From positions 1 through 53,292 of IMG/VR virus record IMGVR_UViG_3300042898_001370: a stretch of 53,292 nucleotides of DNA; one strand, 5' to 3'. The position numbers and the translations under genes are program-made. Origin of the DNA: a virus. The notes below the pieces were generated by a model. It was given only the letters and a program-made list of their open reading frames with translations, was not told the DNA's origin and searched no databases. Shown in pieces: positions 1-53,292 of this stretch (position 1 is the stretch's first letter; each line of letters begins with the position of its first letter).

Positions 1-11
1 TTGTATTTAGA

Positions 12-39
12 CAAAAAGGAAGGGCTCGAAAGCCCTTCC
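12..39 (-). terminator. Rho-independent terminator of the head operon
   Basis: Read on the minus strand, a 9-bp perfect GC-rich stem (18-26 with 31-39) is capped by a UUCG tetraloop and followed by a run of five T (13-17). It lies about 30 bases past the capsid gene stop and would end the capsid transcript. On the plus strand the hairpin has no T-tract after it, so it works one way. Confidence 0.93.
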
Positions 40-68
40 CCGTATATCGTTCTGTGAACGTAACTTTC

Positions 69-1265
69 TTATTGGAAAGTCAAGTTCTGAACAGCAATCT
101 CACCAACGTAGTCAGCAGCGTTACCGAATGATGACGCAGTGTTAGTTAGTTCGATGTAACCATAACGTGTCATGAATGATACGACTGGTTCGAATGTTGA
201 TGGATCAAGAACAACGCCTGAAGACATCAACGGAATGTATGGGCAGTAGAATGCTGCTGCATCAGTTTCCGATGAACCCTTGTATCCAACAAGTACTGGC
301 TGAGTGTCTGGTGCATATGAGTTAACAAATACACGCATTGCACCGTTAAGAGTACCAACGAACTTAGTGTTAGTTGGAGCTTCAAAAGTGCCTTCAGTTG
401 TACGAGCGAATGCAGAAGTTGTAGCTGACTGAAGAACAGTCAATGAAGCTGGTGAAACAACAGCCCAGTTACCTGCACCACGACGAGTACGCTGTGCAAT
501 CAAGTTTGCAACGCGGTTGATAAGAACAGCTAGAGCAGCGTGTTCGTCACCAACGTAAGTAGCAGTACCTGAAACAGTTGCCTGGTTGAATGTGTATTCA
601 GTTGAAGCAAGAGTTGCAAGTGAAAGCAAGATTTCCTGATCGATTTCAGCAGTAATTTCTTGTGCAAGAGCAGCCATAATTTCTGCTTCTACGTCGATAC
701 CATGCTGTGACTGAGCGTCCTGAGCAGCTTCGAAAGTCCAGCGAGCTTGTAGCTTACGTGACTTGGCTTCAACAGCCTGACGAAGAATCTGAACAGAAAT
801 CTGCTTACCACCGTTACCTTCAAGTGATGCAGTGTCAGCACCGGTGTATGCGTCGGTAGTATCAGTTCCCAACGGTACACGAGAATATGCTTGTGCAATC
901 TTGAATGGTGAAAGTGCTTCTTCACCAGCAGTTACAGATGTCTGTGCTGCTGAGTTGTCGGTTAAGCTGTTTGCGTAGCGAACACGTAGAGTGTGAATCT
1001 GACCAACTGGGCCGGTCATTGGCTGCACACCAACTAGTTCGTTTGCAATAACAGTAGGCATAACACGACGAATTACTGGAAGAATAACGCGGTTAAGTGT
1101 TGCGATATTACCAGCTGTTGTGGTACCGGCTGTAGATTCAGCAAGTAGTTGCTTCTTGGTATTTTCTAGCAATACGCCCATTGTTGAGCGACGATTGCCT
1201 TTTAAGCCTTCAAGCAGGGCGTCCTTGGTGTCTCCCCAACGGCTTTCTAAAAGTACATTTGACAT
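69..1265 (-). CDS. 23: Major capsid protein (gp23-like)
   Basis: This is the T4-type major capsid protein (HK97 fold), which forms the hexamers of the head shell. The 398-aa product starts with an ATG preceded by AGGAGAAAAT. The N-terminal ~43 residues look like a scaffold-binding delta region. A prohead protease site of the (L/I)xE type, LAE, lies at residues 41-43 before STAGTTTAGN, so mature protein probably starts at S44. It is last in the head operon, directly after scaffold and protease genes, as in T4, and is followed by a strong terminator. At 398 aa it is clearly shorter than T4 gp23 (521 aa), suggesting that an inserted surface domain is absent. Identification rests on the sequence pattern plus the 20-21-22-23 order. 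Confidence 0.93.
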   Translation of the reverse strand: MSNVLLESRWGDTKDALLEGLKGNRRSTMGVLLENTKKQLLAESTAGTTTAGNIATLNRVILPVIRRVMPTVIANELVGVQPMTGPVGQIHTLRVRYANSLTDNSAAQTSVTAGEEALSPFKIAQAYSRVPLGTDTTDAYTGADTASLEGNGGKQISVQILRQAVEAKSRKLQARWTFEAAQDAQSQHGIDVEAEIMAALAQEITAEIDQEILLSLATLASTEYTFNQATVSGTATYVGDEHAALAVLINRVANLIAQRTRRGAGNWAVVSPASLTVLQSATTSAFARTTEGTFEAPTNTKFVGTLNGAMRVFVNSYAPDTQPVLVGYKGSSETDAAAFYCPYIPLMSSGVVLDPSTFEPVVSFMTRYGYIELTNTASSFGNAADYVGEIAVQNLTFQ

Positions 1266-1296
1266 TTGAATTTTCTCCTAATTATGTCGTTTTTAA

Positions 1297-2409
1297 TTAA
1301 AGCCCGGCCAAACGCTTAATGTCAATTACATTGTCAGTTTCGGCAAATTCATCAACTTCAATTGTTTTCTTGGCAGTTTTATTACCAGTTGCTTCTACAA
1401 TAACAGCTTTAGTATTAGTCTTCTTTTCAGTAATTGCTTCTACTGAACCTGTATTGAGAACGGCTGGTAAATACTTATCGAAAGCGTTTTGTAGACGCGG
1501 TGTCTGTACGCTTTCTAGTAAAGTCTTCATTACTTGTTTCTTCTCCTCATTAAGCGGGGATAGAAGTTCATTCATAACCTTTGCTCTTTGAGTTGATTCT
1601 TTAATAATTCTAACTTCACGATCCTTTGATTCTACAAGCTTTGCTGCATTTTGTAGCTGGGCTGTAGTTTCTGCTAGCTGTCGGTCTTTTGATTCTAGCA
1701 TTTGCATAACCTTGCGAGTTTCAGCCTTATCGTTTAGATAAGTTACTGAGAATTCGCTAGCAAAAGCTTCGAACAACTTACGTCCAAATGTATTTTCTCT
1801 AGCAGACTGGATATCTTCTTTTAGCTGTGATAGTTCACTCTTAAGGTGAGTTCCAACTAGACCGCTAACCTTCTTGGCGCTTTCAGCAATAAATCTTGCC
1901 TTAAGTGCTTCCAATTGCTTGCGACCTTCAGCAACGAGTTTAACTTTCGCTTCAACAACAGCTTGTCTATCTTGTGAGAATTCTTTAATTTCTCTAGATA
2001 GAGCGTGGATGATGAACTTTTCAAGTTTTGCTTGACCTTCCATCTGAACTTTGCGATCAGCACGTAGTTCGCGGATTTCTTCGGCTAGTTTAGTAACCAT
2101 GAAGTCGTTGAATTTAGTTGCATTTTCACGAAGCTTTAGCTGTGATTTTACTCTGTCTTCATTCATTGCTTTTCTTTCAGATTGAAATTCTGCAATTTCA
2201 CCTGAAAGATTGTCGGTAACCATCTTGTCAAGAGCTTCAACCATAACAGTACGATCATGTTCGTAACGTTGTGCAAATTCCTCACGGAGTTCTACACGAA
2301 CTTGTTCACGAGCTTCATTCAATTTAAGTTCCCAGGCTTCATTTAACTGCTGCCCGATATCTTCGTTGATGAGTCCGCTTTCAAGTAATGGCTTAATAGC
2401 ATCTAACAT
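1297..2409 (-). CDS. 22: Prohead core scaffold protein (gp22-like)
   Basis: A 370-aa, highly charged, almost wholly alpha-helical protein with long coiled-coil stretches (about residues 15-290) and very few Gly or Pro. This is the make-up of the T4 gp22 internal scaffold, which shapes the prohead and is then chopped up by the protease. Candidate (L/I)xE cleavage sites are scattered through it. It lies between the protease gene (15 bases upstream) and the capsid gene (31 bases downstream), the canonical gp22 place. T4 gp22 is 269 aa, so this one is longer. The start has AAAGGAAT upstream. The assignment relies on position and composition rather than on conserved residues. Confidence 0.85.
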   Translation of the reverse strand: MLDAIKPLLESGLINEDIGQQLNEAWELKLNEAREQVRVELREEFAQRYEHDRTVMVEALDKMVTDNLSGEIAEFQSERKAMNEDRVKSQLKLRENATKFNDFMVTKLAEEIRELRADRKVQMEGQAKLEKFIIHALSREIKEFSQDRQAVVEAKVKLVAEGRKQLEALKARFIAESAKKVSGLVGTHLKSELSQLKEDIQSARENTFGRKLFEAFASEFSVTYLNDKAETRKVMQMLESKDRQLAETTAQLQNAAKLVESKDREVRIIKESTQRAKVMNELLSPLNEEKKQVMKTLLESVQTPRLQNAFDKYLPAVLNTGSVEAITEKKTNTKAVIVEATGNKTAKKTIEVDEFAETDNVIDIKRLAGL

Positions 2410-2423
2410 TTATTTGATTCCTT

Positions 2424-3059
2424 TTATATTTTAAGTTCATTGATGAGACGCTTTACTTCCTCACCAAGGAATCGTTGTATTTTTTTGTCACCCTGAGCTT
2501 CCTTAGCAATCTCTAACATTTTATGTCCGTGTTTCATGTTCATGAGACTTTCATAAATTGCTTTGGGATATGCGTTTGGTGCGCTAGGTTGGGCAACGAT
2601 ATCAACAGTGATGATTTCAAAATCACTGACTTTACCATCCATGTCGTTTACATTACCTGATCCACGACTAGATACACCTAGCTTTACTCCTGACTCCAAC
2701 ATTGTTCTTACGAGTTGACCCATTGGAGTAGGAAGAATTTTTAGCTTGCCAAAACCATTGGCACCGTCCATCCACATGCTTGTAATCATGTGAGATACAC
2801 GGTCTAAATTGATTTTAAGATCATCTGGATGGTCAACTTCACCCAATACTGAATAACCTTCTGAGATTTGTCTGTTTAGAGTATCCACGGCAGTTTCAAT
2901 TTCATTGACGGGGTAAACACGCTCGTTTGCGTTCTTTACCCCGCCCTGAATGAAAATCCCCTTCATGTAGAGGGTCTTAAAATCAGCGCCCTCTTCATGA
3001 ATTGACTCGACCACCATTCCTGCGCGGTCGAACGTTAGATTTTCTCTGAGATAAGCCAT
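2424..3059 (-). CDS. 21: Prohead maturation protease (gp21-like)
   Basis: Serine protease of the T4 gp21 / herpesvirus assemblin type, which activates inside the prohead, cleaves scaffold and capsid N-termini, and then itself. The 211-aa length is essentially that of T4 gp21 (212 aa). The expected motifs are visible: the His block GEVDHP (His77) and the nucleophile block GVKLGVSSRGSG (Ser130/Ser131), followed by the hydrophobic strand FEIITVDIVAQPSAPNA (from about residue 147) typical of the family. The gene starts at ATG after an AAGGA-containing leader and sits between the acidic core protein and the scaffold gene, so it is probably co-translated with them. Confidence 0.94.
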   Translation of the reverse strand: MAYLRENLTFDRAGMVVESIHEEGADFKTLYMKGIFIQGGVKNANERVYPVNEIETAVDTLNRQISEGYSVLGEVDHPDDLKINLDRVSHMITSMWMDGANGFGKLKILPTPMGQLVRTMLESGVKLGVSSRGSGNVNDMDGKVSDFEIITVDIVAQPSAPNAYPKAIYESLMNMKHGHKMLEIAKEAQGDKKIQRFLGEEVKRLINELKI

Positions 3060-3073
3060 TCTCTCAGTTTTCC

Positions 3074-3916
3074 TTAGCGAGCTGGTCTACGAGCAGGTCT
3101 ACGTGATTCTGCTACTGGGCTTCTAGTGTGTGCGCCGTCATCACCGTGCTTTGGCTTAGGAGCTGCTTCACCCTTGTCCTTGAAGTTATCCTTACCTGGA
3201 CTATTCTTGAAGTTACCTGCGCCCTTTACTGAGGTTTCACCCTTTGAGTAAAAGTTGCTTGGTGCTTTAGGAGCTGTAGGAACTGCTTCACTGGCGCCGC
3301 TGAACTTTACTGGATGACTGTCCATACCAGCTTGTCCTGATCCTTGAAGACCTGGGCTCTTAGTTTGAACGCCGTTGTCGCCGTGAGTTACAGAAATCTT
3401 CTTAAGTTGAACTGCTTCCATCATTGCTTCTTCGTCTTCTTCAGCTCCGAATTCCATTTCTTCTTCGCCGTCATCAGCTCCGAATTCCATTTCTTCTTCG
3501 CCGCCGAAGTCTGCATCAGCGCCGCCGCCCATGATGTCTTCGAATTCAGCCATCAATTGGTCAAGCTTGTCTTCGATACGGATTACAGCGTCTTCAACTT
3601 CTTCGCCTTCTTCGTCGCCGAAGTCTTCGGTGCCGTCAAGTTCAACATCTTCTTCACTATCAGTGAAGTCAAAATCGTCTTCTTCTTCTTCAGTAACACC
3701 GGCTTCTTCAGCATTGATTTCGTCAAGTAGATCGCCTACTTGTCCGCCCATGTCATCTTCCATCACATCGTCTTCCATTTCGTCTTCTTCGGCCATAATT
3801 GACTCAAAGATTTCTCTTGATCTTTCTACTACGATTTCGTGGAATAGTTCATTGGCTCTATCGTTATCTTCATTGATAACGAGGTCCATTAGTTGTTCGA
3901 ATTTTTTGATATCCAT
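3074..3916 (-). CDS. Acidic prohead core protein, gp67/gp68 position
   Basis: A 280-aa bipolar protein. Residues 1-40 form a helix. Residues ~40-165 are extremely acidic (Glu/Asp/Gly) and carry a duplicated MEFGA block. Residues ~170-280 are a basic, Gly/Pro/Ser-rich disordered tail with two related motifs, HGDNGVQTKSP and HGDDGAHTRSP, ending in RRPARRPAR. It occupies the slot of T4 genes 67/68 between portal and protease, whose products are small prohead core proteins. It may serve as an internal core protein destined for proteolysis. The RBS AGGAGAAATTT is strong. I recognise the position and the N-terminal style, not a defined domain. Confidence 0.75.
   Translation of the reverse strand: MDIKKFEQLMDLVINEDNDRANELFHEIVVERSREIFESIMAEEDEMEDDVMEDDMGGQVGDLLDEINAEEAGVTEEEEDDFDFTDSEEDVELDGTEDFGDEEGEEVEDAVIRIEDKLDQLMAEFEDIMGGGADADFGGEEEMEFGADDGEEEMEFGAEEDEEAMMEAVQLKKISVTHGDNGVQTKSPGLQGSGQAGMDSHPVKFSGASEAVPTAPKAPSNFYSKGETSVKGAGNFKNSPGKDNFKDKGEAAPKPKHGDDGAHTRSPVAESRRPARRPAR
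3441..3503. repeat. Direct repeat, 30 bp, period 33, inside the acidic core gene
   Basis: The 30 bases at 3441-3470 recur exactly at 3474-3503, giving two copies of an EEEMEFGA-type peptide. It is an in-frame duplication that lengthens the acidic segment. Confidence 0.85.
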
Positions 3917-3953
3917 TTAAATTTCTCCTGATGCTTGAATGGCTTTGTAGACT

Positions 3954-3961
3954 TACTTATG
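3954..3961 (-). promoter_or_regulatory. Weak late-promoter-like box upstream of the acidic core gene
   Basis: Minus-strand CATAAGTA, one or two bases off the G/CATAAATA box seen elsewhere. A start about 6 bases on would leave a 32-base leader carrying AGGAG. The same ATAAGTA variant precedes gp47, so it may be a real sub-class. Confidence 0.35.
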
Positions 3962-4022
3962 CCACTAGCAGGAAAAATGTTCAATAACTATGTATTTTTT
4001 GAGTTTTTAGAAAAGATATACA

Positions 4023-4256
4023 TTATAGTGCCGGAGCACCTTCTCCCTCTTCAGGTTTTACACCATATTGCTTGCGAACTTTTTCTAAGTATTGCTTCTT
4101 TTCATAGCTTCTAACATCTAGCATTCTACGTAATTTACGAATTTGCTTTAAGGTTAACTTTGTTTTTCTAGATGTTCTATAGGTAGGTTTGCTGTTGTCA
4201 GCATTGACATCTTGCAGTCCATTAATAGGTGCGTCAAACATTTCGTAAAGTTGCAT
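4023..4256 (-). CDS. Small basic head-module protein, unknown function
   Basis: A 77-aa, Lys/Arg-rich, helical protein (TKLTLKQIRKLRRML, then YLEKVRKQYG) with a short acidic tail. It lies between portal and protease genes, where T4 has genes 67 and 68. It is basic whereas T4 gp67 is acidic, so I do not equate them. Its charge suits pairing with the very acidic protein encoded next to it or with DNA. The ATG lies exactly five bases after the late box at 4262-4269 and no Shine-Dalgarno can be present, so a leaderless message is predicted. An internal Met6 is the only nearby alternative start. Confidence 0.7.
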   Translation of the reverse strand: MQLYEMFDAPINGLQDVNADNSKPTYRTSRKTKLTLKQIRKLRRMLDVRSYEKKQYLEKVRKQYGVKPEEGEGAPAL

Positions 4257-4260
4257 AGTT

Positions 4261-4458
4261 TTATTTATCTTTTTGTGTTTTGAAGTCTATCCAAAAACCG
4301 ATTGCTACAATAAGATTCATCCCAAGCGAAGCCAAGAGTATGTGTATATCTTGATAGACATTCATATTCATACTTAAATGAACATGACCTACCATCCAAA
4401 AGGGAATAGCTAAATTTTGAGAAATCCAAATTAAAAGAAACTTGATAAACTCTCTCAT
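4261..4458 (-). CDS. Small two-helix membrane protein in head operon
   Basis: A 65-aa protein with two hydrophobic segments (about residues 5-25 and 38-57), ending in a charged DFKTQKDK tail. It fits between the portal stop (4464) and the next gene with a 5-base gap, and its stop codon lies inside the late-promoter box of that gene. The ribosome-binding site is weak (TTTAGATG). T4 initiates prohead assembly on the inner membrane with help from membrane protein gp40. A similar anchoring role is possible here but is inference only. An overlapping 73-aa frame (4265-4486) is less likely because it starts inside the portal gene. Confidence 0.55.
   Translation of the reverse strand: MREFIKFLLIWISQNLAIPFWMVGHVHLSMNMNVYQDIHILLASLGMNLIVAIGFWIDFKTQKDK
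4262..4269 (-). promoter_or_regulatory. Late promoter box GATAAATA, leaderless type
   Basis: Minus-strand GATAAATA followed by AAACT and then the ATG of the 77-aa gene. With T4-like geometry (box at -13 to -6) the transcript would start on the A of ATG. The box also contains the stop codon of the preceding membrane-protein gene. Confidence 0.65.
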
Positions 4459-4463
4459 CTAAA

Positions 4464-6254
4464 TTAGATTTGCATTCCGCCGCCACCTACGGGTCCAGCT
4501 GCGCCTCCGGGAACTGCTTCTCCGCCAGCACTGCCCACCGGCCCTGCTACGTCAAGTTCCGAATCACCCATTTCTTCACTAGATTCAATACTATCGGCAG
4601 TTTCCATATCTGATTCAAAGTCCCCAGTAGAAACACCAATGTTACGCAAATCGCTGCCTGCAGGATCGGAAGTAACTTCTTCTTTGTTTTCTTCTTCCCA
4701 CATACTTTCGTTACGTTTAATTTCTTCTTCAGTAAGACCTAAGAATCGTTCTAGTGCAAATCTCTTTGAAATGTATGGGAAAGCTTCCATGCTAGTGAAG
4801 GTACCTACTCTAGCATTATCTAGTTCACTTTGACGATATGCAGCAAAGTTCTGAGGAGGATTGAATACTAATTGGAATAGACTTGTATCAATGTTGAAGC
4901 CTCTCCAACGCAAGAACAATTTAAATTCTTCGTCAAACTTCATTGCCATGTAGTTCTGTAAACGTTCACAGTATTGATTGAATCTAAATTCTTGAATCAT
5001 CGCAGTACCGACACGACCATCACTCAATGGGGTAGTGTTGTCATCCGGGCCAGTTGGTAAGTAAGATGACGGGACACGAAGACCACGAGCAAGACGATTG
5101 TTGAAGTATTTCAAGTCATCGATTTCGCCTAGATTCTGTCCACCTGGAAGAACTTCAACTGATGAACCGCGACCTTCTGCTGTGACAGGGAAGAAGTAAT
5201 CTTCGTTCATTGACAGTGGGTTGTATGTAGCGTCAACGATTGATTGTCCGCCGTATACTGAAGGGATTCTGCGCTGGTGAATTTCATTCTTAACACGCTC
5301 AACGAATGCCATAGCTAAGTGACTTGGCATATTACCAACGTCAATCTTGAACATTCTACGTTCAGGAGCACGTTGTACACGATAGATGAGAACAGCGTCT
5401 TCTAATAGTTCTTTCTGCTTGTAGACCTTAAAGATGTTCTCAAGGATTGACTGTCCAAACGGCCAGAATCTGTCAAGCCCTTCAGTCAATGATACGTGAA
5501 CAACATGTTTTGAATCTACCGCAGACTCACTCTGTCCTAATGTGAAACGTGATCCTGTAGTGTTATATGGCATTGCCGGAGTAGTATAGCCGCCGCTTTG
5601 TCCGCCGCCGCCTGAACCGCCTAAGCCAGTTGCAGGGTTAGCTGCAAAATCAGTGTTGGTCTTTTGTGCAACACTAAGATTCTGTAAGTTAATATTGATA
5701 TCTTTGATGACATACTGTTCCGGCTTCTTGCCTTCACTTTCGTTAACGATTACTTTAATAACCTTAACCATGTCAATCCAGTAAAGCTTGAAGTTTTCTG
5801 GATCACGAACGAATGCCTGATCTCCGTACTTGATTACGTTGCGGAAAATCTTAAACATACGAACATCAAATTCGTTTAGCTTACACCATTGTTGAAGTTG
5901 TTTAGTAAGCAATTCTACTTCATGTGGAGTAGGGTCTTCTTTAAATTCAAAACTGAATGGTGTTTTATTATGTTCGTTTCTCTGAGTACTAAACTCAGCA
6001 ATAATATCCAAACAAGCGTTAATTTCAGCATCAACATCCATCATTTCATATTGGTTGTAACGCTCAATTCTATTAGGATGTCCAGTATAGACTTCTGGTA
6101 GCCTACTCATATAATTCTTGTAGCCGAACTCAGTATTACTATAGCCGCCTGACGGGACGCCACCGCTGCTATTCCAAGCACCTGCGTTACTGTTCATTCC
6201 TGAGATAGGACTTGATACACCGGACTTGTTTAAGAATTTCTTTTTATATGACAT
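4464..6254 (-). CDS. 20: Portal vertex protein (gp20-like)
   Basis: Dodecameric portal through which DNA is packaged and ejected, and on which the head is initiated. The 596-aa product (T4 gp20 is 524 aa) contains the family's recognisable central region: INACLDIIAEFSTQRN near residue 78, the stretch around HVVHVSLTEGLDRFWPFGQS, EDAVLIYRVQRAPERRMFKIDVGN, and the C-terminal part around LARGLRVPSSYLPTG and FRFNQYCERLQNYMAMKFDEEFK. The N-terminal 40 residues and the C-terminal ~90 (acidic, then Gly/Ala/Pro-rich) look disordered. It heads the head operon and is preceded by a CATAAATA late box and the tape-measure gene. Confidence 0.95.
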   Translation of the reverse strand: MSYKKKFLNKSGVSSPISGMNSNAGAWNSSGGVPSGGYSNTEFGYKNYMSRLPEVYTGHPNRIERYNQYEMMDVDAEINACLDIIAEFSTQRNEHNKTPFSFEFKEDPTPHEVELLTKQLQQWCKLNEFDVRMFKIFRNVIKYGDQAFVRDPENFKLYWIDMVKVIKVIVNESEGKKPEQYVIKDININLQNLSVAQKTNTDFAANPATGLGGSGGGGQSGGYTTPAMPYNTTGSRFTLGQSESAVDSKHVVHVSLTEGLDRFWPFGQSILENIFKVYKQKELLEDAVLIYRVQRAPERRMFKIDVGNMPSHLAMAFVERVKNEIHQRRIPSVYGGQSIVDATYNPLSMNEDYFFPVTAEGRGSSVEVLPGGQNLGEIDDLKYFNNRLARGLRVPSSYLPTGPDDNTTPLSDGRVGTAMIQEFRFNQYCERLQNYMAMKFDEEFKLFLRWRGFNIDTSLFQLVFNPPQNFAAYRQSELDNARVGTFTSMEAFPYISKRFALERFLGLTEEEIKRNESMWEEENKEEVTSDPAGSDLRNIGVSTGDFESDMETADSIESSEEMGDSELDVAGPVGSAGGEAVPGGAAGPVGGGGMQI

Positions 6255-6278
6255 TTTTACCGCTCTTGGTTGTTTAAG

Positions 6279-6286
6279 TATTTATG
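6279..6286 (-). promoter_or_regulatory. 20: Late promoter box CATAAATA for the head operon
   Basis: Minus-strand CATAAATA abutting the stop codon of the tape-measure gene. The predicted start near 6273 gives a leader of about 19 bases containing AAGAGCGG before the portal ATG. Confidence 0.6.
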
Positions 6287-9200
6287 TTAAACCATACTGT
6301 TCTTTAATATCTTTTCTCTAGTATCGTTACCATCAGAGATAGCACTAACCATATCGCCTAGTTTACTGAGCATACCCTCTACTAATTCAGCATTCATATT
6401 CACTACTCTTTCGAGAATTTCTTTTTCCATAGTTGGCGCAGTAGAAGATATTGCGTTGGATATTTCTGGTGTCTCTGCCGGAGTTTTAGCTAATTTCGCC
6501 AATACCGAATCTTGTGTTAGTGGAGTTATCATTTCAGAGCCGTGCATTTCAACTGGATATCCAGAATCCGGACCTTTGACTAAGCCGCCTTTTCTAGCTT
6601 GTAAAGAAGATTTTTTAGGAGACTCAATGTGCATATGACTGTAATGCCCTGGTGCCTTCCATATAACTTTAAATCCATCTGATCTGGCAGAATCTGCAAT
6701 TTGATCAAACTTAGCTCTTGCCTTAGGATCTTTTGATTCATTTACGCCTCTGCCGATGTTAATGTCAATTGCTCTTCCCTCATAATGGCCTCTACCTTTA
6801 TGCACCGGTGCTACTCCACCGAATGCAGGATGTTCAGCCACTCTAATTCCCTGATCTTGTAATCGTTGTCCTAGGGCAACAATATCTTTGCTTCCGCCGC
6901 CTTGGCCCGCATTTTTTCCTTCTTTTAATACCTCAACTTTTCCTGCTTTAAACCCTTCAATTTTTTCCATGGCATTTAGCATAGCAGTTCTTTGTTCAGG
7001 AGTCAAATCACGCAGCGGAGTATTAGAGTTTACCCCTAATGCTTTTACAATAGTGTTTATGTAGCCTCTTGTATCATTTTCATTAGGCGGAGCATATTTA
7101 CTGATTGCTCCGGCAATAGTTTTGTTTTTATATTTGCTAGTATTAAACAGTAGTTCCTCTTTTGCTTTGCGACCCTGTTCATACGAGGAGAATACTGCAA
7201 AACCTCCGGATTGCCCTACTGCTCCCTGACTTCTTGCAAAATCACCAGCCCTAATATTTCCGGGGTTATTATTTCGCCAAGCTAGTGTCCCTGTTCGTTT
7301 TTCTTCTCTGCCATCTTCATATTGAAGGTTAGTATATCCCGCGCCGCCTCCTGTTACCTTTGTCGCTGATCCACTTGTGCTGGTTGAGTCGCTGTCGGCA
7401 TAATTAGAGCTACCAGGAGAGCTATCAGGAGAGCTACTAGGAGAGCTACTAGGAGAGCTACCGTCAGTGCTTGCGTCCTCGTCTTCTTCATCAACACCTG
7501 CTATTTTATTTAGGATCTTTGAAGCATCAGTTAAACTTCTTCTAAACTGCATCATAGATTCTTCAGTGAATCTATGTCGTTTCATTTCGGCTTCTCTAAG
7601 ACTATCTGTGCTTAGTGCAGCATCTGCCAATGAAGTCTTGAGTCTTTCAATATAATCAACTACATCAAGCTCATTATCATCTTCCATGGGAGTGCCTAAT
7701 AACCCAGAAGATTTTCCTTTAACTTTGCTATTAATAGATCCCATTGCATTAATTGATTTATTTTGGTCTGCAAACATTTTTACAGCTTTTGCGAAAGTGC
7801 CGGTGATAGTCGCAAATGCTTGCACTGTTTTAGCAAATGCCGTTACAGTTTTAGCAAATGCTATTATAAGTTTACCGAACGATTCTATATTTTTTCCGAA
7901 TGACGTAGCAACGGAAGAGGACATCCCTTTATTCGGACTGCCTAATTTATTTACAATTTCACCAAACTTCTCTACATGCTTACCGAATGCATCAGCAAAC
8001 TTACCGTCGGCAGTTGCAGCGGATGCTTTTGCTGCATCTTTAGATTCGGGTTTAACAGCACTTAATTTTTTATCCAAATATTCGGTTTCAGATTTTACTC
8101 TATCTGCTTGAGCTTGGTTAGCTAAATTATCCATGAACATAAATCTACCGATATGTTCTATTCCGCGAGCTAACGATGATTGAGTTTTTTCCCAAGTTGA
8201 CGCTCTTTCCCAATTTTTGTCATCTTGGCTTTGGATAGTTTTAGAGTCTAGATCTTTACCTACACCAGCGGCACCAAATCCTGCATCAATTACGTATGCG
8301 CCGCCTGCAACAATCGCAGCACCTTTTGCTGCTTTTAATAGTTGTGCTCCTTTACCAGCAGCGGCTGCTCCGCCTGCACCGGCTGCTCCTGCACCTGCTG
8401 CTCCTGCGCCTGCTGCTCCTGCGCCTGCTGCTCCTGCACCGGCTGCTCTTGCGCCTGCTGCTCCTGCGCCTGCTGCTCCTGCGCCTGCTGCTCCTGCACC
8501 GGCTGCTCTTGCGCCGCCTGCTGCTGCTCCTCCTGCTAATCTAGCAAGTCCGCCCCTAGCTGCAATTGCAAGTGCAGCTAACCCAGCTGCGCCTGCTAGT
8601 GCGATTAATGCGGTGGAAGCAATCCCTAAATTACCTGCAAAACTATCAAATGCTGTTCTTAGAGCAATTTCAGTTTCAGTTAATATATTTCTAGCTTGCT
8701 GACGAGAATCTTCTGCTGCTTTACCCTTTCCGGCTGCATTATCATCTATTCTTTTTTGTATATCGGCTGCTGCCTTTTCTTGATCTAAGCCGAACAGTCT
8801 GTTGCGTTCGGTTATACCACCGGTACCGCCGACTAAGTTTGCAGCATCAGGGCTTATCGCAGCGGCTATTTTAAGTTGATCCTGAGCCTTAGCAGAACTA
8901 TCGGTTATAGCTTGAGTGTATTTTGCTGCGTCCTTCGCAGAGTTTATATTTCCGGCCCTAGTTTCTCTAGCTAATTCTTGAATGGTACCTAGGGTTCCAC
9001 TAACTGCCATAGTGCCTAAACCTTCGGTAATAGGAGCTCCGGCCAGCGCCTGTCCATAACCCCTGCCTGCCTCTTCCCCTTGAAGTGCAGTTATTTGAGC
9101 CTTAGTAGCCATTGCTAATTCAACTTGTGCAGCAAGTTTCTGTTTTTCTTCTTCAGTTGATGCCGACGCTATTTTTTTATTCATGTCGGCTACATATAGC

Positions 9201-10153
9201 TGAAACTGGGTGTCGGCTGCCGCCGCTGCCATACGCTTTGTTTGATCCTCAACACTAAGTCCAGTCATGTCACTTAATGCTTGTAAATTTTTAACATAAG
9301 CTAGAGATGTTTTTTGTAGTGTCTTCATTTCGCCATTAAATGAACGTAAAGATAAGCCAGCGCCGCCCATTAACTCAACGTAACCAGCTTGTGCTTCTAC
9401 TAATTCAGCTTGGCTATATCCCAATCTCTGAAATTCTTGGCGAACCTCAGAGCCGACATTGGCCATTTCCATAAATCTGTTGGTAGAATCTACTGCACCA
9501 TTACCAAGTTGCTTAAATGTTGACCCTAATTTTTGCATAGGTGCCATCAGTTTGTCTAAATCTTTAGCAGCAAACCCAATCTTATTTGCCATACTAAGAA
9601 TTTCATCGGTATTGAATGCATTAGCTGCACCCATTTTAGATATTTGATCATTGAATTTTAGAAGCGAATCTGCTTGTGCAAGTTGGTATTGCATCAACAT
9701 CGTTGCTGCCTTAACAACCCCGCCTATAACAGTGCCTAATATTCCAAAGTTCTTTCCTAAATCTAACGCAGCATCACCGGCTGAACCAATCATACCGTTA
9801 TATTTTGAAAACGAATGTGTACTGTCCATTATCACTGAACCTAGTGATAAGAATCCATTGGCAACAGTTCCCATTGCTTTGTTAATTCTATCAGTAGCTT
9901 CTTGGACTGCTTCTTGTCTTTCTTTTTCTGCCCGAGCATAAGCTTCTTCTTTTTTAGTAAGCTCTTCGGTAGATTCAGTGAGTTCTTTAGTGGCTTTAGT
10001 TGCTTTAGCTGAAGCTGTAGTTGATTTATCTGAAGCAGCAGTCAGGTCTTTCATGGATTTCATTTGAGCAGCCATCATGGCATTTTGCTCACTTAAGATT
10101 TCATACATTTCCCTTAATTGTTCATTAAGGCGTTCTACAATTTCCGGATCCAT
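6287..10153 (-). CDS. Tape-measure-like tail protein with muramidase-like and M15 peptidase-like domains
   Basis: A 1288-aa tail protein. Residues 1-100 are charged coiled coil. About 100-520 are helical, tape-measure-like, with hydrophobic segments. Residues ~538-601 are a low-complexity Ala/Gly repeat, and ~720-830 contain heptad FAKTVTAF-type repeats. About residues 955-1068 start with WRNNNPGNIRAG, the NPGN signature of phage muramidase-like domains. Residues ~1088-1185 hold HYEGRAIDIN and HMHIE, the HxxxxxxD...HxH zinc arrangement of M15/DacB-type peptidases. The end, GGLVKGPDSGYPVEMHGSEMI, is typical of tape-measure C-termini. Likely roles are setting tail length and locally cutting peptidoglycan during DNA entry. 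It is divergent from, and next to, the frameshifting chaperone-like gene. T4's tape measure gp29 is 590 aa and has no such domains. Confidence 0.82.
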   Translation of the reverse strand: MDPEIVERLNEQLREMYEILSEQNAMMAAQMKSMKDLTAASDKSTTASAKATKATKELTESTEELTKKEEAYARAEKERQEAVQEATDRINKAMGTVANGFLSLGSVIMDSTHSFSKYNGMIGSAGDAALDLGKNFGILGTVIGGVVKAATMLMQYQLAQADSLLKFNDQISKMGAANAFNTDEILSMANKIGFAAKDLDKLMAPMQKLGSTFKQLGNGAVDSTNRFMEMANVGSEVRQEFQRLGYSQAELVEAQAGYVELMGGAGLSLRSFNGEMKTLQKTSLAYVKNLQALSDMTGLSVEDQTKRMAAAAADTQFQLYVADMNKKIASASTEEEKQKLAAQVELAMATKAQITALQGEEAGRGYGQALAGAPITEGLGTMAVSGTLGTIQELARETRAGNINSAKDAAKYTQAITDSSAKAQDQLKIAAAISPDAANLVGGTGGITERNRLFGLDQEKAAADIQKRIDDNAAGKGKAAEDSRQQARNILTETEIALRTAFDSFAGNLGIASTALIALAGAAGLAALAIAARGGLARLAGGAAAGGARAAGAGAAGAGAAGAGAAGARAAGAGAAGAGAAGAGAAGAGAAGAGGAAAAGKGAQLLKAAKGAAIVAGGAYVIDAGFGAAGVGKDLDSKTIQSQDDKNWERASTWEKTQSSLARGIEHIGRFMFMDNLANQAQADRVKSETEYLDKKLSAVKPESKDAAKASAATADGKFADAFGKHVEKFGEIVNKLGSPNKGMSSSVATSFGKNIESFGKLIIAFAKTVTAFAKTVQAFATITGTFAKAVKMFADQNKSINAMGSINSKVKGKSSGLLGTPMEDDNELDVVDYIERLKTSLADAALSTDSLREAEMKRHRFTEESMMQFRRSLTDASKILNKIAGVDEEDEDASTDGSSPSSSPSSSPDSSPGSSNYADSDSTSTSGSATKVTGGGAGYTNLQYEDGREEKRTGTLAWRNNNPGNIRAGDFARSQGAVGQSGGFAVFSSYEQGRKAKEELLFNTSKYKNKTIAGAISKYAPPNENDTRGYINTIVKALGVNSNTPLRDLTPEQRTAMLNAMEKIEGFKAGKVEVLKEGKNAGQGGGSKDIVALGQRLQDQGIRVAEHPAFGGVAPVHKGRGHYEGRAIDINIGRGVNESKDPKARAKFDQIADSARSDGFKVIWKAPGHYSHMHIESPKKSSLQARKGGLVKGPDSGYPVEMHGSEMITPLTQDSVLAKLAKTPAETPEISNAISSTAPTMEKEILERVVNMNAELVEGMLSKLGDMVSAISDGNDTREKILKNSMV
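8370..8530. repeat. GC-rich minisatellite, 15-bp unit in a 60-bp higher-order repeat
   Basis: Degenerate 15-bp units reading gctcctgcgcctgct on the plus strand. Bases 8401-8460 and 8461-8520 are a tandem 60-bp duplication differing at a single position. In the coding (minus) strand it gives an Ala-Gly-Ala pentapeptide repeat, a flexible linker within the tape-measure protein. The near-identity suggests recent expansion by slippage. Confidence 0.9.
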
Positions 10154-10191
10154 ACAGTACTCTCAAATTAAAAAAACGGGTATTTTTATGC

Positions 10192-10199
10192 AATAAATA
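10192..10199 (+). promoter_or_regulatory. 26: Late promoter-like box AATAAATA upstream of the gp26-like gene
   Basis: One base off TATAAATA. The predicted start near 10205 gives a ~43-base leader with TTAAGGAAAAG before the ATG at 10248. It lies in the 94-bp divergent intergenic region. Confidence 0.5.
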
Positions 10200-10208
10200 T
10201 ACTATATC

Positions 10209-10216
10209 TATTTAGT
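10209..10216 (-). promoter_or_regulatory. Candidate minus-strand late box ACTAAATA for the tape-measure gene
   Basis: Minus-strand ACTAAATA in the divergent region, predicting a leader of about 50 bases before the tape-measure ATG at 10153, with GAGAG as a possible ribosome site. It is the poorest match of the set. Confidence 0.35.
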
Positions 10217-10247
10217 ACTACTAGAACTATCAACTTAAGGAAAAGAA

Positions 10248-11072
10248 ATGGACAATAATCCACTAAGACAATATTTCAGAAGACCAGCAGTCTACATTAG
10301 TTTGCCGTCGAAGGGCGAAGGTTATTCTAATGAGGACTTAGAAATGCCAGAAACCAATGAGCTTCCAGTATACCCAATGACTGCAATTGATGAGATTACA
10401 GCAAGAACTCCAGACGCATTGTTTAACGGAACATCAATCGTTGACTTAATTAAAAGCTGTGTGCCGAGTATCAAGAACCCATGGGCTATCAAAAGCGTAG
10501 ACATGGATGCTATCTTGATTGGTATTAGGGCTGCTAGCGGCGGAGAAATGCTAGAGATTGATACTACTTGCCCTAGTTGCGAAGTTACTGCAACCTATAG
10601 CATCAATCTTATCGCAGCATTAAGTTCGTTGAAGCCAGGAAATTACAAGGCACCGCTTGAAGTCGGTAACTTAAAAATCAAATTTAGACCACTAGTATAT
10701 AGTGAAATGAATCAAGCTTCGCTGGGTCAGTTTGAGGTTCAAAAGTTCTTCGATGCACTTTACACGATTGAAACCGACGAAGAAAGAAATGCTGCTAGCC
10801 GAGAAGCACTAGAAAAAATCACGTTCTTGACAATGGACATTCTAAGCAAAACCATTGAATACATTGAGACTCCTAATGGCAACGTAGACGATAAAGCATT
10901 TATTCTAGATTTCATGAAAAATTGTGATAATACAGTTTACAACTCTATTCGAGACCACAGTGCTGAACTTAAAGAAGGCACTGAACTCAAGCCTGCAACG
11001 ATTAATTGCGCTAGCTGTAGCCATGAATACGACCAGGCATACAGCATTAACCCAACGGATTTTTTCGGCTAA
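10248..11072 (+). CDS. 26: Baseplate hub / tail assembly chaperone (gp26-like), zero-frame product
   Basis: A 274-aa protein of the T4 base-plate gp26 family. Family-typical text includes NPLRQYF, LPVYPMTAIDEITARTPDAL (residues 39-58), SIVDLIKSCVPSIKNPW and a cysteine pair CPSC (C108, C111). A second pair CASC (C254, C257) near the C-terminus completes a likely four-Cys zinc site. T4 gp26 is needed for hub assembly. The last codons, GAT TTT TTC GGC TAA, contain a perfect slippery heptamer 4 codons from the stop, so part of the ribosomes should shift to the -1 frame and make a 349-aa form. The start is ATG with AAGGAAAAG. Its place beside the tape-measure gene matches that of tail assembly chaperones in other tailed phages. 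Confidence 0.9.
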   Translation: MDNNPLRQYFRRPAVYISLPSKGEGYSNEDLEMPETNELPVYPMTAIDEITARTPDALFNGTSIVDLIKSCVPSIKNPWAIKSVDMDAILIGIRAASGGEMLEIDTTCPSCEVTATYSINLIAALSSLKPGNYKAPLEVGNLKIKFRPLVYSEMNQASLGQFEVQKFFDALYTIETDEERNAASREALEKITFLTMDILSKTIEYIETPNGNVDDKAFILDFMKNCDNTVYNSIRDHSAELKEGTELKPATINCASCSHEYDQAYSINPTDFFG

Positions 11073-11109
11073 AGCTTCTTATATCAAAACCCGAAGATAT
11101 TAAGAAGCT
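11060..11109 (+). promoter_or_regulatory. Programmed -1 ribosomal frameshift signal
   Basis: The slippery heptamer T TTT TTC (11060-11066) is in the correct X XXY YYZ phase. A six-base spacer (GGCTAA, which includes the zero-frame stop) leads to a hairpin. Bases 11073-11080 pair with 11102-11109 (8 bp), and 11081-11085 pair with 11096-11100 (5 bp), with a single bulged T at 11101 and a 10-base loop. Slippery site, spacer and stem all meet the textbook requirements for -1 frameshifting. Confidence 0.88.
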
Positions 11110-11296
11110 ATTAGACCAATACGAAAAAGACGCAGCAGAAATTAAGGCCTCAGCCCTATCAATGTCTTGGCATATGAGGGGCGGGGCCAGCTACGTGGAT
11201 ATACTAAACATGTCTACTGCCGAACGCAAAGAGATAGCCTCTATCATAGAAAGCAATCTTGACATAACTAAGAAAACTCAGTTACCTTACTTCTGA
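11066..11296 (+). CDS. Minus-one frame C-terminal extension of the gp26-like protein
   Basis: After a -1 slip at the heptamer, reading continues at 11066 for 76 codons with no stop until TGA at 11294-11296. The extension begins RLKLLISKPEDIKKLLDQYE and ends KKTQLPYF, with a conserved-looking core MSWHMRGGASYVDILNMS. It has no credible ribosome-binding site of its own: the first in-frame ATG, at codon 34, has nothing Shine-Dalgarno-like before it. It is therefore most likely made only as a fusion (273 + 76 = 349 aa). This parallels lambda gpG/gpGT and P2 E/E', where the extended form binds the tape measure. That functional reading is inference. I do not equate the extension with T4 gp51, which is a longer separate protein. 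Confidence 0.85.
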   Translation, partial: RLKLLISKPEDIKKLLDQYEKDAAEIKASALSMSWHMRGGASYVDILNMSTAERKEIASIIESNLDITKKTQLPYF

Positions 11297-11301
11297 TTTA
11301 A

Positions 11302-11350
11302 AGTTGTTCTTCGAACAACTAGACCTTTTCGCTACGCTCGGTCTATTTTT
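11302..11350 (+). terminator. Two-hairpin terminator between convergent transcripts
   Basis: Hairpin one is AGTTGTTC paired with GAACAACT (11302-11309 with 11313-11320). Hairpin two is AGACC paired with GGTCT (11321-11325 with 11340-11344), followed by ATTTTTAT. The second with its T-run ends the gp26-like transcript on the plus strand. Read on the minus strand, hairpin one is followed by TTTAAAT and could weakly stop transcripts from the other side. Confidence 0.7.
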
Positions 11351-11374
11351 ATAAAACTCTTTAGGACAATAACT

Positions 11375-11760
11375 TTAGAAGGAAGATACATTGCCGGTTT
11401 AGAAGCCATGGTAGTGCCCCTGAAAGGCACTACCTAGACTTGGACATTGCCATGGCCTGTCATCCTTTGTTGTCTGTTCCCCGATTAACTAGCTCGTATC
11501 GCTGTTAATCGCTACCGGTTGCCCTGTAAAGTTTAATGGGACTGTAGTGAGACTTCCGTCTCTGCAACGCATGTTCTGTGACTTCAAGACAAAGTATATC
11601 ACAGACTCATTCAGGGTTCGCCTACCTAACGAGAGCCCTGTCGGTATTCCCTGACCTCACGATCAGGCATACTCCAGAATCCAGCCGCATTCATTCGTGG
11701 TGCAACCTCAAGGAGGATTGTGACACATGCACAATCATAACGATGTAAGAGGGTTCTGTG
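11375..11760 (-). ncRNA. Candidate large structured non-coding RNA, family unknown
   Basis: This ~390-base stretch has no ORF of note but is full of hairpins: 11405-11456 (with a perfect 9-bp stem 11410-11418/11426-11434), 11482-11511 (8 bp plus an inner 3 bp), 11549-11562, 11576-11604, 11612-11640, 11650-11667 and 11716-11736. Strand is indicated by detail. On the minus strand 11549-11562 is GAGAC-GGAA-GUCUC and 11650-11667 is CCUGAUC-GUGA-GGUCAGG, both GNRA tetraloops. Its U-G pairs, and those of 11618-11632, would be C-A mismatches on the plus strand. It starts right after the resolvase stop codon and ends before the convergent terminator, so it would be a 3' part of that transcript or a processed RNA. 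I tested it by eye against tmRNA, RNase P and group I intron core sequences and found no match. Confidence 0.6.
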
Positions 11761-12321
11761 TTAAAAAGTGGGGGAAGTATTAAGAGTTAAAATCTGTTCT
11801 GTCTTGGTGACAGGTGAGCCTGAGTAAAGTTTAAGAAGGTCTTTATTGAGCTTAAAAAAGTGATCGAATTCCATAATAATCCACTCGCCTGTTGTATCAG
11901 AACGATAGTGAATAAAGTTGTCTGCAACCCAAGTGTACTTAGATTGAACAGCGACAAACTTTCCTTTTCGGTTAAACTTCATGTATAGCACAGAGCAATC
12001 ATCGTCTTCTGCAACGTCCATTAGTTGCTTAATCCAACCATCAATGACCTTGCATTCACCTGTCATTAACAAGTGAAACGGAAAATCAGCATAGCTCTTG
12101 CATTCTGCATTGAACTTAGTAAAAGTTTCGCCGGGAACAATGTCACCCTTGAAGCTTCTAATCTGTCCTTCATGAAGGAACTCTTTACGAGACTGATTTT
12201 TACCGCCCACATACGCACCACTTCCAGGTGCTCTAATAAAGCTTTCGCCGTATAATTTAGATAAGAAATTTGCTACTTCACGTTCGAATGAAGAACCTTT
12301 TGCTTTCTGTGGACTTGTCAT
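11761..12321 (-). CDS. Holliday-junction-resolvase-like PDDEXK nuclease
   Basis: A 186-aa protein from the ATG at 12321; an in-frame TTG at 12342 would give 193 aa. The sequence KAKGSSFEREVANFLSKLYG, then IRAPGSGAYVGG, is the start of Hjc-type nucleases. With numbering from ATG, the catalytic set would be Glu13/Glu15 in FEREV, Asp60 in KGDIV, and Glu73-x-Lys75 in AECKSY. Likely role: cutting branched DNA before packaging, in place of T4 endonuclease VII, or DNA turnover. It is downstream of gp46/gp47 with a 16-base gap from the TTG. ATG is preferred because CATAAATT lies exactly five bases before it. The 3' end leads straight into the structured RNA. Confidence 0.75.
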   Translation of the reverse strand: MTSPQKAKGSSFEREVANFLSKLYGESFIRAPGSGAYVGGKNQSRKEFLHEGQIRSFKGDIVPGETFTKFNAECKSYADFPFHLLMTGECKVIDGWIKQLMDVAEDDDCSVLYMKFNRKGKFVAVQSKYTWVADNFIHYRSDTTGEWIIMEFDHFFKLNKDLLKLYSGSPVTKTEQILTLNTSPTF

Positions 12322-12326
12322 ACTAT

Positions 12327-12334
12327 AATTTATG
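12327..12334 (-). promoter_or_regulatory. Late promoter-like box CATAAATT, leaderless type, for the resolvase
   Basis: Minus-strand CATAAATT, then ATAGT, then ATG (12321). This is the same 5-base spacing as in three other places in the window. It would allow late expression of the resolvase and the RNA independently of gp46/gp47. Confidence 0.5.
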
Positions 12335-12358
12335 TCTTTCAATCAGTCTTGTAATTTT

Positions 12359-14446
12359 TTATTCTACTGCATCTGTGGCTGTACTATATGTAGTAAACCC
12401 GTTTTCTTTCAGCACCTTGAGAACACTGGGAACACGCCCTGCTAGTTCTTCTCGGTGACTTACTAACCAAATAGATTTGTTACGTCTACGTGACATATCT
12501 TTAAGAATAGCCATACTATTCTCAACGCCAATGCTATCCATACCACTATCAATAAGTTCGTCAATGAATAGAGTGTTGATTGGGAAGTACAAGTTCTCCC
12601 AAACGTCACGGAATGCAAAGCTCAAGCCAAGAATCAATCTGTTTCGTTCGCCTCTAGACAAGTTATCAAAGTCAAGTTCACGACCAAGTTCTGTGATTTC
12701 AACGCTTAGGTCGTTCTTGAAGACAACGTTATGCGGAAGACCGATCTTATCAAGATAGTTGGTTAACCTAGCATTCAAGTAGCTCAAATTTTGGTCAATG
12801 ATTTTCTTACGCACAAAGCTGTCCTTGCTTGTAAGAATATCAATAAGGAACTTCAAGTGATCACCGAACTTACTTAGTTCATTGATTTTGTCAAATGTAA
12901 CCTCTTGCAGTGCCTTGTTTTCCATATCAACAACTTGTTCAGTGTATGGATCAGATTCAGCAGCCTTTAAGGCTATAGAATTCTCAAGGTTAGCAACGAT
13001 AGTGCGATGCTCAATAGCTTCGGCTTCTGTATCGTAATGTGTCACCGGAGCTGAACCGATATCCTCAAGTATGCACTGTTCTGCAATTTGTTCAGCATAG
13101 GGGTCAGTCTCGGACAACTTAGCTGAAATCTGACTTTGAATATTTTCAAGTTCCGAGCTATGCTTGATTGCCTCTGCTTCTGTCTTGTAATGCGTAGTAG
13201 GAGCAGTACCCAAAACAAACAACAAATTTTTATTTTTTTCTAAATCGTTTTGGGTTTGGGCAAGATCACCTTCGGCAATAATCAATAAGTCATGCTTACC
13301 AAGCAAGACACTAGCATGATTTTCATCGTGAAGATCCTGTCCGCAAGCATAACACTTGTTTTCTTCAAGCGTCTTAATCTCACCCTCTAGTTTAGTTACA
13401 ATATTCTTGTCTTTTGTTAGAGTTGCTTCTAGTCCGGCAATAGTCTTGTTGAGAGTAGCAAGTTCAATTTTGTTTGCTTCGTATACACGCAAGTCGTAAT
13501 GAGCCTGCAACTCAGCAGTGATATCAATGTTGCTCTTTGTATCATAGCTGGTCTGTAGAACTCTGACATCAGCATCACGCTTCTGTAACCATGCTGTTTG
13601 CCTTGCGATTAACGCATTACAAGCATCCAGCTGTTTCTTTTTTTCGTTATACACTGACCAGTCACGGTGAGCTTGAAGTTCTGCCTCGATATCAATTTTA
13701 CTTAGATCATCATAGTCAGCTACTAAACGAGACAATGCCTCGTCATGCTGCTTCTGCCAAAGATTTTGTCGGCGCTTCAATGCATCAATCTGCTCTTGAA
13801 CACGACTGTTAGCTTCTTCAACTGCTTTGTTTCTAAACTCTTCCTGCTGAATAGCATCTTTGTTTAACCTAATCTTTTCTTTGATTAAGTCTGCCTTCTC
13901 GGACAATAAAGTAATACCAAGTAGTTGCTCAATCACATTGCGTTGGTCGTTAGCTTTCATAGACAAGAAAGGTTCACTATAAGTATTCAGTGCAACGATA
14001 TGCTTAAACATATCGCTACTCATACCGATAGCATGTTCAATTGCTAGTTGTGTTTCTCTGTTCTCGCCCTGAGCTTCGTTCTTTTCTTCTTTGCTTTGTA
14101 AACTGTTGTTCACATAGAAGCGCAAGACGTTTGGTCTGCGGCCGCGCTCAATCTTATACTCAACGCCATTCACGCTGAATTCAAGGGTAACCATCATGCC
14201 TTTTGCATTGGTACGATTGATTAGATTGTCTTTACGAATCTGATTGATTGGGCTACCAAACAATACGTAGCTCAAACCCTGAATAAGGGTTGTCTTACCT
14301 GTACCGTTTCTAGCACCGTCACCGCCTAAGTCAAGGTTCTCACCAAGAATAAGAGTAAGTTCTTTGCTATCAAAGTTGACTGCCTGTGTTACCGCACCGA
14401 TGCTGAGAAAGTTTCTCAGGGTGATATTCTTTAATACTACACTCAT
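12359..14446 (-). CDS. 46: Recombination endonuclease subunit, SbcC/Rad50-like ATPase (gp46)
   Basis: The ATPase half of the gp46-gp47 (Rad50-Mre11-like) complex that resects DNA ends for phage recombination-dependent replication. The 695-aa protein has an N-terminal ABC half with Walker A GARNGTGKTT (residues 44-53), a long coiled coil, and a zinc-hook KCYACGQ (Cys365, Cys368) near its middle. A second coiled coil is followed by the signature LSRGERNRLILG near residue 595 and Walker B LFIDELIDSGMD. T4 gp46 is 560 aa, and the extra length is in the coiled coil. Start and stop overlap with gp47 as ATGA, so translation is coupled. Confidence 0.96.
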   Translation of the reverse strand: MSVVLKNITLRNFLSIGAVTQAVNFDSKELTLILGENLDLGGDGARNGTGKTTLIQGLSYVLFGSPINQIRKDNLINRTNAKGMMVTLEFSVNGVEYKIERGRRPNVLRFYVNNSLQSKEEKNEAQGENRETQLAIEHAIGMSSDMFKHIVALNTYSEPFLSMKANDQRNVIEQLLGITLLSEKADLIKEKIRLNKDAIQQEEFRNKAVEEANSRVQEQIDALKRRQNLWQKQHDEALSRLVADYDDLSKIDIEAELQAHRDWSVYNEKKKQLDACNALIARQTAWLQKRDADVRVLQTSYDTKSNIDITAELQAHYDLRVYEANKIELATLNKTIAGLEATLTKDKNIVTKLEGEIKTLEENKCYACGQDLHDENHASVLLGKHDLLIIAEGDLAQTQNDLEKNKNLLFVLGTAPTTHYKTEAEAIKHSSELENIQSQISAKLSETDPYAEQIAEQCILEDIGSAPVTHYDTEAEAIEHRTIVANLENSIALKAAESDPYTEQVVDMENKALQEVTFDKINELSKFGDHLKFLIDILTSKDSFVRKKIIDQNLSYLNARLTNYLDKIGLPHNVVFKNDLSVEITELGRELDFDNLSRGERNRLILGLSFAFRDVWENLYFPINTLFIDELIDSGMDSIGVENSMAILKDMSRRRNKSIWLVSHREELAGRVPSVLKVLKENGFTTYSTATDAVE

Positions 14447-15459
14447 AGGTTTCTGTAAATCTCTAACAATACTTTAGGGTCAAAGAACTCGCTTTCAATA
14501 GCGGCAAGTTGATCGATAATAATCTGGTCAACACTTTCAAAGCTTACTTCGCCGGGGGCTAAGTCTTGACTGTGTTGGTCTAGCTTCATTGGGATAAGTG
14601 ACATTTCTCGTATATTATGTTTTGGAATCAATGTCTCACGAATAAAGTTAGCTTCTTCATATGAGATATCAATATCAAGATGCACTCTAACACTACTCTT
14701 GGGAAGAAGCAAGCCTTCTGGGTTATCTAGTATGTCACTAAGCTTGTAGACACGATATAGTGGCTGTCCGGGCCATGCTTGAAACTCAGGCTCTTCGCCC
14801 CATTCAAGAATCATCATGCCTCGCTGATCGTCGCCTGCATCTGCATAGTTGTGCGGAAACGCATTACCGATATACCAAATATTGTTACGAGCTTGTCGTT
14901 TGTGAAAGTGGCCGCTGAATACTTTTTCAAAGCCGGCTAAGTCGCTATCACTCACATCACCGTGATCGGGCATCTGAACCATAGCATTCATATAGAATGC
15001 AGGAAGCTCAAAGTGACCAAACATATATTTGCCTGACAGCTTAGCTAACTTCTTATGGTCTTCTCCTACTAACCAAGGAGCAATAACTACATCATCTTGA
15101 ATGAACCAGTCATTCACAATTGTTACATTGGGTAGATGCTTTGCCCACTCCACGCTATGAACATCACGCTTGTCTCTATAGTAGAGATCGTGATTGCCTG
15201 GAATGAAAAACACACGTTCAAAATTGTTGTTAAGTTTTTCTAAAGCACGAAGACCAAACTGCATTGTTTGAATATTGATACTTGCTCTGTGGTGATTGTA
15301 GTCACCCAAGAAAAAACAAGTTTCGCAGTTTTCTTCTTTAGCCTTCTGAATGAACCAGTCAACAAAGTCCGAACAGTCTTGATTGTGCTGTACACTATTA
15401 GACTTAAGCCCAAAGTGAATGTCAGTGAAGACCGCAGCTTTCTTGAATAAATTAGCCAT
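14443..15459 (-). CDS. 47: Recombination endonuclease subunit, SbcD/Mre11-like nuclease (gp47)
   Basis: The metallophosphoesterase partner of gp46. The 338-aa length equals that of T4 gp47 (339 aa). All calcineurin-type metal motifs are present in order: FTDIHFG (Asp13, His15), FLGDYNHHR (Asp53), FIPGNHD (Asn89, His90, Asp91), MFGHFELP and SGHFHKRQ. The gene starts at ATG with GGAG 14 bases upstream and overlaps gp46 by four bases. A TATAAGTA box lies immediately upstream. Confidence 0.96.
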   Translation of the reverse strand: MANLFKKAAVFTDIHFGLKSNSVQHNQDCSDFVDWFIQKAKEENCETCFFLGDYNHHRASINIQTMQFGLRALEKLNNNFERVFFIPGNHDLYYRDKRDVHSVEWAKHLPNVTIVNDWFIQDDVVIAPWLVGEDHKKLAKLSGKYMFGHFELPAFYMNAMVQMPDHGDVSDSDLAGFEKVFSGHFHKRQARNNIWYIGNAFPHNYADAGDDQRGMMILEWGEEPEFQAWPGQPLYRVYKLSDILDNPEGLLLPKSSVRVHLDIDISYEEANFIRETLIPKHNIREMSLIPMKLDQHSQDLAPGEVSFESVDQIIIDQLAAIESEFFDPKVLLEIYRNL

Positions 15460-15462
15460 ACT

Positions 15463-15470
15463 TACTTATA
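15463..15470 (-). promoter_or_regulatory. 47: TATAAGTA box upstream of gp47
   Basis: Minus-strand TATAAGTA three bases before the gp47 ATG. If used with late-promoter spacing, the start would fall inside the start codon, so it is either not a true late promoter or is a remnant. The same ATAAGTA variant is found at 3954-3961. Confidence 0.3.
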
Positions 15471-15502
15471 GCTCCATTGAGAGAGAAAATCAATTATTTA
15501 GG

Positions 15503-16408
15503 TCACTTATCTGCTAGTCCATGCCCAATTTTTTTACCCTGCATTTGACGGCTAAAGCTTGGATTCATGCCATTCATTTCTAGGATATCGTCACGGATAT
15601 TTTGGCTTCGCTTTTCAGTATTCAACACTCTACAGAAGCTATTGTTTACTGCGGCGGTGTAATAAGCAAACGGGTTAGCACTCTTTGCTTCATTGAATCT
15701 AAGACCAACATATGTTAACTGTAGAATAGCACTTGCTTCCATTTCATCGCGGTAAGTATAACCTCTCCAGTTAAACTTCATGGAATACTTTTCACACAGC
15801 ATCATGTACATACGAGCTAGCTTGTTAGTTATGTTGCCATGATCTTTGTTAAAGTGTCCGTTCTCCATACCACCTTCCCAATGACTCTTGCCAACACAGT
15901 TAAATGAGTTATTCTCATCAAGTTTGTAATGATGGAAAGGAGGGAAGTTGACTTTTTCGTGAACCATATCATCAACCGCTTTTTTAGTTACAGCGTCTTC
16001 TAAATCTGAAAAATCTTCATCGTCATCATCTTCGAACACAAAGATTTCTTTAGCAGATTTCTTTTTAATAGTTTTTCTTGGTTGTTTTTGCGACATTGGA
16101 ATATGATCCCAAGTCATCACTCTAAAAATTAAATCAGTAGTGGGTATTGTTTCGGCTAATACTTTTTCGCCAGTCTCTTGTGTTAGTCTAGTTGCTCTAG
16201 TTTCTTTGGCCTGTTGAATCTGTTCAGGCTTTAGTGCATATTCTAAACTAGTTTCTAAATCACTTTCAGGCATATCAATGATGATATCATATCGATGATA
16301 ATCTGGATCTACAAAGGAGCAATATGAGTTTTTGCTCGTATGAATTTCTTTTAGAATGTCTTTGTTGTTTAGATAATTTATTTTGCGGGGTTTTTTTACT
16401 GGGGTCAT
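15503..16408 (-). CDS. 55: Late transcription sigma factor (gp55)
   Basis: The T4-type sigma factor that redirects host RNA polymerase to late promoters of the TATAAATA type. From the ATG at 16408 the product is 301 aa. Recognisable family text includes RKINYLNNKDILKEIHTSK at the N-terminus, VNFPPFHHYKLDENN, NKLARMYMMLCEKYSMKFNWRG, and the helix-turn-helix-like end around NPFAYYTAAVNNSFCRVLN (approx. residues 250-268). T4 gp55 is 185 aa. Extra length lies in an N-terminal segment of ~80 residues and a very acidic stretch VFEDDDDEDFSDLED (~residues 144-158). The T4-style hydrophobic C-terminal tail that binds the sliding clamp is not evident here. The start at 16408 is chosen over a TTG at 16411. 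Confidence 0.93.
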   Translation of the reverse strand: MTPVKKPRKINYLNNKDILKEIHTSKNSYCSFVDPDYHRYDIIIDMPESDLETSLEYALKPEQIQQAKETRATRLTQETGEKVLAETIPTTDLIFRVMTWDHIPMSQKQPRKTIKKKSAKEIFVFEDDDDEDFSDLEDAVTKKAVDDMVHEKVNFPPFHHYKLDENNSFNCVGKSHWEGGMENGHFNKDHGNITNKLARMYMMLCEKYSMKFNWRGYTYRDEMEASAILQLTYVGLRFNEAKSANPFAYYTAAVNNSFCRVLNTEKRSQNIRDDILEMNGMNPSFSRQMQGKKIGHGLADK

Positions 16409-16433
16409 CAATGTAAGTTCCTACTTTCATTAC

Positions 16434-16462
16434 ACTATACATCCAATGTTGTAAAAATACAA
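16434..16462 (-). promoter_or_regulatory. 55: Sigma70-like promoter of gp55
   Basis: On the minus strand TTGTAT (16457-16462) and TATAGT (16434-16439) are separated by 17 bases, a fair host-type promoter ending about 25 bases before the gp55 start. A small palindrome GTTGT-AAAAAT-ACAAC (16448-16463) overlaps the -35 and could be an operator. No late box is present here, as expected for the gene that makes late transcription possible. Confidence 0.55.
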
Positions 16463-16495
16463 CACCTTTGGGTAAATTTTGCGGTTTTTTGCTGA

Positions 16496-16503
16496 GATAA
16501 ATA
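16496..16503 (+). promoter_or_regulatory. 48: Late promoter box GATAAATA for the baseplate operon
   Basis: GATAAATA with predicted start near 16509, giving a 24-base leader with AGAGGAAAAAC ahead of the ATG at 16533. It heads the run of baseplate genes from gp48-like to gp25. Confidence 0.72.
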
Positions 16504-16532
16504 CTAATGAATATATTTATCAGAGGAAAAAC

Positions 16533-18116
16533 ATGTCAGAGATCAACTCAAGAATTGCCGACACTAATACCGGCTTTATCCGTATCCGTGGTTCGGCTTT
16601 TATGGACAACGGTCGGATTGCATATAGATATATATTGTATGGCAACGGTGAGTTCAGTGCGTTAGATTTCAGCACAGACAGTGCCGCTGTACTGGCACAA
16701 ATTACAGCCTCAGGTAATAACTTAATTTTACCTAACGGAACACTGGTAAGAATTGCAAATCCTCCGGGCGCCAGTGTAGTCGCAGCAACTATAAGAGAAC
16801 AGGCACCACAGATACAACAATACTTGACCGCAGTGTTGGAAGATGAACTCGCTCAAAAAGAAGCTGCTGCAACCCCTGCTCCGGTTCCTACTCCTACTCC
16901 TACTCCAGCTCCAACACCGCCCCCAGCAACCAACCCAGCCGACACTAATATAACAAACACAACTAACACGACAAGCACTGCGTCAGCAACAGTGATAACT
17001 ACGCCGGAATCGGTAACTGTAATAACTGAAGAATCCACTACCACTACCTCTAGCGGATCAACAACTATAACTGTACCGCCAACTACATCAGCGCCAAACA
17101 CAACTGCCACCACAGCAACCACTACTCCTCCAAGAACATCGCCCGAGACCACTACTAACCCTAGTAACGCAGCGTTGCCGCTGGGAGATGATATTGATGA
17201 CATTTACGATCCCAATTTAACTCCGGAACAAATCGCATCGTTAAGTCCAGGTGACCGACAAGCAAGAGAAAACTTCTTCATTGAAGAAGCAGGAGGCGAC
17301 CCCAACACAGACGGACTGGGAGAGGTAGAAGAAGACGGCACTATCGTCGTTACAGCCCCCGGAGAAGACGATGAGATTGTAGTCAATGGAAGAGTCGATT
17401 GGCGGGCAAGACTTTCATTGGCACCGGACAGCACATATTTTTATAACAATCCAGCAGCTGGAATATTAGCACCGCTAATTAGTACTAATGGGGTAATATT
17501 CCCATACACACCGGCAATTAATATCAACTATGTTGCTAGCTATGAACCGGCAAGTATTGTTCACAATAACTATAAAGTTTTCCAGTATTCAAACAGCTTT
17601 ATTGACTCAGTAACCATTACGTGTGATTTTACTGCACAAGATGATGGCGAAGCAAATTACATGCTAGCGGTTATCCACTTCTTTAGATCACTAACTAAAA
17701 TGTTTTTTGGACAAGACCAGCAACCTAAAGCCGGAACTCCGCCCCCTTTGTGCTACTTGAGAGGTATGGGAGCCTATCAGTTTGCGAATCACCCTCTAGC
17801 AGTTTCAAGCTTTGCTTATAACTTACCCAATGACGTTGATTATATTTCGACTGCCGGACCAATAACTACACAAGCACCGACAGCGACAAACAATCTATCA
17901 AGTTCGCTTAGACTGCCCCCTAACGTTGTTCCGGGCGGAGTAGCTGCTCCCCCGATGTTTGAATCCAAACCTATAGCAGACAGATTAACTTGGGTCCCTA
18001 CAAAGATGCAAATGGTTATTACTTGTATACCGATGATGAGTAGAAATGAAGTATCTAATGTATTCTCGTTGGAAGAATATAGCAACGGCATATTAGTAAG
18101 TGAAGGATTCTGGTAA
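16533..18116 (+). CDS. 48: Baseplate tail-tube cap protein (gp48-like, possibly gp54)
   Basis: A 527-aa protein from the ATG at 16533, supported by AGAGGAAAAAC; an upstream in-frame ATG at 16479 overlaps the promoter box and lacks a ribosome site. Residues ~110-220 are a Thr/Pro/Ser-rich linker, and ~220-290 are acidic. The C-terminal ~230 residues hold the family part: VIFPYTPAININYVASYEP, SNSFIDSVTITCDFTAQDDGEANYMLAVIHFFRS, GQYQF-like GAYQFANHPLAV, and the end NVFSLEEYSNG. In T4, gp48 and gp54 are tube-like proteins that cap the hub and start tail-tube growth. The two are hard to separate by eye. It overlaps gp53 by one base (TAATG). Confidence 0.78.
   Translation: MSEINSRIADTNTGFIRIRGSAFMDNGRIAYRYILYGNGEFSALDFSTDSAAVLAQITASGNNLILPNGTLVRIANPPGASVVAATIREQAPQIQQYLTAVLEDELAQKEAAATPAPVPTPTPTPAPTPPPATNPADTNITNTTNTTSTASATVITTPESVTVITEESTTTTSSGSTTITVPPTTSAPNTTATTATTTPPRTSPETTTNPSNAALPLGDDIDDIYDPNLTPEQIASLSPGDRQARENFFIEEAGGDPNTDGLGEVEEDGTIVVTAPGEDDEIVVNGRVDWRARLSLAPDSTYFYNNPAAGILAPLISTNGVIFPYTPAININYVASYEPASIVHNNYKVFQYSNSFIDSVTITCDFTAQDDGEANYMLAVIHFFRSLTKMFFGQDQQPKAGTPPPLCYLRGMGAYQFANHPLAVSSFAYNLPNDVDYISTAGPITTQAPTATNNLSSSLRLPPNVVPGGVAAPPMFESKPIADRLTWVPTKMQMVITCIPMMSRNEVSNVFSLEEYSNGILVSEGFW
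16865..17180 (+). repeat. Low-complexity Pro/Thr-rich linker coding region
   Basis: This segment codes for PTPTPTPAPTPPP and then runs of Thr/Ser/Ala with acidic interruptions, about 100 residues. It separates a short N-terminal domain from the tube-cap domain and is absent from the T4 proteins. Confidence 0.8.
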
Positions 18117-18433
18117 TGGCAAAAGGCTTAAATATTTACGGAAGATCAAGTCCATATTATTCGACCCCGGTCGTTAATAATAAATTCTTGGATGTCATGA
18201 CGTATCGCAGTATACCGTTTGACCCCACAGATGTGTTTATGACGATAACTCAGGTTTATGAATATAGACCCGATCTACTAGCATTTGACTTGTACAAGAC
18301 TCCTAATTTATGGTGGGTGTTTGCTGCTCGAAATCCAAATATATTGGGTCCTGATCCATATTTTAATTTCAAGACGGGAATAGGGATATACATACCTACA
18401 CAACAAACTTTACAGAGAGAATTAGGAATTTAA
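18116..18433 (+). CDS. 53: Baseplate wedge subunit gp53
   Basis: A 105-aa protein with the clear gp53 signature YEYRPDLLAFDLYKTPNLWW, then VFAARNPNILGPDPYFNFKTGIGIYIPTQ. This LysM-like end is characteristic of wedge proteins that help join wedges around the hub. It is shorter than T4 gp53 (196 aa) and is mostly the conserved core. The start overlaps the previous stop by one base, implying coupled translation. Confidence 0.9.
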   Translation: MAKGLNIYGRSSPYYSTPVVNNKFLDVMTYRSIPFDPTDVFMTITQVYEYRPDLLAFDLYKTPNLWWVFAARNPNILGPDPYFNFKTGIGIYIPTQQTLQRELGI

Positions 18434-18436
18434 TAT

Positions 18437-20923
18437 ATGACTAACCCAAACACGCTATCGGGCCCTGCAAGTGACGATAGTGGTCAAGGACAACCAAACT
18501 CTGCTAACTCTTCACCTACCCCAAACTCAGCAGATTTGGGCGATGAACAACTTTCGAATATAGAAAACGATTTTGATAATGAATCAAGTTCAGGGGCAAG
18601 ACAAGACAACGAAGAAGGCATCGATGATTTAGGTGAGCCAGGTACTCCTCCTTATGAAAATGAAGGGTTCATTAGAATTCCAATATCGGATAGCGGCAAA
18701 CCAGGCATTAGATTAAAAAATGCTTTAGGATATTTGGCTAGCTATACCTATCAAATTAGTCTGTACATGATTACTCCAAGAGCATATGAATACTTCATAA
18801 AGACTGGACGGAGAGATGTCACTGCCTTCAATAAAGCAAACCTAGATGATGTACAAGGCGGCGCCTTCTTAGTTGCTCAAAGTGCCGGTATGGGAGGCCC
18901 TGCTGAAAGAGCCCCAGGTTTTAACTTAGATTATTATATTGATAATCTAGTATTCACCCACCAAACTGCTGCAAAAGAAACGGCTGGACCATTAGTAAAG
19001 ACCGACTATAAATTCAGAATTACAGAACCATATGGATTTTCGTTTGTATCTAAACTAGCTAGAGCTACTAAAGCACTTGAAGATTCTGCTGGCGGACCTA
19101 ACTTACAAAATTACAAAGGAGACGAAAATGCCAATCCTACGAAGAATTTCTTCATCATTGGTGTTAGATTTTTCGGCTGGGACCAAGCAGGTAATCAAGT
19201 TTTGGGCGATGAAGAATTTGATGGTCAAGCACTTGATCCCAACGCTAGCGGAACCGGCGCACTTTTTGAAACGTACAACGAAATTGTTTTTACAGAATTC
19301 AAATTTAAAATTGATGGTAGATCAACAGTGTATGATGTCAAGGCACAGCCGATTGACATATCATCCACTGTCAATGCAACGAAGGGGACAAACCCTGATA
19401 ATAAAAGCGTAAGCGGCAGAACGGTTAGAGACTTGTTAGTTGGTCCCAACGGTCTACTAACTAAACTCAATGCCGAAGAAAAAAAGCTGGTACCAAAATC
19501 AGCAGAGTATCCTATAACATATAAGATTCAATGGTTAGGTGATGATATTGAGCAATTAGCAGTATCTCCTGTAGTAACTGATAACATGAAAAGCAAGATG
19601 AACTTGCCTAATAGCAACGCAAAAAATACAAATGAGTCAAATGACGCATTAGCTATAAAAACAACGCCGAACAAGAATGAAGTTCAAACGTCTATCGGTA
19701 AAGTTCCTATCACGCAGGCAATCGAACAGATATTTGTACGGAGTAAGTTTATGCTTGATGCATTAACTAAAAACTACAAAGATGACAACGAAGCCAACCC
19801 AGAAACTAATGAACCAGGGTCTGCTGAAGGAACTGGCAAGAAGATGGTGTGGTTCAACATTAGTCCTAAAATAACTAACATCCAATGGGACAAAAAGCGA
19901 AAAGACTGGGCATATGATATAGTATATGTTATACAAACATATTTGGTTCCGTCGACTCCAAGTAATTACGTAAGTGAAAAGACCAAGTATTATGGTCCTC
20001 ATAAAAGATACGATTATTGGTATACCGGGCAGAATACTGAAATTATAGGATATGAACAGAAAATCGATAATCAATATTTCCTAGCGACATATACTGATCC
20101 AGCAAATACAAATGATAGTGACACCGGAGATACTAAAACAGCAGTTAATAGACAGTCCGGTGGCGATAAAACCGGCTCTGGTGGGACACCTTCAAATGAA
20201 GCAATCAATAACTTTAGGACTAGTCTATATGACCCTGCAAGCTTTGCAACTGCTAAAATTCAAATAATGGGCGATCCAGATTTTATTATGCATGATACAG
20301 CATCGGTCGATACTAGCACAACCGGTTCAACGTCATACAATAAATTTTATGATTCAAACGGTACTACAGTTAACCCAACCGGTGGCCAAGTATTCATTGA
20401 GGTAAACTTTAACGAAGCGGTAGATTATTCTCGTACCGGAACTATAGAACAGGACGCAATTGAACAAGATCTACCACCAGTAGAAGGGGAACCGGGTACT
20501 TTATTAATCAATGATAGTATCGAATTTTGGAGATTCAATGATCCTGAACAGGCAGCGGAGGTCAAGGGTATCCCGTATCAAATTTTATCGGTGACCAATA
20601 GTCTAGTTAATGGGGCCTTTACTGCGACAATATCGGCGGTTATTAACCAAGACTTAGCGGATGATTCACTCAGCGATGAGGGCAAAGACGAAGCAAGAGA
20701 AGAAGGACTTGATACGACCGAAGAAGCGACCCCCACAACGGAAGCCGCAAATAACAATGCAGTGAATCCGCCTCCTGATAAGCCAACAACTAACACTAAC
20801 CCAGTTAACGCTGGCCGTTCTCCTGGGATTTTATCAGGTCTCGCATCAACAAACCGCGGGACACCAATAATTGACCCACAGACAGGACAAGTACTTGGTT
20901 ACTCACAAGATGCTGATACTTAA
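18437..20923 (+). CDS. Baseplate hub-like structural protein (gp27 candidate by position)
   Basis: An 828-aa protein. Residues 1-75 are acidic and disordered. A folded part at ~75-300 carries ALGYLASYTYQISLYMITP, DYYIDNLVFTHQTA and YKFRITEPYGFSFVSKL, a pattern seen in hub subunits that interact with the spike. A mid region (~460-560) carries YYGPHKRYDYWYTGQNTEI and a beta-rich part follows. The C-terminal ~90 residues are disordered. It lies between gp53 and the gp5-like spike gene, so a gp27-like ring under the spike is the best guess. T4 gp27 is only 391 aa, and I cannot show homology by eye. The ATG has AGGA nine bases upstream. Confidence 0.7.
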   Translation: MTNPNTLSGPASDDSGQGQPNSANSSPTPNSADLGDEQLSNIENDFDNESSSGARQDNEEGIDDLGEPGTPPYENEGFIRIPISDSGKPGIRLKNALGYLASYTYQISLYMITPRAYEYFIKTGRRDVTAFNKANLDDVQGGAFLVAQSAGMGGPAERAPGFNLDYYIDNLVFTHQTAAKETAGPLVKTDYKFRITEPYGFSFVSKLARATKALEDSAGGPNLQNYKGDENANPTKNFFIIGVRFFGWDQAGNQVLGDEEFDGQALDPNASGTGALFETYNEIVFTEFKFKIDGRSTVYDVKAQPIDISSTVNATKGTNPDNKSVSGRTVRDLLVGPNGLLTKLNAEEKKLVPKSAEYPITYKIQWLGDDIEQLAVSPVVTDNMKSKMNLPNSNAKNTNESNDALAIKTTPNKNEVQTSIGKVPITQAIEQIFVRSKFMLDALTKNYKDDNEANPETNEPGSAEGTGKKMVWFNISPKITNIQWDKKRKDWAYDIVYVIQTYLVPSTPSNYVSEKTKYYGPHKRYDYWYTGQNTEIIGYEQKIDNQYFLATYTDPANTNDSDTGDTKTAVNRQSGGDKTGSGGTPSNEAINNFRTSLYDPASFATAKIQIMGDPDFIMHDTASVDTSTTGSTSYNKFYDSNGTTVNPTGGQVFIEVNFNEAVDYSRTGTIEQDAIEQDLPPVEGEPGTLLINDSIEFWRFNDPEQAAEVKGIPYQILSVTNSLVNGAFTATISAVINQDLADDSLSDEGKDEAREEGLDTTEEATPTTEAANNNAVNPPPDKPTTNTNPVNAGRSPGILSGLASTNRGTPIIDPQTGQVLGYSQDADT

Positions 20924-20935
20924 GGAATTTGGAAT

Positions 20936-23900
20936 ATGCCAACAGATAATTTTAAGCCAAAAGGTCCAGTAAAAAGCGATAGTGCGGATTCCGGTGGCGC
21001 GGATGCAAAAAAGTATCCAGTCATTGGAATCGTCAAAGACAATATTGACTCAACTAGAACCGGCCGAATTAGTGTTGCGCTGCAAGATGGTAAAGGTTCG
21101 TTAGAGCCAAACGAAGGCCCATGGACTAGCGTACAGCACCTTAGCACTTTCTTTGGTTCTGTTAGACCTAGCGCAGGCAGCGGTAGCGATGACTACGGAT
21201 CATACAAAACTAATCCAAGCGCATATGGACAATGGCAAGCACCCCCCGATATCGGTACTAAAGTAATTTGTATCTTTGTCAACGGTGATCCCGATGCTGG
21301 ATATTATATAGGTGCTGTGGCTGAACCCGAAACATTACAAATGGTTCCTGCAATTGGCTCTAGCGAATCGGTCACATTAAATGAGGGCGAAGCCAAAAGC
21401 TACGGCGGCGCAACTAGATTACCAGTAACCAATCTAAACACCAACAACACAGATAAAGCAGATAGTAATGAATTTTTAAATACCCCTAGACCGGTTCATA
21501 GTTACACTGCAAGTATCATGAGTCAGCAAGGTGTTATTCGTGATCCTATTAGAGGACCGATAAGTTCAAGTGCGCAACGTGAAGCCGCAAGTAGAGTTGG
21601 TTGGGGAGTATCAACTCCTGGCAGACCGATTTACGAAGGCGGATACAATGATGAAAATCTACCAGAAAATTTAGGCGGCGGGAAAGCAGAGCAGCTTAAA
21701 GTTATTTCTAGACGAGGTGGCCACAGCATGGTTATGGACGATGGGGACATTATTGGTAGAGACCAATTAATCCGCATTCGAACTTCGCTGGGTCACCAAA
21801 TATTAATGAGCGACGACGGTCAAACATTAATGATTTTACACAGTAATGGTCAAAGCTACATTGAGTTAGGCAAAGAAGGCACCGTTGATGTATTTGCTAT
21901 GAACAGCATCAATATGCGTACTCAAGGCGATTTCAATATTCACGCTGATAGGGATGTCAACATTCAAGCTATGGAAAACTTGAATATTCAAGCAAAAAAT
22001 ATTCATACTAATTCAGAAGAAGAAACCAAATCAAGAGCTGGAACTGAGTATAGAATTAGTGCATTAACTAATTTTACTGCAAAAGCAGGTTTTGGCGCTG
22101 CAATTAAAGCAGATGGAGAAGCTAGTCTAGTCGGTGGTTTAAGAGCAGTTATCAAGGCTAAAATTAGGATAGACTTAAATTCAGGTTCACCTATTCTAAA
22201 ACCAAAAGATGTGCCGATCATTCCACTAATAGCACAGACAGACACGTTGTTTGACAAAGAAAAGGGTTGGGCAGCAGCACCTGCAAAACTGTTAACTATT
22301 GCTTCACGGACTCCGGCTCACTATCCGTGGGCAAATGCAGGTCAAGGGGTAGATGTTAAAGTTAGTGGCGACTCCGAAGACAATTTACCAAGCCCGCCTT
22401 CTGCGGCAGTTCAAGCAGTAAACCAAGCGGCTGAAGGTTTACCAGCTGACCCGCCTAGTACTGCTACTGTATCCTCAGTCCCGCCGGTATCAGCAGTATC
22501 CGAAACTATGGACAAGACAACAACGGACGCTGTCTTAGGGTCAAGTGCAACATCAGCAGCCGAAGGCCCGGGACAAGAAGCTGTAACATCGGGAGCAGCT
22601 ATTGTATCTCCGACAGACGCACCCAATATTAATGGAATTAATAGTGCATTAGGAGAAGCTGCTGCTACTATCGGCGGAGTATCTACTCAGGTAACCGTCG
22701 CAGATAGGGCACTTTCTTCGCTTACCGGATCATTCAGCAATAATACAATAGCAATGGGTTCATTTGCACAAACACCAACTCAGTTAACTGTTAGTGGTAT
22801 TCTAAAACCAGGCACAGCTACACTTATTAATGGACTAGCATCTTCTGGAAAAAATCTAACATCTACAACACCAGACATATTATTTGCTGGAAAACCAGGT
22901 GCTGAAAATATCAATATGTTAGCAGAGAATACTACGGCTCAGGCAGCGTCACTTGTATCAGTTCTAAAAGTAGCCCAGCAACAGTTAAATGATGTTGGTG
23001 TTCTATCCGGAAAAGAATCATCTACGCAATCTGCCGGTCTCATAACAGCGGCAGCTAGTTTTGGAACCGACGCCGTAATCGACACGGTACGAGATTTCGG
23101 TACAAATATACTTCCGTCTAGCAATGCTAGTCAATTAGCAAGTAGAATAATAACGACCGATTCGGTATCCGCTGCTATCTCTAGTTCACAAGCATTAAGA
23201 ACAAACGTAACAGATCAACTAAGCAACCTAACAGGTGTCAATACCGGCGCGGTACTTAGCACTATTGGTAAAGGTATATCGGCCGCTAACTTAGCTAGCA
23301 CTTTAGGCGGTTTAGGCGGTATTGCTAACTCCCTAAAATCTGTCAGCGGCGTACTAGGAGGACTTCGTGGAGGAATTGTTTCATTAACTAGTTTGCTTAA
23401 CTCAGTTAAGGGTATTTCTGGGTCAGCATATGCGGCGGTGCTAGCCGGATTCACTAAACTAGAACCTAATGTTCCGCAGTACCTAAGCGAGTTTGCTAAG
23501 AAAACTTCTGCAATATCTACAATAGTTTCTAGAGCTAGCTCTTCTCCTAATTCAGGTAGCTCACTAAACTCTTTAGGCAACACATTAAGCAGTTTGGCAT
23601 CAAATGCAACTTCATTAGCTAACGATCTTCAAACAGCAGAAAGGGTTACGAATAGTATCGAAAATACATTTAATAATTCAATTGATAGCATAACGGGAAT
23701 AGGAAACAATATTGGCGGTGCGCCTTCAAGATTGCCAAATACCATCAATGGTGGTATTCTTGACAATGTATTAGTAGAAACACAATCTAATGCTAATACA
23801 TCGCTATCTACATTGATTGATTCAGTATCTGGTACAAATGACCAACAGTTGATAAATGCGGTAAGTGATTCCACTGATATGATTAACAGTATGGCTGGAG

Positions 23901-24691
23901 CCTCAACCGCACTAGCGTCAGGTGGACTCACCAGTCTAGCGAATGCAGCTAGAGTTACGCAGTCCGGTGGTGGAGCAGCAACCGCATCAGCACTAGCTAG
24001 TGGGTTATCTAATTTACCGGGAGGAATAAGAACAGTTTCAACTGTAACTAATTTAGCAGCCAATGCTGTTAACTCACTGCCCGGCACAAGTATACTAACC
24101 AGTGAGATGAAAAATATTCAAACACAAGTGCTGAACGGGTTAAGCACGGTATCATCTGTTGCCAATTCGTTAGGAAGTTTTGCTAATAGAGCAGGTGGCC
24201 TAACATCAGCTATCACATCTAGATTGCCACTTGGTCAAGCCTCACAACTATTATCATCCTTGTCTGCACTGGGAGCTGGCGGCGCAAGTCCTATCAAATT
24301 ACCTAGCATAGGAATCAATACGATAAACAGACAATCTCTTACAGCACAGATAAAAAGTGTCATAGGTGACCCTGGAATTCCAGAACCCAATTTATTGGGA
24401 GAAATCAGTGAATCAACTATTGCAAGTTTTGAGCAAGAACTTCTTACAGCACTAGAAGATATACAAAAGATTGAAGATGAATTGAATGCTGCCCTTCAAG
24501 TTGAAAATACTGCCTATGCAAGACTCACTGCTATAGAAAGAGACGCTCCGTTTGGGGATCCGGCAATCGCTGAAGCTAGAAGAATTTATATTGAAGCCAC
24601 TAACAGATCAAGTGAATTAATGGACCAATATATAAAGCTGACAGAAGCGGATAGTACTTCGATAAATACTAGTAATACAGGATTAGTATAA
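20936..24691 (+). CDS. 5: Baseplate spike protein (gp5/VgrG-like), without visible lysozyme domain
   Basis: A 1251-aa central spike protein. Residues ~20-140 are the OB-fold that sits on the hub (VIGIVKDNIDSTRTGRISVAL, then IGTKVICIFVNGDPDAGYYIG). Residues ~270-400 are the beta-helix needle part with the VgrG/gp5-type sequence GHQILMSDDGQTLMILHSNG, then short repeats such as INMRTQGDFNIHADRDVNIQ. From ~430 onward it is Ser/Ala/Asn-rich and of low complexity, ending in a coiled coil (~1160-1240). T4 gp5 (575 aa) carries a lysozyme between these parts. I see none here, and the tape-measure protein instead carries wall-cutting domains. The RBS TAAGGAATTTGGAAT precedes the ATG. Confidence 0.85.
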   Translation: MPTDNFKPKGPVKSDSADSGGADAKKYPVIGIVKDNIDSTRTGRISVALQDGKGSLEPNEGPWTSVQHLSTFFGSVRPSAGSGSDDYGSYKTNPSAYGQWQAPPDIGTKVICIFVNGDPDAGYYIGAVAEPETLQMVPAIGSSESVTLNEGEAKSYGGATRLPVTNLNTNNTDKADSNEFLNTPRPVHSYTASIMSQQGVIRDPIRGPISSSAQREAASRVGWGVSTPGRPIYEGGYNDENLPENLGGGKAEQLKVISRRGGHSMVMDDGDIIGRDQLIRIRTSLGHQILMSDDGQTLMILHSNGQSYIELGKEGTVDVFAMNSINMRTQGDFNIHADRDVNIQAMENLNIQAKNIHTNSEEETKSRAGTEYRISALTNFTAKAGFGAAIKADGEASLVGGLRAVIKAKIRIDLNSGSPILKPKDVPIIPLIAQTDTLFDKEKGWAAAPAKLLTIASRTPAHYPWANAGQGVDVKVSGDSEDNLPSPPSAAVQAVNQAAEGLPADPPSTATVSSVPPVSAVSETMDKTTTDAVLGSSATSAAEGPGQEAVTSGAAIVSPTDAPNINGINSALGEAAATIGGVSTQVTVADRALSSLTGSFSNNTIAMGSFAQTPTQLTVSGILKPGTATLINGLASSGKNLTSTTPDILFAGKPGAENINMLAENTTAQAASLVSVLKVAQQQLNDVGVLSGKESSTQSAGLITAAASFGTDAVIDTVRDFGTNILPSSNASQLASRIITTDSVSAAISSSQALRTNVTDQLSNLTGVNTGAVLSTIGKGISAANLASTLGGLGGIANSLKSVSGVLGGLRGGIVSLTSLLNSVKGISGSAYAAVLAGFTKLEPNVPQYLSEFAKKTSAISTIVSRASSSPNSGSSLNSLGNTLSSLASNATSLANDLQTAERVTNSIENTFNNSIDSITGIGNNIGGAPSRLPNTINGGILDNVLVETQSNANTSLSTLIDSVSGTNDQQLINAVSDSTDMINSMAGASTALASGGLTSLANAARVTQSGGGAATASALASGLSNLPGGIRTVSTVTNLAANAVNSLPGTSILTSEMKNIQTQVLNGLSTVSSVANSLGSFANRAGGLTSAITSRLPLGQASQLLSSLSALGAGGASPIKLPSIGINTINRQSLTAQIKSVIGDPGIPEPNLLGEISESTIASFEQELLTALEDIQKIEDELNAALQVENTAYARLTAIERDAPFGDPAIAEARRIYIEATNRSSELMDQYIKLTEADSTSINTSNTGLV

Positions 24692-24692
24692 A

Positions 24693-25142
24693 ATGGCAAC
24701 TTATTTAGGATTTAGTACGCAGAATGTTGGTAAGTCTCAAACTACTAACGCCTTGTCTGGTAGAGACGGCGGTCCTGGTGGAATAAGACAATCAATAGTA
24801 TGGGGCAAAAAGTTTAAATTAGTCGATACTAAATTAGTAGTGCAAGACTTTATCAATGCTATGAATATACGTAAGGGGACTAAAGTAGGTCAACCCGGTT
24901 ACGGTACTTCATTGTGGGATTATGTATTTGATACTAATACCCAGGCTGTACGAGCGCAAATTGAAAATGAAGTCCGAAGACTAGCTCGCCTTGATCCTAG
25001 AATCATTCTTAACTCAGTAGCAATTTACTCAAATTCTAATGGAGTTTTAATTGAACTTCAAATGGCGGTAGCACCTATGAACGAAGCATTCGTAACTAAA
25101 ATTAATGTCAGTTTAACCACAGAAACTGCCTCAATAGTCTAA
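24693..25142 (+). CDS. 25: Baseplate wedge subunit gp25
   Basis: A 149-aa GPW/gp25 family protein that nucleates sheath polymerisation at the baseplate. The family motif is visible: GYGTSLWDYVFDTNT at ~70-84, then IENEVRRLARLDPRI with a DPR (101-103) in place of the usual EPR triad. The length is near T4 gp25 (132 aa), with an N-terminal extension. It starts one base after the spike gene stop and precedes gp6, the usual pairing in contractile tails. Confidence 0.94.
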   Translation: MATYLGFSTQNVGKSQTTNALSGRDGGPGGIRQSIVWGKKFKLVDTKLVVQDFINAMNIRKGTKVGQPGYGTSLWDYVFDTNTQAVRAQIENEVRRLARLDPRIILNSVAIYSNSNGVLIELQMAVAPMNEAFVTKINVSLTTETASIV

Positions 25143-25159
25143 TCCACAGTTTTTTCTAT

Positions 25160-25167
25160 GATAAATA
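25160..25167 (+). promoter_or_regulatory. 6: Late promoter box GATAAATA for gp6
   Basis: GATAAATA in the 46-base gap after gp25. The predicted start near 25173 leaves a 16-base leader with GAGAGAAACT before the ATG at 25189. Confidence 0.72.
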
Positions 25168-25188
25168 TATTATCAATAGAGAGAAACT

Positions 25189-28100
25189 ATGGCAACAAGT
25201 TCAAGACAATCAGCACTGTTCGGCCCCAACGACTGGAAAACTATTTACCAGACGTTCAACCAAGCAGACTTTCGTAGTTATGACTACAACACTTTGCGTA
25301 AAGCATTCATTGACTACTTACAATTAAATTATCCAGAAACATTTAATGACTATGTGGAGTCAAGTGAGTTTGTTGCACTGCTTGATGTTATTGCCTTTAT
25401 GGGTCAAGGGCTTGCTTTCCGTAATGACTTGAATGCTCGTGAAAACTTTATTGATACTGCTGAACGTAGAGACAGCGTTGTTAAGCTTGCTAATCTTGTG
25501 AGCTATACTCCAAAAAGAAATATCGCAGGTCAAGGCTATCTAAAAGTAACTAGTATAAAGTCTTCGCAAAATATTACTGACATTAACGGATTAAATTTAA
25601 GCAATGTTCCTGTATTATGGAATGACCCAGCCAACCCAAATTGGTTAGAGCAGTTTAATACGATTATTAATGCAGCACTAATCGATACACAAAGAATCGG
25701 TAGACCGGGCAATGTTAGTGAAGTAGCTGGAGTAGACACCAGTGAGTATAGTATCCAAATTGCTCCCAATGCATTACCGATTGTACCTTTTACTAGCACA
25801 GTAGACGGCGTCAGCATGAACTTTGAGCTATGCAGCGTATCAAGCGTTGACAGTAATTCTATCTACGAAATACCACCGGCGCCCACCGGCAGATTCAATA
25901 TGGTATATCGTAACGATAAATTAGGATTCGGCTCACCAGATTCAGGTTTCTTCTTTTATTTTAAGCAAGGAGCCTTGCAAACATTTGATTTCAGCCTACA
26001 GCAGCAAATTGCTAATCAAAACATTAATATTGATATTCAAGGAATCAATAACACAGACACTTGGTTGTATAAACTCAATCAGGGTAACATAAGAGATTTG
26101 TGGCGCCAAGTAGAAAATGTATATGCCAACGCATACTTGCAAACTGAACGAACAGATAAGCAAATATTTTCGGTTAGCTCACGGTTCAATGATCAGGTAA
26201 CTTATGTGTTCGGTGATGGTGTGTTCAGTGAAATCCCTGTAGGAAACTTTAGAGCATATGTAAGAGCTGGCAATGCGCTTACTTACACAATCTATCCGTC
26301 AGACATGAATGGCTTGTCGGTGACGTTCACTTATGTTTCTCGTTTAGGCAGAGCAGAGATTTTGACACTTGGACTGTCATTGACACAAACAGTTACTACA
26401 GCCCAAGCTAGAGAGTCTATTTCTAATATCAAACAGAGAGCGCCAACTAGATACTATACACAGAATCGCATGGTCAATGGGGAAGACTACAATAACTTCC
26501 CATACACGTTGTATAGTTCAATAATCAAAAGTAAAGCAATCAACCGCTCAAGTGTTGGGGTTAGTAAAAACCTAGACCTGCTAGATCCAACTGGTAAGTA
26601 TTCAAGTACCGTCAGTTATGGTAATGACGGGGGATTATATCTAGACAGTAATGATGGATTCCTAAATCTAACAATTAACAACTCTAGTGATATCATTGCG
26701 TTCTTTACTGGTACATTGGCAAGTGTATTGACATTGAATAGAGCTACCCAGTACTATATACAAAATTATCCACGCTATAACGTGAATGCTAGTAGCGGCG
26801 ATGGAGTAGTGTATTGGCAAACAAGCAACGTAACAGGCGATGCAGTTACTGGATATGTCTACAACAGAACAGGTAGCTTAGAGCAACCGGTTAGTGTCGG
26901 AACATTTAATACTAATAATTTAAAATATTTGACGACCGGTGCTATAGTAAAGTTCACTGCGCCTGATGGATTTTATTTTGATAATAATAATAGACTAGTG
27001 CAAGGGATTCCCGGACCAAGTAACAGTACTTTTATTTGGACTACGGTATTGAATGTAATTAGCGACGGGTCAAATAATGGACAAGGAAGCTTTGCTAACG
27101 GTACTGGCCCTATTAAATTTAATGGCTATATTCCCGACGGCGCTATTGTAACTCAAATTATTCCTGTATTTGGAAATAGTATTCCTACTAGTGTAATTCA
27201 AGAAGCATTAATTAGAATGGAATTGAATCAAGATTTTACTCTTGTATTTGACAACTCATTATTAATTAATCAACTCAGATGGAGTGTGAAGAAAATCACT
27301 GATCCAAATTGGTTTGTGAAATTTACTAGCATTGGTGAAAATAGATATTCTGTAACTTACAAATCACTAGTTTATTATTTTGGAAGTGTGGCAGATACTA
27401 GATTTACGTTTGCTAAAAACGAGCTAGTATATGATCCCTTTACTGGTAAAATTATTCAAGATTTTATTGATGTTTTGGGAATAAACACTTTGCCCAACTC
27501 AGTAAACAGTATTGGTAAAAATACAAAGATCAATATCTTAGGACAGACAGTCCAGAGTGACGGGTATGTGGATGATTTCCAAGTTGAAGTTGCAGCGACC
27601 GATGTCAACAACAATCAACTAATTTTGAATCCAGACTTTTTCAATGAAATTACTGGATATGATCCTTTAGGTTCTAATGTCGGCATCTATGCGTTCTTTG
27701 AAATTCTCCAAGACCCGATTAATCTTACTAGACAATACTTGTTACCAACCACTGAGATCCAGTTTCAATATGCTACGCAAACTGATATTGAGTTAGTGAA
27801 GTATGATTATCCTGTTGGTCAAGTGTTTTATGCGTTCGGTGCAAATAAATTTTACAAAACAGTTCAAGATCAAACTGTAACAGTTCCCTTCTATGTATTA
27901 GTAGAACAACCACAGTTCGTTGTAAAATTTGGAAGACAAGGACTTAGTTTTCAGTACAAGCACAATTCAAACAACACAAATAGAATTGATCCAGTAACTA
28001 CTAATATCATTGACTTGTATCTAGTGACTCAGAGCTATTACACAGAATATCAAAATTATGTTGTTGATAGTACTAATACTATTCCTGAGCCAAACAAACC

Positions 28101-28557
28101 TACAATTACTGAATTAGCAGCGCAATATCCTGAAATTCAAAACTATAAAATGTTGTCGGATTCGGTGATATTAAATAGTGTAGAATTTAAACCGTTGTTT
28201 GGTCCTAAGGCTGATCCAGCGTTGCAAGCAACTATCAAAGTAATCAAGACAAGGAATACTAATGCTAGTGATAGTGAAGTTCGTAGTGCAGTGTTAGCAG
28301 CCATGAACCAGTATTTTAATGTTAACAATTGGGACTTCGGAGACACTTTCTATTTCTCAGAACTTAGTGCCTATCTACACGCTGAATGTACAGACCTTAT
28401 TAGTTCGGCAGTGCTAGTACCTAGTGATCCGACTATGAGCTTTGGGGATTTGTATGAAATAAAATGTAGACCTTTCGAAATATTTGTTAATGCAGCAACC
28501 GCAAATGATGTGCTAGTTATAGCAGCACTCACACCCGACGAATTACAGGTACGATAA
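25189..28557 (+). CDS. 6: Baseplate wedge subunit gp6
   Basis: The wedge protein that forms the continuous inner ring of the baseplate. The N-terminal ~130 residues are highly characteristic (YNTLRKAFIDYLQLNYPETF, VALLDVIAFMGQGLAFRNDL, ARENFIDTAERRDSVVKLAN). The C-terminal part has the dimerising region near WDFGDTFYFSELSAYLHAE. At 1122 aa it is much longer than T4 gp6 (660 aa). The additional beta-rich material is in the middle (~200-900), a feature of T4-like phages with elaborate baseplates. Its stop codon lies within the late box of the next gene. Confidence 0.94.
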   Translation: MATSSRQSALFGPNDWKTIYQTFNQADFRSYDYNTLRKAFIDYLQLNYPETFNDYVESSEFVALLDVIAFMGQGLAFRNDLNARENFIDTAERRDSVVKLANLVSYTPKRNIAGQGYLKVTSIKSSQNITDINGLNLSNVPVLWNDPANPNWLEQFNTIINAALIDTQRIGRPGNVSEVAGVDTSEYSIQIAPNALPIVPFTSTVDGVSMNFELCSVSSVDSNSIYEIPPAPTGRFNMVYRNDKLGFGSPDSGFFFYFKQGALQTFDFSLQQQIANQNINIDIQGINNTDTWLYKLNQGNIRDLWRQVENVYANAYLQTERTDKQIFSVSSRFNDQVTYVFGDGVFSEIPVGNFRAYVRAGNALTYTIYPSDMNGLSVTFTYVSRLGRAEILTLGLSLTQTVTTAQARESISNIKQRAPTRYYTQNRMVNGEDYNNFPYTLYSSIIKSKAINRSSVGVSKNLDLLDPTGKYSSTVSYGNDGGLYLDSNDGFLNLTINNSSDIIAFFTGTLASVLTLNRATQYYIQNYPRYNVNASSGDGVVYWQTSNVTGDAVTGYVYNRTGSLEQPVSVGTFNTNNLKYLTTGAIVKFTAPDGFYFDNNNRLVQGIPGPSNSTFIWTTVLNVISDGSNNGQGSFANGTGPIKFNGYIPDGAIVTQIIPVFGNSIPTSVIQEALIRMELNQDFTLVFDNSLLINQLRWSVKKITDPNWFVKFTSIGENRYSVTYKSLVYYFGSVADTRFTFAKNELVYDPFTGKIIQDFIDVLGINTLPNSVNSIGKNTKINILGQTVQSDGYVDDFQVEVAATDVNNNQLILNPDFFNEITGYDPLGSNVGIYAFFEILQDPINLTRQYLLPTTEIQFQYATQTDIELVKYDYPVGQVFYAFGANKFYKTVQDQTVTVPFYVLVEQPQFVVKFGRQGLSFQYKHNSNNTNRIDPVTTNIIDLYLVTQSYYTEYQNYVVDSTNTIPEPNKPTITELAAQYPEIQNYKMLSDSVILNSVEFKPLFGPKADPALQATIKVIKTRNTNASDSEVRSAVLAAMNQYFNVNNWDFGDTFYFSELSAYLHAECTDLISSAVLVPSDPTMSFGDLYEIKCRPFEIFVNAATANDVLVIAALTPDELQVR

Positions 28558-28560
28558 ATA
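28553..28560 (+). promoter_or_regulatory. Late promoter box GATAAATA, leaderless type, for the giant gene
   Basis: GATAAATA, then TAGAT, then ATG (28566). The box contains the gp6 stop codon TAA. With T4-like spacing transcription starts on the A of ATG. No Shine-Dalgarno stands at a useful distance, so a leaderless message would be the natural way to translate this gene. Confidence 0.7.
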
Positions 28561-28565
28561 TAGAT

Positions 28566-31500
28566 ATGGCACGTATTAGAACCTTAAATTTCCTCCCGGA
28601 AATCTTTCAAACCCCTACTAACGCTGAATTTCTTTCGGCTACCCTCGACCAGCTAACTAGCAACCCGGTTACTACCAGGGTGCAGGGATATGTAGGTAGT
28701 AGATTTGGTTCAGGAGTTAATGCTCTCAACTACTATGTTACTGAGCCAACCAAAACTCGTACTGATTACCAGCTTGATCCAGGCGTGGTGTTTACTAAAA
28801 CCGACGAATCAGTTGCTCAAGACTTTATTACGTATCCGGGAATTATTGATTCATTGAAGCAGCAAGGAGCTGTCACTAATAACAATAATCGGTTGTTTGA
28901 GAGTCAATTCTATTCATGGGATAGTTTTACTAACTTAGATAAAATAGTTAATCACTATGAATATTATTGGCTTCCTGAAGGCCCTCCCGTAGTAACAGTG
29001 TCTCCTAGCGTAGTTTTCACTAACGAAGATTATATCGTCGGTGACTTACCAAACGCATATGAATTAACAGAGGTTGGTTCTAGCAATAACACCGGACTCA
29101 ATCCTACTATTTCGTTGTTGCGCGGCGGAACTTATAACTTCTTTGTTAACCAAGACAGTCCATTCTATATTCAAACTATTCCGAGCGTGACTGGATTTAA
29201 TCCTGATCAACCTTTTGTCAGTGTGCGTGATGTTTTTGGGGTAACCAACAACGGTACTACCGATGGAGCTGTTACTTTTAATGTTCCTTCGAAGACTGCT
29301 CAAAACAACTTTATTTTTCCGGGCAACAACTTTGTTGATGTAGTCTCTACTACACCATTTGATCAAGTAAATGGAAAAAATCTGTACGATGTTTTTGACC
29401 CTTCAACCGGTATTACTTATCCAGGGTTAGGCAATATTGACGGTGTTGTGGGTCTTAACGGCCTACGAGTAATGTTTTATAATGATGGCGTTCCTAATGA
29501 AATCGGATACGTTTCTTCATATTATGATGGTACAAATTATGATGTAAATGATCCGCTCTTCACCGAACCTCAAACAGTTACTATCAGCAGCACAACAGCT
29601 ACAGGAAACTTCCTGTCAATGGCAACTGGCTTCACTACAGACGAAATTATCGTTAATCAAACTGTAACTTTTACTGCTCCTTTATTAGGTGGTCTACAAG
29701 AAGGCCAAGTTTATTTTGTCAAAGAAATTTTAAACTCTACTGACTTTACTATTAGTACAAGCATCGGCGGTGCTACAGTATCGGTCGGAACAGATTCTGG
29801 CTTTAACACTACAGTTAACATCAACCAAGGTCAGTATGAACAAGGATTTTATACTAGTGTCAGCGAGAACTACTACAGAATTCAATTTGTAGGCGATCCT
29901 AATAATCCGGTACTAAGACTGTTGCCGGACGGTATCATTCCCAACGAAGAAAACATTACTCCTAGGTTTGGGGAACAATGGATAAACAGAACCTTCTATA
30001 GAAATACATTAGGTGTAATCAGTTTGGTTCCAACTGTTACCGCGCCACTAGATACGCTATATTATCAGGATGGCACTAATCCAAATAAAGTTGGCGTGAT
30101 TAAAATCATTGAAAATACCGGTAAAGATTTTATCGATGTTGATACTGAAATTTTAGGTAAAATAAACTACACATCACCAACCGGCGTTCAGTTTACAAAC
30201 GGCCTAAAAGTAAGTTTTGATGGTAACATATTCCCGATCGGTTATCGAACAGGTCAATACTACGTTGAAGGAGTAGGTACTGGGATTGAACTAGTATCAG
30301 TTGATGAACTAGTGACTCCTGAAAGTTTTTCAGCAGGAGCGTATATTCCATGGGATGAATTTGGCTTTGATATTGGTAGCTATGACATCAGCTTGAATAT
30401 TCCAGTTGACCCAGATTATATTACTATTGCTAGAAACAGTATTTCCAGAAATGCATGGGCTAGAAGTAACCGCTGGTTCCACATCGATGTCATTAACGCA
30501 TCTGCACAATATAACAATAACCCAAACATTCTAACAGAATACGTTACTCCAGACAACAAAGCTAAAAGACCAATCATTGAGTTTTATCCAAACTTAAGAT
30601 TGTTTGATTCTGGTGCGGTTGGCAAAAGACCGATCGATTTCTTTGATACTCGTGCAGTAGATGCATTATCCGACGTAGCAGGATTGTTGAATTATTATCC
30701 TGACGTTGAGACTTATACTACGAATACTGCAACTGTTGCGGCTACTCCTACTACACTTGTTAACGTTGTTGACATGGAAGCAGGTAAAACATATAGCATT
30801 AATGTATCAATTAGTCTAGGCGCAACAGGTCAAGCTGCATGGAACACACTAGCCGGTACAATCGGAGTTTTCTATCAGACGGGTGACGAAATAACTTGTC
30901 AAATCGATGGCAACGAGCTAGCATTCCCGGGTAGCAGTAACGGAAGATTAATATACGATGAGACTACGGTTGTTATTCCTAATGATCAAATAACTGGTAT
31001 ATTTCAAATTGGTATGTATTTGGGTGATACCTTAAATATTGTCCCTACGAATTCTCAAATTACCGATCTAACAGATGACGGAACCGACACTACATTAACT
31101 ATTACATGGCCCTATCCACAAGATGTTTTGGGCGGCGTAACTTCAGTTGTGGGCACAGATACACTAGCAAGCAATTATGCAGTATTCCCTGGCGCCCGCA
31201 TTGTATTTTCTAATGACTCAAATGAAGAAACCAAACATACGATTTATGTAGTCGATATCGTCACAACAATTTTAGGACAAGAACCTAACATTGTGTTGAT
31301 AAAGGCAGAAGATAGTAATGTTGGTATTGATGAGCAAGTTGCTATCAAGCGAGGATATAATAATCAAGGTAAAACTTTTTATTATACTGGATTAGCTTGG
31401 AACCAAGCACAGCAAAAAGTAACAGTCAATCAAGCTCCGTTCTTTGACGTATTTGATGAAAACGATATTTCGCTAGGAGATAGCGATATTTACGGTGGCA

Positions 31501-34500
31501 CAACATTTAGGGGCTGTACTCTATTTGCTTATGGAATCAATCCATTAACAGTTGATGACCCTATTTTAGGTTTCCCTGTTAGATACAGTGATGTCGCCAA
31601 CATAGCTGATATTAGTTTTGATGTAACTATCAACTCTGATACGTTTAACTATGTCCGCGGATTTGATTCTATAACTCAAAAAGTAAATACCGGATATGTG
31701 TATAACTATACCGCGGCTGATGCATTTACTAGAGAATTAGGATGGCAAACCGCAGTTGAAAACAGTGTTCAATATCAGCTTTTCAGCTTCAAGTATGATA
31801 TCCTTAATCCACCAACTCAGTTTGTTTGTGACATTGCAGCATTGCCTGAAGTACCTCTTAATAGCAAAGGCTGGCCTAGAGTTAAAGTATACAACAACAA
31901 CGTATATTTGGAGCCGACTACTTACACGGTTGAAGTAACTGAAAACACAACTACCATTACTTTGCTAGATTCTCCCGTTGAAGAAACAGTAATTCAAGTT
32001 CTACTATTGAGTGACCAAGTAAGTAATTCGGCTTATTATCAGATTCCTGATAACTTGAATAACAACCCATTCAATGAAGACTTGACGGTTGCTGATGTCG
32101 GTGACATTCAGAATCATTATCAAGATATCTTTATCAATGCACCAAACACAACTGGTCAAATCTTTGGAAGAAATAATTTCCGAGATTGCGGCGACTTGAT
32201 TTCATATGGCACTAAGATTATTCAAAACAGTGCTTCACTTGCGTTGCCAGGCACCTTCTTACGTAAGACTGAACACAATGTTGTTGACGCATTACTATTC
32301 AACAGCCGCGAGTATATAAAGTATAAGCAACTGCTAGTAGACACTGTACAAAATACAGATTATGTACAGAGATATACGCCATCTGAAATTTTAGATGCTG
32401 CTATTGAGCAAATATCTGCAAGCAAGAGTGAAGTTAATTCATTCTTTTGGTCTGACATGTTGCCAAACAAGGCACCATTCAGAACCACTACATATAACTT
32501 CAATAGCCTTGCTGATGTAACTAGATATCCGTTGAGTCAAGTTTATAACTTTGAGTCAGCAAACTATAATGGTGTGTTGGTATACTTAAACCGCACGGTC
32601 GACAACAATCTAGTACAAACGCAGCTTTTAAGAAATGTTGACTATACTATCAGCACAGATAGTCCATCGCTAACTATTACCCTAGACTTGGTGCCGGGCG
32701 ACGAAGTTGTTATCAAAGAATATAACCAGACATATGGTTCATATGTTCCGTATACTCCTAGTAAGTTAGGACTCTACGCATTGACTCAGCCTAGTGTTGT
32801 GCTAGATAGCGATTACACCGTGCCTACTTACTTTATCAAGGGGCATGACGGTTCGTTCACTAAGCTCTACGGCACATATAATCCTGTCACCGATGTTCTT
32901 GTGGACTTTAGAGACCAAGCATTGCTTGAGTTTGAAAAGAGAATCTATAATAACGTCAAGCTAAGCACCGAAGTTCCTATCAAACTTTATGAAATATTGC
33001 CGGGCTTCTTTAGAGACAGTACATATAGCTATGCTGAATGGCTACAGATGTACTCTACCAACTTCTTAAATTGGGTCGGTCAAAATAGAGTAGATTATAA
33101 AACTCAGTTTTTCAACAGAAATAATGAATTCACTTATAACTACACGAACTCAGGTAACAAGTTAAATGGCGCCCCAATCAACCAAGGCTATTGGAGAGGT
33201 GTGTACGAGTATTTCTATGACACTACTACTCCTAACGAAACACCTTGGGAAATGTTGAGCTTTGCCAACGAACCAACTTGGTGGACTGCTCGGTATGGCG
33301 CGGCCCCTTATACAAGCGACAACTTAGTATTGTGGGGAGACCTCGCAGAAGGTAGAGTATACTCAGCAGACGGTACAAGTGTTATCGTTCCTGAGTTGGC
33401 TCGGCCTGGCTTACTAAACATTCTGCCCGTAGATTCAAGTGGTAATTTATTAAGTCCGCTTGTCTCAATAGTAGGAAACTATAACCCAAGTACTTTCCAG
33501 AAAGACTGGGTAGTGGGAGATGACGGTCCAGTAGAACTTAGCTATCGTCGTAGTTCATCATATCCGTTCGATGTTATTAAGTTGTTTGCGTTAACTAGAC
33601 CAGCAGAATTCTACAACTTGGCAGTTGATTTGGATAACTACAAATACAACAGCGAGTTTAATCAATATCTCGTTAACAATAGATCACACTTGATTATTAA
33701 TGACATTGAAATATACGGTAATGGCACTGCCAAAACTTCATATATCAACTGGGTTGTTGACTTTGAAAAGCAATTTGGCATTGATGCCACAAACAATATC
33801 ACTGAATTATTCAATAACCTAGACGTAAGATTAATCTATCGTTTGGCTGGATACAGTGACAAAACCTTACTCAACTTCTATGTTGAAAAGGGTTCACCCA
33901 ATACTGCAAATGCCTCGTTGTTAATCCCAGATGAGAGTTACTCGGTAATTCTTTATGACAATCAACCATTTGATCAGTTAGTATTCTCTAGTGTTGTTAT
34001 TCAGAAAATAGGCAATGCATATGCTGTGTTTGGTAATTCACAAACCTTTGCTTACTTTACAGTTAAGGCTCCGATTAATAACGGCAATAATTCTAGACTT
34101 GAAGTATTGAAACAAACTGTTAAAGTGGCAAACGATTACACTAATACTGATGTTTTAATACCATATGGTACTAAGTTCTATAGTACTCAAGAGGTAGCAC
34201 AGTTTATTTCGAGCTATGCTGCTTATTTGAAAAGTAAAGGTGTAACATTTGATTTAATTGAAACCGGTAGAGAAATAAATTGGGACTTAATGATCCAAGA
34301 ATTTTTGTATTGGACTCAGACTGGCTGGCAAGATGGAAGCATTATTACTCTTAATCCTTCTGCTACAGTGTTGGCTATAAACAAAGAAGGAAGTATTGTT
34401 CAGCCACTAACGCTTCAGCAGCAGAACTTTATTCTTAATCAAAACTTGTATCCTATTCAGAATAATGAGTTGAATATACGCCGCGAAGGTACTGCCTTTA

Positions 34501-37500
34501 TAGTTAACACATTAAATGAAGGCGATAGCATGTCTTTTGCACAGTTTAATGTTAGTAACTTTGAGCATGGCATAGTGTTCGATAACACTACTTTATTCAA
34601 TGATGTTATCTACAACCTTGTTACTGGGCTACGTCAAAATAGAATCACGTTGCGCGGAACTAAGACTGCGGAATGGAATGGCACAATCAATACTTGGGGC
34701 TTCATTCTCAATCAAGATAATGTTAAAGAATGGTCAAAGAATATTAAGTATCCTAAGGGAGTAATTGTAAAATACAAGAACAAGTATTACGCTGCCCTTA
34801 CACTAATTGAACCGACTGCTACCTTTAATGAGCTTAATTGGAAACTTATAAACTATAATGATATACAAAAGGGACTATTGCCCAACAGTGCTACTAGATC
34901 ATATGAAAGTACGCTGTACTATAATTGCAATGTCGCAAATCTAGAGCAGGATTCAGATTTATTATCCTATTCATTGATTGGGTATCGTCCAAGAGACTAT
35001 CTAGCTCTTGCTGACTTAACCGACGTAGCACAGATCAATGTTTATAAAAACATGATTAAGAATAAGGGTACTATCAACGCTGTCAGTGCGTTTGATGGCG
35101 CCACATTGCCACAGGGCGGAATTAAGTATGACGTATATGAAAATTGGGCTATCAAGTCCGGCGAATACGGTGGCGTACTAAGTCAAAACTTTGTAGAGTT
35201 TGGGTTAAACGAAAACGTATTGACCGGTAACCCAAGCATTGTATCACTAACTAACGGCGTGTATACTGAAGGCGCCCAACAAGAAGTTCCGCTATACTCA
35301 TTGTTAAATTACGGAACCCCTATCGTTGATCCAAATATTCTTGACACTACAACTGACTATAAAAATGCATTGTATCCATCTGCCGGATATGCTAACTTTG
35401 ATGATGTCAAGATGTCAGCGTTCTTTTATTCGGAACTAGCTAATTCTGTGAATAAAGCAGGACTCGTTGTTCCTATTCAAGACTTCTATGTAAGAGACTA
35501 TTTCTGGTTAGCAAACTTTAAAGAGCAGTGGGGAATTTATGCTTGGCAACCTATTGGTGCTGTTATTTCTGCATCTCCTAACAGTAATGGAACTGCTACA
35601 ATAACATTCAATAAGCCACACAATCTATCAAGATTAGATCCTATTGCGATTGTTAACTTTGCAGAAAACGTAGATGGTTATTTTATTGTATCACAAGTTG
35701 TCAATTTAAATCAAGTAATTATCAATCTAAACATCTCCAATACTCCTGACAATATTATTCAGGGATTGGGCATAGGATTGTTGGTTACTAGTCAGCGAGT
35801 AGCAAAACCGTCCGACATTAATAACTTACCTTTACTAGAAGCTGAGTTTGTTAAGAACACCGTGTGGGTAGATGAAAACACAAACGGTGATTGGGCAGTG
35901 TATCGCAAAAATATCAATTACTTGCGTGAAGGTCAACTAACAGTAAACAACACTACTAATTTTGGCGCAAGCGTGGCACACACTAATAACGTGGGATATT
36001 TAATTAGTGATCCGGCAAACGGCGTAGTGTATCGTTATTCTTACAATATATCCACCGACGATTATGAAATATCACAGACTATTACAAATGATACCTCGTT
36101 TGGTACCAAGATTGCATACAGTGATAACATATTTGCAATTTCACAGCCAACTACCGACCCTAAAGTTTTCGTGTACGTTTGGAATGACACACGGGTTACT
36201 AATAATTTACTTGAGTGTCAAGTTATTGATGCACCGATCGGGGTAACTGATTGGGGTAGCCAAATAGAAATTTCAGGCGATCAAAATTGGATTTACATCT
36301 CTGATAACCTAAATACTAAAGTTTATGTATACCGTAGAGATAGCATTGAGTTTAACGCAGGATACTTTACGACAGGCGAGACATACACCATCACTTCGTT
36401 ATATGCAACAGTCCAAGCTGGTTCGTTTACTGTCGGTACAACATATACAATCACTCAGCTAGGCACTACTGATTTCACACTTATTGGTGCTACTAGCAAT
36501 GAAATAGGTCAAACATTTGTTGCGACTGCTGAAGGTACCGGTACGGGAGTAGCTACTGCGCCTGCTACTGACTTTACTGCATGCGGTGCCGTAGAAAACA
36601 GCATAGGTATAACATTTGTTGCAAGCGCATCGGTGCTTGCTAATACAATGACAGCAGGATATGCGTATAAAATCGTAACCCTAAGCACTACCGATTGGAA
36701 TGCAATTGGTTATGTAGGTACTCCTACTATAGGGGGAACGTTTGTATATAACGGGGCTAGTTTTACGGGTTCAGGAACTGTTACCGGTAATGTCAGTAGT
36801 ACTACAGGTACCGCAATACAAGTAACATATCAAGAAAGTGCGATCATTGACGGAACTTCTTTGGGCTTAACCGGTACTGATGGCTTTGGTAAGTCAATCG
36901 CAACTGACCATTATAGTACGGCTGTCTTTATCGGTGCACCTAACAAGGACTATAGTGGTTCTATCACCGATTGGGGAAGTGCTTACTCATATCAAAGATC
37001 AGTACAGAGATTTGAAGCGCAATTTACTACAGTTTCATATATACCTAGCACGTTTGTATTAGGTTGGTCACCTGCTACAACTTCATATGATGTTTTGTCT
37101 ACTAACGGAACTACTGATGTAATAACATTAAATACTGCTGCTGGTATCTCAGTTAATGATCCCATCATATTCACTGGCGTTGGATTATCTGGTACTAATA
37201 TTACAGAAAATAAAACTTATTATGTGGCAGCGGCCCCTGTAGGCAATACTATTACTATTAAGCTTAGCCGTTCAACTACTGATGTGTTCAACATTAACAC
37301 TGTTGGTTCAATCACTACTGCTACTGCAATACTACAAGACACTCCTCTATATGTTGTTGTCAACGGAACGTTAGTTTCTGATAGTAACTATGGTGTATCG
37401 GGTAATACTTTGTTTTATACCGGTAACCTAACAGCAGGTGATATTGTGGACGTTAGCGGCAGCAGCTTCTACCAATCACAGTCATTTAATTCTAACTTTG

Positions 37501-40500
37501 CAGATAGAATTAATATTCAATTTGGGTCTGCCCTAGACGTAACGCAAACCTCTTCGGAGCTATTGATAGGAAGCCCGTTCGAAATTTCTGAAGAAAATCA
37601 AGAAGGCAGCGTCTATAGATTTACTAACGCTGGTGCAAGATTCGGCGTAATTGTGGGCGAGGAAGAATGCAATTTAGGAGCTGACACTACCATCTTCATC
37701 AACGGTTATTCTGTAAATGTATTGGCCGGTAATGCTACTATTGTTGCTACTGCAATTAATAATACAAACGTGCCAAATGTTCAGGCTTCAGCAACAGAAG
37801 ATAACAGGTTGATTATTCAAATTGTTGATCAAAATATTGCCAACATAAACAATAAATTGGCAGTAGCTGCGTTTGATAACACTTCACTCACGCAATTGGG
37901 AATTGCTATCTACACGCCTTCGCAAATAATTACTTGCCCGAACGAATTCGGACCAACTCAGTTTGGTAAAGCTATCAAGTTTAACGAATTTGATTCAGTA
38001 ATCATCGGCGCACCAGTCGGGGCAAATATTGTAGGCACAACGTTTGATTTTACAGATGACGAAAACTTAGATAACGATACGGTCTTTGATAATAACGCAA
38101 CTAGATTTGTTGACAGTTATCCAAACTCTGGTGCAGTGTATATGTTTGACCTGTTGTCAAACTATAATGGAAGTGCTACTAATCCTGGTGCGTTTGTTTA
38201 CGCACAGACAGTCAACACACCTGCAATTGACGTTGAGTTAAGTCCATTATATGGCCTCGCTATCGATTTTAATAACAACTCAGTTATCGTCGGTGCACCC
38301 AACACTATCGTTACTTCGGCCACTACAGGCAATGTAACAACTTTTGTTAATGCAACCGGCATCAGAGATTGGAGTGAATTTAGACAGAGCAGCGCCATCG
38401 TTGACATTAACAAAATTCAAAACACTCAAATCTTCAGTGCTATTACTAATAACACCTTAATTAATCTAGACTATATGGATCCGTTACAGGATAAGCTACT
38501 AGGCGCAATCAGAGAAAATATTGATTTTGTTTCTTCAACTGATCCAGCAAGTTATAATAATGATGCTGCTAGCCTTACCGGATATGTTTGGGGTGCTGAA
38601 CAGCTTGGTAGAATTTGGTTCAACACTAGAAATGTTCGCTTTGTAAACTATCACCAAAATGATGTAGTATACAACAGTGAGTATTGGGGAACTCTATTCC
38701 CAGGCTCTACTGTTTTGGTAGCTACGTGGGTAGCTAGTAACGTTCCTCCTTCGCAGTATCGCGGCCCGGGCATCCCTATTGATCCGTCTCGCTATTGTGT
38801 TGGTAGCACAATGAATGCTTCTAACGTGGTGACTCCGGTATATTACTTCTGGGCTAGAAATACTAATCTCATCGATAGAAAGAGAGAAAAGACATTAGCA
38901 GATACCGTAATTGCCGAATACATCCAGAACCCACAAAGTTCGGGGATTGCATATCTTGCTCCATTGCTACCTAATACATTTGCATTGTACAATTCTAATC
39001 AATATATCAACGTAGCAGATGCAGTATTACATTTAGGCTTTGCATCAGGTTCAGCTAGTGATATTGTTCACAATGAATATTCACTCATTAGACAAAACTA
39101 CGCAGATGATTTCTTGCCAGGGTTGCCTGCATCAATCTATTCTCCGGTTACGTTCCCTAATAGAGTACTATATCCGTCGACGGGCGAAGCTGAGGTTCCC
39201 ACATCACTCTATGCTAGAATGCTAGATAGTTTATCTGGATGTGCGGCTGGCGGCGAAGTAGTTCCTAATCCGTTCTTGCCTAAGGCAGTTCAGTCGGGTA
39301 TATTAGCTCGCCCAAGACAGAGCTTCTTCTATAACAGACTTATGGCAGTACAGAATTACTTGACCTATGCAAATGCGATATTAATCCAGTACCCAATCAC
39401 TGAAATAAGACCAAATGTAACGTTTGCATTCGCACAAGACGAATTCTTCAACACACCTAATTTTTGGAATTTAACAAATTGGTGGTTACCTGGTTACTCA
39501 AATGATACTCGTGCTGCTATGCTAGTTCCGTTATATGCTGACTTAGCTGAACTCTCTGTTGCTACCGGAACTATCGTTAAAGTAGAACAGAATGGCCAAG
39601 GCTTGTTTGAAATGTATCGCTATGATGCAAACGATGTTTGGACTAGAATAGGACTTGAAAATGGAACCTTCCAGTTCAATAGTTACTTGTGGGATTACGA
39701 TGAAGCTGGGTTTGGTTTCGGCAACGACTTCTTTGACACAACTCCTTATGATTTGTATCCTAGTGAAGAAACTAGAAATATAGTGAGAGCATTAAACGAA
39801 CAGGTTTATGTAGGTAACTTAGCAGAATACCGAAACAAGAGTTTGATTTTACTGTTTGAGTATATCCAAAGTGAAACAATAGAATCACAAAACTACTTGC
39901 CGTGGCTCAGCAAAACTTCGTTAGCTGATGTATTCCACACTGTTCGTCAACTACAACCCTTCCAAGTATTCAAGTCAGACAACGTTGAGTTTCTAGAAGG
40001 CTATCTTAACGAAGTAAAGCCTTATCACGTTGTCATCAAAGAATTCTTAATCAAGTATGATGGTTTGGAAGAATTCACCGGTGATATTACTGACTTTGAT
40101 TTGCCAGCAACTTATAACACTGAAGTACAGCAATATATTACTCCGCAGCTAGTCTATTCTGTTCCGGATAATGAATATCAATACGAGGTAGATAGTCCGA
40201 TTTGGTCTACTCTCCCGTATACTCAGTGGTATCAAAACTATGGACTATCTATTGTCGGTGAACCTAATTACAATATCACTGCAATACAGTCATATATGGA
40301 TTTGGGCACACGTTCAGTTATTGTAGATAATGCTTCAGGATTCCCAGTGAATGGTGTAATCCAAATCGGACAAGAAACAATTGCCTATTCATCTGTAGAC
40401 AGAGATTTGAATATTCTAGGAGGATTGTCTCGTGGATTTAATCAAACAGCAATATCCGAACATATACCAGGTGAGCAGGTTTTCATTGACTTACCGCCTG

Positions 40501-43500
40501 TCGTAGTACTCAATGAGGGCGAGGGATATACTTTTGTTCCTAGAGTTACTGCTGACATTGATCTATCAATTCATTCTGCTCCGAGAAAAGCAGCTATTCT
40601 CCAGGCAGTAATGAGTGGGGATAGAGTTACTGCAATCACCGTAGTAGATCCCGGTGACGGATATCCTACATTACCAACAATCAATATCGAATCGGCATAC
40701 ACGGTTTATTTTGCTGATACTGACATCAATGCGGCCCTCAGTACTATAAATGTATTTGCGTCTCAGCTAACCACTGGCGAAATTGTTAAATTTAGAAGCG
40801 GATCTAATGGTGCTACGCCTACTAAACTACAAGACAATCAGTGGTATTATATCGGGGTATTGGAATCTCTTCCGGCAGTCGTTATTGCACTATACACTAG
40901 CTATAGTGATGCAGTCAAGGACCAAAACAGAATTGCAATTGCACCGGGCTTGGTATCAGATAATATGTCAATCTCGCCGGGAGCAAGAGCATCAATCATA
41001 ACTTCCTCTGCCCCTATTCGTGAAAATAATATCACGCTTAGATTTGACAGAACTACCTATGACTCTCAGGTTCTTGATTGGGAAACCGGCGCATTCTATG
41101 GTGCGTTCTTTGCAGGTACCTACTATAATAGCGACAAGGTGTCTAGCTCTGCTATTACGCTAGAGAATGTAGAGCCAGATATTAACACTGTTCTTGCGAG
41201 TGCGCAGGGCGTAGCATTACAAATTTCTAATATAGAGAATGATAGAGAGCTATCCTGGTCATCGTTTATGCGATATGTGTCAGGTACTTTTTCTTCTAAT
41301 AATGCAATCCAGCTAATTCCGCAAGACGGTAATAATCCAGATTTATCTGAACTTGAACCTAATGCTTCAGGCACCACAAACGGATTTTATGTAGGGATGC
41401 CGGTAATGTTTGTGGGAGCAGTTCCTGCTGGACTTAGTGAAAACCAAACTTACTATGTCTCAGAAATACACGATCAGTTGCAATTTTCTGTTTCGCTGAC
41501 AGATGGTGGTTCTTCTATCACTCTATCAAATGCTACGATAGGTCAGCAGGGTCTTGTTATGTATACAGCCGAAGTTACTGACACTGCAATTCTTACGGTA
41601 GATTACCCTGGCATTCTTGAAGTAACCGCTACTCAAGCGACGACCAATGCAATAACTGTACCACTGACTTCAGTAGGAACAGGTGGCACAATAGGGTTCT
41701 ATACTAATCTTCCTCTATACTTTACTGGTACTACGTTTAGTAATGTTATACCAAACTTGACGTATTACGTAACAACTGTAATAGACAACGAAACTTTTAC
41801 TATTAGCGAATTCGAAAACCCAGTATCATCTACTATTACTGCTACTACTACTTCTACTAACGTTTTAACGGTTGAGTCTACAGTTGGTTTTAATAGAAAT
41901 GATCCTATTATTATCACATCATTAACTGGTGGATTAGTTACTAGCAATATAGTTGCTGGCACAACATATTATGTAAGCCAAATTATTAGCAGCAATCAAC
42001 TTAGTATTTCTGCGGTAGTCAACGGTCCATTAGTTGCACTAGCGACTACAGTAGGTTCAGCTACTATTACAAGTCAAAAAGACGTAGTACAGTTTGAAAC
42101 AATGACTGGTTCAATGACTATGAACGTCTCGTTACCGGTAAGTCCTGGACAAATCAACGGACAGTTGTTTACGTTATATCAAACATCAGAACAATATCCA
42201 AATGTCGAATCAGAAAGCTATAGCGACCTTATCGTAAGAAACATTAGAGCTACTATAGGAACTAATTATGGCGTAGCTGTGAATAGAATAGCTATCAGTG
42301 AGTTAGAAGGCGGTACTAATAACTTCTATGTCAACATGCCATTGCGTGTATCGGTCAATGTTGGCAATTTGATTGCCGGCACAAATTATTATATTACCGA
42401 GTACTCAGGTGAGGAAATTCCTGATCCGGAAAATGCCGGAGAAACTATTAACAGACCAAACATTAAGGTAGAAGTTACTACTACATCAAGTATCGGTAAC
42501 GTGCTGGTCAGTACAATTGATCTTTTACAAGGCTATATAGGAACTGCTTCATTGTATGAAGGTATGCCTATTGAATTCTCTGGTTTAGGATTGGGCGGGA
42601 TTGTTATAGGACAGCAATATTTTGTTAAAAATATTATTGATGCCACTAATTTTACTATTTCTGAATTGCCCGGCGGAGCCGCTCTAGTAGTAACTACTGC
42701 TAACGGAATCATGATTGGCATCGGCGATCCGTATATTGTTGTTTCCGATACTATACCTTTAGGTTCTGTTTTCAGCTTAGCTAACGATGTTCCTGCTACT
42801 AACACTGTATCCTTTACACAGTTTGTCACTGGCATACCTGAGTTTACTCTATCTTATATGGTGGGCGGATATAGAGCTATCATTACTGATGCAGGGTCTG
42901 GTTTTGCAATAAACAATCAAATTGCAATTTCCGGAACTGCGGTCAACGGGACATCTCCTAGAAATGATCTAACACTGACCGTCAATACTATAGATGAGTT
43001 CGGTGGAATAACTTCAGTTATTCGTACAGGTACCCCTCCTGAAATTGCTAGCAACTATTATTTACAAGTTCGTTCAGAAAACACCCTTGCTGTGTATGAA
43101 AATGCGTTGATGACAATACCTGCTAGTGGACTAGAGTTGCCCTATACTGGATACACTACTGCCACTGTGACAACTGCTACTACAGATACATTAACTGTAG
43201 ATACTACGGGCTTTGAAAATTATGACGAAGTATACTTCACTGGTGAAATCCCAACAAGTATCGTTCTTGGACAAGCATATTACTTGTACAACGTAACCAG
43301 CACTACAACACAAGTCACTGAAGTTCCGAACGATGCAACAACGTTGGTAACTGGAATTACATTTGGTTCAGCATTTACGATGGCGAAATTAGGCAGCATT
43401 GCATTATTACCGGAGCCTTTCTATTTCAACCAAAGCGTAGTCAAATTTAACAATCGTGTGTATATTTGTGTCATCTCAAACAATGATGATGAATTCATTT

Positions 43501-46500
43501 TTGGTAAGTGGGAACTAGTAGACAGCGGCGACCGTAGACTAAATGCTATGGATAGAGTAATTGGTTATTATCAGCCCACAGTAAATATGCCGGGTGTTGA
43601 CCTTACACAGTTGTTTGAGGGAGTAACATATCCTAATTCAACATACTTAGGAAATGCATTCCAGCCGGACGAGCAATATACTCTTGACACAACGCTAGTC
43701 GATCTTCCTTTCTATCCTAGCGATGCTGATGTTACTGGTGTAGTGTATGACGGTTCACGTTATTTGGCTAGTACTAATCTACCCGGATACAGTGCTGTTC
43801 TACTAAGTGCAGACGGCGAAAATTGGCAGATTACTCGTCTAACAAATACTAATATCAATCTTACAAATATCGTGTATAACACACCAACTTACTTAATCAC
43901 TAGCTCTAATCCAGCAACTCCTATTTTAGTAAGCAGTGACGGAATAGTATGGACTAGTGATTTGTACTATATCCCATTCGGCACCGATACTTCTATTCCA
44001 TATGAAGTAGTAGCGTTGTCTAATGCTAGACTATCTATTAATAGCGCCGCATATTGCAGCAATGGCGGGGCCTGGATAGCGGTAGGCGAATCTATTCTAA
44101 GAAGTACTGATGACATTATTTGGGAAGAGACGGTTACCTTTGACCCAACTTACTCATATGAATTATATGGTGTGTCTCCGATAACAGGAACTAACTGTAT
44201 GGGTCTGGTTGCAGTAGGAAAAGGTAAAGAACCAGATTATTCAACTGGTGTAACTCAGCTAGTAGACATCAATTTGTTCTTCTATAGTTCAGATAGCATC
44301 AATTGGTCCCAGTCACCCGCACTCACTAATAAAGGCTTCTATGGCGTATCTAGTGACAGTAGCATTGTTATCTCGGTTGGTGAAAGTGGCGTAATATATT
44401 ATACACAAAACGGATTTGACTGGTTTGGTATAAATGAAGTCGAATGTACGTTTGTGAACTCATCAACTAATGTATTAAATGTAACCGGGACTGCTGGATT
44501 TGTTGGCGGCGCATCAGGCACGCCAGTAAGATTCAACAAAGCATTCTCTAGCATTGCTGCTAACACAACTTATTATGTTAAATCAATAGTTTCAAGCACA
44601 CAGGTCACCTTGTCTGATACGTTGAACGGTACAGAAAAAACATTAACTACTAGTTCTGTCCCTGCAGGCACTAGAATGTTTATCTATGATGCAGCAGATC
44701 CAAATCCTGCAACATTGCGAGATCTTACATATGCTAATGGTGTTTGGATTGCAGTAGGTGATAATGGAACTATCAAAACTTCAGCAACCGGGTTTATTTG
44801 GAACGAGGTATCTCTAACAATTACTGCTGATTTGAATAGCATAACATATAATGCTAGCGACACATCATTTGTTGCTTCGGGCGAAAACAACACTATTCTG
44901 ACTAGTACCGACAATGGCGTAACTTGGGATGAAACATCAATATTCACTCCTATACCTACAGCCTATGATGTTCAGGGAGCTGATTTCCAATTCGGTTATG
45001 CCCCTGAAGAATTAGTAGCAGGTGTAATATCAGATAATTTTGCAATGATTGTGAATACTCGCCCCGGCACAAATTGGCCAGTTGTTGAGTACGGTCACAC
45101 CGGCTATAACGCAATATCAGTCGAATTGACTCCGACAGATGGAACGCAACTAGAATATAGCTTTGCAAATGTTGCAAAGGTTCCAGCTCATGTTAGTATT
45201 CAAGTTATTAACGGAAACACAGGATTAGGAACAACACTATCGCCTAACAGTTATGATATTGATTGGGTAAACAAACTAGTAACCCTAAATGCTCCGTTAT
45301 CTTTCTCTCCAAGACTTGATAAACTAAGAATTGATGTCTACGAAGTAGGTAACGGCGACCAGCTAGTTAAATCTAGCACAGACACCTTGCCTATCAAAAC
45401 CTCAGCGACGACTGGATTCAATGAGATTGATTTAAATTGTAATTACAGTGCAGTAATTTATGCAGGAAGCGGCGCGCTCCGCCCCGGAACTGACAACGTA
45501 AATGTTAGAGTATTTGAAACTGAAGCAATTGCTGATAGAATTTTCTGTGATGACGTAGCAGACTTTATTTTAAACAGTCCGATTAGTTTCCAAGGTTTAC
45601 CGTTCGGCGGACTCCAAGAAGAAACAGTATATTATGTAAAGACTATCAGTGTTGCATCTAATGCTATTACTGTATCAGAGGTGTACGATACTATAAGTGG
45701 TCAAGCAGGACCCACTACAGAATTGACTGACGCTACCGGTGAAATGTTTGCAAACATTCAAAATGGTGTTGGCGCGATATGGTCTGACCCTGTAGTTGAC
45801 CACAATGGTGAAAAATTAGTATTTGGTGGAACAGGTTTGATTACCAGAACAATAGCTTCAAGCGATACAATTGTTACCGGAACTACCTCAGGCTTGATAG
45901 TAGGAACACCTATCACATTCGGTCAAGCATCGTTTGGCGCGCTAGTACCTTTCCAAAGATATTATATTCAGTCAATCGTTGATGGAAACGAGTTTACTAT
46001 TTCCGAAACTCAAGGTGGTCCGGTGGTATCTCAAGTTGATTTTGTCGGTCAAACTAGATACGTAACAAACGATTATGCTATTGGTTCTCGCCCTGGTAAC
46101 CAGGCTAGACTTGTGTTTGCTACGAACACTTATACCAATGATACGGATTATATTGTATTCTCTATTTTTGGAGAAACTATACCGGAACAGTACGGATATG
46201 CATTGCCTGAAACAGAATATTTTGCAGGGAACGGGTCAACCGCAGAGTTCTATCTTAACAATTTTGTTGGTTATAACAATCCTAATAATGCGGTAGTCGA
46301 AGTGAATGGTATACGTTTAACTAAGTCGCAATATACTATTGATCCTGTTCTGAATGTTATTACTTTTGTAAGTCCTCCTATCGCAGATTCTACGGTATCA
46401 GTGACGACCTACAATGATACTACTAGACAGTATCTTACAAGTCAGTACAATGTAACTGGTAACCCTGGATCATCTTTGGTGAATTTAGTCGTAGTAGCTA

Positions 46501-48455
46501 CTACGCAAGAAGTCGGAACATATGATCAGGACACGCCGGTAGTACAGACGTTTGACCAAGATGACCCTAGTATAGTTTTGTATGATGAATTTTTGAATTA
46601 CTTAACTTTGGACAGCGGCGGCGATGATACTAGCATTCTCAATGTAAATGACTCTGTTCAATTTAGTTCCCCTACTCTAGGAGGAATTGTTGCAGGTAGA
46701 ACATACTATATTATTGAAATCATAAACTCAACAGATTTTGTAATTTCAGAACAAGTATCCGGAGCTCCGTTTGAAGTATTCAACGATACCGGATCTATGC
46801 CAGTGCTAGCAAACGGCTTAACTGTTTCAGGAATATCAAACATTATCAACACGATTGCCCCTCCTATTGCTATAACTAATGCAACTGCATCAACTGCTGG
46901 GTCACCTAATGAAATTACGGTTACTGATGTTACGGGCTTTGCAGTGGGGCAACCAGTTCAATTCTTTGGTATTTCATTCGATGCAAATATTGAGACTGAC
47001 GGAGTGGTATACTTTGTTAAGACTATAGATACGCTTAATGACAAGTTTACTATTTCAAATACGCAGGGCGGCCCTACTAAAACACTAGCAGGTGGTACTG
47101 GAAATATGAGTGTAGAAGTCGGCGGCAATCCCGCAATACGTGTTACTACAGCAATTGAAAACAAGTTTGTGGAAAATACGCTAATTCGTATTGACGGAAC
47201 AGAAGGTTCAATTCAACTCAACAATAATACGTACTATGCTAAAATCATAGATGATTTTACTTTTGATTTATACAATCAACCGTACAGTCCTGCTATAGGC
47301 GCAGTAAATGATCCAGTCACAACAATTTCGGCCTACACTGGCGGCGGATACACTTGGCGTCAAGGACTGTTCTTTATTGCTACTACGGTAGCTACTGCTA
47401 CTACCTCAGGCACTGGATTCATAACAGTAGATTCTACTACTGATTTGGTTGCAGGAACTCCGGTATACTTTAGTTTAATAGAAGAAAAATCAGGTGCCAC
47501 ATTGATGGGAGGACTGGTACAGGGTCAGGAATACTATGTACGTTCTGTTGAAACTGCAACTGCATTTACTATTTCTAATACTAGATACGGTGATCCTGTA
47601 ACACTTACAAGTGATACCGGTCAAATTTATGTGACCCAGTGGTCTCAGGAAAATGTTGATAGACTTTGGGTCACTGTTAATGGTTATCGTGTACCATCTT
47701 CTAAACTTAAGGTTAATCCTGCAAACGAAGTAAGTATATTGACTCAAATTACACCGGGTAACCAAATTATCATTTCAAGTATGATACCGACCGCAACACC
47801 AAACGAAGAAACTTATATTAACTATGTTGATAATACTAATAATGCTTCGGTATATAGAGTAAATCCGCAAATTTCAACATGGTTAACTCAAGCTATCAAC
47901 CCACTAAGTGATGTGATATATGTACAGGATGTTACTAAGCTAGCTAACCTAATCGTGCAAACAGAAGTCACTCCTGCTACGGTAGCCGGATTCTATTACA
48001 TTGGACTAACCGCAGACAAAACATTGATTGCTAATGTGAGTGTACTCAATAAAACGACCGGAAACGTATTACCAGAAGAAGCATTAAGTGTAGTGCTAAT
48101 AGACCTATCACCTAATGTCAAAATTGTACCTGGAGCCTACATTACAGTAGGAGATGAGCTAGTAATCACTACGCTTGAAGGAAACATAATAAATGTAGGA
48201 AGTGAGCAGATTAGGTTCGGCACCGCAGACTTTGAAAACAACACATTAGGACAGTTGTCACGTGGAGTAAATGGTACCGCAAGAAGAAGTTTTACTCCTA
48301 CATATACCCCGGTATATGGATTGTTGTCAAGCAATAAACTTCCAGATATTTACTATACCCAATCTTGGAATTCGTTTGTTTATAACACGGTAGAGGGCGA
48401 TCCGCTACAAATTAGTGATACTTTACCTGCTAACTTCCTAATTGCAAGTAATTAA
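28566..48455 (+). CDS. Giant mosaic baseplate-associated protein (6629 aa), at gp7 position
   Basis: An uninterrupted 6629-codon frame, roughly 0.7 MDa, directly after gp6 where T4 has gene 7 (1032 aa). Map by residue: 1-170, conserved-looking N-terminal domain (NFLPEIFQTPTNAEFLSATL); ~332-415, first TYYV module; ~2464-3255, integrin-like seven-blade propeller with insertions; ~3259-3895, a long conserved-looking region ending EGYLNEVKPYHVVIKEFL; 3916-3979, a GLSRG module; ~4242-6359, an array of TYYV beta modules; 5056-5460, an Asp-box propeller; 6539-6589, a second GLSRG module. It is probably a wedge/peripheral fibre-like protein reaching out from the baseplate and binding the cell surface. 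Function is inferred from position and domains. The middle keeps gp7-like position only, with no clear sequence match. Confidence 0.85.
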   Translation: MARIRTLNFLPEIFQTPTNAEFLSATLDQLTSNPVTTRVQGYVGSRFGSGVNALNYYVTEPTKTRTDYQLDPGVVFTKTDESVAQDFITYPGIIDSLKQQGAVTNNNNRLFESQFYSWDSFTNLDKIVNHYEYYWLPEGPPVVTVSPSVVFTNEDYIVGDLPNAYELTEVGSSNNTGLNPTISLLRGGTYNFFVNQDSPFYIQTIPSVTGFNPDQPFVSVRDVFGVTNNGTTDGAVTFNVPSKTAQNNFIFPGNNFVDVVSTTPFDQVNGKNLYDVFDPSTGITYPGLGNIDGVVGLNGLRVMFYNDGVPNEIGYVSSYYDGTNYDVNDPLFTEPQTVTISSTTATGNFLSMATGFTTDEIIVNQTVTFTAPLLGGLQEGQVYFVKEILNSTDFTISTSIGGATVSVGTDSGFNTTVNINQGQYEQGFYTSVSENYYRIQFVGDPNNPVLRLLPDGIIPNEENITPRFGEQWINRTFYRNTLGVISLVPTVTAPLDTLYYQDGTNPNKVGVIKIIENTGKDFIDVDTEILGKINYTSPTGVQFTNGLKVSFDGNIFPIGYRTGQYYVEGVGTGIELVSVDELVTPESFSAGAYIPWDEFGFDIGSYDISLNIPVDPDYITIARNSISRNAWARSNRWFHIDVINASAQYNNNPNILTEYVTPDNKAKRPIIEFYPNLRLFDSGAVGKRPIDFFDTRAVDALSDVAGLLNYYPDVETYTTNTATVAATPTTLVNVVDMEAGKTYSINVSISLGATGQAAWNTLAGTIGVFYQTGDEITCQIDGNELAFPGSSNGRLIYDETTVVIPNDQITGIFQIGMYLGDTLNIVPTNSQITDLTDDGTDTTLTITWPYPQDVLGGVTSVVGTDTLASNYAVFPGARIVFSNDSNEETKHTIYVVDIVTTILGQEPNIVLIKAEDSNVGIDEQVAIKRGYNNQGKTFYYTGLAWNQAQQKVTVNQAPFFDVFDENDISLGDSDIYGGTTFRGCTLFAYGINPLTVDDPILGFPVRYSDVANIADISFDVTINSDTFNYVRGFDSITQKVNTGYVYNYTAADAFTRELGWQTAVENSVQYQLFSFKYDILNPPTQFVCDIAALPEVPLNSKGWPRVKVYNNNVYLEPTTYTVEVTENTTTITLLDSPVEETVIQVLLLSDQVSNSAYYQIPDNLNNNPFNEDLTVADVGDIQNHYQDIFINAPNTTGQIFGRNNFRDCGDLISYGTKIIQNSASLALPGTFLRKTEHNVVDALLFNSREYIKYKQLLVDTVQNTDYVQRYTPSEILDAAIEQISASKSEVNSFFWSDMLPNKAPFRTTTYNFNSLADVTRYPLSQVYNFESANYNGVLVYLNRTVDNNLVQTQLLRNVDYTISTDSPSLTITLDLVPGDEVVIKEYNQTYGSYVPYTPSKLGLYALTQPSVVLDSDYTVPTYFIKGHDGSFTKLYGTYNPVTDVLVDFRDQALLEFEKRIYNNVKLSTEVPIKLYEILPGFFRDSTYSYAEWLQMYSTNFLNWVGQNRVDYKTQFFNRNNEFTYNYTNSGNKLNGAPINQGYWRGVYEYFYDTTTPNETPWEMLSFANEPTWWTARYGAAPYTSDNLVLWGDLAEGRVYSADGTSVIVPELARPGLLNILPVDSSGNLLSPLVSIVGNYNPSTFQKDWVVGDDGPVELSYRRSSSYPFDVIKLFALTRPAEFYNLAVDLDNYKYNSEFNQYLVNNRSHLIINDIEIYGNGTAKTSYINWVVDFEKQFGIDATNNITELFNNLDVRLIYRLAGYSDKTLLNFYVEKGSPNTANASLLIPDESYSVILYDNQPFDQLVFSSVVIQKIGNAYAVFGNSQTFAYFTVKAPINNGNNSRLEVLKQTVKVANDYTNTDVLIPYGTKFYSTQEVAQFISSYAAYLKSKGVTFDLIETGREINWDLMIQEFLYWTQTGWQDGSIITLNPSATVLAINKEGSIVQPLTLQQQNFILNQNLYPIQNNELNIRREGTAFIVNTLNEGDSMSFAQFNVSNFEHGIVFDNTTLFNDVIYNLVTGLRQNRITLRGTKTAEWNGTINTWGFILNQDNVKEWSKNIKYPKGVIVKYKNKYYAALTLIEPTATFNELNWKLINYNDIQKGLLPNSATRSYESTLYYNCNVANLEQDSDLLSYSLIGYRPRDYLALADLTDVAQINVYKNMIKNKGTINAVSAFDGATLPQGGIKYDVYENWAIKSGEYGGVLSQNFVEFGLNENVLTGNPSIVSLTNGVYTEGAQQEVPLYSLLNYGTPIVDPNILDTTTDYKNALYPSAGYANFDDVKMSAFFYSELANSVNKAGLVVPIQDFYVRDYFWLANFKEQWGIYAWQPIGAVISASPNSNGTATITFNKPHNLSRLDPIAIVNFAENVDGYFIVSQVVNLNQVIINLNISNTPDNIIQGLGIGLLVTSQRVAKPSDINNLPLLEAEFVKNTVWVDENTNGDWAVYRKNINYLREGQLTVNNTTNFGASVAHTNNVGYLISDPANGVVYRYSYNISTDDYEISQTITNDTSFGTKIAYSDNIFAISQPTTDPKVFVYVWNDTRVTNNLLECQVIDAPIGVTDWGSQIEISGDQNWIYISDNLNTKVYVYRRDSIEFNAGYFTTGETYTITSLYATVQAGSFTVGTTYTITQLGTTDFTLIGATSNEIGQTFVATAEGTGTGVATAPATDFTACGAVENSIGITFVASASVLANTMTAGYAYKIVTLSTTDWNAIGYVGTPTIGGTFVYNGASFTGSGTVTGNVSSTTGTAIQVTYQESAIIDGTSLGLTGTDGFGKSIATDHYSTAVFIGAPNKDYSGSITDWGSAYSYQRSVQRFEAQFTTVSYIPSTFVLGWSPATTSYDVLSTNGTTDVITLNTAAGISVNDPIIFTGVGLSGTNITENKTYYVAAAPVGNTITIKLSRSTTDVFNINTVGSITTATAILQDTPLYVVVNGTLVSDSNYGVSGNTLFYTGNLTAGDIVDVSGSSFYQSQSFNSNFADRINIQFGSALDVTQTSSELLIGSPFEISEENQEGSVYRFTNAGARFGVIVGEEECNLGADTTIFINGYSVNVLAGNATIVATAINNTNVPNVQASATEDNRLIIQIVDQNIANINNKLAVAAFDNTSLTQLGIAIYTPSQIITCPNEFGPTQFGKAIKFNEFDSVIIGAPVGANIVGTTFDFTDDENLDNDTVFDNNATRFVDSYPNSGAVYMFDLLSNYNGSATNPGAFVYAQTVNTPAIDVELSPLYGLAIDFNNNSVIVGAPNTIVTSATTGNVTTFVNATGIRDWSEFRQSSAIVDINKIQNTQIFSAITNNTLINLDYMDPLQDKLLGAIRENIDFVSSTDPASYNNDAASLTGYVWGAEQLGRIWFNTRNVRFVNYHQNDVVYNSEYWGTLFPGSTVLVATWVASNVPPSQYRGPGIPIDPSRYCVGSTMNASNVVTPVYYFWARNTNLIDRKREKTLADTVIAEYIQNPQSSGIAYLAPLLPNTFALYNSNQYINVADAVLHLGFASGSASDIVHNEYSLIRQNYADDFLPGLPASIYSPVTFPNRVLYPSTGEAEVPTSLYARMLDSLSGCAAGGEVVPNPFLPKAVQSGILARPRQSFFYNRLMAVQNYLTYANAILIQYPITEIRPNVTFAFAQDEFFNTPNFWNLTNWWLPGYSNDTRAAMLVPLYADLAELSVATGTIVKVEQNGQGLFEMYRYDANDVWTRIGLENGTFQFNSYLWDYDEAGFGFGNDFFDTTPYDLYPSEETRNIVRALNEQVYVGNLAEYRNKSLILLFEYIQSETIESQNYLPWLSKTSLADVFHTVRQLQPFQVFKSDNVEFLEGYLNEVKPYHVVIKEFLIKYDGLEEFTGDITDFDLPATYNTEVQQYITPQLVYSVPDNEYQYEVDSPIWSTLPYTQWYQNYGLSIVGEPNYNITAIQSYMDLGTRSVIVDNASGFPVNGVIQIGQETIAYSSVDRDLNILGGLSRGFNQTAISEHIPGEQVFIDLPPVVVLNEGEGYTFVPRVTADIDLSIHSAPRKAAILQAVMSGDRVTAITVVDPGDGYPTLPTINIESAYTVYFADTDINAALSTINVFASQLTTGEIVKFRSGSNGATPTKLQDNQWYYIGVLESLPAVVIALYTSYSDAVKDQNRIAIAPGLVSDNMSISPGARASIITSSAPIRENNITLRFDRTTYDSQVLDWETGAFYGAFFAGTYYNSDKVSSSAITLENVEPDINTVLASAQGVALQISNIENDRELSWSSFMRYVSGTFSSNNAIQLIPQDGNNPDLSELEPNASGTTNGFYVGMPVMFVGAVPAGLSENQTYYVSEIHDQLQFSVSLTDGGSSITLSNATIGQQGLVMYTAEVTDTAILTVDYPGILEVTATQATTNAITVPLTSVGTGGTIGFYTNLPLYFTGTTFSNVIPNLTYYVTTVIDNETFTISEFENPVSSTITATTTSTNVLTVESTVGFNRNDPIIITSLTGGLVTSNIVAGTTYYVSQIISSNQLSISAVVNGPLVALATTVGSATITSQKDVVQFETMTGSMTMNVSLPVSPGQINGQLFTLYQTSEQYPNVESESYSDLIVRNIRATIGTNYGVAVNRIAISELEGGTNNFYVNMPLRVSVNVGNLIAGTNYYITEYSGEEIPDPENAGETINRPNIKVEVTTTSSIGNVLVSTIDLLQGYIGTASLYEGMPIEFSGLGLGGIVIGQQYFVKNIIDATNFTISELPGGAALVVTTANGIMIGIGDPYIVVSDTIPLGSVFSLANDVPATNTVSFTQFVTGIPEFTLSYMVGGYRAIITDAGSGFAINNQIAISGTAVNGTSPRNDLTLTVNTIDEFGGITSVIRTGTPPEIASNYYLQVRSENTLAVYENALMTIPASGLELPYTGYTTATVTTATTDTLTVDTTGFENYDEVYFTGEIPTSIVLGQAYYLYNVTSTTTQVTEVPNDATTLVTGITFGSAFTMAKLGSIALLPEPFYFNQSVVKFNNRVYICVISNNDDEFIFGKWELVDSGDRRLNAMDRVIGYYQPTVNMPGVDLTQLFEGVTYPNSTYLGNAFQPDEQYTLDTTLVDLPFYPSDADVTGVVYDGSRYLASTNLPGYSAVLLSADGENWQITRLTNTNINLTNIVYNTPTYLITSSNPATPILVSSDGIVWTSDLYYIPFGTDTSIPYEVVALSNARLSINSAAYCSNGGAWIAVGESILRSTDDIIWEETVTFDPTYSYELYGVSPITGTNCMGLVAVGKGKEPDYSTGVTQLVDINLFFYSSDSINWSQSPALTNKGFYGVSSDSSIVISVGESGVIYYTQNGFDWFGINEVECTFVNSSTNVLNVTGTAGFVGGASGTPVRFNKAFSSIAANTTYYVKSIVSSTQVTLSDTLNGTEKTLTTSSVPAGTRMFIYDAADPNPATLRDLTYANGVWIAVGDNGTIKTSATGFIWNEVSLTITADLNSITYNASDTSFVASGENNTILTSTDNGVTWDETSIFTPIPTAYDVQGADFQFGYAPEELVAGVISDNFAMIVNTRPGTNWPVVEYGHTGYNAISVELTPTDGTQLEYSFANVAKVPAHVSIQVINGNTGLGTTLSPNSYDIDWVNKLVTLNAPLSFSPRLDKLRIDVYEVGNGDQLVKSSTDTLPIKTSATTGFNEIDLNCNYSAVIYAGSGALRPGTDNVNVRVFETEAIADRIFCDDVADFILNSPISFQGLPFGGLQEETVYYVKTISVASNAITVSEVYDTISGQAGPTTELTDATGEMFANIQNGVGAIWSDPVVDHNGEKLVFGGTGLITRTIASSDTIVTGTTSGLIVGTPITFGQASFGALVPFQRYYIQSIVDGNEFTISETQGGPVVSQVDFVGQTRYVTNDYAIGSRPGNQARLVFATNTYTNDTDYIVFSIFGETIPEQYGYALPETEYFAGNGSTAEFYLNNFVGYNNPNNAVVEVNGIRLTKSQYTIDPVLNVITFVSPPIADSTVSVTTYNDTTRQYLTSQYNVTGNPGSSLVNLVVVATTQEVGTYDQDTPVVQTFDQDDPSIVLYDEFLNYLTLDSGGDDTSILNVNDSVQFSSPTLGGIVAGRTYYIIEIINSTDFVISEQVSGAPFEVFNDTGSMPVLANGLTVSGISNIINTIAPPIAITNATASTAGSPNEITVTDVTGFAVGQPVQFFGISFDANIETDGVVYFVKTIDTLNDKFTISNTQGGPTKTLAGGTGNMSVEVGGNPAIRVTTAIENKFVENTLIRIDGTEGSIQLNNNTYYAKIIDDFTFDLYNQPYSPAIGAVNDPVTTISAYTGGGYTWRQGLFFIATTVATATTSGTGFITVDSTTDLVAGTPVYFSLIEEKSGATLMGGLVQGQEYYVRSVETATAFTISNTRYGDPVTLTSDTGQIYVTQWSQENVDRLWVTVNGYRVPSSKLKVNPANEVSILTQITPGNQIIISSMIPTATPNEETYINYVDNTNNASVYRVNPQISTWLTQAINPLSDVIYVQDVTKLANLIVQTEVTPATVAGFYYIGLTADKTLIANVSVLNKTTGNVLPEEALSVVLIDLSPNVKIVPGAYITVGDELVITTLEGNIINVGSEQIRFGTADFENNTLGQLSRGVNGTARRSFTPTYTPVYGLLSSNKLPDIYYTQSWNSFVYNTVEGDPLQISDTLPANFLIASN
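35955..38330 (+). other. Integrin-like (FG-GAP) seven-blade beta-propeller region in giant protein
   Basis: Seven blade starts of the FGxx(I/L) type occur: FGASVAH, FGTKIAY, WGSQIEI, FGKSIAT, FGSALDV, FGKAIKF and YGLAIDF. Most have a strand such as FIGAPN, LLIGSP, VIIGAP or VIVGAP ~15 residues on. Blades 3 and 4 are separated by modules of the TTYTITQLGTTDF type (36360-36845). Blades 4 and 5 are separated by a TYYV module (37080-37330), and 5 and 6 by a flagellin-hook-like NGYSVNVLAGNATIV segment. Confidence 0.65.
40311..40500 (+). repeat. GLSRG beta module, copy 1
   Basis: Codes for GVIQIGQETIAYSSVD, then GGLSRGFNQTAISEH. It is related to the segment at 48180-48330 (GSEQIRFGTADFEN, then GQLSRGVNGTARRSF). 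Such modules occur in tail and fibre proteins of many phages. Here the pair flanks the repeat-rich C-terminal third of the giant protein. Confidence 0.6.
41290..47640 (+). repeat. Array of TYYV beta modules in giant protein
   Basis: Around a dozen copies of a 60-80-residue module with the pattern GxPhxFxG...GGhxxGxxYYVxxI...FTISxxxGG. Approximate copies are at 41385, 41620, 41830, 42240, 42510, 43160, 44430, 45520, 45840, 46580, 46870, 47150 and 47380. Further copies lie outside the array at 29560 and 37080, and a looser one at 40730. Copies are diverged at the DNA level, so the array is old or under selection for variety. Confidence 0.75.
43731..44945 (+). other. Asp-box (BNR-type) seven-blade beta-propeller region in giant protein
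   Basis: Seven Asp-box-like turns in a row: SADGENW, SSDGIVW, STDDIIW, SSDSINW, TQNGFDW, SATGFIW and STDNGVTW. They alternate with strands such as WIAVGES, LVAVGKG, VISVGES, WIAVGDN and FVASGEN. This is the layout of sialidase-like or Ycf48-like propellers. A complete TYYV module (44440-44690) is inserted between blades 5 and 6. Confidence 0.7.
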
Positions 48456-48460
48456 TAAGA

Positions 48461-48468
48461 GATAAATA
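48461..48468 (+). promoter_or_regulatory. Late promoter box GATAAATA, leaderless type, for the fibre region
   Basis: GATAAATA, then AAGAG, then ATG (48474). It has the same five-base spacing as the boxes at 4262 and 28553. It starts the transcription unit holding the 46-aa ORF, the 206-aa protein and the first fibre. Confidence 0.68.
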
Positions 48469-48473
48469 AAGAG

Positions 48474-48614
48474 ATGAATAAGAACATGAAACCCAGCAAA
48501 AATATCTCTGAAAAAAAGCCTAACGAAGTAGGAGGGTTTTACTTCTCCTCTGGCATTAAAATATTTGATCCGACATCAAAAGAAGTTCTTCTGCAAAAAA
48601 GAGGAGACAACTAA
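48474..48614 (+). CDS. 46-aa protein resembling the N-terminus of the next gene product
   Basis: ATG at 48474, stop TAA at 48612-48614, overlapping the next ATG as TAATG. The product includes EVGGFYFSSGIKIFDPTSKE and ends VLLQKRGDN. The segment GIKIFDPTSKEVLLQKRG aligns with GFLKIYDPNDGEVFVDKK near the start of the 206-aa protein, so it is a stand-alone version of that N-terminal element. It is preceded by a late box but no Shine-Dalgarno. It may be an attachment or assembly factor; the function is unknown. Confidence 0.7.
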   Translation: MNKNMKPSKNISEKKPNEVGGFYFSSGIKIFDPTSKEVLLQKRGDN

Positions 48615-49234
48615 TGTCTATTATTAACATGTCATATAAAGTTGAAGGCTTTCTCAAGATTTACGACCCGAACGATGGGGAAGTTTTTGTAGATAAAAAG
48701 AACGCTATCAATTACGAGAACATGTCCGAAGCTATTGCAGATACCTTGAGTAGTCGAGGCTACGGAGAAATCTATCAGATGGCATTTGGCAACGGCGGCG
48801 CTAGCGTCGATCAGACCGGCGTAATTACATATCTTCCACCTAACGTGACTGGACAAAATGCTGCTCTGTACAACCAAACATACGCTAAGATTGTAGATGA
48901 CACTAGTGTTTTCAATCTTGATCCAACTAGAAATAAAATGACAGTATCACATACTGTAGGAAACTTATACTCAGATATCGTAGTGCAGTGTTTGCTTGAT
49001 TATGGTGAGCCAGCAGGACAGGCGGCGTTCGATAACAGCACGCAGACCGATTCAGCATACGTATTTGATGAAATTGGATTGTTAGCTAACTATGGTACAA
49101 ACAATGCTGGTACAGTAATCACTAGATTATTGACTCATGTTATCTTTCATCCTGTGCAGAAATCATTAAACAGACAGATTCAAATCGATTATACAATTAG
49201 AATTCAAAGTCTCACGAACTTAGTAACAATTTAA
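48614..49234 (+). CDS. Conserved-looking virion structural protein, probably baseplate/fibre connector
   Basis: A 206-aa beta-rich protein with no membrane segment. It starts with VEGFLKIYDPNDGEVFVDKK, then NAINYENMSEAIADTLSSRG, then YQMAFGNGGASV. The same layout (an element reading GxxKIxD followed by a MAFGNGG strand) occurs in small structural proteins of T4-like cyanophages as I recall them, but I cannot name it. GAGGAG upstream is a strong ribosome site, and the start overlaps the stop of the 46-aa ORF. Its place between the giant baseplate protein and the fibre suggests a connector. Confidence 0.72.
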   Translation: MSIINMSYKVEGFLKIYDPNDGEVFVDKKNAINYENMSEAIADTLSSRGYGEIYQMAFGNGGASVDQTGVITYLPPNVTGQNAALYNQTYAKIVDDTSVFNLDPTRNKMTVSHTVGNLYSDIVVQCLLDYGEPAGQAAFDNSTQTDSAYVFDEIGLLANYGTNNAGTVITRLLTHVIFHPVQKSLNRQIQIDYTIRIQSLTNLVTI

Positions 49235-49246
49235 GGAGTTTCAGAA

Positions 49247-51922
49247 GTGTCATATTCTATTTTACGGACAGATGGTACGTTATTAACAACGATTCCCGAT
49301 GGTGTTATCAACACCACAAGTACTCCTTTAGGACTGCCCGGTAGAAACTTTGCCAGCTACGGTCAAGTTGTAGATACTAACTTTGTACACCAACTTGAAA
49401 ATTTTGCTGATAATGTTGTCCCTTCAAATGCTATTAGAGGGCAATTATGGTATGACACGGATTCCCCACCCGTAGGAAGTACTGGTGTTCTAAAAATCTG
49501 TCCTGCTGACGGTGAATCAAATTCGGCTAATTGGTATACTGTACTAACACCGCAGTCAATCAGTAATCTTACGCTCGACAACCTTATTGCTACTGCTAAT
49601 ATTACAGCAAACAATGCAGCTATCACTAATAATGCAAACGCTAATGCAATCAGTACAAATTACCTAACGGTAAATGTCAATGCTAACATAGCAAACGCTA
49701 ATATCACCGGTATCACTTATGCTAACACTGTCAATACAAGAGTTATTACAACTGGTACTAGATCAACACTAGGGAATATTACCGGAGCTTGGACAATCAA
49801 CGGTCAAGGTACTGTTAATAGTGTAGCAGTGACAAGTCTTTGGGTTACTGGCGGCAACTTAGTCATTACTGACCCTTCAGGTGTTACCGGCATTCGCACT
49901 GATAATTATATGTATGCAAATGGCGCAGCGGTAGACTTCGCCGGATCTTATACTAATTCAAACGTTGCTGCCTTTTTACCTACTTACGTAGGAAATGTGG
50001 GCGAGGTAGGCAACCCTACGATTTTCAATGGTAGAACTCTTACTACCGGTTCTAACACAACAACCGGCGAACTAACAGGCAACTGGACGCTTTCTGCTGG
50101 ATCCAAACTCAACGGATTGAGCGGCATTAGCGCAGCTAATATTGTCGGCACAGTTGCTAATGCAACGTATGCTGATACTGCCGGCGCTGCCTTAACAGCA
50201 GGGACAGTAACAACAAACGCACAACCAAATATCACAAGTGTCGGTACATTATCTAGCCTTGCTGTTACTGGCAACGTAACCGCAGGAAATGTTTACGCTA
50301 ATAGTGGTGCTATTGGTGCAGCATTATTAACCGGTACATTAACAACTGCTGCTCAACCAAATGTTACTTCTCTAGGGACTCTAACAGGACTTACTGTTTC
50401 GGGAACAACTTCACTTAGTGGCGGCCCAGTTGCTTTAGGGTCAAACAGCAACGTAAGTATCACTGGCGGCTCCGCCGGTCAAGTATTGTCAACAGACGGA
50501 TCAGGTGGACTAAGCTGGGTTCCTACCGGAACAGCCACAACAGCTATTACGGTTACTGCTAATGCTCAGCCTAATATCACATCTGTTGGTACATTAAGTA
50601 GTCTTGCTGTTACTGGAAATATCTCAGCCGGCAATGTATCGGTCAGTGGAATATTCGCAGGTAATGCCGCGGGATTGACTAATGTTCCGGCTGCAAACAT
50701 TGTGGGGACAATTGCTAGTGCGACAAGTGCAACAACAGCTACTTCGGCCACTACAGCAGGCACAGTAACAACTGCTGCTCAACCTAATATCACTTCACTT
50801 GGTACTCTTGCATCATTAGCTGTAAGCGGCAATGCTACATTTACCGGACAAGTAGTTAATCTAGGTACTGTTGCTAATCTCAGAATTACAGGGGGAACTG
50901 GCGGCGAGGTGTTGACCTCAACTGGCAGCGGCGGACTAACTTGGACATCAGGTGCCGCAGCCACAACAGCTATTACGGTCACTGCTAACGCACAGCCAAA
51001 TATCACAAGCGTTGGTACACTAACATCACTAGCTGTTAGTGGCAACATTACTGCTGGTAATGTAACAGTTAGTGGAAGATTTGTCGGTAACGGAGCTGGA
51101 TTAACTGGTATTGCTGGCAGCGGCATATCAGGTCAAGTTGGCAATGCTCTTACAGCGGGTACAGTGTATTCAAACGCTCAACCAAATATCACCAGTGTTG
51201 GCACCTTGTCATCGCTAAGTGTTAGCGGTAACATAACCTCAGGTAACGTGACTGCTACGCACTATGGTAGTGGTGCAGGACTAACAAGTATTCCAGGCGG
51301 AAATGTTACTGGTACTGTTGCAAATGCAAGCTATGCTACTTCAGCCGGAACAGCATCTTCAGCAACCACTGCTAGCACGGCAACATCTGCAACTACTGCT
51401 ACCAATGCAAGCTTTGCTACTAGTGCTGGCAGTGCGACAAGCGCAACTACAGCAACCAGAGCCGCAACAGTAACAACTAATGCTCAACCAAATATTACAT
51501 CTGTTGGTACATTATCATCATTGTCCGTTTCGGGAGGAGTAGGTGTTTCAGGAGCGTTGACCGCAGGGTCAGCAGCTATTTCAGGAGCATTAACTAAAGG
51601 TGGTGCGAGTGTACTAACAGCAGCAGATTTTACAACAGCCGGCTCCGGTGCAGCAACAGGATGGACTCGTTTACCTAATGGATTGTTACTGCAATACGGC
51701 ACTGCATTCGTGACTAGAAAAGCTTATACTAACGTTTTTTACCCGATATCATTTTCTAGTTTTTCTATTGCGGTCTGTAGTGGGTCTACTCAGTCAAACG
51801 GTGACGGTTCTCAGGGCGCTCCGGGCGTTACTAGCACTACTACTTCCGGTTTCACAACATTCTTTGGTACTGATGGTGGCGGCAGCGGAATTACGATTCA
51901 ATGGGTAGCAATCGGATATTAA
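49247..51922 (+). CDS. Tail fibre protein 1, repeat-rich
   Basis: An 891-aa fibre. The start is GTG, supported by AAGGAG eight bases upstream. Residues ~1-110 are a baseplate-attachment domain (DGTLLTTIPDGVINTTSTPL, then YGQVVDTNFVHQLENFAD) shared with the second fibre. The shaft has seven copies of NAQPNITSVGTLSSLAVTGN-like repeats. The last ~85 residues, starting GWTRLPNGLLLQYGTAF and ending ITIQWVAIGY, match the gp53-like C-terminal fibre tip found in many phages, the likely receptor-binding knob. It is followed at once by a fibre-assembly chaperone gene. Confidence 0.9.
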   Translation: MSYSILRTDGTLLTTIPDGVINTTSTPLGLPGRNFASYGQVVDTNFVHQLENFADNVVPSNAIRGQLWYDTDSPPVGSTGVLKICPADGESNSANWYTVLTPQSISNLTLDNLIATANITANNAAITNNANANAISTNYLTVNVNANIANANITGITYANTVNTRVITTGTRSTLGNITGAWTINGQGTVNSVAVTSLWVTGGNLVITDPSGVTGIRTDNYMYANGAAVDFAGSYTNSNVAAFLPTYVGNVGEVGNPTIFNGRTLTTGSNTTTGELTGNWTLSAGSKLNGLSGISAANIVGTVANATYADTAGAALTAGTVTTNAQPNITSVGTLSSLAVTGNVTAGNVYANSGAIGAALLTGTLTTAAQPNVTSLGTLTGLTVSGTTSLSGGPVALGSNSNVSITGGSAGQVLSTDGSGGLSWVPTGTATTAITVTANAQPNITSVGTLSSLAVTGNISAGNVSVSGIFAGNAAGLTNVPAANIVGTIASATSATTATSATTAGTVTTAAQPNITSLGTLASLAVSGNATFTGQVVNLGTVANLRITGGTGGEVLTSTGSGGLTWTSGAAATTAITVTANAQPNITSVGTLTSLAVSGNITAGNVTVSGRFVGNGAGLTGIAGSGISGQVGNALTAGTVYSNAQPNITSVGTLSSLSVSGNITSGNVTATHYGSGAGLTSIPGGNVTGTVANASYATSAGTASSATTASTATSATTATNASFATSAGSATSATTATRAATVTTNAQPNITSVGTLSSLSVSGGVGVSGALTAGSAAISGALTKGGASVLTAADFTTAGSGAATGWTRLPNGLLLQYGTAFVTRKAYTNVFYPISFSSFSIAVCSGSTQSNGDGSQGAPGVTSTTTSGFTTFFGTDGGGSGITIQWVAIGY
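50210..51520 (+). repeat. Seven imperfect shaft repeats in tail fibre 1
   Basis: Repeats starting near 50216, 50336, 50563, 50767, 50987, 51169 and 51472 each encode AQPNxTSxGTLxxLxVSG, mostly followed by an xAGNVxxSGxFxGNxAGLT-type segment. DNA identity between copies is high in the first ~50 bases, making this a likely place for recombination and copy-number change. Confidence 0.85.
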
Positions 51923-51923
51923 A

Positions 51924-52298
51924 ATGACAATTTACTACAGTCCAATTACCTCAGGGTTTTATGATACTGAAGTTGTAAAATATCCCGTGCTGCCCGACGA
52001 TTGTATAGAAATTACCGTTGAGGAACGTGATGAATACATTAATGAAATTAATAATCACGAAAATCAATTGGTAGTAGTTGATGGAAAATTAGTTTTAACC
52101 ATTAGAGAAAGAATAATAACTTGGCAAACGATAAGATTAGATCGTAATGATAGATTGAATAGTAGTGACCATACCCAAATAGGTGACTACCCAGGAAATA
52201 AAGAAGCGTGGTCAATTTACAGACAGCAACTTAGAGATATACCACAAACTTTTGCTACCCCGGAAGAAGTGATTTGGCCAAAGTCGCCAAATAACTAA
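51924..52298 (+). CDS. Tail fibre assembly chaperone (Tfa/Caudo_TAP-like)
   Basis: A 124-aa protein with the classic C-terminal pattern ITWQTIRLDRNDRLNSSD, then KEAWSIYRQQLRDIPQTF and EVIWPKSP. Such proteins help fold or cap the fibre tip encoded next to them. The start is one base after the fibre stop, so the two are translated together. The N-terminal ~60 residues (YYSPITSGFYDTEV) are also in line with this family. Confidence 0.88.
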   Translation: MTIYYSPITSGFYDTEVVKYPVLPDDCIEITVEERDEYINEINNHENQLVVVDGKLVLTIRERIITWQTIRLDRNDRLNSSDHTQIGDYPGNKEAWSIYRQQLRDIPQTFATPEEVIWPKSPNN

Positions 52299-52312
52299 GC
52301 GAAAAAAAGTAA

Positions 52313-52320
52313 GATAAATA
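52313..52320 (+). promoter_or_regulatory. Late promoter box GATAAATA for tail fibre 2
   Basis: GATAAATA in the 42-base gap. The predicted start near 52326 leaves a 15-base leader with ACGGAG before the ATG at 52341. Confidence 0.7.
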
Positions 52321-52340
52321 ATTTGACGGAGAATTTTTAA

Positions 52341-53292
52341 ATGGCATATACAATTGTAAAAAGCGACGGAACAGTATTAACGACCATCGCTGATGGTACA
52401 ATTAACACAACTAGTACTTCTTTAGGTCTGCCTGGCAGAAGTTTTTCAGGGTACGGTCAAGCAGTAGATACTAATTTTGTACATCAACTCGAAAACTTTG
52501 CATCAGCAACTCCACCGCCCAATCCTTTGCGCGGTCAACAGTGGTTTAATACTACCAACAATACAATGTACGTTTGCCCGTCTGACGGAGAAGCTAATGC
52601 TGCTGCTTGGTTAGCACTAACATCGACCGCATCAGGTGGCTCTACTTCATTCGGAGAAATTACTGTTTCCGGTTCAGTGTCAGCTAACAATATAGTTGCA
52701 ACTAACGAAATTTCTGCTACTACCCTCACTTCAAGTTATTTGACTATATCAACTCAAGCAAACATTGCAAATGCTACATTAAGTGGCACAACAACTATTG
52801 CAAACTTAAACACTACCTCTATTACAACAGGTAGTGCAACTACAAACGGTAGTTTGACAGGTACTTGGAGCTTAAGTGGATCCGGTATTGCTAACGGAGT
52901 TAACGGCACTGCACTTTGGATTACGAATGGCAACTTAATGATATCCGGCGCTGGCAGCGTAGGTATCGTAACAGACAACTATTATTTTGCAAACGGTGAC
53001 CCAATCTCGTTTACTGGAACATATTCTAACTCTAACGTGCAATCATATTTGCCTACATACGTTGGTAATGTCGGTAGCTTCGGTGGCGCAACTGTGTTTA
53101 ACGGTAGAACTCTTACTACCGGTGCTAATACGACCGCAGGAAATATAACAGGTAACTGGACCCTCACTGCTGGTTCAAGAATTCAAGCTACTTACGCTGA
53201 CCTTGCAGAACGATTTGAAGCAGACCAAGAATACGATCCAGGTACAGTCGTTGAACTGGGCGGCGAAAAAGAAGTAACTGCGGTAAAAGATG
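52341..53292 (+). CDS. Tail fibre protein 2 (partial, runs off the window)
   Basis: An open frame of 317 codons with no stop before the window end. The N-terminal ~100 residues are a paralogue of tail fibre 1 (DGTVLTTIADGTINTTSTSL, then YGQAVDTNFVHQLENFA). The mid part shares NSNVQSYLPTYVGNVGSFGG and FNGRTLTTGANTT with it. The visible end reads YADLAERFEADQEYDPGTVV, then ELGGEKEV, which is typical of another class of T4-like fibre tips, so the two fibres seem to share a base but differ in their tip. The ATG has ACGGAG upstream. Confidence 0.9.
   Translation, partial: MAYTIVKSDGTVLTTIADGTINTTSTSLGLPGRSFSGYGQAVDTNFVHQLENFASATPPPNPLRGQQWFNTTNNTMYVCPSDGEANAAAWLALTSTASGGSTSFGEITVSGSVSANNIVATNEISATTLTSSYLTISTQANIANATLSGTTTIANLNTTSITTGSATTNGSLTGTWSLSGSGIANGVNGTALWITNGNLMISGAGSVGIVTDNYYFANGDPISFTGTYSNSNVQSYLPTYVGNVGSFGGATVFNGRTLTTGANTTAGNITGNWTLTAGSRIQATYADLAERFEADQEYDPGTVVELGGEKEVTAVKD

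Follow-up and report, generated by a model that had tools for sequence, protein, structure and literature searches.

A conserved -1 frameshift signal at the end of a gp26-like phage gene suggests a frameshifted T4-type tail-assembly chaperone

Results and Discussion

The gp26-like gene and the signal at its 3' end

The window analyzed here is the whole 53,292-nt stretch of the IMG/VR record IMGVR_UViG_3300042898_001370, which may be a fragment. On its plus strand, an ORF of the gp26-like family extends from 10248 to 11072 and encodes a protein of 274 aa, the short form (TAC-N). The product matched PF12322 (T4_baseplate) with an E-value of 7.9e-17 and a score of 62.1 bits, the curated cut-off being 24.5, and it also matched phrog_150. 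The AlphaFold model of the short form (pLDDT 88.8) matched T4-like hub assembly proteins in BFVD, and a fold search of the PDB with the same model returned no match at E <= 0.001.

The 3' end of the ORF reads GAT TTT TTC GGC TAA. The slippery heptamer T TTT TTC (11060-11066, plus strand) lies in the X XXY YYZ phase, begins within the fourth-last sense codon, and is separated by one sense codon from the 0-frame TAA at 11070. It is followed by the six-base spacer GGCTAA (11067-11072), which contains this stop, and by a predicted stimulatory stem-loop (11073-11109), both on the plus strand. The -1 frame is open on the same strand from 11066 to 11296, with 76 codons and a TGA at 11294-11296; this extension (TAC-C) was matched to the C-terminus of T4 gp51, as described below. 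The initial annotation, made from the letters alone, had described an in-phase heptamer four codons before the stop, a six-base spacer, and a 76-codon open -1 frame, and all three are present in the sequence. The earliest ATG, GTG, or TTG in the -1 frame is codon 33, which is located inside the conserved domain. The whole extension therefore has no start of its own, and a separate start for the 76-aa part, which the annotation had named as an observation that would speak against frameshifting, was ruled out in the window. The AlphaFold model of the extension was mostly helical (pLDDT 85.5) and gave no match in BFVD at E <= 0.001; a 'tape measure chaperone' of phage Moogle was rejected as a match to the extension, its E-value in BFVD (2.0) being at noise level.

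Conservation of the heptamer

The 3' ends of gp26-like genes were compared at 198 loci. These comprised the window with six named jumbo phages, 12 viral contigs, and 11 more named phages; the best 80 of the 597 contigs that matched in a profile search and two cyanophage loci; and the best 80 of 276 contigs retrieved via S-PM2 gp26, together with six other lineages. T4, the gp51 loci (L112-L121), and a Microcystis record were left out, the last having been dropped as a relative because it contained no PF12322 gene. The 198 loci are not independent since many are related, several contigs are identical to the window, and some were fetched twice (L008/L032, L019/L106, and L125/L177). The distinct long forms of the jumbo type numbered 91 of 110, leaving out L095, in which the extension is cut by the contig end.

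In 197 of the 198 loci, including jumbo phages, cyanophages, KVP40-like phages, and rhizobial phages, the gp26 3' end carried T TTT TTY in phase, and the -1 frame after it was open. The last codon of the heptamer was TTC in 194 of them and TTT in three (RAS14, XacN1, and phiN3). The sole exception was Serratia phage phiMAM1 (Ackermannviridae, L239), which carries G GTT TTC instead of T TTT TTY near the end of its gp26-like gene (around positions 4745-4929 of the locus). The -1 frame behind the phiMAM1 gene is open and resembles the others; G GTT TTC may be a variant slippery site, or a different mechanism may operate there. Loss of the heptamer in relatives that keep both frames, which had been put forward as evidence that would count against the frameshift, was accordingly seen in phiMAM1 only. 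A tblastn search with the extension retrieved 22 records at E <= 1, each with a match that was in the -1 register and abutted or overlapped the end of gp26.

Occurrence of the heptamer by chance was ruled out by this conservation together with the rarity of T TTT TTC as a spelling of Phe-Phe elsewhere. At the gp26 end, T TTT TTC was present in 80 of 80 contigs (the best 80 of 597 from the profile search). Other Phe-Phe dipeptides, counted in open frames of at least 100 codons with the slippery sites themselves excluded, were written T TTT TTC in 25 of 315 cases in the 93 loci of the window's clade (49 with either last base) and in 24 of 379 cases in 80 cyanophage-type loci (42 with either last base); in the window, the proportion was 1 of 51. 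Within long open frames of the window, T6C is in phase at just one other place, near 15316 in a gp47-like gene, where the -1 frame reaches a stop after two codons. An error in a single contig was also ruled out, because the same site occurs in named isolates.

Among 73 distinct extensions of the clade, the variation at -1-frame codon positions 1, 2, and 3 was 0.36, 0.22, and 0.55, respectively. The -1 frame was open in all 73 sequences, and both other frames contained stops in all 73, indicating, together with the codon-position pattern, that the extension is selected as protein.

The stem-loop downstream of the heptamer

The 54 nt after the heptamer in the window had a minimum free energy of -18.3 kcal/mol versus -4.6 +/- 2.1 for shuffled sequences (z -6.6). 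This agrees with the bulged hairpin of 13 bp (11073-11085 with 11096-11109) proposed in the initial annotation, of which only 7 bp, 11073-11079 with 11103-11109, proved to be conserved in evolution. In a gap-free alignment of 72 distinct clade sequences, 91.5% of the 504 cells of the 7-bp stem were paired versus 34-57% in slid controls, and 18 cells were doubly changed (GC to AU in nine, UA to CG in six, and CG to UA in three). An eleven-pair version of the stem was paired in 77.4% of cells versus 36-47% in slid controls. RNAalifold returned no consensus structure from the clade alignment, for which the explicit pair count was positive. The stem is conserved by covariation within the window's clade.

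The fold energy of the 54-nt stretch in the clade had a median z of -2.0, with 36 of 72 sequences below -2; in control stretches 60 and 120 nt further on, 22 of 71 and 11 of 71 were below this value, respectively. In cyanophage-type loci, the median z was -2.5, and 29 of 48 sequences versus 2 of 48 in the control were below -2. Only 3 of 17 named jumbo phages had a z below -2 at the stem position, and this count and the negative RNAalifold result indicate that the stem is not universal. The comparison of gp26 3' ends suggested in the annotation thus bore out the heptamer broadly and the hairpin in the window's clade, not as a general feature. Its reading of the site as a -1 programmed frameshift is supported by the conserved heptamer, the -1 frame, and, in the window's clade, the stem.

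Relation to T4 gp26 and gp51

T4 gp26 (207 aa) and gp51 (249 aa) both belong to PF12322, and gp51 carries C-terminal residues that are absent from gp26. A T6 run was looked for at the end of T4 gene 26 and was absent. In the cyanophages S-PM2 (151190-151363) and P-SSM4 (8340-8525), the genes annotated as 'gp51, baseplate hub assembly catalyst' lie behind T TTT TTC in the -1 frame of gp26.

In profile comparisons, for which all E-values are single-pair values, the cyanophage extension matched the C-termini of gp51 (96.6%, E 5e-10), and the long forms of cyanophages plus other lineages aligned end to end with gp51 (99.2%, E 2e-19). The jumbo long forms matched the cyanophage-plus-other long forms with the alignment running through the junction (99.3%, E 4e-20). 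The jumbo extension by itself matched the cyanophage-plus-other extensions (71.9%, E 3e-5) and, weakly, the gp51 C-termini (21%, E 0.001). The extension in the window was therefore matched to the T4 gp51 C-terminus by way of the cyanophage forms, which bridge the two. No T4 or cyanophage match was present among the matches listed (60 of 62 records) in a tblastn search with the window gp26, so that the link to T4 and the cyanophages comes from the profiles.

PF12322 genes were counted in 23 records: 18 contained one, T4 and two relatives contained two, and two contained none by profile. SCTP-2, in which the profile found no PF12322 gene, was nevertheless found by tblastn. One such gene was present in the window record, a 53-kb and possibly fragmentary one. 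These gene counts and the gp51-type C-terminus suggest that one frameshifting gene is the counterpart of the T4 pair. Small ORFs behind gp26 are annotated as hypothetical proteins or separate genes at many loci (L001-L005, L021, L024-L026, and L028-L031); these ORFs and the separately annotated gp51 genes behind gp26 seem to represent fragments of the -1 extension.

The neighboring tape measure candidate

A gene of 1288 aa at 6287-10153 on the minus strand is a tape measure candidate. Its product is large and divergent, with a long alanine/glycine-rich repeat stretch in the middle; it matched no tape-measure family, the only match being an 'endolysin' PHROG stretch (residues 955-1069). The RaK2 gene at the corresponding place is annotated as similar to tape measure protein. 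Tape-measure families were among the matches of the S-PM2 gene after gp51 and of the ValKK3 gene after the extension, and the P-SSM4 gene at that position matched endolysin and unknown families. From position and size, we infer that the gene at 6287-10153 encodes the tape measure protein.

Proposed mechanism and alternatives

The gene at 10248 very probably codes for a T4 gp26/gp51-type tail-assembly chaperone, from which a -1 frameshift would give a short and a long form. Most ribosomes would end at the TAA at 11070 and release the 274-aa short form, and the stem-loop six bases downstream of the heptamer would pause a fraction of them, such that both Phe-tRNAs could slip one base back on T TTT TTC. 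The slipped ribosomes, which we infer to be the minority, would then read 76 codons in the -1 frame to produce a long form of 349 aa, with an extension that would be the counterpart of the extra C-terminus of T4 gp51. Both forms together would coat and deliver the tape measure protein in tail assembly, like lambda gpG/gpGT.

The lambda pair also consists of short and long forms with a common N-terminus, which is predicted here from gene structure and conservation. No link in sequence (Pfam, PHROG) or solved fold (PDB at E <= 0.001) was found between the two systems. The slippery heptamer of lambda differs from T TTT TTC. The suggestion in the initial annotation that the gp26 family is a T4-type counterpart of gpG/gpGT is supported by the comparisons, although the annotation was unaware that in T4 there are two such genes, 26 and 51. 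By analogy with the lambda model (PMC5009743), in which loading of the tape measure protein is the task of a short and a long chaperone form, and from the position of the genes, the two forms described here probably have the same task.

The extension might instead be a separate small protein with a start of its own, used through coupling at the gp26 stop or re-initiation there, and many records annotate it as a separate gene. S-PM2 and P-SSM4 indeed have an ATG a few codons into the extension, and among 72 distinct clade sequences, 19 contain a possible start in its first 15 codons; the other 53 have none there, and in the window the first start is within the conserved domain. Since a separate start would also leave the conserved heptamer and the conserved FFR..LL stretch upstream of any start unexplained, this explanation is highly unlikely. 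Transcriptional slippage is a known alternative to ribosomal frameshifting, and with a T run present at every positive locus, RNA polymerase could slip on the six Ts to yield a minority of frame-shifted mRNAs. Six Ts, followed by C in 194 of 197 loci, are nevertheless short for polymerase slippage, which would be expected to favor a longer run, whereas the phase, the six-base spacer, and the covarying stem suit ribosomal slippage, making a polymerase origin extremely improbable.

The remaining alternative accepts both proteins and takes them not for chaperones but for structural components of the baseplate hub. The family labels of the gp26-like protein refer to the baseplate hub, the CBB record has the annotation 'structural protein', and genetic support for gp26 in the hub is cited in a 2010 review (PMC3004832). 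The same review, however, counts both gp26 and gp51 among the hub assembly chaperones, with gp51 absent from the particle (PMC3004832), and the short/long frameshift pair adjoins a tape-measure-type gene in S-PM2 and ValKK3. A purely structural role is therefore unlikely, and a frameshifted chaperone is the preferred reading.

Known systems and evolutionary history

In the work of Vladimirov, Gautam, and Davidson (2022, Virology 566:9-15), several groups of T4-like phages were reportedly found to share a conserved frameshift, and T4 to rely on genes 26 and 51. A frameshifted chaperone of the T4 type is thus not new in kind, since that work reportedly identified such chaperones in T4-like phages. 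A later paper refers to it for the poly-T slippery sequences that the TAC-N genes of these phages carry (PMC12846349). The chaperone of the window resembles these in family, in a short form equivalent to gp26 and a long form equivalent to gp51, and in the poly-T signal; it differs from T4 itself, where the genes are separate and gene 26 lacks a T6 run at its end, in being one gene with a predicted frameshift. Some T4-like phages are described as having two chaperone genes, a short one and a fused long one, in place of frameshifting (PMC10885494). The chaperones of Vandenendeviridae and Andersonviridae, as described in one paper (PMC12846349), similarly have a -1 shift with a poly-T motif (GTTTTT) at the TAC-N 3' end, an open -1 frame, and an adjoining tape measure gene, but they belong to other phage families and use another motif. 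The breadth in jumbo phages, the covarying stem, and the tree are added by the present analysis.

In a FastTree tree of the short domain, T4 gp26 and gp51 grouped together (0.76), and this pair was placed beside the frameshifting KVP40-like phages, S13, and avDM12 (0.91); the surrounding lineages also frameshift. The tree has a midpoint root, long branches, and modest support, and T4 gp26 is its sole gp26 from two-gene phages. These groupings favor, at modest support, the frameshift as the ancestral state and the duplication as the derived one. We accordingly lean toward a history in which the frameshift is ancestral in the T4 superfamily including the jumbo phages, the covarying stem is a second selected part of the signal in the window's clade, and genes 26 and 51 of T4 are a derived Straboviridae duplication that replaced the frameshift, beside the still-shifting KVP40-like phages, S13, and Chrysonvirus.

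The frameshifted chaperone, if borne out, would correct the annotation of many phages, namely of cyanophage 'gp51' and of the jumbo-phage 'hypothetical protein' behind gp26, both of which would be C-terminal parts of this chaperone rather than genes in their own right. It would also give a concrete and testable role to T4 gp51, described in the 2010 review as essential and of unknown function (PMC3004832). The superfamily would then represent a natural experiment, in which most lineages kept the frameshift and a gene duplication apparently took its place in the T4 branch.

A structured RNA candidate downstream of the extension

A separate observation concerns the non-coding stretch that has the chaperone extension on one side and a PDDEXK/RusA-like gene on the other and contains a structured RNA candidate of approximately 350 nt on the minus strand (about 11386-11735, core 11513-11647). 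Rfam searches gave only chance-level matches far below the gathering scores for the window, and no match at E <= 0.5 for eight loci, seven of which contain the candidate. As DNA, it was present in 82 of the 110 loci searched, all from the window's clade, and in none of the loci of 17 named phages. A covariance model of the core detected one copy in the window and one each in three longer contigs, and 17 other phage records gave only matches with E-values of 0.5-1, in three of them. In 31 further loci, some of which may be on contigs that end too early, the model found the RNA in three, indicating that it is not universal among them.

The consensus comprised 54 predicted pairs, 33 of which showed compensatory changes, and 94.7% of the cells were paired. 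Doubly changed cells numbered 404, a count that fell to 112 in shuffles and to 41-52 in slid controls. AC/CA cells numbered 82, more than the GU/UG cells, of which there were 21 when one fixed pair was set aside; this points to the minus strand, and the candidate also folded better on this strand (z -2.05 versus -1.13). It possibly represents an undescribed class of RNA.
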